NCBI GenBank assembly: GCA_030650025.1 | Contig: JAUSEN010000015.1 | Coordinates: forward strand, 77,728 to 117,577 | Length of the DNA stretch: 39,850 nucleotides | Origin: Candidatus Magasanikiibacteriota bacterium | Lineage (GTDB): Bacteria; Patescibacteriota; Patescibacteriia; Magasanikbacterales; GWA2-37-8 | Direction: 5' to 3' | Part shown: piece after piece, positions 1-39,850 of the stretch | Numbering within the stretch: the first letter of the stretch is position 1 | Layout of the letters: the number at the start of each line of letters is the position of its first letter | Notes under the pieces: model-generated | What the model saw: the letters and a program-made list of their open reading frames with translations, nothing else | Told to the model about the DNA's origin: nothing | Databases searched by the model: none | Translations under genes and position numbers: made by a program

Positions 1-15
1 GCGCGGCCGAATATT

Positions 16-1551
16 TTAAGAATTAAGGCGTGGGAAGAGCGCCTCCCCTTTTTTAATATTATTGCCTACTGTTAATTCCACCCATTGCTGGAGTTCTGCT
101 ATCGGCTTACCTAGTTCTTTGGCATAATCTAAACCCAAACTAGTCATGATTTTCTCGGCCGTTTCCGGCATCACCGGCCAAATCATGACCGCGAGATGGC
201 GGAGCGCTTCCGCCAGGTGATAAAGTAAATCTTCAACCTCCACTTGTTTGCCAGCTTTAGCCATCGCCCAAGGCTTTTTGTCGGATATTTGTTGGTCGCA
301 GTAAGCGACAAACTTCCAAACTGCCTCGAGCGCGCGATCAAACCTCCACTCCGTCATATTCTTTTGGTAAGCAAGCCAAATTTCTTTTTCTAGGTAATCT
401 TGAAGGCCCGTATCAGCTGTGACTACCCCGGGTACTTTATTTTCACAATATTTTTCGATCATTGACAAGATACGATTAGTTAAATTACCAAGGCCATTGG
501 CTAAATCCGCGTTAAAGCGGGTAATAAATGATTTATAAGAAAAATTGCCGTCATTATCAAAGGGGATCTCGCGCATCAAAAAATAACGCACGGCTTCGAG
601 CGGGTACTGCTCGGTAAGCGCCAAGGGATTAATCACATTGCCGACACTCTTACTCATTTTTTGGCCGTCCACCGTCATCCAGCCATGAACCGCGATTTGC
701 CTAGGCACATCCAGCCCGGCTGACATCAGCATGGCTGGCCAGAGCAATGAATGAAAACGGTTAATCTCTTTACCAATCACGTGCACCCCCGGCCAATATT
801 TTCTAAACAAAGTATTATCGCTCGAACTGAAACCGAGCGCCGTAATATAATTTGTTAAAGCGTCAAACCAGACATACATTACTTGGGTATGATCCCCCGG
901 AACCGGCACCCCCCACGGTAATTTGCTTTTCTCGCGAGAAACGCTAATATCATCTAAACCGCCTTTCAAAATATTAAACATTTCGTTGTACCGGCTTTTG
1001 GGAAAGACAAAATCTGGGCGTTCCTTAAACAAAAACTCCAGCGGTTCCTGATACTTGGAGAGCCTAAAAAAATAATTTTCTTCTTTTAATTTCTCCGGAG
1101 CTTTATTGTGATCCGAACACTTACCCTCTATCAAGTCTTTCTCGGTTTTAAAAGATTCACAGCCCACGCAATAAAGGCCCTCGTACGCTTTCTTGTAGAT
1201 ATCGCCGCTCGCAAGCGATAACTTCCAAAATTCTTGAGCGCGCGTCATATGCCGCTCCTCGGTAGTGCGGATAAAATCATTGTTAGAAATATTCCAAACA
1301 TCCGCCAGCTTCTCGAACTCGGCGGATTTTTGCCGCGCGTACTCATAAACATCGACGCCTTTTTCTTTGGCCGTGCGCCACATTTTTTGGCCATGCTCGT
1401 CCGTACCCGTCAAAAAATAAACATCGTTGCCGAGCAATCTTTGGTAGCGCGCCATCACGTCCGCGTACAAAATCTCCAGCGCGAAACCAATATGCGGATC
1501 CGCGTTAGCATAAGGAATGGCGGTAGTGAGGTAATAAGTATTTTTAGGCAT
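16..1551 (-). CDS. metG: Methionine--tRNA ligase (short form, no C-terminal tRNA-binding extension)
   Basis: YYLTTAIPYANADPHIGFALEILYADVMARYQRL, TGTDEHGQK and the KMSKS loop (GQKMSKSVGNVI) are class I MetRS signatures. Confidence 0.97.
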   Translation of the reverse strand: MPKNTYYLTTAIPYANADPHIGFALEILYADVMARYQRLLGNDVYFLTGTDEHGQKMWRTAKEKGVDVYEYARQKSAEFEKLADVWNISNNDFIRTTEERHMTRAQEFWKLSLASGDIYKKAYEGLYCVGCESFKTEKDLIEGKCSDHNKAPEKLKEENYFFRLSKYQEPLEFLFKERPDFVFPKSRYNEMFNILKGGLDDISVSREKSKLPWGVPVPGDHTQVMYVWFDALTNYITALGFSSSDNTLFRKYWPGVHVIGKEINRFHSLLWPAMLMSAGLDVPRQIAVHGWMTVDGQKMSKSVGNVINPLALTEQYPLEAVRYFLMREIPFDNDGNFSYKSFITRFNADLANGLGNLTNRILSMIEKYCENKVPGVVTADTGLQDYLEKEIWLAYQKNMTEWRFDRALEAVWKFVAYCDQQISDKKPWAMAKAGKQVEVEDLLYHLAEALRHLAVMIWPVMPETAEKIMTSLGLDYAKELGKPIAELQQWVELTVGNNIKKGEALFPRLNS

Positions 1552-1554
1552 AGA

Positions 1555-2508
1555 TTAACGTTTCATAGAATGCGTAGGGGTAAATAAATCCTGCATGCCA
1601 AGTAGTTGCGCAAGTTCCCGTCTTACCTCTTTTAATAATCGAGGATGCGCTATAAAACTTTCATCTAATTCATCTTTTTTCAGCTCCCCAACATAATATT
1701 TTATAGCCTGACTAAGCAATTTTTTTTGGGCAATACTAAAAAGCCGTTGATACTTTTGGTTATATTCCGCCTGATTAATTTCATCTAATATAATTCTTAA
1801 TCCATTAATCATGTCCTGGCGAGGTTCCTTATGCATCAACGCGGCCCGCTGTACCTCGTTTGATTTTCCAGGTCCGCCCCAATATTTACTCCCCGACCGT
1901 AGTTCGGATGGTTTTGGAGGCAAAAAACCAAATAAATCAGGGTATTCGTCTCTCATTTCTAAATATATTCTATTCGCTTTAACACCGTTCGATCCAAAAG
2001 TTTTTGCCACCTCATCAATATCATAGCCGTAAATTATCCCTTTTATAATCGTTAAAACATTGCGAATCTTAGCTTCATTTTCAGGAGTTAAATTTTTTTC
2101 TACCTTTCTCTCCAATTCTTTCAATAAACTATTATGATAAGCGACCCGATCGGCGGATTGCGCGTCCTGATCAAGTAGCGCCGCCGAAACACCCGTTTCT
2201 TTGGCTTGTCGTGATGCACGTCCTGGATGTCTAAAAAAATTTTTAACAGCGTGTAAATAAATGGTATATCGAAAATTAAAATTAGAAATAAAATCTAAAA
2301 GTTTATCCTTTGTAAGTAATAGGATGGTATCATTTAGATGGTCCCTTACAAAATCCTCTACTTCCAATTGCAAAAATTCATTATCTCGCTTATTTATAAG
2401 CGAAACAACGAGCCCTTTTTCTGATTGCACTATTTTAAAGGCTTCTTTTTGTAATTCTTCTATTGATTTTCCAAAATCACCAGGACTCCGTTCAGTTTCA
2501 TTTGGCAT
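1555..2508 (-). CDS. Hypothetical protein, possible divergent sigma-70/ECF-like or HTH protein
   Basis: Long ORF packed between rsmI and metG. The segments FISNFNFRYTIYLHAVKNFFRHPGR and GYDIDEVAKTFGSNGVKANRIYLEMRDEYPDL resemble sigma region 2 and region 4 (HTH). The family call is tentative. Confidence 0.6.
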   Translation of the reverse strand: MPNETERSPGDFGKSIEELQKEAFKIVQSEKGLVVSLINKRDNEFLQLEVEDFVRDHLNDTILLLTKDKLLDFISNFNFRYTIYLHAVKNFFRHPGRASRQAKETGVSAALLDQDAQSADRVAYHNSLLKELERKVEKNLTPENEAKIRNVLTIIKGIIYGYDIDEVAKTFGSNGVKANRIYLEMRDEYPDLFGFLPPKPSELRSGSKYWGGPGKSNEVQRAALMHKEPRQDMINGLRIILDEINQAEYNQKYQRLFSIAQKKLLSQAIKYYVGELKKDELDESFIAHPRLLKEVRRELAQLLGMQDLFTPTHSMKR

Positions 2509-3181
2509 AAATCGTTCTAATTATTAATACAAATTCTCCGCGCTCATCTATTTTTTGACTGATTATTTCAGCAATGGTTCCACGGTAGATGGTTTCAAAT
2601 TTCTTGGTGAGTTCGCGGCAGACTACGATGGGGCGGGACGGCTCTAAAACCGTGGCCAGATTGGCTAAACATTTGCTAATCCGATGCCCGGATTCGTAAA
2701 AAACCACGGTGTATTTTTCTAACGCTAATTCTTTAAAAAACTTCTGGCGCTTGTTTTTATGCGGCGGAAAACCTAAAAATAAAAATTTGTCAGTTGGTAG
2801 GCCAGATATTGACAGAGCCGCGATAACGGCAGAGGCGCCCGGTATGGGCACAATCTTAATTTGCGGATTTCTTTTTAAAAGTTCCTGGATTAACAAGTTA
2901 CCAGGGTCAGAAATGCCAGGCGTTCCAGCGTCAGTTACCACTGCGAGATTCCTCCCCTGTTCCAGCTCTTTTAATATTCCTAAAATATCACGGGCACTGC
3001 TATGCTGATGATAGCTCTTGAGTGCTGTCTTAATGCCAAATTCGGCCATGATTCGAGAAGAATCGCGAGTATCCTCGCAATAAACAAAATCCACGCTTTT
3101 TAGCGTTTCAATGGCTCTATTAGTAATGTCGCCCAAATTCCCAATTGGGGTAGCAACAATATAGAGGATACCACTATTCAT
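2498..3181 (-). CDS. rsmI: 16S rRNA (cytidine(1402)-2'-O)-methyltransferase
   Basis: LYIVATPIGNLGDITNRAIETLKSVDFVYCEDTR and TDAGTPGISDPG are RsmI signatures. Confidence 0.97.
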   Translation of the reverse strand: MNSGILYIVATPIGNLGDITNRAIETLKSVDFVYCEDTRDSSRIMAEFGIKTALKSYHQHSSARDILGILKELEQGRNLAVVTDAGTPGISDPGNLLIQELLKRNPQIKIVPIPGASAVIAALSISGLPTDKFLFLGFPPHKNKRQKFFKELALEKYTVVFYESGHRISKCLANLATVLEPSRPIVVCRELTKKFETIYRGTIAEIISQKIDERGEFVLIIRTIYAK

Positions 3182-3187
3182 GCTGTA

Positions 3188-3216
3188 ATTATAGCATTCT
3201 GCTATAAAATAAGCAA
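3188..3216 (-). promoter_or_regulatory. Promoter of rsmI: TTGCTT-N17-TATAAT, 6 nt from the ATG
   Basis: Read on the minus strand: ttgctt attttatagcagaatgc tataat tacagc ATG. Confidence 0.75.
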
Positions 3217-4377
3217 AGCTGAAGTAATTGCTTGTATTGCGTGAATAACATCATTTTTAGTAGTTTGGCGCCCCATCGTAAAACGCACAGACTCTCTGGC
3301 TTCTCTCTCGCTCCGGCCCAGCGCTCGCAAAACATAAGAGCCGGAGGCTTCGCCTGTGGCGCAAGCTGACCCTGTGGCCGCGCTTACCCCCGCGGCATCA
3401 AGATATAAAACTAATGTTTCGCCATCGATCCCAGAAAATAAAAAATTCAAGTTATTTGGCAAGCGATTTGGGCCAAAAGCTGGACCGTTTAAACGCGCGC
3501 CGGGGACCTTCTTTGATAACTCGGAATAAAATAAACTTTGCAAAATAGACAAATTTTTATAATCTCTGATTCTATTTTTTACCGCTAGTTTTAAGGCTGT
3601 TGCCAAACCTACGGCGCCTGCCACGTTCTCGGTGCCAGGCCGGAGGCCCCATTCTTGCCGACCTCCCTGCATAATAGGTTTGAGCGGCACGCCCGAGCGC
3701 GCGTACAAAACTCCCACGCCTTTGGGCCCGTAAATTTTGCTGGCATTTATAGTCATTAAATCCACATGAAGTTTATTGACATCAAGATCAAAGAGGCCAA
3801 CGGCCTGGCAAGCGTCCACATGCCAAAACGGGTAAATAGTGTTCCGCTCCTGACGATAGCGCAAAATAGCCCGGCCAATTTCTGCTATCGGCTGAACTGA
3901 ACCGATTTCGCTGTTAGCGAACATAATGCTAACCAAAACTGTTTCCGGTTTAATGGCGCTAACCACATCTTTAACACCCACCAAACCAGCTGGCGTAACT
4001 TTTATTTTTGTGACCAAACAACCCTCTGTTTCCAAGTTATTTACCACGTCTAGTACCGAATGATGTTCGATTACTGATGTTATTAGATGAGACCGCGCCT
4101 TTTTCGCCGCCTTAACCACACCCTGAATCGCCAAATTATTCGCTTCCGTGCCCCCGCTCGTAAAAATAATATTTTTCGGCAAAGCTTTTAAGCACCCGGC
4201 TACCTCTTGCCTGGCATTGGCCAAAGCTTTTTTAGCGGCATTAGCCTCGCTATATAACGCCGAAGGGTTGCCAAAATTATTCAAAATATACGGCTCCATG
4301 GCTTTATAAATGCCCTTATCTAACGGCGTCCCCGCCGCGTAATCTAAATAAATTCTCTTTTTCAGGCTTTTACGCAT
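3202..4377 (-). CDS. Cysteine desulfurase (NifS/IscS family)
   Basis: IYLDYAAGTPLDKG, SGGTEANNLAIQG, HVDACQAVG, MTINASKIYGPKGVG, TGSACATGEASGS. The start is placed at the internal Met (MRKSLKKRIYLDYA) because the longer ORF reads into a repeat element. Confidence 0.93.
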   Translation of the reverse strand: MRKSLKKRIYLDYAAGTPLDKGIYKAMEPYILNNFGNPSALYSEANAAKKALANARQEVAGCLKALPKNIIFTSGGTEANNLAIQGVVKAAKKARSHLITSVIEHHSVLDVVNNLETEGCLVTKIKVTPAGLVGVKDVVSAIKPETVLVSIMFANSEIGSVQPIAEIGRAILRYRQERNTIYPFWHVDACQAVGLFDLDVNKLHVDLMTINASKIYGPKGVGVLYARSGVPLKPIMQGGRQEWGLRPGTENVAGAVGLATALKLAVKNRIRDYKNLSILQSLFYSELSKKVPGARLNGPAFGPNRLPNNLNFLFSGIDGETLVLYLDAAGVSAATGSACATGEASGSYVLRALGRSEREARESVRFTMGRQTTKNDVIHAIQAITSALLIL

Positions 4378-4400
4378 AAACAGACTTACAAACAAACTTG

Positions 4401-4519
4401 TTGTCATTTCGACGACGAAGGAGAAATCCCTGTCCGTTTGCCGATTGTGACAGAGATCCACTCCTCGGAGTATCTTCGACCTCGTCAGTCGCTTTCAGCG
4501 ACTTCACTCGGAATGACAA
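4401..4519. repeat. 119-bp MITE-like element with terminal inverted repeats TTGTCATTtCGA / TCGGAATGACAA
   Basis: The ends are inverted complements with one mismatch in 12. It sits precisely in the intergenic gap between the exonuclease and cysteine desulfurase genes. Confidence 0.7.
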
Positions 4520-4524
4520 TGTCG

Positions 4525-5112
4525 TTAAAACGGCAGAGTCAAATTAATTTTTTGACTACCGCCAAGGCCAACTTTCGGCATCGTAAAATTAACTCGAAAC
4601 GGCAAAACTTCGCCCACTAAATTTTTATAAAATAACTGGCTATTGGTTTTGCCAAATTCGTAAATTTCTTTAGTCACGCGCACGTCCTGCTCGCAATATT
4701 TTTTTACATCGTCTACTCTCCCCTCTTTCCACCACCGTAAAGCGGTTAACCCGTCCGCGCTTTTTTTAATATTATCGAGCGTGGCTTCGGCAATCGAATC
4801 CAGTTTTAAGCGTATGCCGACGTTCGCTTTAACCTCTTTCATGATATCTAAGCTGGGTAATTTTAATAAATCTCCCGGGTAATAATTATTCAAAATCGGC
4901 AAATCAAAATGCTCGCTATTAAACCCAATCAAACGATCGGCCCTTTCAAACAAAGGCCATACTTTACCCAGCTCATCTTCTGTATAACTCTCATAAGCAT
5001 CGGTCTCATAGCGATACAGGGAAATTACCGACACCCGGAGTTTCGTAAAATCGTTATTTACGTCGGCAAACGTATTTTGGGTTTCAATATCAAAAACAAT
5101 TTCTTTACTCAT
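4525..5112 (-). CDS. Ribonuclease H-like 3'-5' exonuclease domain protein (DnaQ/YprB-type)
   Basis: IVFDIETQ, LIGFNSEHFDLPIL and YCEQDVRVTKEIYEFG match DEDD exonuclease motifs. Confidence 0.8.
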   Translation of the reverse strand: MSKEIVFDIETQNTFADVNNDFTKLRVSVISLYRYETDAYESYTEDELGKVWPLFERADRLIGFNSEHFDLPILNNYYPGDLLKLPSLDIMKEVKANVGIRLKLDSIAEATLDNIKKSADGLTALRWWKEGRVDDVKKYCEQDVRVTKEIYEFGKTNSQLFYKNLVGEVLPFRVNFTMPKVGLGGSQKINLTLPF

Positions 5113-5119
5113 AATATAA

Positions 5120-5479
5120 TTAAACTAAGATCTCGTCCTCTAATTTCCAAGCTGGGTCAACAATGCAGATAAACTCTAAATCTACGTCGCCGATATTTTC
5201 AATATATTGCACGGCTTCCGGTGGAATATAAACAGTGTCGCGCTCTCCCACTACTTCGACTTCATCATTTATGTGCATTTTGCCATATCCTCTAACAATG
5301 TAATACACTTCCGAGGTTTTGAGCGCGTGCTTTAGAGACTTTTTCCCAGGAGAGAGCTTGGCATGCGCCAAACTGTAGCGACACTTAACCTGGTCATTTA
5401 AGCCACTCAAAGTTTCTCGTAAAACCGTGCTATCGGCCGCCACAATTTCGGTTAAATCTGCAAATTTTTTTACCAGCAT
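5120..5479 (-). CDS. Cupin-domain protein
   Basis: YYIVRGYGKMHINDEVEVVGERDTVYIPPEAVQYIENIGDVDLEFICIVDP matches the cupin fold pattern. Confidence 0.85.
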   Translation of the reverse strand: MLVKKFADLTEIVAADSTVLRETLSGLNDQVKCRYSLAHAKLSPGKKSLKHALKTSEVYYIVRGYGKMHINDEVEVVGERDTVYIPPEAVQYIENIGDVDLEFICIVDPAWKLEDEILV

Positions 5480-5506
5480 AAAAAGCGAGTAATTTATTAA
5501 ACCAAA

Positions 5507-6250
5507 TTAAGAATGAACGATAATAACCGGGAAAACAATTTGCGCCAAATCTTCGCAGGCTCGCGCCGTTACCTCCTCCGGGTGCTCTAAATAAAATTTT
5601 AGCTTACTCAACACCATCTTATCAGGATTTTTAAACAACCACAAGGCGCTACCGCGTGCCAAAAAAAACAAATTATAAATAAAATAATGCGGCCGGAGTC
5701 TAAATTTGCTGACCAAAAAATTGTTGATACATCTTAAAATATTCTCCCGCATAAACTCCGGGTCGTATTTAGCACTATCGTTTATAAACTCCGGGCGGCT
5801 CTGGCCAAATTTTAAGTTATCTAAATAATTGACCCGCGCGCTGGCTTTTTTAAGCCAATATTCTTGCAAATTACCGCTGGCCACTAAACTTTTTAAATAA
5901 TAAAAACCAGCTAATTTTATGGTATCAACTAAATCCACAGCGTAATTAAATTTTGACTGGTGCTTAATTCCGTTTAAATCCTCCCCCACCACCGACAGCC
6001 AGCCATGCGTATAAAAAAAACGCGGCACGATCGTCACGTTTAAATTTGCCTCTGGAAATTCTTTTACTAATAGTTTACTTTTTTTTATTGCCCCGGGCGC
6101 TAACAATAGCGGCACGATGCAATATAAATCCAAATCGCTTTGATCATTCGCTGTCCCCCAAAAATAACTGCCGCCCAGTAGAACTAAGTACTTGGGAAAC
6201 TCAGCCGTAAATCGCTCCTCAATTTGTTGAATAAGCGAGCGGCTGAACAT
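5507..6250 (-). CDS. Nucleotidyltransferase-fold protein
   Basis: LLGGSYFWGTANDQSDLDLYCIV is a GS-x(n)-DLD nucleotidyltransferase motif. Confidence 0.65.
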   Translation of the reverse strand: MFSRSLIQQIEERFTAEFPKYLVLLGGSYFWGTANDQSDLDLYCIVPLLLAPGAIKKSKLLVKEFPEANLNVTIVPRFFYTHGWLSVVGEDLNGIKHQSKFNYAVDLVDTIKLAGFYYLKSLVASGNLQEYWLKKASARVNYLDNLKFGQSRPEFINDSAKYDPEFMRENILRCINNFLVSKFRLRPHYFIYNLFFLARGSALWLFKNPDKMVLSKLKFYLEHPEEVTARACEDLAQIVFPVIIVHS

Positions 6251-6257
6251 ATTAATA

Positions 6258-7724
6258 CTAATAAGCGCGTGCGAACACTACGCGACCACTCGAGGGCTGG
6301 CCGCTTAATACACATTTACCGCTTTCTTTTATTTGGTCGAGAGGGATACATCGTATTGTCGCTTTCGTTAATTCTTTAATTTTTTCCTCAGTCTCTGCCG
6401 TTCCATCCCAATGCGCCGCCACAAATCCCTGCTCGATTTTTTTCTCAAAATCATCCCAACTATCCACCACAAAGGTACGTTCATTTTTAAATTTTAACGC
6501 TTTTTTATACAAATTTTCTTGTATTAAATCAAGGGTGCTAACAACCAAATCTGCGGCGCCGAGAAGGCTAATAACCTCTTTTTCTTTAGTATCGCGGCGC
6601 ACCATTTCTAATTTATTGGCAGCAATATCTCGCTTGCCAATTGTTATGCGAATCGGTACGCCCTTTAGCTCATACTCCGCGTATTTCCACCCCGGGCGCT
6701 TTGTATCGTCATCATCATACTTAACACTGACCCCCTTATTTTTCAACTCATTTTGAATATTGCGCGCTACCACGTTAATTTCTGACAGTTCAGCAACATC
6801 TTTGTAAGCCGGCACAATCACGACTTGAATTGGGGCTAATTTTGGTGGCAAGATTAAGCCTTGGTCATCAGAATGAGCCATTACCAGAGCGCCCATTAGT
6901 CGCGTTGAAACCCCCCATGAAGTTGCCCAAACAAAATCTCGCTTACCTTCCTTATCAGAAAACTGCACATCAAAAGCTTTGGCAAAATTCTGTCCCAAAA
7001 AATGCGAAGTTCCAGCTTGCAAGGCCTTGCCATCCTGCATCATAGCTTCAATACAATAGGTATCGAGCGCCCCCGCGAAACGTTCACTCTCTGACTTTAC
7101 TCCTTTAAAAACCGGTAGCGCCAACCAATTTTCGGCAAAATCAGCGTAAACATCTAACATTTTTTTTGTTTCCTCAATTGCCTCCTCGGCCGTAGCGTGA
7201 GCGGTGTGGCCCTCCTGCCATAAAAATTCCGCGGTACGCAAAAACAAGCGTGTGCGCATTTCCCACCTTACAATATTTGCCCACTGATTAATAAGAAGCG
7301 GCAAATCACGATAAGACTCAATCCATTTTTTATAACTACTCCAAATAATTGTTTCCGATGTCGGACGAATAACCAACTCCTCTTCTAATTTGGCGGTCTC
7401 GTCTACCACAAGCGAACCATCTTTCGCAGTTTTTAAACGATAATGCGTTACTATCGCGCACTCTTTAGCAAAACCTTTAACATGACTAGCTTCTTTGCTG
7501 AAAAACGATTTTGGAATCAAGAGCGGAAAATAGGCGTTAACATGACCGGTGTCCTTAAACATTTTATCAAGCGCCGCTTGCATTTTTTCCCAAATCGCGT
7601 AACCATACGGCTTAATTACCATGCATCCGCGTACAGCCGAATGTTCTGCCAAACCAGCCTTCTCCACTAGCGCATTATACCACTCAGAATAATCTTGTTC
7701 TCGAGTAGGAATAGAATTTGACAT
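6258..7724 (-). CDS. proS: Proline--tRNA ligase, archaeal/eukaryotic-type
   Basis: [63 protein letters not shown], and C-terminal ...GRVVFARAY. Confidence 0.95.
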
Positions 7725-7777
7725 AATTTATATTATAAAACTGGGCTGATAAACAAAGCCTCGCCTAACTACTATAT

Positions 7778-8560
7778 CTAAAATAAAACAAAAAAGCAAA
7801 TAATCGCTAAAACTATTCGGTAATAAGCAAAACCAGTAAACGTATTAGTCTGAACAAATTTAACTAACCATTTAATAACAAATAACGCGGTTAAAAATGC
7901 CACTAAAAACCCTGCCCCTAGATTTAATACTCCCGTCTGCTCTAAAACATTAGCGGATTTTATTAAATCTAGCCCCGTAGCAGCCAGCATAGTCGGAATC
8001 GCGAGCAAAAAAGAAAACTCAACTACCGCCGAACGCGACAAACCCAAAAACATGCCGCCAATAACCGTCGCGGCTGAACGTGACACCCCGGGAATAAATG
8101 CAAACGATTGAAAAATACCAATCAATATAGCTTGCTGCCAAGACATGGCTTCAATACTAAGTACTTTTGCTTGAAGCCGATTTTTAAACCACCATTCAGC
8201 CAGAATTATAAATAAACCTCCTAAAAAAAGCGCCCCAATTACAACCAAAGTATTTCCTAGCAGATATTGTTTAATAATTTTATAGAATAGTAGACCGAGT
8301 AAGGCGGTTGGTAAAAATGCCACCGCCACTCGCCAAAAAACTTTAAAACTTAAAAATAACCTCTTAAAATATAAGACCAGAACTGCCAAAATCGCCCCGC
8401 TTTGCACAACCACTTCAAAAGATTTTAAAAATTCCGTTGGCGTTAAACCTAAAAATTCCGCCGCCAAAATCAAGTGCCCAGTCGAAGAAATAGGCAAAAA
8501 TTCGGTAACGCCTTCGATCAAACCTAAAACCGCTGCTTGCAGTAAACTCATAAGCAACAA
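7778..8560 (-). CDS. uppP: Undecaprenyl-diphosphatase (BacA/UppP family)
   Basis: GLIEGVTEFLPISSTGHLIL, FIPGVSRSAATVIGGMFLGLSR. Confidence 0.96.
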   Translation of the reverse strand: MLLMSLLQAAVLGLIEGVTEFLPISSTGHLILAAEFLGLTPTEFLKSFEVVVQSGAILAVLVLYFKRLFLSFKVFWRVAVAFLPTALLGLLFYKIIKQYLLGNTLVVIGALFLGGLFIILAEWWFKNRLQAKVLSIEAMSWQQAILIGIFQSFAFIPGVSRSAATVIGGMFLGLSRSAVVEFSFLLAIPTMLAATGLDLIKSANVLEQTGVLNLGAGFLVAFLTALFVIKWLVKFVQTNTFTGFAYYRIVLAIICFFVLF

Positions 8561-8572
8561 CTACACTTTTCC

Positions 8573-9136
8573 TTACGGTTGGACGTTTAACTGGGCCGAG
8601 CCGCCGCCGTCACACGTGATATACTGGGTGCCGACTTTAAGCGGCGTCACCAAAACCGAGCGGTAAGACCCCAAACCATACAACCGGCCTTCGAACCCGA
8701 GCGTGTGCCCCACTGCGTCGCGATTATCGAGCATTACTTTAGCTCCCTTTTTTACGCTTAACGTTCCGGGTAAGCCATGGCAAGCGGTAAACTGAATATA
8801 CAAGCCGCTGGTTTTATAAATCGAAAGTAATTTAAGATAATCAGTCGGAGCGCTGCCCGGCGCTTCTTTAGTGCTGGTCGCGGGTTTGGGCGCCACTGGT
8901 TTAGTGGTAGTAGCCGGTGGGGTGGTTTTAGCTGGCAAACCAATAGTAGTAGCTTCGCCCGGTTTTTGGTATAACGAACCGGTGCTCGTTATCCCGCCTT
9001 CAGTCGTCTCTTCAAAATCTGCCGCGTCTTGCAAATAGCCCGGCGAGGTTGTTGGTTTCTGGCTACAACCCGCCCCGCTCACAACTAAAACCGCCCCGAC
9101 TGCCAGCCATTTTAACTGCCAAAATTTATTCACCAT
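8573..9136 (-). CDS. Lipoprotein with C-terminal cupredoxin-like domain
   Basis: Lipobox-like VSGAGC after an N-terminal hydrophobic segment, a Pro/Thr-rich linker, then LSVKKGAKVMLDNRDAVGHTLGF...VGTQYITCDGGGSAQLNV. Confidence 0.65.
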   Translation of the reverse strand: MVNKFWQLKWLAVGAVLVVSGAGCSQKPTTSPGYLQDAADFEETTEGGITSTGSLYQKPGEATTIGLPAKTTPPATTTKPVAPKPATSTKEAPGSAPTDYLKLLSIYKTSGLYIQFTACHGLPGTLSVKKGAKVMLDNRDAVGHTLGFEGRLYGLGSYRSVLVTPLKVGTQYITCDGGGSAQLNVQP

Positions 9137-9163
9137 AATGTTAAAGCTAAATACTGCTTAACT

Positions 9164-11212
9164 CTATTTTTCCTCGGCCATTTCAATATCCCAAATTTCT
9201 TTGCCAATCTTTTTTTCAATGTCATCTAAATCGCTTAATAAATGTTTTTCCCTATCTTGCTCCGCTTGAGACAATTCTTTGGAAAGCTTGATTTTATTGA
9301 GCGCTTCAATTTCCGATTCAATATCTCGCCGTAAAACCGCGAACCCGCGCCGTACCGATTCCTCCGCCTCTAAAATCTCGGCTAAAATAAGCTGGTGGCG
9401 TTTTTGGCCAAAATACCAATGGATCACTATATAGCCTAGCAAGAAAAGAATAATTAAGCAACTGATTATAAACAGAACCAAATAAATTAACTCAAAACTG
9501 ATATTGGAAGAACCGAGTTGGAGGCCGGAGGTGTTTATTTTCAGTTTAATTTGCGGCGAAGGCGGGCTTAGCTCCTCCCCTACTTTGCCCTGCGCCCAGA
9601 GGAGATAATTGCCGGCGTGTAAGAATTTAGGATGGCTGTAGAACCATTCGCCGCTCTTATCGCTCTTAATTATATCGCTAATTGTTTCGCCCGTGGATAA
9701 ATTCTGCAAATACAAGATTACGCTCGAAAGCGGAATGGCCACGCGCCCGCCCGCGTAAAAAATTTGCTCATTGGTGATATTCTCGGATACTGTGCTCACA
9801 ATCGGCGGCGGCACATTCACTTCGGAAGCGCTCGCCGGGGAAGTTAGTAGCCAAAGTAAAGGCAGGAAGGCCAAGAGAGCCACCAACAGACCATATTTTT
9901 GGCGGTATTTTTGCAAAAGCGCCAATTCGGACTCGATATTGGGCGGTAATTTTTTTTGCGTTTGGCTGATAGTTGCTTGGTGATGCCAACGGCGCACCCG
10001 CCATGCCAAGAACCCTAAAATTAAAATAGCCAATAAAATTATTGGTAAAATTACCACCCAAGGCACGGTGAGCGCCCCCCCAATCTGCAAACCGGCTTGA
10101 TCAGCCACGCTTAAAAACGGCGTCACAATTTCCAAACGTTTTTTTACTTCTTTATAATTTTGGGCTTGGTCATACGCCCGTACTATTACGTCATAACTTC
10201 CGAGCGCTAACTCTCCGGGTATATAAGGGCTGGCAGCTTCAATAAAAAGCGGCTGGGCAAAATCGGCCGGACTCTTTTTGCCGGGCGAATTTAGCTTTAA
10301 CGTGATTAGTTTAAGTTCATAGTGATCAATGCCAGACAAAGCGTCCGTGGTCGCAAAATTAAAAATAGGCAGGCGGTAAGTGGCGCGGGCGCGCGGAGCA
10401 ATTTCTATGGGGAAGCTGGCCGGAGCCGTGGAATCAATTTTAACCGCGAAATGCGTGGCCCCTCCCCAAATAATTTCTTTCAGGGCTTTAATATGAAAAT
10501 AATGAATGCCATCCTTTAAAGACTGATAGGTGACGCTCCGCCGCGCGCCCTCGGAGATATCGTCTGGGAAATCAATCGGCTCGCCATTGATAACATAACT
10601 ATAACCACCAGCCAAATCATCACTGTGCCAGCGTAAAACCACGGTTGGGCTCTGGTACCAGCGGCTTTGATCCGGGTGCGATTCAGACACCACAATCGGC
10701 CCGGCCGGCGGCGGCAAAATCAAATTATAAATCGCGTTGCTGGTTTGGTTAAGAGCGTCCGTGCCATGGCCATCGTTTAAAAGCACGCGCGACGCGTCGG
10801 AGAATCTAAGCAGAGCCGGCCCTACTGACTTAACTCGAAACGTCAGCGTCATTATCAAACCATTAGAAAGATTAATGCCTCCCGGGATCCCTCCTTGTAA
10901 CACAACCTTGCCGTTTTGATTATCAACGTTAGGCAGGGTTGTCCACAAGCTGATAATCGAACTGCCCGTGGAAGGAGACACAAGTTGCAAACGATCCGCC
11001 GGGAAAGATAGGGCCGCTCCAATAGTGTTAACGGACTGCTTTTCCGTATTTAAATAAATCGAAATATTAAACGTGCTACCGACTACAAATGTTCCGGCGG
11101 CTGGCGTAATAGACATTGTCGCGGCCGAGGAACCGCTCGGCAACAAAAAAATTAGCCAAGCTGCCCCCACAGCCGCTAATTTTAACGCTAAAATATGCAA
11201 TTTTTTTCTCAT
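9164..11212 (-). CDS. Secreted, membrane-anchored protein with an N-terminal cohesin-like domain
   Basis: Signal peptide; MSITPAAGTFVVGSTFNISIYLNTEKQSVNTIGAALSFPADRLQLVS...GGINLSNGLIMTLTFRVKS fits cohesin_I; Ig-like TDALSGIDHYEL; several TM segments and a cytoplasmic coiled tail. Confidence 0.8.
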   Translation of the reverse strand: MRKKLHILALKLAAVGAAWLIFLLPSGSSAATMSITPAAGTFVVGSTFNISIYLNTEKQSVNTIGAALSFPADRLQLVSPSTGSSIISLWTTLPNVDNQNGKVVLQGGIPGGINLSNGLIMTLTFRVKSVGPALLRFSDASRVLLNDGHGTDALNQTSNAIYNLILPPPAGPIVVSESHPDQSRWYQSPTVVLRWHSDDLAGGYSYVINGEPIDFPDDISEGARRSVTYQSLKDGIHYFHIKALKEIIWGGATHFAVKIDSTAPASFPIEIAPRARATYRLPIFNFATTDALSGIDHYELKLITLKLNSPGKKSPADFAQPLFIEAASPYIPGELALGSYDVIVRAYDQAQNYKEVKKRLEIVTPFLSVADQAGLQIGGALTVPWVVILPIILLAILILGFLAWRVRRWHHQATISQTQKKLPPNIESELALLQKYRQKYGLLVALLAFLPLLWLLTSPASASEVNVPPPIVSTVSENITNEQIFYAGGRVAIPLSSVILYLQNLSTGETISDIIKSDKSGEWFYSHPKFLHAGNYLLWAQGKVGEELSPPSPQIKLKINTSGLQLGSSNISFELIYLVLFIISCLIILFLLGYIVIHWYFGQKRHQLILAEILEAEESVRRGFAVLRRDIESEIEALNKIKLSKELSQAEQDREKHLLSDLDDIEKKIGKEIWDIEMAEEK

Positions 11213-11226
11213 GTGTTATCTTGCGC

Positions 11227-12204
11227 CTAAGTTTGAGAAATTCTCCGGCGATGCCTGATGCGCCATATCTCGGCGATTAGTAAACAAATAACTAATAAAA
11301 TTCCGGCGAACACATAACCAAAATTAGAGCGCGCGGCTTCGGCCTTCTTACTCACTAATTCTACACGAAAATTACCATTCTTGTCTATAGCCTTAACAAA
11401 AATATTTGCTTTGAGGCTTTGATCTTTAAGCAGATACGGGCTGGCCGCCTTGACCCAAACGGAATCTTGGTTGTCGGTAGAGAATGCTTCTTGAACTTCG
11501 TAATAATCAATTCCCGAACCAGAATCCTGGGTAGAGAACGCCACAAACCACTGATTATCAAAAACAGTCTCGTTACGGCCGAGTACCGGCACAAATTCCA
11601 TGGGTGGTAAAATATCAAACGAGATTAAACTGCTAGTTATTGGTACGGTTATGGATTCCGTGGCTAAAGCTGTTTCTGCCAAGCGGAAACTAATATTTTT
11701 GACAGTGGAACTTACCACTGTGCCGAGGCCATTACTCGTCACCGCTTTCACTCCTGTCAACTGCACCAAAAATGTTTCCCCAAGCGCCAAGGAACTGGTC
11801 GGCTGTAAATATAGTGAAAATAAATGGCCCGCTCTCGTACTGACTCCGCCGGCCATTACCCCGCTAAAAGCCACTTGTCTAAAACCACCCGTTACCGTTA
11901 CTTTATCTAAGCGCGGTTCCTCTACCCAAAAAGATACTAAACTCTTGGTAGTTTCAACGAATACTGCTTCCAAAGCCGCCGGAAATTTAATTACACCTTC
12001 AACCGCGTTAATAGCGTCGTTCTCGGTGTTAATCATCAAACTGACTTTAATTGGTTCTTGTCCGCGAGCCTCGAGAGTGGCGCTCTCCAGCGAAAAAATC
12101 GCGGCCCGAGCCGGAGATATAACAAAAAACTGGCCAATTCCAAAAATAAAAATTCCCAGAATCGCTGATAAACCTGCTAAAAATTTACTATTACGCTCGG
12201 CCAT
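11227..12204 (-). CDS. Second cohesin-like, membrane-anchored protein
   Basis: Signal peptide; EPIKVSLMINTENDAINAVEGVIKFPAALEAVFVETTKSLVSFWVEEP...AGHLFSLYLQP; C-terminal TM helix plus RIRHRRR. Confidence 0.75.
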   Translation of the reverse strand: MAERNSKFLAGLSAILGIFIFGIGQFFVISPARAAIFSLESATLEARGQEPIKVSLMINTENDAINAVEGVIKFPAALEAVFVETTKSLVSFWVEEPRLDKVTVTGGFRQVAFSGVMAGGVSTRAGHLFSLYLQPTSSLALGETFLVQLTGVKAVTSNGLGTVVSSTVKNISFRLAETALATESITVPITSSLISFDILPPMEFVPVLGRNETVFDNQWFVAFSTQDSGSGIDYYEVQEAFSTDNQDSVWVKAASPYLLKDQSLKANIFVKAIDKNGNFRVELVSKKAEAARSNFGYVFAGILLVICLLIAEIWRIRHRRRISQT

Positions 12205-12205
12205 A

Positions 12206-13549
12206 TTAACCTGTCCAATAATAAATAAAAATACTAAAATCCACTAAATCAATGATACCGTCGGCATTTAAATCTATTTCCGCCGGCACACTCTGGCGAT
12301 TAAACCAATAAAGTAAAATAGAAAAATCTATAATATTTACTTGACAGTCAGTGTTAAAATCCGCCTGGAGTGGGCACTCCGCGGCCGGCACTCGAGGCGC
12401 GGTTTTATCGCCAATAATAATATTGATCGGTCTGCTCCATTCGCTAACCTGCCCTTTTTTTTCTACCCTGGTTCTAATGGTAATGGGTCCCTTTTTAAAA
12501 ATTTTTGTATCCAGCTTAAAATTATAATTGCCATCAGCGCCGGATTTAGTTTTATTTAAAAATTTGCCTGGCTCAACCAGAATAGTAACCTCGGCTAAAG
12601 GCGCTGTTTGCCCGGAGATATCAGCTTCTTCACCCCGTTTAACTTCGGCCTCCCCTGCTGAAATTGACGGCGCCAAAATTAACAGTCCCGTGTTAATAGT
12701 CTGGCCCGCCGCTAAATTTAAAAGCAGGCTGGTAGGCGCCGAACGCCGCCCGCTCTGGTCCGTAGAAAAAATAGTAAAGATAGATTGCCCGGGCGCTAAA
12801 TCAGTAAAATTCCCGAAGAATTTTCCTTCAAAATCGGATTTGAATTCACTAAATAACACGCCATCGCGCAATATCGTCACTTGGCTATTGGGGACAGTTT
12901 CGCCCGTCAAATTTAAGCTAGCGAAAGTTAGCGTTGTTACTAGGAGCGGACCCGGGCCTCCTCCGGAAGCGGCCGCGACTACCGGAGTAACAGCGCTAAC
13001 CGGAGTCGCCGCGACTATGGATGAAGACACCACGCTTTGGCCAAAGGCATCAAGCGCCCTGACTACAAAATAATAAGCCGTCCCATTAGTGAGACTACTC
13101 TGTAGCGAGCTTAAAATATTGCCAACGTTGCTATAGCTAAAAGACCCATTGGCATTTAAGCCTTGGCCTACTTCGTAAGCCGCCACATTAAACCCCAGGC
13201 TCCCGATCGCCGCTGTCCACGCCAAACTCACTTGAGCGTTCCCCGCCGCCGCGCTCAAAATCGGCGCCGTGACTACCGGAAAATAAAACCACCCGAGCCG
13301 CGCTATAAAAGCGCTACTGGTGCTCTCGCCGATGATTGCTTGGCCCGACCCGCTGTATACTTGAAAATTAGAAGAGGATGAATACCCGCCCTGAATAGTC
13401 AAAATTGGATTAGAATCGTTAAAATCACCGGATTGCAATTCTTGAGCCGAGGCAGTGGTCGCGGACAAAATTAAAACCACTAACAAAAGCAATTTTGATA
13501 ATTTTAAACCGCCTATAAATTTATTAAAATTATTAAATTTTCCCCTCAT
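12206..13549 (-). CDS. Secreted protein with FN3-like and carboxypeptidase-regulatory-like modules and a C-terminal dockerin type I domain
   Basis: C-terminal duplicated Ca-binding motif: ADFNTDCQVNIIDFSILLYWFNRQ...EIDLNADGIIDLVDFSIFIYYWTG. Confidence 0.8.
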   Translation of the reverse strand: MRGKFNNFNKFIGGLKLSKLLLLVVLILSATTASAQELQSGDFNDSNPILTIQGGYSSSSNFQVYSGSGQAIIGESTSSAFIARLGWFYFPVVTAPILSAAAGNAQVSLAWTAAIGSLGFNVAAYEVGQGLNANGSFSYSNVGNILSSLQSSLTNGTAYYFVVRALDAFGQSVVSSSIVAATPVSAVTPVVAAASGGGPGPLLVTTLTFASLNLTGETVPNSQVTILRDGVLFSEFKSDFEGKFFGNFTDLAPGQSIFTIFSTDQSGRRSAPTSLLLNLAAGQTINTGLLILAPSISAGEAEVKRGEEADISGQTAPLAEVTILVEPGKFLNKTKSGADGNYNFKLDTKIFKKGPITIRTRVEKKGQVSEWSRPINIIIGDKTAPRVPAAECPLQADFNTDCQVNIIDFSILLYWFNRQSVPAEIDLNADGIIDLVDFSIFIYYWTG

Positions 13550-13557
13550 ATTAACAA

Positions 13558-13594
13558 ATATAGCCGCCTACTCAAACTAAGCAGACGGCTATAT
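13558..13594. terminator. Hairpin between the 142-aa gene and the dockerin gene (possible terminator)
   Basis: ATATAGCCGCCT / AGACGGCTATAT arms with one wobble pair; short T-run on the + side. Confidence 0.5.
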
Positions 13595-13641
13595 TGCTTT
13601 TTATCACTAAATCCGTTTGGTTCTCAATCTTTGCTTTATCT

Positions 13642-14070
13642 TTACTGCGTTGAAGTAGCCGTTTCGCTCCGCGCCGGAGCAGTGGCTGGTTTAGCTCCGG
13701 CCGCGCCCTGTTCATTGCCAATCGTTAAAGGAGCCACCTCTAAAATGCGATTTTCCAAAACACTGTACAAAATCGCTTTCCGAGCATTGGTATAAATTAA
13801 AACTTTGTCGCCGGCTTTGGCCTTAGCAAAAAACGGCTGTTCTTTTAGTTTTTCTGGCTCGATTACTGTCGCCACGGTGGGGGTTTCGCCCTCTGGCAAC
13901 GCAATTAATTTGCCTACCTGGGCGACTAAATCGTTCACCGTATCTTGAACGACTTTTTGCGGATTGGCTTTAATGGCCGTGTATTGGCGATAAAAATAAA
14001 CAGCTCCACCGCCAAACACGATTACTAAAAGCACCAAAACGAACACTAGACCTTTTTGTTTTGAATCCAT
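13642..14070 (-). CDS. Hypothetical single-TM protein
   Basis: N-terminal TM segment (GLVFVLVLLVIVFGGGAVYFY) followed by an extracytoplasmic ~100-aa domain (KAGDKVLIYTNARKAILYSVLENRILEVAPL). Confidence 0.75.
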   Translation of the reverse strand: MDSKQKGLVFVLVLLVIVFGGGAVYFYRQYTAIKANPQKVVQDTVNDLVAQVGKLIALPEGETPTVATVIEPEKLKEQPFFAKAKAGDKVLIYTNARKAILYSVLENRILEVAPLTIGNEQGAAGAKPATAPARSETATSTQ

Positions 14071-14139
14071 ATAGTATTAAGTAATATGAATATATAAGTT
14101 GAGAAAATTTTTCGACTAACTTTAGTATATACCAATTAT

Positions 14140-17100
14140 CTAATTTTGGGAAGTGGGTTCATACACAACCACCGGTGACGCCGGATCCACGTTCAAAGTA
14201 ACGTTGCTTTCAAGCGTTTCTGGAGGCTCCGGGGCTGGCGTTACCTCCGGAGTGGTGACCGCGTTATCAGTGGTATTGTCTATTACTACACTGGCTTCTT
14301 CTATAACTTCTGGAGAACTACTCGTGGTGGTGATGGGGAGTGCCGGCAGAAGAGCAGACTCAACAGTAGTGCTGGTAGTATCGTCAGCAATCGGCGCGGT
14401 AAGCAAAGTATCTGTAGTTGTAGTTATAATTACAGACGAAGAACTGCTCGCGGTAACCACAGTTTCCAGGCTAACCGATTCTAAAATTGCAGATTCAGTG
14501 GTCAGTGTATTCGGGGTGTTAAGAGGATCGGTAACAGCCGGAGAAGCAAATGTCTTGGCATTATTCACGGCTAAAGCAATCCAGTTGATAGTCACGTCTT
14601 GCCCGGCCGGTTTACTCAAAACAATCGTAAAACCTTTGACTGTTTTGTTAATTATTATAAACCTGGTATCTTCCGCGAACAATCTCGCAATCTCCTCTTC
14701 TGTGCTGGTAGCCGTGCTGGTTGGCGCGTTCACCGCCACCACCGCACTCACCACCGGTAGATCTAAATACTCATTATCAAATACCACATCTACCAACCTC
14801 TCCCCTACTCTTACAAGCGCGAACCCGGCTGTATCCGCGTTAAAGTACGGCCGCCCGATAAACCAAGCGTCTGATGTAATATTTATATTTTGCCCCAGCG
14901 CTTCGATATTATTTGTTTGCAAGCCTCCAAAAAACATTGCTAAACCCTGGACGTTTAATTTATCGTTGATATCCAAATTATCTACCGAGATATAAGGCGC
15001 GCTACTCGCGAACTTGAATTCGATTGATGAAGATGATGAAGATGAAGTGGAAACCATCTGCGCGGCAAAATTCGCCAAATTATTTTCTACCTCGCTTAAA
15101 CGTTTATCTAGCTTATCTATTCTCTCGGCTATCGCCAATGAAGATGACGCAATTTCGGCTAATTTCAGAGCAAATTCACTAATAATCGGGCTGTCTATTT
15201 TATCTACTTTAATAGTTGGCACGATGAGCCCGCCAGATATGACCATAGCTTCAGCTGTGCTCGTGCCCGCGACATACAAACGCTCCGCGTAAACTTCCTC
15301 GGCGGTAACATTGAGCGGAGTAGAGGTGGTCTCCTCAATTAAGCCACTTTCACTAGAGCTGGCCAGGAGCTCGCCCACGCGGGAATCCAGCAAACTCAAG
15401 CGATTGGTAAAAATATCAAAACCGGTTATCTTCTCGGCCTGAATTTCTTTGGCTGTCAGTTTGCCGCTAAATGCACCGTTGCCAAAACTATCCAAAATAA
15501 TAGCCGGGGTGCTGGAAGCGTTGGCGGTTGAAGAAGAAGTCGTTGAAGAAACGCTTGGGGAAGCGGCAATTACCAACCGACTATTCTCATTAAGATAAAC
15601 ATTAAGATCCTGTTCTGGCAGTGAAACCAAGGCCGCGGTTTGAACCTCGCCTGCCAATAACTTTGGCGTAACCACTTCTAGGCCGGCGATTACTCGATCA
15701 GTAAATAGTTCTGAAACAATGGTAGACGTGGTGATCTGTCGCTTGTCGCTTAATAATTTGGCCAACATGGCGCGGCTCATGTCAAAGTTTTCTGGAATAT
15801 CAGACATATCAAGTCCGCTCTCTTCCATAACTTTATTAGTGGCAATCCCACTAAAAAAGGTGGTATTGACAAGAGTCAAAACTTTACAAACCAAACCGCT
15901 CGAACAGCGCGCGTCTTCCAGAGCTACGCCTACTGTTACCCCCGCTTTAGTCGCGCGCATGGCTATGCCCGGAACCGAAGAAACCGTTAGAGAATCGCCG
16001 GCCTTAATTGGTCCGCTCTCATTAGAAACATTTACAGGCACGCGCCCAGCCAAAGCAATAGGTTTGGCATTTTTGCTACTGCCAAGCAAATCTCCGCCCA
16101 TGACTTGAAACGGTATCGTAGACACCACGCCAACAACCTTACTGCCAGGTTTTGCTTTTTCTAAAATTGAAGTTTTGGCAAGACCAAGAGCAAAAGACTC
16201 GTATTCTAGAGAGCTGGTACTTATGGCCACCAAATCGCCTGGCACCACATCTCCCCTAGCCTCGTACCATTCGGCCAAATCGCCACCCGAAGAGTTGTAA
16301 GAGATAACAACCACAACGCCAGACGCTCCGTCGCCGCCATCACCAGCTACGGCCGTATCAACGCTCGCGGAGCCGCCACCACCGGCGCCATAAGCAATAG
16401 CGTCATCTCCTGCCGAAGTGCCAACTGCTGTAACAATACCGCCGGCTCCCCCGCCGCCCCAATAACTAGCGCCGCCCTGGCCGCCATTCGCCGAATTATC
16501 AATTAAAATAAATCCGTCTTCGCCCGCGGCGCCGCCAAGATTAACATCTCCAGTGGTAGTCGCGACCGCACCCGCGCCTCCAGCCGTAGTCATAATAGTA
16601 AGGGCGGTGTAGGAGGAGTCAGTACCTATCCCGCCAAAACCAGGATTGGCTCCAACTAAAAGCGTAGTGCCAAAGGTTGATGTTGTGCCTTCCGCTCCAT
16701 CCTTGCCATCATTCACGGCGCCGGCTCCGCCCGCGCCAACCGTGAAAGATTGCGAAGAACCCAGTGTCCCGGCCGTAAACATTTCTATAGAGGTGCCGCC
16801 AGAGCCTCCTCCGCCTGCCGCGGTGTTAACCGTAGCGCCATTATTTTCGGCAATACCGCCACCGCCCCCGCCGCCGGTAATAATCACTTGGGCGTAATCA
16901 ATGCCCGCCGGGGCGGTCCAGGTGCCGCCACTACCGGCGGTTGAAGATACATATATACTAAAACTGGAGGTGCTACCACCACCACAGCCAGAGCAATTAG
17001 TAACATTTAGGGTGGTAATGTTAGCTGTAGTAATATTGGCCGTGGTAATGGAGGAACTGGTGTGAGTGGAAGTAGCAAAAGTAGAAGTGCCGCTAGTAAC

Positions 17101-20085
17101 GCCTAACGTGCCGCTCAAAGTGGTGTTGCCGGTTATTGTTACATTACCAGCAGTGCCGGTATCCAAAAAAGTCATAAAATCGTTTCCGTCAGTATCCTCA
17201 ATCGTTAATAAACCTTCGCCAGAATCGAACGCGCGAATGCCGCTAAACAGAAGAAAATTAATGCCAGTGTTTAGAGCGTTGGTTATGTTTGAGGCCGAGG
17301 CATCAAGAGCATCGGTAATACCGCCGTCTACTCCCGACGAAGTAATTACTAAACCATCGGTTACTGTACTGGCCGTGGTTTCGGCATTGTCTAAAGTAAT
17401 CAACGCTTCGGTAGTGGCATTAATCGCGGTGTTTTGGTTAATAATACGCAGTCCATACTGGGAGCCAATGGTACTACTGTTGATTAAAGAAATGTTCACC
17501 CCGGTCATAGTGTCGGTACTCGCGGCGCTGGTGGAAGCGGTAATATTTAAAGCGTGGTTAGAATTACTACTCGCGACCGGCGCGCCTTGCTCAAAATTAA
17601 TAGAAACGCCATCAGTGCCGTCAGTAGTTACCGCGAAACCAACATTAGTAAGAGAAACCATGTCCACGCTGGCTCCCGGCGCCGCGCTGGCTGTAATTTG
17701 AATATTAGAATCCGCGTCAGCCGAGAGGACTAAATCCCCGGTTCCGGCTGGAGTAATGGTGAGGGCTTCGTTCGTGGCTGTGGTCAGGTCAGTCGTGACT
17801 CCCGAGAAAGTGGCGCTCCCTGTAAAGGTAGTGGCTGGGAGCGTGGCGGCCGTGGCTACATTCAAAGTGGTAATGTTAGCGGTTGTGATGGTCGAACTGG
17901 TTTGGGTGGTAGTTGTAAAAGTTGAAGTGGCGTTAAAAGTATTTTGGCCAGTAAAAATATTGTTGTCCGATAATGATACTCCGCCACCACAACCATTACA
18001 GGTAGTGACATTGAGGGTCGTAATAGTGGATGAGACGATTGTGGTGGTGGTGAACGTCGTAGTGGCCGTGAACGTCGTGGTATTGGAAAAAGTATTAAGT
18101 CCGGTAAAGGTCTGATTAATGGCAAGACCAGCCAAAGTGGCCGAGACAGTGGGTAGTGTCATGGTGGTGCTGTCTGTGCCGGTGAAAGCAATGGAATTGT
18201 TGGCAGTCAAAGTTTTACCGGCCGCGATGGTTAAGACATTGGTGCCATTGTTCGTGATGGTAAGGCCGTTAAAAGTAGTGCCTAAGATGGTGGTGCCATT
18301 AAGAGTGGAAATATTGGCCGTGGTGATGGTCGAAGAAGTAAAAGTTGAAGTGCGGAAAGTGGTGGTGGCGTTAAATGTGGTGGTATTGGAAAAAGTATTA
18401 AGTCCCGAGAGCGTGTTGTTGCCCGTGAAAGTCTGGTTGGCATCTAGAAGAGCGATGTTCGCGGTGTCTGATAAATCAGCCGAAGCCAAACCTGTGACTG
18501 TGGCCGAACCAAAGTCAGCTAGGGTGGTGATGTGGAGATTAGTGATGGTGCTCGAAGCTTGGGTGGTGGTGGTAAAAGTCGTGGTGGCGCTAAAGATTCC
18601 GAGGTTAGTCACTGTCAAACTGTCGAGGGTGGCGAGGCCCGTGGTAGAGAGAGTGCCGGTAACCGCGAGATTGGTGAGACGGGCGTTACCCGTGATGGCG
18701 ATGACCCCCGCGCTCGTAATGGCATTGAGGTTAGCAAGGCCGGTCGTGGAAAGCGTACCGGTAACCGCGAGGTTGGATAACAAGGCGTTGCCTGTGACAG
18801 AGAGGACACCCGCGCTCGTAATACTGTTGAGGTCAGCGAGGCCCGTGGTGGTGAGTGTGCCGGTGACCGTGGTATTTGGTAAGTTGGCGCTGGCTCCTGT
18901 CACGCTTAAAATACCACCGATGGTACCGTTGTTCGTGACTGTGAGAGTTTTAATAGTGGAAGTAGCGAGCGTTGAAGTAGCGTTGAAAGTATTAAGTCCG
19001 GTAAATGTCTGGTCAATGGCAAGGTAAGCCAGGCTCGAAGTATTGTTCAGTTGGTTGATTGAGAGGCCGAAAATAGACGCCCCGGTGAAGTTGGCCGCGG
19101 TGGTGACATTTAAATACCCGATACTGGAACTGGCTTGAGTGGTGGTGGTGAACGTCGTGGTGGCGTTAAAAATATTTAGTCCCGTAAAAGTATTATTAGC
19201 AGCCAGCGAAACTCCCCCACCACAACCATTACAAGTTGTTACATTTAAAGTATCAATATTCGCGGTCGTAATAGTAGTGCTTGAAAAAGTGCTGGTGCGG
19301 AACGTCGTGGTGGCCGCGAAACTACTGCCTCCGCTCACTGTTAAACCGCCGCCAAAAACCCCGCCTCCGGTGAGCGACAAAGCCCCGGCCGAAGAAATAG
19401 AATTCAACGCCGAAAAAAACTGGATACTGCCAAGGCCGCCGCCCCCTTGCAAAACCAAAGCATTCGTGCCAGTCGCGTTGATCTGCGGATCCGTGCCGCC
19501 CAAAATTAAATTATCGCCTGTCAACACCGGTATTTTACTACTGGTAGCGCTCTGGGCTGGAGAAAATCCTCCGACCGTATTAGCATTGATCGCGTAACCA
19601 CTCGCGAGAATTCTTTGGCGGGGGCTTAAACTTTCAAAGCTTACGCCCGCGCACGACGCCCCAACTTGAGCCGCCACTTCGATATTTAAATAAACCGTGT
19701 CTGTATTTTGAAAATCAAAATCAAGGAGGTTCCCACCCGCGGACACGTCCCCAATGCCAACGTTAAAAACTCCATTCTTAACATTAACAGTCATCGTAGA
19801 CGTGGCGCCGGACGGCCAAAGTTTAGTGCCTGCCCCTACAGTCGCGGAGTCATAAAAAGAAAAACGAAAACAATAATTCGTACCATTGCCACCTAATAAA
19901 TCTCCGCTGGAATTTAAAAGCCTGCCCTGATGGCTAATAATTTCAGGCACGCCCGTAGCCGCTTTGGCTACCAAGAAATTTGTCACAACCGAGGCTGCCA
20001 AAAAAACAAAAACAACCAACACCACTTGCGTGTATTTCAAATTATAGCGGCCTTGTTTCCACTCTTTAAGGTTTACTTTTTTCAT
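14140..20085 (-). CDS. Giant (1981 aa) Ser/Thr-rich repetitive surface/fibre adhesin with a Gly-rich domain
   Basis: N-terminal TM/signal anchor, SHQGRLLNSSGDLLGGNGTNYCFRFSFYD, repeated TTTFTTTTQASSTITTLNVTTCNGCGGG units, Gly-rich segment (IITGGGGGGGIAENNG...), DLAEWYEARGDVVPGDLVAIS/LAGRVPVNVSNESGPIKAGDSL tail-fibre-like segment, and a coiled coil. Confidence 0.9.
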   Translation of the reverse strand: MKKVNLKEWKQGRYNLKYTQVVLVVFVFLAASVVTNFLVAKAATGVPEIISHQGRLLNSSGDLLGGNGTNYCFRFSFYDSATVGAGTKLWPSGATSTMTVNVKNGVFNVGIGDVSAGGNLLDFDFQNTDTVYLNIEVAAQVGASCAGVSFESLSPRQRILASGYAINANTVGGFSPAQSATSSKIPVLTGDNLILGGTDPQINATGTNALVLQGGGGLGSIQFFSALNSISSAGALSLTGGGVFGGGLTVSGGSSFAATTTFRTSTFSSTTITTANIDTLNVTTCNGCGGGVSLAANNTFTGLNIFNATTTFTTTTQASSSIGYLNVTTAANFTGASIFGLSINQLNNTSSLAYLAIDQTFTGLNTFNATSTLATSTIKTLTVTNNGTIGGILSVTGASANLPNTTVTGTLTTTGLADLNSITSAGVLSVTGNALLSNLAVTGTLSTTGLANLNAITSAGVIAITGNARLTNLAVTGTLSTTGLATLDSLTVTNLGIFSATTTFTTTTQASSTITNLHITTLADFGSATVTGLASADLSDTANIALLDANQTFTGNNTLSGLNTFSNTTTFNATTTFRTSTFTSSTITTANISTLNGTTILGTTFNGLTITNNGTNVLTIAAGKTLTANNSIAFTGTDSTTMTLPTVSATLAGLAINQTFTGLNTFSNTTTFTATTTFTTTTIVSSTITTLNVTTCNGCGGGVSLSDNNIFTGQNTFNATSTFTTTTQTSSTITTANITTLNVATAATLPATTFTGSATFSGVTTDLTTATNEALTITPAGTGDLVLSADADSNIQITASAAPGASVDMVSLTNVGFAVTTDGTDGVSINFEQGAPVASSNSNHALNITASTSAASTDTMTGVNISLINSSTIGSQYGLRIINQNTAINATTEALITLDNAETTASTVTDGLVITSSGVDGGITDALDASASNITNALNTGINFLLFSGIRAFDSGEGLLTIEDTDGNDFMTFLDTGTAGNVTITGNTTLSGTLGVTSGTSTFATSTHTSSSITTANITTANITTLNVTNCSGCGGGSTSSFSIYVSSTAGSGGTWTAPAGIDYAQVIITGGGGGGGIAENNGATVNTAAGGGGSGGTSIEMFTAGTLGSSQSFTVGAGGAGAVNDGKDGAEGTTSTFGTTLLVGANPGFGGIGTDSSYTALTIMTTAGGAGAVATTTGDVNLGGAAGEDGFILIDNSANGGQGGASYWGGGGAGGIVTAVGTSAGDDAIAYGAGGGGSASVDTAVAGDGGDGASGVVVVISYNSSGGDLAEWYEARGDVVPGDLVAISTSSLEYESFALGLAKTSILEKAKPGSKVVGVVSTIPFQVMGGDLLGSSKNAKPIALAGRVPVNVSNESGPIKAGDSLTVSSVPGIAMRATKAGVTVGVALEDARCSSGLVCKVLTLVNTTFFSGIATNKVMEESGLDMSDIPENFDMSRAMLAKLLSDKRQITTSTIVSELFTDRVIAGLEVVTPKLLAGEVQTAALVSLPEQDLNVYLNENSRLVIAASPSVSSTTSSSTANASSTPAIILDSFGNGAFSGKLTAKEIQAEKITGFDIFTNRLSLLDSRVGELLASSSESGLIEETTSTPLNVTAEEVYAERLYVAGTSTAEAMVISGGLIVPTIKVDKIDSPIISEFALKLAEIASSSLAIAERIDKLDKRLSEVENNLANFAAQMVSTSSSSSSSIEFKFASSAPYISVDNLDINDKLNVQGLAMFFGGLQTNNIEALGQNINITSDAWFIGRPYFNADTAGFALVRVGERLVDVVFDNEYLDLPVVSAVVAVNAPTSTATSTEEEIARLFAEDTRFIIINKTVKGFTIVLSKPAGQDVTINWIALAVNNAKTFASPAVTDPLNTPNTLTTESAILESVSLETVVTASSSSSVIITTTTDTLLTAPIADDTTSTTVESALLPALPITTTSSSPEVIEEASVVIDNTTDNAVTTPEVTPAPEPPETLESNVTLNVDPASPVVVYEPTSQN
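16965..19345 (-). repeat. Low-complexity/degenerate repeat region in the giant adhesin gene
   Basis: Recurrent DNA motifs such as gtggtggtgaacgtcgtggtggc(g)ttaaa and gtaatgttagc(g/t)gt, plus three CxxCGGG blocks (about 16975, 17985 and 19215). Confidence 0.7.
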
Positions 20086-20157
20086 ATCTTTTCCTTAGCT
20101 CCAGTTACTTTCTTTATTATATACGCATTATAACACAATAAAGTTACTTTTGGTATC

Positions 20158-20191
20158 AAAAAAAACGGCTTGTTGTGGATAAACTAAGCCG
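20158..20191 (-). terminator. Rho-independent terminator downstream of pgi
   Basis: Minus strand: CGGCTT agtttatccacaac AAGCCG TTTTTTTT. Confidence 0.8.
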
Positions 20192-20212
20192 CTCTAATTA
20201 GCCAACCCTGTC

Positions 20213-21517
20213 CTAACTGTTTTTTAATAAATCTCTGGTCATTTTTTTGGACAATTCCACTCCCGGCTGGTTAAAAGCGTCGACATTAAAAAGCTCTCCT
20301 AAAAAAGCCACCGCCCCCTCAAACAGCATAAACAATTCACCCAGAGTCTGCTCATCTACTCTTTTAATATTAATCGTAAAATTAGGGCGATTATTTTTAG
20401 TCAGCGCGGCCGCTGTCCCTTGGTACTCCACATCAAACAATTTATTAAAACTCACGCCTCTCAAAAAACTAAATTCAACTTCTGTTTTGGTAAGCAGAGG
20501 AATACTAATTTTTTTACCAGCCTCGCTTACGCGTACAAAAATTATTAATTTATCCTCTGGGCCTTCGCTATAAAGCTGGAGTTGAGAATGTTGGTCCGTA
20601 ACGCCAAGAGCCGTGACTGGCGTAATGCCAACATTCACTTGTTCACCGCGACGATTTTTAACTTTGCCAATACTCTCCGCTAAAAGTTGCCGGTACCAAT
20701 CAGCTAGACGCCAGAGATGCTGTGCGTATGGCATCAAAACATTTATGCTCCGGCCTTGATGGTAGAGCAAATACTGGGCGCTCGCCATTTGCCAAGCTAA
20801 ATTTGCGCTAAAATTAGCCAAAAAAATACTAGAGCGCCCTTGGCGCGCGCTTGCTAAAATTTTCTGAATATCAATTCCCATTAAAGCCGCGGGCAAAAGC
20901 CCAACCGGCGTTAAAACCGACCACCGCCCTCCAATATTATTCGGAATACTAAAAGCACTGATTTTCTCCGCGTTCGCCACTTGGCGCAACCAACCTGTCT
21001 TGGCATCAGTAATAAAAACAAAATGTTTTTTAATCAGTAATTTTTTTTGCGCGATTTTTTTTCTAAAATACAAATATTGGCTCACTGTTTCCGCTGTAGT
21101 GCCGGATTTAGAAATCACGATAAATAAAGTTTTCGCTAAATTCAACTGCTCTTCAGTTTCTCTAATTAAGGCCGGGTCAATATTGTCTAAAACATAAAGT
21201 TTAGGCGTTCTCTTTCCTCTGGCTCCTGCTTCATTGTGATAAATATTATTCAGCGCTTGAGAAATAGCCAGAAGGCCGAGCGCGGACCCGCCTATGCCTA
21301 AAACCACTAGGCTCTCAAATTTACCGCGTTGCGCTTTGGCAAACTTAATTATCTCGCCCGCGGTTTTGGCGTCATCAATTACGGAATGAAACCCTTGCCC
21401 GCGGGTTTTTAATTGTTTTATTAAACGCGGTAAATCTTTGCCCAAAGCGCGCCACTTAGCCTCGCTAACACCCGCGCTCGGGCAAGCAAAAATATTTTTA
21501 AAATCAATCTTAATCAT
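20213..21517 (-). CDS. pgi: Glucose-6-phosphate isomerase
   Basis: VVLGIGGSALG, VISKSGTTAET, NNIGGRWSVLTPVGLLPAALMG, GVELSKKM. Confidence 0.95.
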   Translation of the reverse strand: MIKIDFKNIFACPSAGVSEAKWRALGKDLPRLIKQLKTRGQGFHSVIDDAKTAGEIIKFAKAQRGKFESLVVLGIGGSALGLLAISQALNNIYHNEAGARGKRTPKLYVLDNIDPALIRETEEQLNLAKTLFIVISKSGTTAETVSQYLYFRKKIAQKKLLIKKHFVFITDAKTGWLRQVANAEKISAFSIPNNIGGRWSVLTPVGLLPAALMGIDIQKILASARQGRSSIFLANFSANLAWQMASAQYLLYHQGRSINVLMPYAQHLWRLADWYRQLLAESIGKVKNRRGEQVNVGITPVTALGVTDQHSQLQLYSEGPEDKLIIFVRVSEAGKKISIPLLTKTEVEFSFLRGVSFNKLFDVEYQGTAAALTKNNRPNFTINIKRVDEQTLGELFMLFEGAVAFLGELFNVDAFNQPGVELSKKMTRDLLKNS

Positions 21518-21536
21518 AAATTAAATAAAATCCAAT

Positions 21537-22640
21537 TCATAATACTTTAATTATACCACGATCCGCGTCCACCTCAACAGTGTCGCCGTTCTTCACGGCC
21601 TGGAGCAAACCTGCCACTCCCACCAAACAGGGCTTTTTATATTCCCGCGCCACAATCGCCGCGTGGCTAAGAATGCCGCCCTGTTCCGTTACAATCGCCC
21701 CAGCCTTTTGCATGAACGGTAAAAAACGCACATCCGTGTTAAACGCGACCAGCACATCGCCTAGGTTAAAAATAGCTGTTCCCAAATCTTCTGGCTTTAA
21801 GACGCGAGCAATCCCCCTAACCACGCCGCCCTGTGCCCTACTCCCCCGCCAGCTACCCCGCGACTCTATCGCTCCCTGATCCGCTCCTATCCCCCCTTGA
21901 ATAGTGTCGCCAAGCAGGCGGTTATAATCTATAAAAAAAATTTCGCCGGTATCCCACACTACAGCTTCAAAATAACCGCCCAAAATATTTTTATAAAATT
22001 TGGCTTTAAGTTTTTCCTGCAAAGCCTCCCGGGCGGCAATTTCAGGAATCGTAATAAAACGGAGCAATTTTACCACCCAATCAATAGCGGCTGGAGGCGC
22101 GGCCGGAACAAAAGACAAATCCGTAAAATTATACCAAAAATGATAGGGACTGGTTTTCATTTCCCCACTGGTCAGTTGGTTATGCTGGCCAGCGATGATT
22201 TCGCCGGTCACGCCCTGTTCGCCTACTACAAAAATCGTTGACCAAGCATGATTGTTAGAGTGTCTGTAAATTTCCGCGTCATAATCAGGGTCAGAAATCT
22301 TTTGCTCTAAAAACCAACTCTTAAAGCAGTCATTTAAAAACAAACCGCGGCTTCGCAGCTTGGGCAGGCCTGAACGTTTAGGAACTAACCGAATCGCGCA
22401 CGGCTCTTGCCCAAAACTCTCAAAATACTCTGCTACCGGGCCACTTTTTTCTCGCAGAGCCTCCGCGCCAACGACCATTGGCACATCGCAAGGAATCGTA
22501 ATAACTTTAAGTAATTCTCGGAATCGTTCGGTGCGAGTATTATCCTCGTGCCTAAGTTCGTGGGCGCGTTCTGTCTGGCCGACGCGCTCAAACCACTCGG
22601 CTAAGGATGGTTGAAACTCTAGTAAATCTTTAGGGCTCAT
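21537..22640 (-). CDS. PEP-utilizing enzyme mobile (swivelling) domain protein
   Basis: GAIVTEQGGILSHAAIVAREYKKPCLVGVAGLLQAVKNGDTVEVDADRGIIKVL is the phosphohistidine swivelling-domain signature. Confidence 0.85.
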   Translation of the reverse strand: MSPKDLLEFQPSLAEWFERVGQTERAHELRHEDNTRTERFRELLKVITIPCDVPMVVGAEALREKSGPVAEYFESFGQEPCAIRLVPKRSGLPKLRSRGLFLNDCFKSWFLEQKISDPDYDAEIYRHSNNHAWSTIFVVGEQGVTGEIIAGQHNQLTSGEMKTSPYHFWYNFTDLSFVPAAPPAAIDWVVKLLRFITIPEIAAREALQEKLKAKFYKNILGGYFEAVVWDTGEIFFIDYNRLLGDTIQGGIGADQGAIESRGSWRGSRAQGGVVRGIARVLKPEDLGTAIFNLGDVLVAFNTDVRFLPFMQKAGAIVTEQGGILSHAAIVAREYKKPCLVGVAGLLQAVKNGDTVEVDADRGIIKVL

Positions 22641-22686
22641 AGTTATACCAGTCTACCAAGCGCCGAGAACCTTGCCAAGGCTTAAA

Positions 22687-22721
22687 TAGGGGCATGGTCG
22701 CCTGGGGCGACCATGCCCCTA
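22687..22721. repeat. Perfect 16-bp inverted repeat hairpin TAGGGGCATGGTCGCC-TGG-GGCGACCATGCCCCTA
   Basis: Direct reading. The outer part (TAGGGGCATG...CATGCCCCTA) is shared with 24062-24093. Confidence 0.9.
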
Positions 22722-22738
22722 CAAAAACACCTAAATCA

Positions 22739-22767
22739 TTGACTTTTTTTATAAATAATGTTAGGCT
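22739..22767 (+). promoter_or_regulatory. Candidate promoter of the GC-rich cassette (TTGACT-N17-TAGGCT)
   Basis: Near-consensus -35 with 17-bp spacing to TAnnnT, in a short AT-rich stretch directly upstream of the GC-rich gene. Confidence 0.5.
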
Positions 22768-22807
22768 CGGATTACACCTCAAACCCCTCCGGAAAGGAGG
22801 CAACCCC

Positions 22808-23263
22808 ATGTTCATCCGTCGCCGCATCACCGACCCGGTCGCGATCCACGCGGCCTGTGTCCGCTGGCTCTCCCTCCTGTTCGACCCGGCGAAGTTCGCC
22901 GGGACCCCGCTCGAAAGAATGATCAGTAGGCACAAGGCGCTCCTCGTCCCGCGCTTCGATGGTCGCAGTGGGCTCACCTTCTTCGCCCAGGCCGCGCACG
23001 AGGTCGAAGGGCACCTGCGCCGCGCGGCCGAGGGCAAGATCGACCCGAAAGTCCAGGCCGGCACCATCTCCACCAACATCGGTGGCACGATGATGGAAGT
23101 CACGCTCTACTGGGTCGGCGTCGACCCCGCACAGAGCTTCAACCTGCACGTGGCCATCTCGGACCAGGGGCTCGTCGCGGATGTCTGGAGTACGGTCCCC
23201 GTCAGCTCGGAGGACGAGATCGACTCGCGCGCTTCGGGCGAGGCCCACTCGAGCCGGATCTAG
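22808..23263 (+). CDS. GC-rich hypothetical protein (151 aa), no recognised family
   Basis: Strong SD (GGAAAGGAGG, 7 nt before ATG). Nearly all third codon positions are G/C, unlike the AT-leaning codons of neighbouring genes. MFIRRRITDPVAIHAACVRWLSLLFDPAKFAGTPLERM... Confidence 0.75.
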   Translation: MFIRRRITDPVAIHAACVRWLSLLFDPAKFAGTPLERMISRHKALLVPRFDGRSGLTFFAQAAHEVEGHLRRAAEGKIDPKVQAGTISTNIGGTMMEVTLYWVGVDPAQSFNLHVAISDQGLVADVWSTVPVSSEDEIDSRASGEAHSSRI

Positions 23264-23303
23264 CCCCCCCCGACCGGCCACCATCGCCTTCTCAAGCTTC
23301 AGG

Positions 23304-23331
23304 CGGGGCAGGCTTCATAAAGGCCTCCCCG
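23304..23331 (+). other. GC-rich hairpin downstream of the GC-rich gene
   Basis: CGGGG(c)AGGC-ttcataaag-GCCTCCCCG, 9 bp with a one-base bulge. Confidence 0.6.
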
Positions 23332-23370
23332 TATCTATGACTACAAAATTTGTATTTATAGATATGGAGG
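23324..23370 (+). other. Long AT-rich hairpin overlapping the previous hairpin
   Basis: CCTCC-ccg-TATCTATGACTACAAA-a-TTTGTATTTATAGATA-t-GGAGG; 16-nt inner arms with one mismatch and one G-U. Confidence 0.6.
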
Positions 23371-23443
23371 TCTCAAAGCAGAAATAAAATGCCTTACGAA
23401 AGTGGGGTATTTTTTTATTTTGGTCCTATCAAACACCTTGCCC

Positions 23444-23472
23444 TTGTAATTTTTCCAGATTCCCTATATACT
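23444..23472 (+). promoter_or_regulatory. Candidate promoter of the small basic protein gene (TTGTAA-N17-TATACT)
   Basis: -35/-10 with 17-bp spacing, 24 nt upstream of the ATG. Confidence 0.55.
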
Positions 23473-23496
23473 AATAGCACTCTTAACTTAAATTCT

Positions 23497-23631
23497 ATGG
23501 GAATTAACACCGCTCTGCGCGCCCGCCTGAAGCAGGCCCAAAAAAACACCCGTATCGGCAAACGGGTGGCGCGTACAACCAAGAAATTGCGTCGCAACAA
23601 CTATCTCCAAAAACCGCGCATTTTAAAATAA
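23497..23631 (+). CDS. Small (44 aa) highly basic protein
   Basis: MGINTALRARLKQAQKNTRIGKRVARTTKKLRRNNYLQKPRILK; flanked by a plausible promoter and a terminator. The longer in-frame ORF from 23389 reads through the promoter and is unlikely. Confidence 0.6.
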   Translation: MGINTALRARLKQAQKNTRIGKRVARTTKKLRRNNYLQKPRILK

Positions 23632-23642
23632 AAACTTAACCA

Positions 23643-23679
23643 AAAAAACCTCTGGCTTGTTTGAATCCAAAGGTTTTTT
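23643..23679. terminator. Bidirectional Rho-independent terminator
   Basis: AAAAAACCTcTGG-cttgtttgaat-CCAaAGGTTTTTT between convergent genes. Confidence 0.8.
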
Positions 23680-23701
23680 ATTTTAAATAAATCTTATAAA
23701 C

Positions 23702-23926
23702 CTACATGCCGCTACTGCACATTTTGCAATCACCCTTGTGCGTAGCTAATACGTACAAAGCCGAAAGCCCCACGAGCACATAAATTACTTTGGAAATCAT
23801 AGCGCTCATGCCGCCAAATAATTCCCCAATATCCCAGTTAAATAAACCCACCAAAAGCCAATTGAGGCCACCAATCACGAGTAGCAAAAAAGCTACCATG
23901 TGCAAGCCTTTATTTCCTCCGGACAT
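23702..23926 (-). CDS. DUF378-like small two-TM membrane protein
   Basis: VAFLLLVIGGLNWLLVGLFNWDIGELFGGMSAMISKVIYVLVGLSALYVL; SD gagggggtga 4 nt upstream of the chosen ATG. Confidence 0.85.
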   Translation of the reverse strand: MSGGNKGLHMVAFLLLVIGGLNWLLVGLFNWDIGELFGGMSAMISKVIYVLVGLSALYVLATHKGDCKMCSSGM

Positions 23927-24061
23927 AATTTCACCCCCTCTCACTTTTCTGTTGTTTTAATCTAGCGGTTAAACTTAGGCCGCCAGCTAACACTAACCAT
24001 TATACTATACCATATTGGAGCATAATATTATAAGATTCTTTGTCAACCCCGGCATAGCGTA

Positions 24062-24093
24062 GAGTAGGGGCATGATATATCATGCCCCTACTC
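24062..24093. repeat. Perfect 32-bp palindrome GAGTAGGGGCATGATATATCATGCCCCTACTC
   Basis: Direct reading; no unpaired centre. Overlaps the stop codon of the flavodoxin gene. Confidence 0.92.
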
Positions 24094-24540
24094 GAGCTTG
24101 AGCAATTTTTTTGCCCACTGCTTTGTCAGTTGTGAATTTTTCTCCAAATTAAAATAAAAACTATCAATTTTTAACCTCTGATAAATTTCTTGTCCGCCCT
24201 CGGTTCGCAAAATCTCCGCCATCGTGTCTACGGCTTCACAGAAATTAGTAAAATCCGTGTCGCCACAGCCAAAGACCGCGAACCGTAAGCCTTTAGGGAA
24301 TTTGCCTTGGCATGACTCTAAAAATGCTTGCATAGTTTCTTGAATCTGCCCCTCTTGCCCTCCTACTTTCCAGCTGGGCGAGCCAAACAGGACTAGGTCA
24401 TATTTTTTGAGCTCTGGCGGTCGCGTGTCCACCGCTCGTTGCATTAGAACCATGTGCGCGCTTTTTAAAACATCTCTAATAATAGCCCCAACTTCATAGG
24501 TACTGCCCGAGTTCGTGGCGTAAACAATCAAAATCTTCAT
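24088..24540 (-). CDS. Flavodoxin
   Basis: ILIVYATNSGSTYEVG, VLFGSPSWKVGGQEGQIQETMQAFL, FAVFGCGDTDFTNFCEAVD. Confidence 0.93.
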   Translation of the reverse strand: MKILIVYATNSGSTYEVGAIIRDVLKSAHMVLMQRAVDTRPPELKKYDLVLFGSPSWKVGGQEGQIQETMQAFLESCQGKFPKGLRFAVFGCGDTDFTNFCEAVDTMAEILRTEGGQEIYQRLKIDSFYFNLEKNSQLTKQWAKKLLKLE

Positions 24541-25394
24541 ATGAATTTTTTCAAAACTCTGCTGATATCTCGTTTTGGCGCGCCCGCTGAAACTAGCGTG
24601 CGCTTCGCTAATTGTTTAATCTGTTCTTCATAAGTCGGCTCGCGTACCTGATAAAAAATTCCGATCGGAATTTGTTTCTCGCCCCATTCTAATAATTTGG
24701 CATACGCCGCGGTTTTACTGGTAACGTCATGGTCTTTACTCAAGCGGTACATATTGCGCTGAAAAAAAATGTGCGTATAAACCTGATTAAAAGTAACGCA
24801 CGGCTGAAGTACCTGGATAACCGCGAATCCGGGGTGAGCGTTGGCTCTAATTATTAAATCCATCAGCCCCGGAATGTCCCCAGCATAGCCACGCGCCAGC
24901 CAAGTGGCTCCGGCCGTGAGCGCGAGGGAGAGCGGCTGGAGAGGCTCCTCAATATTTCCTTGAGGCGTTGATTTAGATTTAAAACCTTTGGGCGAGCGTG
25001 GCGAGGTTTGGCCGGTGGTTAAACCGTAGATAGCGTTATCATGCAAAATAACCGTTAAATTTTGGTTGCGCCGCGCCGCGTGAATAAAATGATTCCCGCC
25101 CTCGGCCAAAGCATCGCCATCGCCCGTAAAAACAAAAACATTCAGTTTATGATTAGCCATTTTAATGCCCGCCGCGACCGGCAAAGGCCGGCCGTGTAGC
25201 CCTTCAAAACTCGATAATTTTACAAAATTATTGATATGGCCATGACAGCCAATCCCCGCGACCATGACAGTGTTGGTATTGTCCCAGCCCTCTTGAACAG
25301 CCGCGTCTTTAAAAGCAGTCCAAATGCCAAAATCACCACAGCCTGGGCACCAGGTCGGGGCAATCGGCGAAGCAAGTTGTTGGTGAGTGGTCAT
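24537..25394 (-). CDS. 2-oxoacid:ferredoxin oxidoreductase, beta subunit (TPP-binding)
   Basis: TWCPGCGDFGIWTAF, VAGIGCHGHINNF, VFTGDGDALAEGGNHFIHAARRN. Confidence 0.95.
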   Translation of the reverse strand: MTTHQQLASPIAPTWCPGCGDFGIWTAFKDAAVQEGWDNTNTVMVAGIGCHGHINNFVKLSSFEGLHGRPLPVAAGIKMANHKLNVFVFTGDGDALAEGGNHFIHAARRNQNLTVILHDNAIYGLTTGQTSPRSPKGFKSKSTPQGNIEEPLQPLSLALTAGATWLARGYAGDIPGLMDLIIRANAHPGFAVIQVLQPCVTFNQVYTHIFFQRNMYRLSKDHDVTSKTAAYAKLLEWGEKQIPIGIFYQVREPTYEEQIKQLAKRTLVSAGAPKRDISRVLKKFI

Positions 25395-25396
25395 AA

Positions 25397-27109
25397 CTAT
25401 CTTTTTAAAACCTTCTTAACTTCGCGCACGACTTCTTCCGGATACATTGGTCGGCCATCGTACTTTAAAAAACTATGGTTTATTTTTATACCAGTTTGTT
25501 CGGCAATCCAGCCTCGCATTTGGCCCGAGTAATTGCATTCGATATTTAAAATTTGTCGCGCTCTGCCCAAAATTTTGGCCACGGCTTGTGCCGGAAACGG
25601 ATTAAGCCAGTCTAATTGCAAAAAATTTACGTCCTTTAAATTAGGCAGGGCTTCTAAAATCGCGCCTTTATTACTCCCCCATGATACAATCGTTATTGCC
25701 GCGTCTTTATGGCCATAAAACTTGGGTGCGGGCATATCTTCCCGCGCGCAAGTAACTAATTTTTGCATACGCTTCTCCATCTGACTGTTACGATTCTCTA
25801 TCTCTTCGTTCGAATACCCGCGAGTATCGTGCTCGTCCGAATTAGCAATAACGTTATTACCAAGACCAGGTATTGAACGCAGTGAAATGCCGTCACGCGC
25901 CAGGGCGTAGCGTTCATAATTGGCTTGTTTTTTCAGTACTAACTTACCGCGTTCAATTTGGAAATCTTTACCAATAAACGGCGCTAGGCTCGTAAAACCC
26001 TCGCACAAGTGCTTGTCAATCATTACCACCACGGGAGTTTGATATTTTTCCGCCAGATTAAAGGCCTGCCGAGTCATCTCAAAACATTCTTGAATATCGC
26101 CGGGCGCGAGTACTATACGCGGAAAATCGCTCTGGTGCGCCCGCAGTACAAACTGCAAATCACCCTGCTCGGTCCAAGTAGGGAGCCCCGTGGCTGGCCC
26201 CGGGCGCATGCCTTCAATTATTACGAGCGGAGTTTCAGTAATACCAGAGAGGCCATAGCCCTCTGTCATTAAGCAAAAACCGCCTCCCGCTGTCGCGGTC
26301 ATGGCGCGCGCTCCGGCATAGGCCGCGCCAATCGCCATGTTAATCGCCGAGATTTCGTCTTCTGGTTGCTTATAAATATAACCAAATTCCTCTTGATACG
26401 CCGCTAAAATGGCTAAAATATTCGAGGTCGGCGTCATCGGGTAAATAGACGCAAATTGCATGCCCGCGGCTATGGCGCCGAGCGCCACCGCATCGTTCCC
26501 AGTCAGCACAATTTGCGGTTTGACTTTAGAGAGTGGTTTCAAAACCGGTCGTACAAACTTTTTATACTTCGTAAGTGCCGCCTTATAACCAGCCTCGGCA
26601 GTTTTGTGGTTCTCGGCCACTATCTGCTCGCTCTTCTTGGCAAATTCCTCACTGATTAATTGCTTCAAAATTGCCAAATCGCCCCCGAGCAGAGCCACGC
26701 TTGCCCCGAGCGCCACGGTGTTGCGCATTAATAGCGACCCGCCAACCTCGCGGGCAATTTGGTTGAGTGGCAGGGAAAATTTATTGATACCGCTCCGGAG
26801 CCCTTTTAAATCTAGATTTTTATCGCTGTCAAATACTATTCCGCTGGCAGGCGCTAGTTCGCTTTGATGCCGGTCAATCGTCTCTTGATTTAAGGCTACC
26901 AAAAAATCCGTATGCTGGTAGGGCGCGCGCGCCACGGCTTTACTAATCGTAACTTGCATCAAATTATGCCCGCCGCGAATCAAGGACGGGTACTCGCTGT
27001 AATTAAACACGCTATACCCCGAGCGGGTGGCAATTTTAGAAAACGTGAGTCCAGCGGACATAATGCCAAACCCGGCTTCGCCCCCGATTTTAAAAACAAA
27101 TGGCCGCAT
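25397..27109 (-). CDS. 2-oxoacid:ferredoxin oxidoreductase, fused gamma-alpha subunit
   Basis: IGGEAGFGIMSAGLTFSKIATRSGYSVFNYSEYPSLIRGGHN (gamma) then NDAVALGAIAAGMQFASIYPMTPTSNILAIL (alpha). Confidence 0.95.
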   Translation of the reverse strand: MRPFVFKIGGEAGFGIMSAGLTFSKIATRSGYSVFNYSEYPSLIRGGHNLMQVTISKAVARAPYQHTDFLVALNQETIDRHQSELAPASGIVFDSDKNLDLKGLRSGINKFSLPLNQIAREVGGSLLMRNTVALGASVALLGGDLAILKQLISEEFAKKSEQIVAENHKTAEAGYKAALTKYKKFVRPVLKPLSKVKPQIVLTGNDAVALGAIAAGMQFASIYPMTPTSNILAILAAYQEEFGYIYKQPEDEISAINMAIGAAYAGARAMTATAGGGFCLMTEGYGLSGITETPLVIIEGMRPGPATGLPTWTEQGDLQFVLRAHQSDFPRIVLAPGDIQECFEMTRQAFNLAEKYQTPVVVMIDKHLCEGFTSLAPFIGKDFQIERGKLVLKKQANYERYALARDGISLRSIPGLGNNVIANSDEHDTRGYSNEEIENRNSQMEKRMQKLVTCAREDMPAPKFYGHKDAAITIVSWGSNKGAILEALPNLKDVNFLQLDWLNPFPAQAVAKILGRARQILNIECNYSGQMRGWIAEQTGIKINHSFLKYDGRPMYPEEVVREVKKVLKR

Positions 27110-27113
27110 AATT

Positions 27114-29273
27114 TTATTCCAAAATAATTCTGCCGTCCACGGCCCAGCATTTACTCTCTGTCACAATCAAAGGATTAATCTCCATTTCTTTAATCTCTGG
27201 GTAAGTAAAGGCTAATCGGCTAATCGCTTCCATAGTTTGATAAACCATTGTTGTCGCGAGCGGCAAACTGCCGCGCCAACCCGCTAGCAATTTATAAATT
27301 TTATTTTTTTTCAAAACCTGCTCCGCGCCCGCTTTATCGATAGGCAAAATGGCGAGCGCGGTATCGCCCCACAATTCCGCGGTCACGCCACCGGCGCCGC
27401 ACAAAAGCACTGGCCCAAAACTCGGGTCTCTCTTAAAACCAACTATTAAATCAACTCCCCCGACTATCTGCTTTTGCAGTAAAACACTCACATCAGCGTT
27501 TTTAGCTAAATTAGTTTGCGTAATCGTCTTGCCAAAAATACGCAGGGCTTTATTGAGCTGGTCTTCGTTATAAATATTCACAATCACCCCGCCGACATCG
27601 CTCTTATGCAAAATCGCCGCGCTCGATAATTTTATAACCACTGGATAGCCAAATTTCTTCGCGGCCGCCCCCGCTTCATCATGGCTCATTATCTCAATAA
27701 AATCTGGGACTAAAAAACCGATTTTGCGTAAAAATTCTTGCGCCTCGAGACTGCTTAAAGCCTGGCGCGGCGCCCCTCTCTTAATACTTTTTAAATAACT
27801 CTCCCCGCTCTTGGCTGGCTTAGCAGGCAATTTAGCAACTTTAACCGCTACTCGCGGCCCCTTTTGCCGCTCGCGCCACTGCCACATTTTTGAGAGTGTT
27901 TGCAAAGCGTTTTCCGGATAGCGAAACGAAGGAATGCGATACTGATTCAGAATACGCTCTCCCCGCTCGATAGCGCTGCCGCCCATAAACGAGCACAAAA
28001 TTGGCTTACGCGTCTGGTGCGACAACTCGCCAATGACTTTGGCCGTAGCTTCAATTTGCGTCATTACCTGGGGAGTTAAAATCACTACCACGGCATCGAC
28101 GCTGTTTTCCGCGAGAACCGCCTGCAGCGCGTTCGCGTAACGATCCGCTAGAGCATCACCCAAAACATCAATCGGGTTATGAATATTGGCGGCCTTAGGC
28201 AAATGCTCGGCTAAAATTTTCTCGGTTTTTGGGGATAATTCCGCTAACTCAAGCCCGACAGTGATGGCCGCGTCCGTCGCTACCACGGCCGGGCCGCCGG
28301 CGTTTGACACAATCGCTACTCGCGGGCCTTCCGGCGCGTCTTCCCAAGCAAAAGCGCGGGCCACATTAAAAAAATCTTCCAAGCCATCAACCCGAATCGC
28401 CCCGGCCTGTTTGAGCGCCTCGTTCAATACGGCGTCATCATTGGCGATCGCGCCCGTATGCGACTGCGTGGCGGCTTGCGCCGCGCTGGATTTGCCGGGC
28501 CGCAAAATAAACACCGGGTCGACGAGGCTAAATTTTTTAACTAACTCCAAAAATTCTGTTCCCTTTTCAATGGATTCCAAATACATTCCAATGGGCCGGT
28601 GGCGCGAACTGCCGCCCCCGGCTAATTTGGAACGATTAACCCAGCTGGACTCTGGCACCTCCTCTAGCCAATACCGCAAAACGTCATTTTCTTTAATAAT
28701 AGTTTTATTGCCGAGCGTTATAAAATCCGAAAATCCGAGGCCAGTATAAGCCGACCAATCAAACGCGCTGGTCGCGATCGCGCCGGACTGGGAGATAAAA
28801 CGCAAATTACCGGAATTTTTTACCACGTTGCCAAACGTGGCATTAATCGGCAAACGATTATTAACAAAACCCAAACAGTTAGGGCCTAATATATTTAACT
28901 GATACTTTTGCGCGAGTTCAACCAGCTCTTTATCAAGGCTAACTCCATCACCGCCCGCTTCTTTAAAACCAGCGCTAAAAATTACTAAATTCCGCGTGCC
29001 CCTCTCCGCGATGGCGGGAAGCAAACGCAAAACGAGCGCCGCCGGCACGGCCACAACCGCTACGTCGGGCGGAGCAGGCAATTCGGCGTACGCGGAATAA
29101 GTTTTCAAGCCGCGCACTTCTTTAACCTCTGGATTAAGAGGATAGATCTTGCCTTTAAAGCCAGATTCCACGATATTTTTTAACACAATATTGCCAAGTT
29201 TTTTCTCGTCGTGTGAGGCTCCCACCACGGCGATAGACTTGGGGTTAAATAATTTGTTGAGACTTTGTTTCAT
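27114..29273 (-). CDS. ADP-forming acetate/acyl--CoA ligase, fused alpha-beta
   Basis: NPKSIAVVGASHDEKKLGNIVLKNI, GPNCLGFVN, RFISQSGAIATSAFDW, SHTGAIANDDAV, ATP-grasp FGYPVVIKLSSAAILHKSDVGGVI. Start set at the internal Met (MKQSLNKLF). Confidence 0.93.
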   Translation of the reverse strand: MKQSLNKLFNPKSIAVVGASHDEKKLGNIVLKNIVESGFKGKIYPLNPEVKEVRGLKTYSAYAELPAPPDVAVVAVPAALVLRLLPAIAERGTRNLVIFSAGFKEAGGDGVSLDKELVELAQKYQLNILGPNCLGFVNNRLPINATFGNVVKNSGNLRFISQSGAIATSAFDWSAYTGLGFSDFITLGNKTIIKENDVLRYWLEEVPESSWVNRSKLAGGGSSRHRPIGMYLESIEKGTEFLELVKKFSLVDPVFILRPGKSSAAQAATQSHTGAIANDDAVLNEALKQAGAIRVDGLEDFFNVARAFAWEDAPEGPRVAIVSNAGGPAVVATDAAITVGLELAELSPKTEKILAEHLPKAANIHNPIDVLGDALADRYANALQAVLAENSVDAVVVILTPQVMTQIEATAKVIGELSHQTRKPILCSFMGGSAIERGERILNQYRIPSFRYPENALQTLSKMWQWRERQKGPRVAVKVAKLPAKPAKSGESYLKSIKRGAPRQALSSLEAQEFLRKIGFLVPDFIEIMSHDEAGAAAKKFGYPVVIKLSSAAILHKSDVGGVIVNIYNEDQLNKALRIFGKTITQTNLAKNADVSVLLQKQIVGGVDLIVGFKRDPSFGPVLLCGAGGVTAELWGDTALAILPIDKAGAEQVLKKNKIYKLLAGWRGSLPLATTMVYQTMEAISRLAFTYPEIKEMEINPLIVTESKCWAVDGRIILE

Positions 29274-29280
29274 ACTGTTT

Positions 29281-29309
29281 ATTATAGCATTATCTGGTTT
29301 TACAGGCAA
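29281..29309 (-). promoter_or_regulatory. Promoter of the acyl-CoA ligase operon: TTGCCT-N17-TATAAT, 7 nt from the ATG
   Basis: Minus strand: ttgcct gtaaaaccagataatgc tataat aaacagt ATG. Confidence 0.8.
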
Positions 29310-29338
29310 TTGAATAATGCCCGGAAACTTGCTATCAT
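29310..29338 (+). promoter_or_regulatory. Divergent promoter: TTGAAT-N17-TATCAT, 7 nt from the ATG
   Basis: Plus strand: ttgaat aatgcccggaaacttgc tatcat acccttt ATG. Confidence 0.75.
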
Positions 29339-29345
29339 ACCCTTT

Positions 29346-30677
29346 ATGAAGACTTACCTAAAAATAGTTTATTTAGTATTGGCAATTTTTTTAATTTTGC
29401 CATTTGTGACGCTGTCATCAACCTTGCCAGCCCTAAGCGATACGCGCGCGGAGCTCGAGCAAGAGTTGCAAAATATCGAAGCCCAAATCAAACAGCTGGA
29501 AAACGAACTCAAAACCACTACTACCCAAAAAAAACAATTGCAGGCTAAAATTAATCAGCTCAAAAAAGAACAATCGGTTTTGGTTTTAAAAATTAAATCC
29601 ACGAATCTAACAATTAAAAAAATTGAAACTAATATCACGGTCACGGAAGCGGCTATTAAAACTACTACCCAGCGCATAAGTTCAGACCGCGTGCATCTCG
29701 CCACTCTACTGCGTTCCTTGCGCGAGCAAAGCGACACGGGTTTCCTCTTGCCGCTCCTCGAGCCCGGTGGCCTCTCGCAAACTCTAGACAAAATTCAAAG
29801 CTATGAAACCCTATCGATTAATATTTTAGCTATTCTCCAGGACTTACAAGGCGCCAAGCGCGACCTCGACAAAAAACATCTGGAACTCGGAGAAGCCGAA
29901 GAAGACGCTAAAACCATGCTCTCTATCCAAACCATTCAACAGCAAGCTCTGCGGTCTAAATTAGGCGAAGAAACCAGTTTGCTAGAAAACACCAAAGGCC
30001 AAGAAGCCAATTATCAGGCTCTCATCTCCAATCAAAAAAAGATCGCGGCCCAAATCAGAAGCCGCATCTATGAATTGTTTGAGGCGGATCGCGCTGTCAC
30101 CTTTGGCCAGGCCGTGGAAATCGCCCAAATGGTGGAAAAGCTCACGGGCGTGCGCGCCGCGTTTTTACTGGCTATCTTGACGCAAGAGTCTAATTTAGGA
30201 AAAAACGTGGGCTCTTGCAACCGCGCCGGCGACCCGCCCGAAAAAAGCTGGCGCGTGGTGATGAAGCCCGAACGCGACCAAGAACCATTTAAAACTGTTA
30301 CCGAAGAATTAGGCCTCAATATCGACACCACGCCGGTTTCCTGCCCCATGAAAGACAAAAAAGGCAAACAAATCGGCTGGGGCGGCGCCATGGGGCCAGC
30401 CCAATTTATTCCTTCCACTTGGATGGGCTACCGCTCCAAAATCACGGCTCTAACCGGCAAAAGCGTAGCCAACCCCTGGGATATTCGCGACGCCTTTTTA
30501 GCCGCGGGTCTGAAACTCGGCAGCCAAGGAGCGACCAATGTGAGTGGCGAGTGGAAAGCCGCCATGCTCTACTTCTCGGGCTCAACTAATCTCCGCTATC
30601 GTTTTTATGGGGATAATGTCGTAGCCACGGCTAACAAATACCAGACCGACATTGAATCCTTGGCCGCTGGTTCGTAA
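29346..30677 (+). CDS. Secreted coiled-coil plus lytic transglycosylase-like murein hydrolase
   Basis: Signal peptide, long coiled coil (ELEQELQNIEAQIKQLENELK...), then AFLLAILTQESNLGKNVGSC...WGGAMGPAQFIPSTWMGY...AAMLYFSG. Confidence 0.85.
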   Translation: MKTYLKIVYLVLAIFLILPFVTLSSTLPALSDTRAELEQELQNIEAQIKQLENELKTTTTQKKQLQAKINQLKKEQSVLVLKIKSTNLTIKKIETNITVTEAAIKTTTQRISSDRVHLATLLRSLREQSDTGFLLPLLEPGGLSQTLDKIQSYETLSINILAILQDLQGAKRDLDKKHLELGEAEEDAKTMLSIQTIQQQALRSKLGEETSLLENTKGQEANYQALISNQKKIAAQIRSRIYELFEADRAVTFGQAVEIAQMVEKLTGVRAAFLLAILTQESNLGKNVGSCNRAGDPPEKSWRVVMKPERDQEPFKTVTEELGLNIDTTPVSCPMKDKKGKQIGWGGAMGPAQFIPSTWMGYRSKITALTGKSVANPWDIRDAFLAAGLKLGSQGATNVSGEWKAAMLYFSGSTNLRYRFYGDNVVATANKYQTDIESLAAGS

Positions 30678-30688
30678 TTTTTAAAGCT

Positions 30689-31291
30689 ATGACTAGCGAA
30701 CAATTTCTCGCGATGGTCGCTTGGGTGTTAGCGCACGGCTATTATCTTATTTTTTTAGCGATGCTAATTGAAGGCCCTTTAGTCAGCGCCGCGGCCGCGT
30801 TTGGGGCATCATTAGGCTATTTTGATTTATGGATAATTTGCGCGTTGTCCTTCCTCGGCGATATTATTGCCGATCTCGTTTACTACGCCCTCGGCTATTT
30901 TGGCCTCATGCCGCTCATCAGCAAATTTCTCCCCGCCGCGAGCGCGGCGCGCTACAGTCGCATTAAAGAACTGCTCACGAGGCATGGCTCTAAAAGCATA
31001 GTCATAATGAAATATACGCCGCTCCTGCCCCTCCCTGGTTTTATCGCGCTCGGCGCCGCGCGCTTTAGCCTCAAACGCTTCCTGCTAGTCGGCGGCTTGG
31101 CGACTATCCCTCGCACCGTAATATTTATTATTATCGGTTATTATTCCGGATTCTTTTTTACCACCTACAAAAATTATATTGCCAATGCGCCGGCTCTCTT
31201 TTTTATAATCGCTTTGTTTTTCGTAGCCGCCGCCATTATTTACAATCGCGTGTCGGCTTTGGCCGCTAAACGGCTAGCTAATTCCCCATGA
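30689..31291 (+). CDS. DedA/SNARE-associated family membrane protein
   Basis: YLIFLAMLIEGPLVSAAAAFGASLGYFDLW, FLGDIIADLVYYALGYFG, YTPLLPLPGFIALGAARFSLKRFL. Confidence 0.88.
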   Translation: MTSEQFLAMVAWVLAHGYYLIFLAMLIEGPLVSAAAAFGASLGYFDLWIICALSFLGDIIADLVYYALGYFGLMPLISKFLPAASAARYSRIKELLTRHGSKSIVIMKYTPLLPLPGFIALGAARFSLKRFLLVGGLATIPRTVIFIIIGYYSGFFFTTYKNYIANAPALFFIIALFFVAAAIIYNRVSALAAKRLANSP

Positions 31292-32496
31292 AAATCGCGG
31301 TCTTTTCCGACAATTTTTACCCCGAACTAAGCGGCATCAGTGATTCTATCATTACTCTTGCCGCCACCCTAGCCAAAAGTGGCCATACCACCGCTTTTTT
31401 TGCGCCCTATTACTCACCTAAAAATTACCGTCTCCGCAACGTGCCGATAGCAGAACCAAACCTCGGCCCCAATATCAAAATTTCCCGTCTGGTTTCCCTC
31501 CCCTACTATAAAGGGCCGACCAAACAAAGCCGCGTAGTCATTCCGGGAATTTACCCGTTTAACACTCTCAAAAAATTTGCTCCCGATCTTATCCACACGC
31601 ACCTGTTTTTTGGCGCCGGCCTTAGCGCCCTCTTAGCCGCGCGCCGCCTAGAGCGGCCTCTCGTTGGCACCAATCACACTGCCTTTCAAGAATTTCTAAA
31701 ATATTTTCCCGTTCAATCGGAGTTTCTAAAAAACCAAGTCTTAAAATACGTCAGCTGGTATTATAACCACTGCCAATTCGTGAGTGCTCCCTCAAGCTTT
31801 ATTTTGGACGAAATGAGATCATATGGCTTCACCAAACCAACGGCCGTGATTTCTAACCCCGTGGACACTGTTTTATTTACTCCCCCCACTCCTTTAGAAA
31901 AACAAGCCCTCAAGAAAAAATTTGGGTTTGGTAGCCACACCATAATTTATGGCGGCCGCCTCTCCCCGGAAAAACACGTGGATATTATCTTGCGCGCCTT
32001 GGCTGTTGTTATTAAGGCTGTGCCGACAGCCGAATTTATTATTCTCGGCCATGGCCAGAGCCTAAACAACTTAAAAAAACTGGCGGTTGAATTACAAATA
32101 CAAAAGCAAACAAAATTTATCGGGTCTGTAAACCAAACCACCTTAAGTGAAATGTTCAAAGCCGCTGATATTTTTACCATTATGGGAACTGCCGAAACCC
32201 AATGCCTTAGCATGATGAACGCTTTTGCCTCTGGAATCCCGGCCATCGGCGCCGCGGCCGGCGGCTTGCGCGAATATCTTAATTCCAAAGTCGGGAGGCT
32301 CGTGGCGCCCGGCGACTGGCGCGCCTTGGCTATCGCTCTAACTGAACTCCTCCAAAATAACGACTTACGCCAAGCTCTGGGGCGAAACGCCCGCGGCTAT
32401 GTGGAACAATTTTCTAGTACTCTAGTTGCGCAAAAATGGGAATCTGTATATACTAAAATCATTGCTAAATGGCGCTTGAGTCGCCCTAATTTATGA
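31288..32496 (+). CDS. Glycosyltransferase family 4-like (GT-B)
   Basis: IAVFSDNFYPELSGISDSI, IHTHLFFGAGLSALLAARRLERPLVGTNHT, IYGGRLSPEKHVDIILRAL, overlapping ATGA start. Confidence 0.93.
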   Translation: MKIAVFSDNFYPELSGISDSIITLAATLAKSGHTTAFFAPYYSPKNYRLRNVPIAEPNLGPNIKISRLVSLPYYKGPTKQSRVVIPGIYPFNTLKKFAPDLIHTHLFFGAGLSALLAARRLERPLVGTNHTAFQEFLKYFPVQSEFLKNQVLKYVSWYYNHCQFVSAPSSFILDEMRSYGFTKPTAVISNPVDTVLFTPPTPLEKQALKKKFGFGSHTIIYGGRLSPEKHVDIILRALAVVIKAVPTAEFIILGHGQSLNNLKKLAVELQIQKQTKFIGSVNQTTLSEMFKAADIFTIMGTAETQCLSMMNAFASGIPAIGAAAGGLREYLNSKVGRLVAPGDWRALAIALTELLQNNDLRQALGRNARGYVEQFSSTLVAQKWESVYTKIIAKWRLSRPNL

Positions 32497-33227
32497 TTGT
32501 TTCTTTTGTTATTCCCGCGTATAATGAAGCCAAATACCTCTCTCTTTGTTTAGATTCAGTATTAGCTCTAAAAAAAAGCTCCCCCCACACCATTGAAATA
32601 ATCGTGGTTGATAATGCTTCGACTGATGCCACCGCGCTAATTGCGGCGCGCTATAAAGATGTCACTGTCATTACCGAACCAATCCAAGGCTTAGCCGCCG
32701 CGCGCCAAGCTGGATTCAAAGCGGCCAAGGGCGAACTGATCGCGAACATTGACGCTGACACGATAGTACCAGGCGCTTGGCTAAATACTGCTCTAAAATT
32801 TTTTGAGAACGACAAGCGTTTAGTGGCTTTAAGCGGCCCGCATGATTTTTATGATGCTAGGCCAATTACCAGAAAATGGATCCGTATTTTTTACGGCGCC
32901 GCTTATTTAGTTTATCTGCTCAATGCTTATGTTTTTCGCTCTGGCTCCCTCCTGCAAGGTGGAAATTTTATTGTCAAAAAATCGGCCTTAAAAAAAATAA
33001 ACGGCTTTAACTCCGACTATACCTTTTACGGAGAAGACGCCGACATCGCGCGTCGTCTGTTCAAAGTCGGCCGCGTGGTATTTACTTTTAAACTCCCTAT
33101 TTTCGCCTCGGCGCGCCGTTTAAAAAAACAGGGTGCTCTCTGGACCGCGGCGCATTATGCCGCCGGATATATTTGGGCCGTGATATTCAAAAAACCTCTC
33201 CCCAAAACCAGCCCTAATTATCGCTGA
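32493..33227 (+). CDS. Glycosyltransferase family 2
   Basis: SFVIPAYNEAKYLSLCLDSVLAL, IIVVDNASTDAT, ANIDADTIVPGAWL, YGEDADIARRLFKVG. Confidence 0.94.
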   Translation: MIVSFVIPAYNEAKYLSLCLDSVLALKKSSPHTIEIIVVDNASTDATALIAARYKDVTVITEPIQGLAAARQAGFKAAKGELIANIDADTIVPGAWLNTALKFFENDKRLVALSGPHDFYDARPITRKWIRIFYGAAYLVYLLNAYVFRSGSLLQGGNFIVKKSALKKINGFNSDYTFYGEDADIARRLFKVGRVVFTFKLPIFASARRLKKQGALWTAAHYAAGYIWAVIFKKPLPKTSPNYR

Positions 33228-33235
33228 TAAAAAAA

Positions 33236-34498
33236 TTAACGCTTATTTTGCCGCCAATTACCTCTCCTCGACCGCGGGCTATTGCGGCCGCCTGAATAAG
33301 ACCTTTTAAAACCCTGGTGGCTAAACTCTTCTTTAGGCAAAACTATTGGCGCGCGGCGCGGCGGCAAGGCCGGCAAAGCCGCGACCGGCAAAGCTTTTTT
33401 AATTAAGCGCTCGATGCTTTTAATATCGCCGCGCTGGTCTGGCGTCGCGAACGATATCGCTTTACCGCTTTTTCCCGCCCGGCCCGTGCGGCCAATGCGG
33501 TGCACATAATCTTCGGAATTATCCGGCAAATCATAGTTAATCACGAGCTCAATCCCAGTGACGTCAATGCCCCTGGCCGCGATATCAGTCGCGACCAGCA
33601 CTCGGTATTTACCGCTCTTAAACCCGGCCATCGCGTCTTTGCGCTGAGCCAGCGAACGGTTAGAATGTATTTCGGCCGCGCTGTGGCCCATATCCCGAAT
33701 CACTCTTACTATTTTTTTGGCGCCATGTTTGGTGCGAGAAAAAACTAAAACACTGCCGCTATAATCACTTAATAATTTATCAAGCAACTGTAATTTTACC
33801 TCTTTACTAACAATAAAAATTTCATGTTCCACGTTGTTAGCCGTCGTCCCTTGCGGCGCCACTTCAATTCGTAGAGGCAGTGACATATACTCGGCCGCCA
33901 TTTTGGCAATTTCAGTTGGCATGGTCGCCGAAAATAAAAGCGTTTGCCGACCCTTTGGCACCACATTCAATATGCGTTTAATTTCTGGAGCAAAACCAAT
34001 ATCAAACATGCGATCCGCTTCGTCTAAAACTACAATCTTAATATTAGCGAGACTAAGGGTTCGTTGTTTAAGATGATCAGCCAACCTCCCAGGAGTAGCA
34101 ATTATTAAATGCGGCGTACGCCGAATATCCCGAATCTGAAACTGCATACTCGCTCCGCCAATCAAAACCGCGGTTTTAAGGCCGAGCGAATGCCCAATTT
34201 TTTTCAATTCTTCATCTACCTGCAAAGCCAATTCTCTGGTCGGGAGCAGTATCAAACCCTGCCCGCGCAGCTGTGACAAGCGCTGAATCATGGGGATGCC
34301 AAAAGCCAACGTCTTCCCCGTGCCCGTCTGGGCAATGCCAACCAAATCTTTGCCCGTCAAAGCCGCGGGTATGGCTTGGCGCTGAATGGGAGTCGGCGTC
34401 ACAAAATTTAGCCGCGTTAAAATTTCCACCAATTTCGGCGCGATCGTCAGACCATGGAAACCAACTTGTTGCGGCAAAGGTTTTAATTCAGAGTTCAT
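33236..34498 (-). CDS. DEAD-box ATP-dependent RNA helicase
   Basis: PTPIQRQAIPAALTGKDLVGIAQTGTGKTLAF, PTRELALQV, VLDEADRMFDIGF, LLFSATMP, VATDIAARGIDV, HRIGRTGRAG. Confidence 0.97.
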   Translation of the reverse strand: MNSELKPLPQQVGFHGLTIAPKLVEILTRLNFVTPTPIQRQAIPAALTGKDLVGIAQTGTGKTLAFGIPMIQRLSQLRGQGLILLPTRELALQVDEELKKIGHSLGLKTAVLIGGASMQFQIRDIRRTPHLIIATPGRLADHLKQRTLSLANIKIVVLDEADRMFDIGFAPEIKRILNVVPKGRQTLLFSATMPTEIAKMAAEYMSLPLRIEVAPQGTTANNVEHEIFIVSKEVKLQLLDKLLSDYSGSVLVFSRTKHGAKKIVRVIRDMGHSAAEIHSNRSLAQRKDAMAGFKSGKYRVLVATDIAARGIDVTGIELVINYDLPDNSEDYVHRIGRTGRAGKSGKAISFATPDQRGDIKSIERLIKKALPVAALPALPPRRAPIVLPKEEFSHQGFKRSYSGGRNSPRSRRGNWRQNKR

Positions 34499-34513
34499 GT
34501 AAAATACAGATAA

Positions 34514-34545
34514 ATATTAACAAATTTATAGATATTAACAAATTT
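34514..34545. repeat. 14-bp direct repeat ATATTAACAAATTT x2 (period 18) upstream of the helicase
   Basis: Copies at 34514-34527 and 34532-34545. Confidence 0.7.
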
Positions 34546-34597
34546 CTTTTCTTAATCCTAATCCTATCACAAAAACCACTAATAAGCCAGCCATCAC

Positions 34598-35221
34598 TTA
34601 GGTTCGGTGGTCGCGCCTCTCCCACTCAATTAACTTCCCGGCTTTGACTTCCATCTTATCGGCCTTACGGATATAGCGCCAGTTTCTGGGCGGAAAGATT
34701 GCTAAATGCCTGGAATTATCTATTCGCTCGGCCAGAGCAAACAAATCTTCCTCGGCAGTAATCCAATTAGCCCCGTGCTTAGACAAATTATACGGCTCGG
34801 AATACCAGCGCAAAGTTTTCTGGCGGGTTTTATTATCAAAATATTCATGCCAATATGATACCGCTAATTCTCGGACAGTTTTATAAATCGGGTCGCGCCA
34901 ACGCAAAGTCGCGTGGTTCGTCTTACTAATCGCCCCCCACCGCCCCCCGATTTTATACAGAGCCACGACATGATCCCAATCGTCTTTAGTTTTTAAATCC
35001 AAAATCAAAGGCTCCTGGCCATGAAGCCAAAGCGCTGTTGCCGCCACCAGCGCCCCTTCAAAACAATGCATTTTGCCGGCCCGTAATGTCACCCGCGGCG
35101 ACATATATGTTTCTCTTCCCTTTTCGTGATTAATCGGAAAACGATCCAAAAAATTTTGAATCTTAAGAGGCGAAGTTAGCTTCCTAAAAACTGCTCTCTC
35201 CTGGCGTGAAAGGCCAAACAT
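34598..35221 (-). CDS. Hypothetical protein, possible papain/transglutaminase-like fold
   Basis: GKMHCFEGALVAATALWLHGQEPLILDLKTKDDWDHVVALYKIGGRWGAISKTNH has a Cys...His spacing reminiscent of that fold; inference only. Confidence 0.7.
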   Translation of the reverse strand: MFGLSRQERAVFRKLTSPLKIQNFLDRFPINHEKGRETYMSPRVTLRAGKMHCFEGALVAATALWLHGQEPLILDLKTKDDWDHVVALYKIGGRWGAISKTNHATLRWRDPIYKTVRELAVSYWHEYFDNKTRQKTLRWYSEPYNLSKHGANWITAEEDLFALAERIDNSRHLAIFPPRNWRYIRKADKMEVKAGKLIEWERRDHRT

Positions 35222-35234
35222 AAAGAGCTCGAGG

Positions 35235-35795
35235 TTACTTTTTCTTGGCTTTAGATTTCTTTTCCGCCTTTGGCGCTACTTTCTTTTCTTTCTTTCCAAC
35301 CTCTTTCTTACCAAAGTCTTTTTTTATCAAGGCAGGGTCATAAAAATCATCTGACTTAGTTAATTCTGTTTTAACCCCACCCAGCATGGCAATAATCTTA
35401 TCAAGTTTTTGATTTAAAGATTCAAATTGGGCTTTAGACACTCCGCCGCCTTGGTTACCACCACCTTGACTGCCTCCCTGGCCGCCCTGCCTGCCGGCAG
35501 GCATGGCGCCAAAACTAGGTCTGTCATTGCCACCAAAACTTGGTCTCGGGCCTCTTTCAAACGAAGGTTTTCCAGCAAAACGAGCGCTCGGGCCAGCTTG
35601 ATTCTTAAAACAATTACTACAATAAATTGGCCTTTCGCCGGTGGGCTTGAACGGCACTTCACAGTCATTGCCACACTGGCTACAAACAGCTTGAAACATT
35701 GGCCGTGGCCCGCCGCCAAATTTCTTGCCGCCAAATGGCTTACCACCACCGAACCCGCCGCCGCCTTGTCGTTTTTGAAATTTGTCAAAAACCAT
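35235..35795 (-). CDS. CxxC zinc-ribbon protein with Gly-rich and Lys-rich low-complexity regions
   Basis: AVCSQCGNDCEVPFKPTGERPIYCSNCFKNQ; Lys-rich C-terminus. Confidence 0.85.
   Translation of the reverse strand: MVFDKFQKRQGGGGFGGGKPFGGKKFGGGPRPMFQAVCSQCGNDCEVPFKPTGERPIYCSNCFKNQAGPSARFAGKPSFERGPRPSFGGNDRPSFGAMPAGRQGGQGGSQGGGNQGGGVSKAQFESLNQKLDKIIAMLGGVKTELTKSDDFYDPALIKKDFGKKEVGKKEKKVAPKAEKKSKAKKK
35488..35503. repeat. 16-bp perfect palindrome TGCCTGCCGGCAGGCA inside the zinc-ribbon gene
   Basis: Direct reading; encodes the out-of-context MPAGRQGG segment in the host protein. Confidence 0.85.
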
Positions 35796-35804
35796 ATTAT
35801 TAGA

Positions 35805-36050
35805 TTACTTGAATAAAAAGCTCATTTTTTCTGGTCTGGTCAGACGCTTTATCTCCGCTTCACGCTTCCGACCCGTGGCTAGAGTATTATACACCTCTTT
35901 GTAAATTAACTTAACAGGGCGGCGCCCCTTGGTATATTTTGCCCCGGCCTTACCGCTATTATGCGCGCGCAGGCGTTTCTCTAAATTATTCGTACAACCA
36001 GTATAAAGAGTGCCATCCGCGCATTGTAAAATATAAACCGTGTGGCGCAT
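35805..36050 (-). CDS. GIY-YIG domain endonuclease-like protein
   Basis: [48 protein letters not shown]. Confidence 0.95.
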
Positions 36051-36063
36051 AAAATATAAAATT

Positions 36064-37515
36064 TTACAATCTCCCTAAATCCAGCGTCTCATCCACTTTA
36101 ATCTGTTTTACAAATTCTGGCGAGTGGCTAATCAAAATAATCGCGCCTTTATATTCATGAATAGCTCTGGCGATCACCGGCAGATGGCGAAAGTTTATAT
36201 GATTAGTGGGTTCGTCGAGAACTAACAGCCCAGGCTTCTCTAATACTAGCTTAGCAAACGATAGCAGTCCTTTCTGGCCTTCAGATAAATTAGCCACGGT
36301 TTGGTCCATCAATTTTCCGGAAATCAAAAATCCGGCCGCCACCGAGCGCGCCTCTTCCTCATGAACACCCGCGCCACAGCTAGATTTTAAAGACTCAAAA
36401 ACCGTATTATCAAAATCCAAAGCCGCGAAATCCTGGCTATAATACCCGACTTTCGCCCCTGCCATAATCTTAACTCCCGGGCTGGTATTATGCACGAGCG
36501 AGCGTAGCAGGGTGCTTTTGCCGATGCCATTGGGCCCGGTTATTAAAAGCCGAGTCTTTTGGCGCATTACTAAATTAACTTCTTTGGCTACCGGCTTATG
36601 ATCTTGAATAATTTTAATTTTATTTATTTGTACGATATTACCCACTATTTCCTGGTTCGGAATTACAAAATCACGAATTGTTTTATCCTCGCGCCTCACG
36701 TCAACTTTATTTTCTTCCATCTCGGCCGCTTCTTCTTTCAACTTCGAAGCTAATTTTCTCATCTTGCCACCTTTGTGCGCAAAAAAGTTAACTTTGTCTT
36801 TTCGATCCTGGATACTTTTTTCCAGTTGCGCGTTTTTCATCTGCTCGCGTTCGATGCGGGCTTTAATTTCTTCGACCACCGAGTAATAGTCGCCGACGTA
36901 AGTCTCAATCTTTTTGGTAAACACATCCAAATAAATAACGCCATCAGTAAAAGAATTCAAAAAATCCGCGTCGTGCGAAATTACTATTACGGTCTTGTCA
37001 TACATCACGAGAAATTGAATCAAGTGGTCAATGCCGGCTTGGTCGAGATTATTGGTCGGCTCATCAAGTAGCAAAATATCCGGGTTTTGAATCAAAGCAA
37101 AGGCTAAAAGCAGGCGCGCCTGTTGCCCGCCCGAGAGCTGCCCCACCACTTTCTCAAACAACACGGAAAAATTAACAGCATCCAGCGCCTTGGCTATCCG
37201 GCTGCGCAGATTGGCCGGCTTTTCGAGAAAAGCCTTGGCAAAATATTCTTCCACGGTTAAAGCCAGATCGCTACGCGCCATCATCTGCCGCGCGCTTCCC
37301 ACTGTTAAACCATTCAAAATATTAACTTGGCCGCTTTGGGGCTGTAGTTCTCGCCTAATTAAACTAAAAATAGTGCTTTTCCCGGCCCCATTTTGCCCCA
37401 TCAAGGTTATTTTCGTGTTATTGCGCACCGTAAAACTAGCCTCGTTTAAAACCGGCTTGGCGTCTTGATATTCAAAACTGACATTATCAAAGCTTAATAT
37501 CACGTTTTCGGCCAT
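36064..37515 (-). CDS. ABC-F family ATPase
   Basis: Two Walker A motifs ([18 protein letters not shown]), two signature/Walker B sets ([45 protein letters not shown]), no TM domain. Confidence 0.95.
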
Positions 37516-37546
37516 ACGATTTGTTCGAAATCAAATTAACCACACC

Positions 37547-37575
37547 ATTCTACCTATTTTACAGCAAAAAATCAA
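37547..37575 (-). promoter_or_regulatory. Promoter of the ABC-F gene: TTGATT-N17-TAGAAT
   Basis: Minus strand: ttgatt ttttgctgtaaaatagg tagaat. Confidence 0.6.
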
Positions 37576-37578
37576 GGG

Positions 37579-37610
37579 GTACAGATACTTGTACATACAG
37601 ATACTTGTAC
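37579..37610 (+). promoter_or_regulatory. Operator-like tandem repeat: TACAGATACTTGTAC x2 (15 bp, period 16)
   Basis: Exact copies at 37580-37594 and 37596-37610. The first is part of the inverted repeat GTACA-gatact-TGTAC. The array abuts the csp -35 box. Confidence 0.75.
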
Positions 37611-37639
37611 TTGACAATTTAGTCTAATTATGTTACAAT
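37611..37639 (+). promoter_or_regulatory. Promoter of the cold-shock gene: TTGACA-N17-TACAAT
   Basis: Consensus -35, 17-bp spacing, near-consensus -10. Confidence 0.85.
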
Positions 37640-37720
37640 AAAAGCCTACAAAGTATACCTAGAAACTTAGTCGACCTTCTTCCGATATACAATTTGTATC
37701 ATATTTACTAGTTTTTCCTT

Positions 37721-37924
37721 ATGAAAGGTACTATTAAAACTCTGATTGCCGATAAGCACTTTGGCTTTATCACTCCAGAGGATGGTTCCAAGGACGTGTT
37801 CTTTCACGAGAGCGGCCTCCAGGGCGTTCAATTCGCGGAATTGAAGGCTGGCGATGTCGTTACCTTCGAAGTAGAGCAGTCTGACAAAGGCCCACGCGCA
37901 GTCAACGTGGCTCGCGCCGAATAA
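37721..37924 (+). CDS. Cold-shock domain protein (CspA family)
   Basis: MKGTIKTLIADKHFGFITPEDGSKDVFFHESGLQGVQFAELKAGDVVTFEVEQSDKGPRAVNV. Confidence 0.97.
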   Translation: MKGTIKTLIADKHFGFITPEDGSKDVFFHESGLQGVQFAELKAGDVVTFEVEQSDKGPRAVNVARAE

Positions 37925-37937
37925 TTCTTCGGTCTTT

Positions 37938-37967
37938 AAAACATCCCGGCTAAACCGGGATGTTTTT
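37938..37967. terminator. Rho-independent terminator between convergent genes
   Basis: AAACATCCCGG-ctaaa-CCGGGATGTTTTTTT. Confidence 0.9.
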
Positions 37968-37994
37968 TTATTTTAAAATTAAAATTAGTTCTTT

Positions 37995-39479
37995 TTATTC
38001 CGCCCGCACCACTGTTACCAAAAGCGGCGCGCAGGCGCCACTGGCGTCGCACACGCGTACTTTCGTACTCCCAACCCGGAAGGGATACAGCGTCACGCGG
38101 TAGCCATTCACGGCCGTGCGCGCCACGGTCGTATCATCGCTGATAGCAGTGAGCCCCTGGCAAGTGGACGCTGTCACATCCGCCGTAACGCCGTTTGTTA
38201 AAGTCAAGCTGGGGCTAGTTAACTGCACATTGCCAGCGCTGGAGTCGCAATATAATTTATGGCTAACATTAACCCCGATCGTGCCGCAAGCGTAATCCGG
38301 GTTCACCGGGCATAATTTAAAAATAACCGAACCCGCGCCCTTGCCGGTAATCGTAAAATTATCGCGTTTAATTTCCAAATCAGCGGTCCAAAGGTTGGTC
38401 GGGCTTTCGGACTGGTAATACGATAAAGCAAAATCACTCGGAAAAGGCACATCCACCGACTGGTCAATATCGAGCGTCACAGTCTTAAAAGACCCGCGCA
38501 CCTCGGGCGCTGTCACGCTCTTTTTTACCGTAACCTGCACCAACAGACAATTAGTGTATTCAGCGCAAATTCTTAGAATCGCGTTGCCAGTAGAACGCTT
38601 GGTGGTAAGCAAAATAAGGTTATCAACTACTTTAGTCTTAACAACCGAGGAACTGCTTTTAACCGTCACGCCCGCTCCATTTTCCGTAACCAGCCAAAAA
38701 GTACTGTCCGTTTCCATGCTTACATTCTTCTGGCTCACTGTAAGCACTCCAGAAATCGGCCGCTTTACGCTCACGTGCACATAAGCGCATACTGCCAAAT
38801 TATCACAAATTTTTAGGCTAGTTTCGCCAAGTTCAGCGCCATAAATAGTAACGCGATTGCCATTGACAGCGGCGCGCGCCACCTCCGAATCGCTCACAGC
38901 CGTAAACGTACCACTGCTATTAACAAAAATGTCTTCGCTTTTATATTTGGCGACCACGACATCAATCTCGCTTAGCTTCAGCGCCTTGGCTTTATTGGCT
39001 GTAACTGGACTGACTGGTGGCGTGATGATCTTCTTATTATTAACAATTTTAGATTTATTAGCTGGGGCAACATTAGCTCTGGCAACTTCCGATTCTATTT
39101 TTTTGGCAATTGGCTCGGTAGCGGGTAACGCTCGCTTCGTGGTTTTTTTGCTAACAGTCACATAAGCAAACGCGCAATAAACATCTTGGCTACACACGGT
39201 TACTTTAGCCACGCCTTCCTGGACAGCGATAAGCCCAATCCGCCGCGCGCCATTCATGGTGGCTTTCACGGCTTTAGAATTACTCCATACTGTCAGCCCA
39301 GTACCACTATCCGCCAAGAGCTCGCGCCGCTCACCCACGCCCATTATTATTTCTGTTTCGCTTAATTCTAGAGGTTTAATTTTGGCGGAGGCTCCGCCTA
39401 CGCCTAGCCCCAAAAATGCCAAAACCACCGCCCCGGCAGTTGCTAATATGACTAACTTTTTTGGAAAGATTAATATCAT
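37995..39479 (-). CDS. Secreted protein with about five tandem BIG2-like repeats, each with a Cys pair
   Basis: Signal peptide (KKLVILATAGAVVLAFLGLGVGGASA). Repeats end in VTVCSQDVYCAFAYVTV, LKICDNLAVCAYVHVSV, LRICAEYTNCLLVQVTV, FKLCPVNPDYACGTIGVNV, VRVCDASGACAPLLVTV. Confidence 0.88.
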   Translation of the reverse strand: MILIFPKKLVILATAGAVVLAFLGLGVGGASAKIKPLELSETEIIMGVGERRELLADSGTGLTVWSNSKAVKATMNGARRIGLIAVQEGVAKVTVCSQDVYCAFAYVTVSKKTTKRALPATEPIAKKIESEVARANVAPANKSKIVNNKKIITPPVSPVTANKAKALKLSEIDVVVAKYKSEDIFVNSSGTFTAVSDSEVARAAVNGNRVTIYGAELGETSLKICDNLAVCAYVHVSVKRPISGVLTVSQKNVSMETDSTFWLVTENGAGVTVKSSSSVVKTKVVDNLILLTTKRSTGNAILRICAEYTNCLLVQVTVKKSVTAPEVRGSFKTVTLDIDQSVDVPFPSDFALSYYQSESPTNLWTADLEIKRDNFTITGKGAGSVIFKLCPVNPDYACGTIGVNVSHKLYCDSSAGNVQLTSPSLTLTNGVTADVTASTCQGLTAISDDTTVARTAVNGYRVTLYPFRVGSTKVRVCDASGACAPLLVTVVRAE

Positions 39480-39487
39480 AACCGCGC

Positions 39488-39516
39488 ATTATAGCGCATT
39501 TTTGTGATTCTGTCAA
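39488..39516 (-). promoter_or_regulatory. Full-consensus promoter TTGACA-N17-TATAAT, 8 nt from the ATG
   Basis: Minus strand: ttgaca gaatcacaaaaatgcgc tataat gcgcggtt ATG. Confidence 0.88.
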
Positions 39517-39774
39517 CACCCCTCACCCCAACTTAGCACCGTAGTAAAATATGCTCGTTGTGCACGGGGTAATCTTTGAGGGTTAGTATTTGATCGGGGT
39601 GTAGGATTATAATTTTCATGGTTCACGTTACTATCATAATTTACCACTAATTCAAGCATCGCACAATGGTTAACAAACTTCTAAATAAAGACTCAACATA
39701 ATTAGTCGGATGGCAAGTACCCCTTTTTTAAGACACTTTTTTTACCTTTGAATTAATAAATATTGGGATTCAGA

Positions 39775-39792
39775 TGCCGCGACAGCGGCATA
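39775..39792. other. Short hairpin ATGCCGC-gaca-GCGGCAT in a noncoding region
   Basis: Perfect 7-bp arms, followed on + by attttaatacctgttttt. Confidence 0.5.
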
Positions 39793-39850
39793 TTTTAATA
39801 CCTGTTTTTGTCTAAATATAAATGGCGACATTTTGAGCGCGGAGTGGATT

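Follow-up and report, generated by a model that had tools for sequence, protein, structure and literature searches.

IS200/IS605-type elements and PATEs have imperfect hairpins with unpaired bases that are recognised on one strand, and phage morons carry a promoter and a terminator. Morons are horizontally acquired, independently transcribed genes (PMC6469090). In integrons, the folded attC sites carry extrahelical bases on one side (PMC3053210). The units that we describe here from Magasanikbacteria resemble each of these systems in part. Like integron cassettes with their attC sites, they hold one mostly orphan gene each and an imperfect, strand-asymmetric folded 3′ site, and these sites are alike within a lineage. 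Unlike integron cassettes, they have their own promoters, are singly scattered, and show neither GTTRRRY/RYYYAAC boxes nor an integrase above cut-off; the bulge is also 2–6 nt, where attC has two single extrahelical bases. As judged by sequence, they match a phage moron in being single genes of atypical composition with their own promoter and terminator, but they lie between chromosomal housekeeping genes, and a structured common tail is no moron feature. An imperfect hairpin with unpaired bases also recalls IS200/IS605 elements and PATEs, yet here it has so far been seen at the 3′ end only, and the host genome has no Y1 transposase. Finally, the 3′ hairpins, partly with T-runs, are like intrinsic terminators, except that a stem of ~20 or more pairs with a 5′ bulge is almost confined to GC-rich one-gene units. 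We found no description of such cassettes in the literature searched, a collection whose coverage lacked many journals.

The starting point was a single GC-rich ORF in a window of 39,850 nt (the whole stretch of DNA analysed; G000:C4:77728-117577) from a genome of 1.03 Mb. Its ATG lies at 22808 and its TAG stop at 23261-23263 in window coordinates, with the following features in and around it:

22739..22767, + strand: promoter-like sequence TTGACT-N17-TAGGCT in a 72% AT stretch
22794..22800, + strand: Shine-Dalgarno sequence AAGGAGG, 7 nt upstream of the ATG
22808..23263, + strand: GC-rich orphan ORF of 151 aa, GC3 0.89, no family match
23264..23318, + strand: GC-rich 3′ leader of the tail; folds weakly, no better than shuffles (z 0.52)
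23321..23373, + strand: tail hairpin whose 5′ arm carries a 2-nt bulge (z −6.5)
23386..23413, + strand: terminator-like hairpin (GAAA loop, T-run) belonging to the shared tail (z −4.3)

GC at codon positions 1, 2, and 3 of the ORF is 0.64, 0.48, and 0.89, the pattern of a coding frame, while the long antisense ORFs of the GC-rich stretch lack this pattern. A two-state composition model places an island of GC 0.68 at 22784-23313. Long genes of the host genome have a GC3 of 0.50 ± 0.07 (sd), and the ORF therefore lies more than 5 sd out, bearing out the alien composition proposed in the first-pass annotation. Its neighbours are chromosomal, encoding phosphoglucose isomerase, a PEP-utiliser-domain protein, a flavodoxin, and 2-oxoacid:ferredoxin oxidoreductase subunits. 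Immediately past the cassette (23497-23631) is an Arg/Lys-rich ORF of 44 codons with its own terminator-like repeat and no family match, and elsewhere in the window (14140-20085) a 1981-aa protein with locally high GC belongs to no NCBIfam family.

The first-pass annotation had recognised no protein family in the 151-aa product, and profile searches agreed. The protein matched no Pfam, NCBIfam, or PADLOC family, and its comparison with PHROG gave nothing significant, with a match at chance level only. It was not found in 94 relatives and was missing from 379 other genomes of the phylum, and genome, viral, phage, and plasmid collections held no close homologues. Phage records and viral contigs gave no match, and no prophage was seen at the window. 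An AlphaFold model built from the single sequence without an alignment reached a pLDDT of 58.6, with no fold match at E ≤0.001, and is too poor for interpretation. By these searches, the protein is an orphan.

To place this gene in its genomic context, we surveyed 656 kb of its own genome with gene calling that gave no bonus for Shine-Dalgarno sites. GC3 was bimodal: 527 genes were ordinary (median 0.50), and 23 were GC-rich (GC3 of at least 0.70). In this classification, the GC-rich codon model was first trained on Shine-Dalgarno-led ORFs, and the second class was cut at median GC3 + 0.2. Strong Shine-Dalgarno sites preceded 83% of GC-rich genes vs. 21% of ordinary genes, and the median gap to the next upstream gene was 243 nt vs. 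81 nt. Across four genomes, GC-rich genes never lay within 20 nt of an upstream gene, as 25–47% of ordinary genes did. The class was also present in the three related genomes sampled. The proposal of an autonomous one-gene unit belonging to a dispersed class thus stood.

The GC-rich proteins were mutually unrelated, except for one tandem pair and one partial match. Among 47 scanned, a minority matched diverse Pfam families (e.g., NUDIX, guanylate kinase, response regulator, UPRTase, and 2OG oxygenase), and the rest matched none; recognisable cargo included MTHFR (L202), cytidine deaminase (L138), guanylate kinase (L091), and NUDIX (L099). In one relative (G021, L118:15031-19499), four GC-rich genes are clustered on one strand, and two of them are tandem duplicates, 71% identical. 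Another family of the order (G052) had 10 GC-rich genes, 90% with Shine-Dalgarno sites, but this bulged hairpin was absent, indicating that the gene class is wider than the bulged tail. The same genome carries GC-rich, Shine-Dalgarno-led one-gene units with another recurring tail, CAATCATTTTTAC...GTAGAA..ATTG (L181-L190), which by eye also seems to be 5′-bulged. In 200 kb of a genome from another order (G091), neither the GC-rich class nor the bulged hairpin was detected.

The signals said to frame the gene fared unevenly at the 5′ end. In the candidate promoter (TTGACT at 22739, TAGGCT at 22762, spacer 17 nt), the −35 with its T-run is good and the −10 is poor. The AAGGAGG is present, but the hairpin described around it folded no better than shuffles (z 0.13). 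The pattern TTGACTTTTT-N20-50-GGAGG-N3-13-ATG occurred at 48 places in 32 of 95 genomes, with 0 in a backwards control, and most matches led into short ORFs with GC3 above their surroundings, often followed by GC-rich hairpins. Promoter and leader, whose recurrence the first-pass annotation had suggested checking, were not found repeated as a sequence block; only AT-rich −35/T-run matches, which are generic promoter signals, recurred. Upstream regions of the units had no shared blocks comparable to the tails, and sequence comparison of the 150–200 nt upstream gave few short common matches and no common block. An inverted repeat at 22687-22721, which had been noted just upstream of the cassette, is exact. 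However, it is 1 of 10 copies of a palindrome scattered over the host genome, a separate genome-wide family, and is thus not cassette-specific. A second window copy of this TAGGGGCA...TGCCCCTA palindrome lies at 24065-24090, and the exact pattern is absent from 26 relatives.

By contrast, the 3′ flank recurred. The first-pass annotation had placed a pair of overlapping hairpins here. The first 3′ hairpin (23264-23318) did not survive folding against shuffles, whereas the hairpin at 23321-23373 and the one after it at 23386-23413 proved stronger than claimed. The former has an outer stem AGGCCTCC/GGAGGTCT, an inner stem, one mismatch, and an AT loop. Folding of 3′ regions revealed a recurring form with an outer stem of 7–13 pairs and 2–6 unpaired nt on the 5′ arm only, enclosing an inner stem that often contains a 1x1 mismatch and is capped by an AT-rich loop. 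A loose screen of the genome returned thousands of matches (2133 with 5′ bulges vs. 2153 with 3′ bulges) and was uninformative, so it was replaced by a strict descriptor. This gave 14 matches in 656 kb and 0 in shuffled sequence; after removal of AT-tract terminators, each of the remaining 8 came immediately 3′ of a GC-rich unit of its own strand. Most descriptor matches in genomes from another genus (G021) and a third genus (G022) were also just 3′ of GC-rich units.

Counting hairpins ≤260 nt from a gene in four genomes, we found the 5′-bulged form behind 14 of 52 GC-rich genes but only 3 of 1395 ordinary genes (p 6e-19, a value that overstates the evidence because genes of related species are not independent, although each genome with hits agrees). 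A mirror control with the bulge on the 3′ arm showed no significant difference (1/52 vs. 7/1395, p 0.25). One genome (G017) had the bulged hairpin in 0 of 6 GC-rich genes. The idea that all 3′ hairpins share one fold was rejected, with about a quarter of GC-rich genes passing the descriptor.

Direct tail comparison and a stem pattern revealed a relative of the window tail, although BLAST over 95 genomes returned only the query tail itself at E 0.001. This tail, behind an unrelated 156-aa ORF in G021, matches the window tail at 73% over 108 nt, with both hairpins included. The stem pattern of the window tail had a single match among GTDB species genomes, behind a GC-rich unit of a Magasanikbacteria genome, and this was the same tail. 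Within the host genome, the units L074:2352 and L102:8372 have tails 89% alike over 79 nt. The third genus (g7) has a tail family whose members stand behind an orphan (L044), the cytidine deaminase L138, a similar orphan pair (L139/L137), and the methylenetetrahydrofolate reductase L202 (E 1.4e-81 for that assignment). Across its five members, 97.6% of cells are paired and six pairs have changed on both sides, a covariation above all 500 shuffles; these tails end in T-runs, as terminators do. Further repeats beside the L044 unit turned out to be tRNA genes. Sequence comparison thus shows that homologous tails follow genes that are themselves not homologous, and both G021 and the g7 family show the 3′ flank recurring next to different GC-rich ORFs. 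For this flank, then, the tail is not unique to the locus, no ordinary vertical family was found, and many independent assemblies argue against a chimera. The cassette idea therefore applies to the 3′ flank and fails for the promoter and the inverted repeat.

The most likely role of the tail is at the RNA level, where it would form the 3′ end of the transcript and serve as terminator and end protection. In 18 of 24 hairpins (p 0.001), the coding strand formed a more stable fold than the complementary strand, in a test partly biased since the descriptor let G-T pairs through on the coding strand. The coding strand folds better because the odd pairs are G-U on that strand, which favours a role in the transcript. 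Four hairpins were found without the descriptor, and the coding strand is favoured in two of these but not in the other two. A second role of the tail as a recombination point is possible.

Mobility of the units and its mechanism are inferred. At a tRNA-flanked site in g7, one genome (G006) carries a unit, another (G015) a different gene, and a third (G022), by eye, a serine-recombinase-like gene; the last, at L133:2985-4223, is the gene beside the tRNA site where G006 has its cassette. The orphans beside one conserved gene block differ between G021 and G017. These comparisons of occupied and empty sites (G021 vs. G017; G006 vs. G015 and G022) showed variable content and no clean junction, with flanks differing by ~25% between the species compared. 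The earlier suggestion of a mobile or horizontally acquired cassette is therefore supported as to foreign look and dispersal, while movement is represented only by variable content at related sites. The evidence for a foreign origin is composition and patchy distribution. Searches for mobilising enzymes found the integron integrase (TIGR02249) above cut-off in 0 of 95 genomes, the best score in the host genome being 92 bits against a cut-off of 265, and a Y1 transposase (PF01797) not in the host genome but in 5 of 21 family members. The GTTRRRY/RYYYAAC box pair was absent from 20 tail hairpins in either orientation.

These observations can be read in several ways. The units could be ordinary horizontally acquired single genes, moron-like, that have only strong transcription and translation signals in common and whose recurring tails are reused terminators, spread by short tracts of gene conversion. 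We consider this possible, though on the unlikely side: the promoter, Shine-Dalgarno site, and terminators are of a generic type, the bulged hairpin is absent from many units, and g7 tails end in T-runs, yet it is not obvious why ordinary terminators should have a one-sided, one-strand bulge confined to the class, and tails common to different genes across genera are hard to explain by chance. In a bolder reading, promoter-bearing single genes might be captured and moved by an unknown enzyme through the 5′-bulged 3′ hairpin, recognised by its structure, at the DNA level or via an RNA intermediate; such an undescribed system seems unlikely. An integron-like, structure-guided cassette, whose bulged hairpin would be a folded single-stranded recombination site like attC at which a recombinase inserts units, is also unlikely. 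One gene per unit, a 3′ tail in fixed orientation, a strand-asymmetric bulge, structure kept more than sequence, lineage-specific tail families, and unrelated cargo would all suit it. However, none of 95 genomes has an IntI that scores above the curated cut-off, 20 hairpins contain no box pair, the units carry promoters and are mostly scattered rather than arrayed, and the coding strand, not the bottom strand, folds better.

Two further readings were considered. The genes could be native, with their high GC the outcome of selection on short mRNAs that are highly expressed, in keeping with the strong promoters and Shine-Dalgarno sites, which suggest high expression, and with composition shifts near transcript ends. 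We regard this as very unlikely, since orphans make up most of the proteins, no other genome searched has the window protein, the recognisable members are scattered enzyme families, and GC3 is bimodal even though a fifth of ordinary genes also have Shine-Dalgarno sites. An assembly chimera or contaminant insert would account for the sharp composition change near 22784 and 23313, but with dozens of units in one genome, the same architecture in many independent assemblies, and a common tail that crosses genera, it is hardly credible.

Instead, the window ORF is probably one of several dozen monocistronic “cassette” genes lying between Magasanikbacteria's own genes, acquired from elsewhere, with tails recombined onto new genes. 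In each unit, a GC-rich coding sequence, in most cases an orphan, would be preceded by an AT-rich promoter of its own and a strong Shine-Dalgarno site and followed by a structured 3′ tail. The genes may have been acquired from outside and the tails joined to new arrivals by recombination, and a joined tail would let a newly captured gene be expressed as a separate transcript with an end of its own. That tails of one kind stand behind many unrelated, foreign-looking genes suggests a type of gene cassette that has not been described.

The genomes of CPR bacteria are small, and their gain of new genes is poorly understood. A class of autonomous one-gene units with a common tail would offer a handle on CPR accessory genes, which can be found by a GC3 outlier plus a tail hairpin, and a GC-rich orphan should not automatically be taken for contamination in such a genome. 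A recognisable class would also make the mechanism of gene capture testable.
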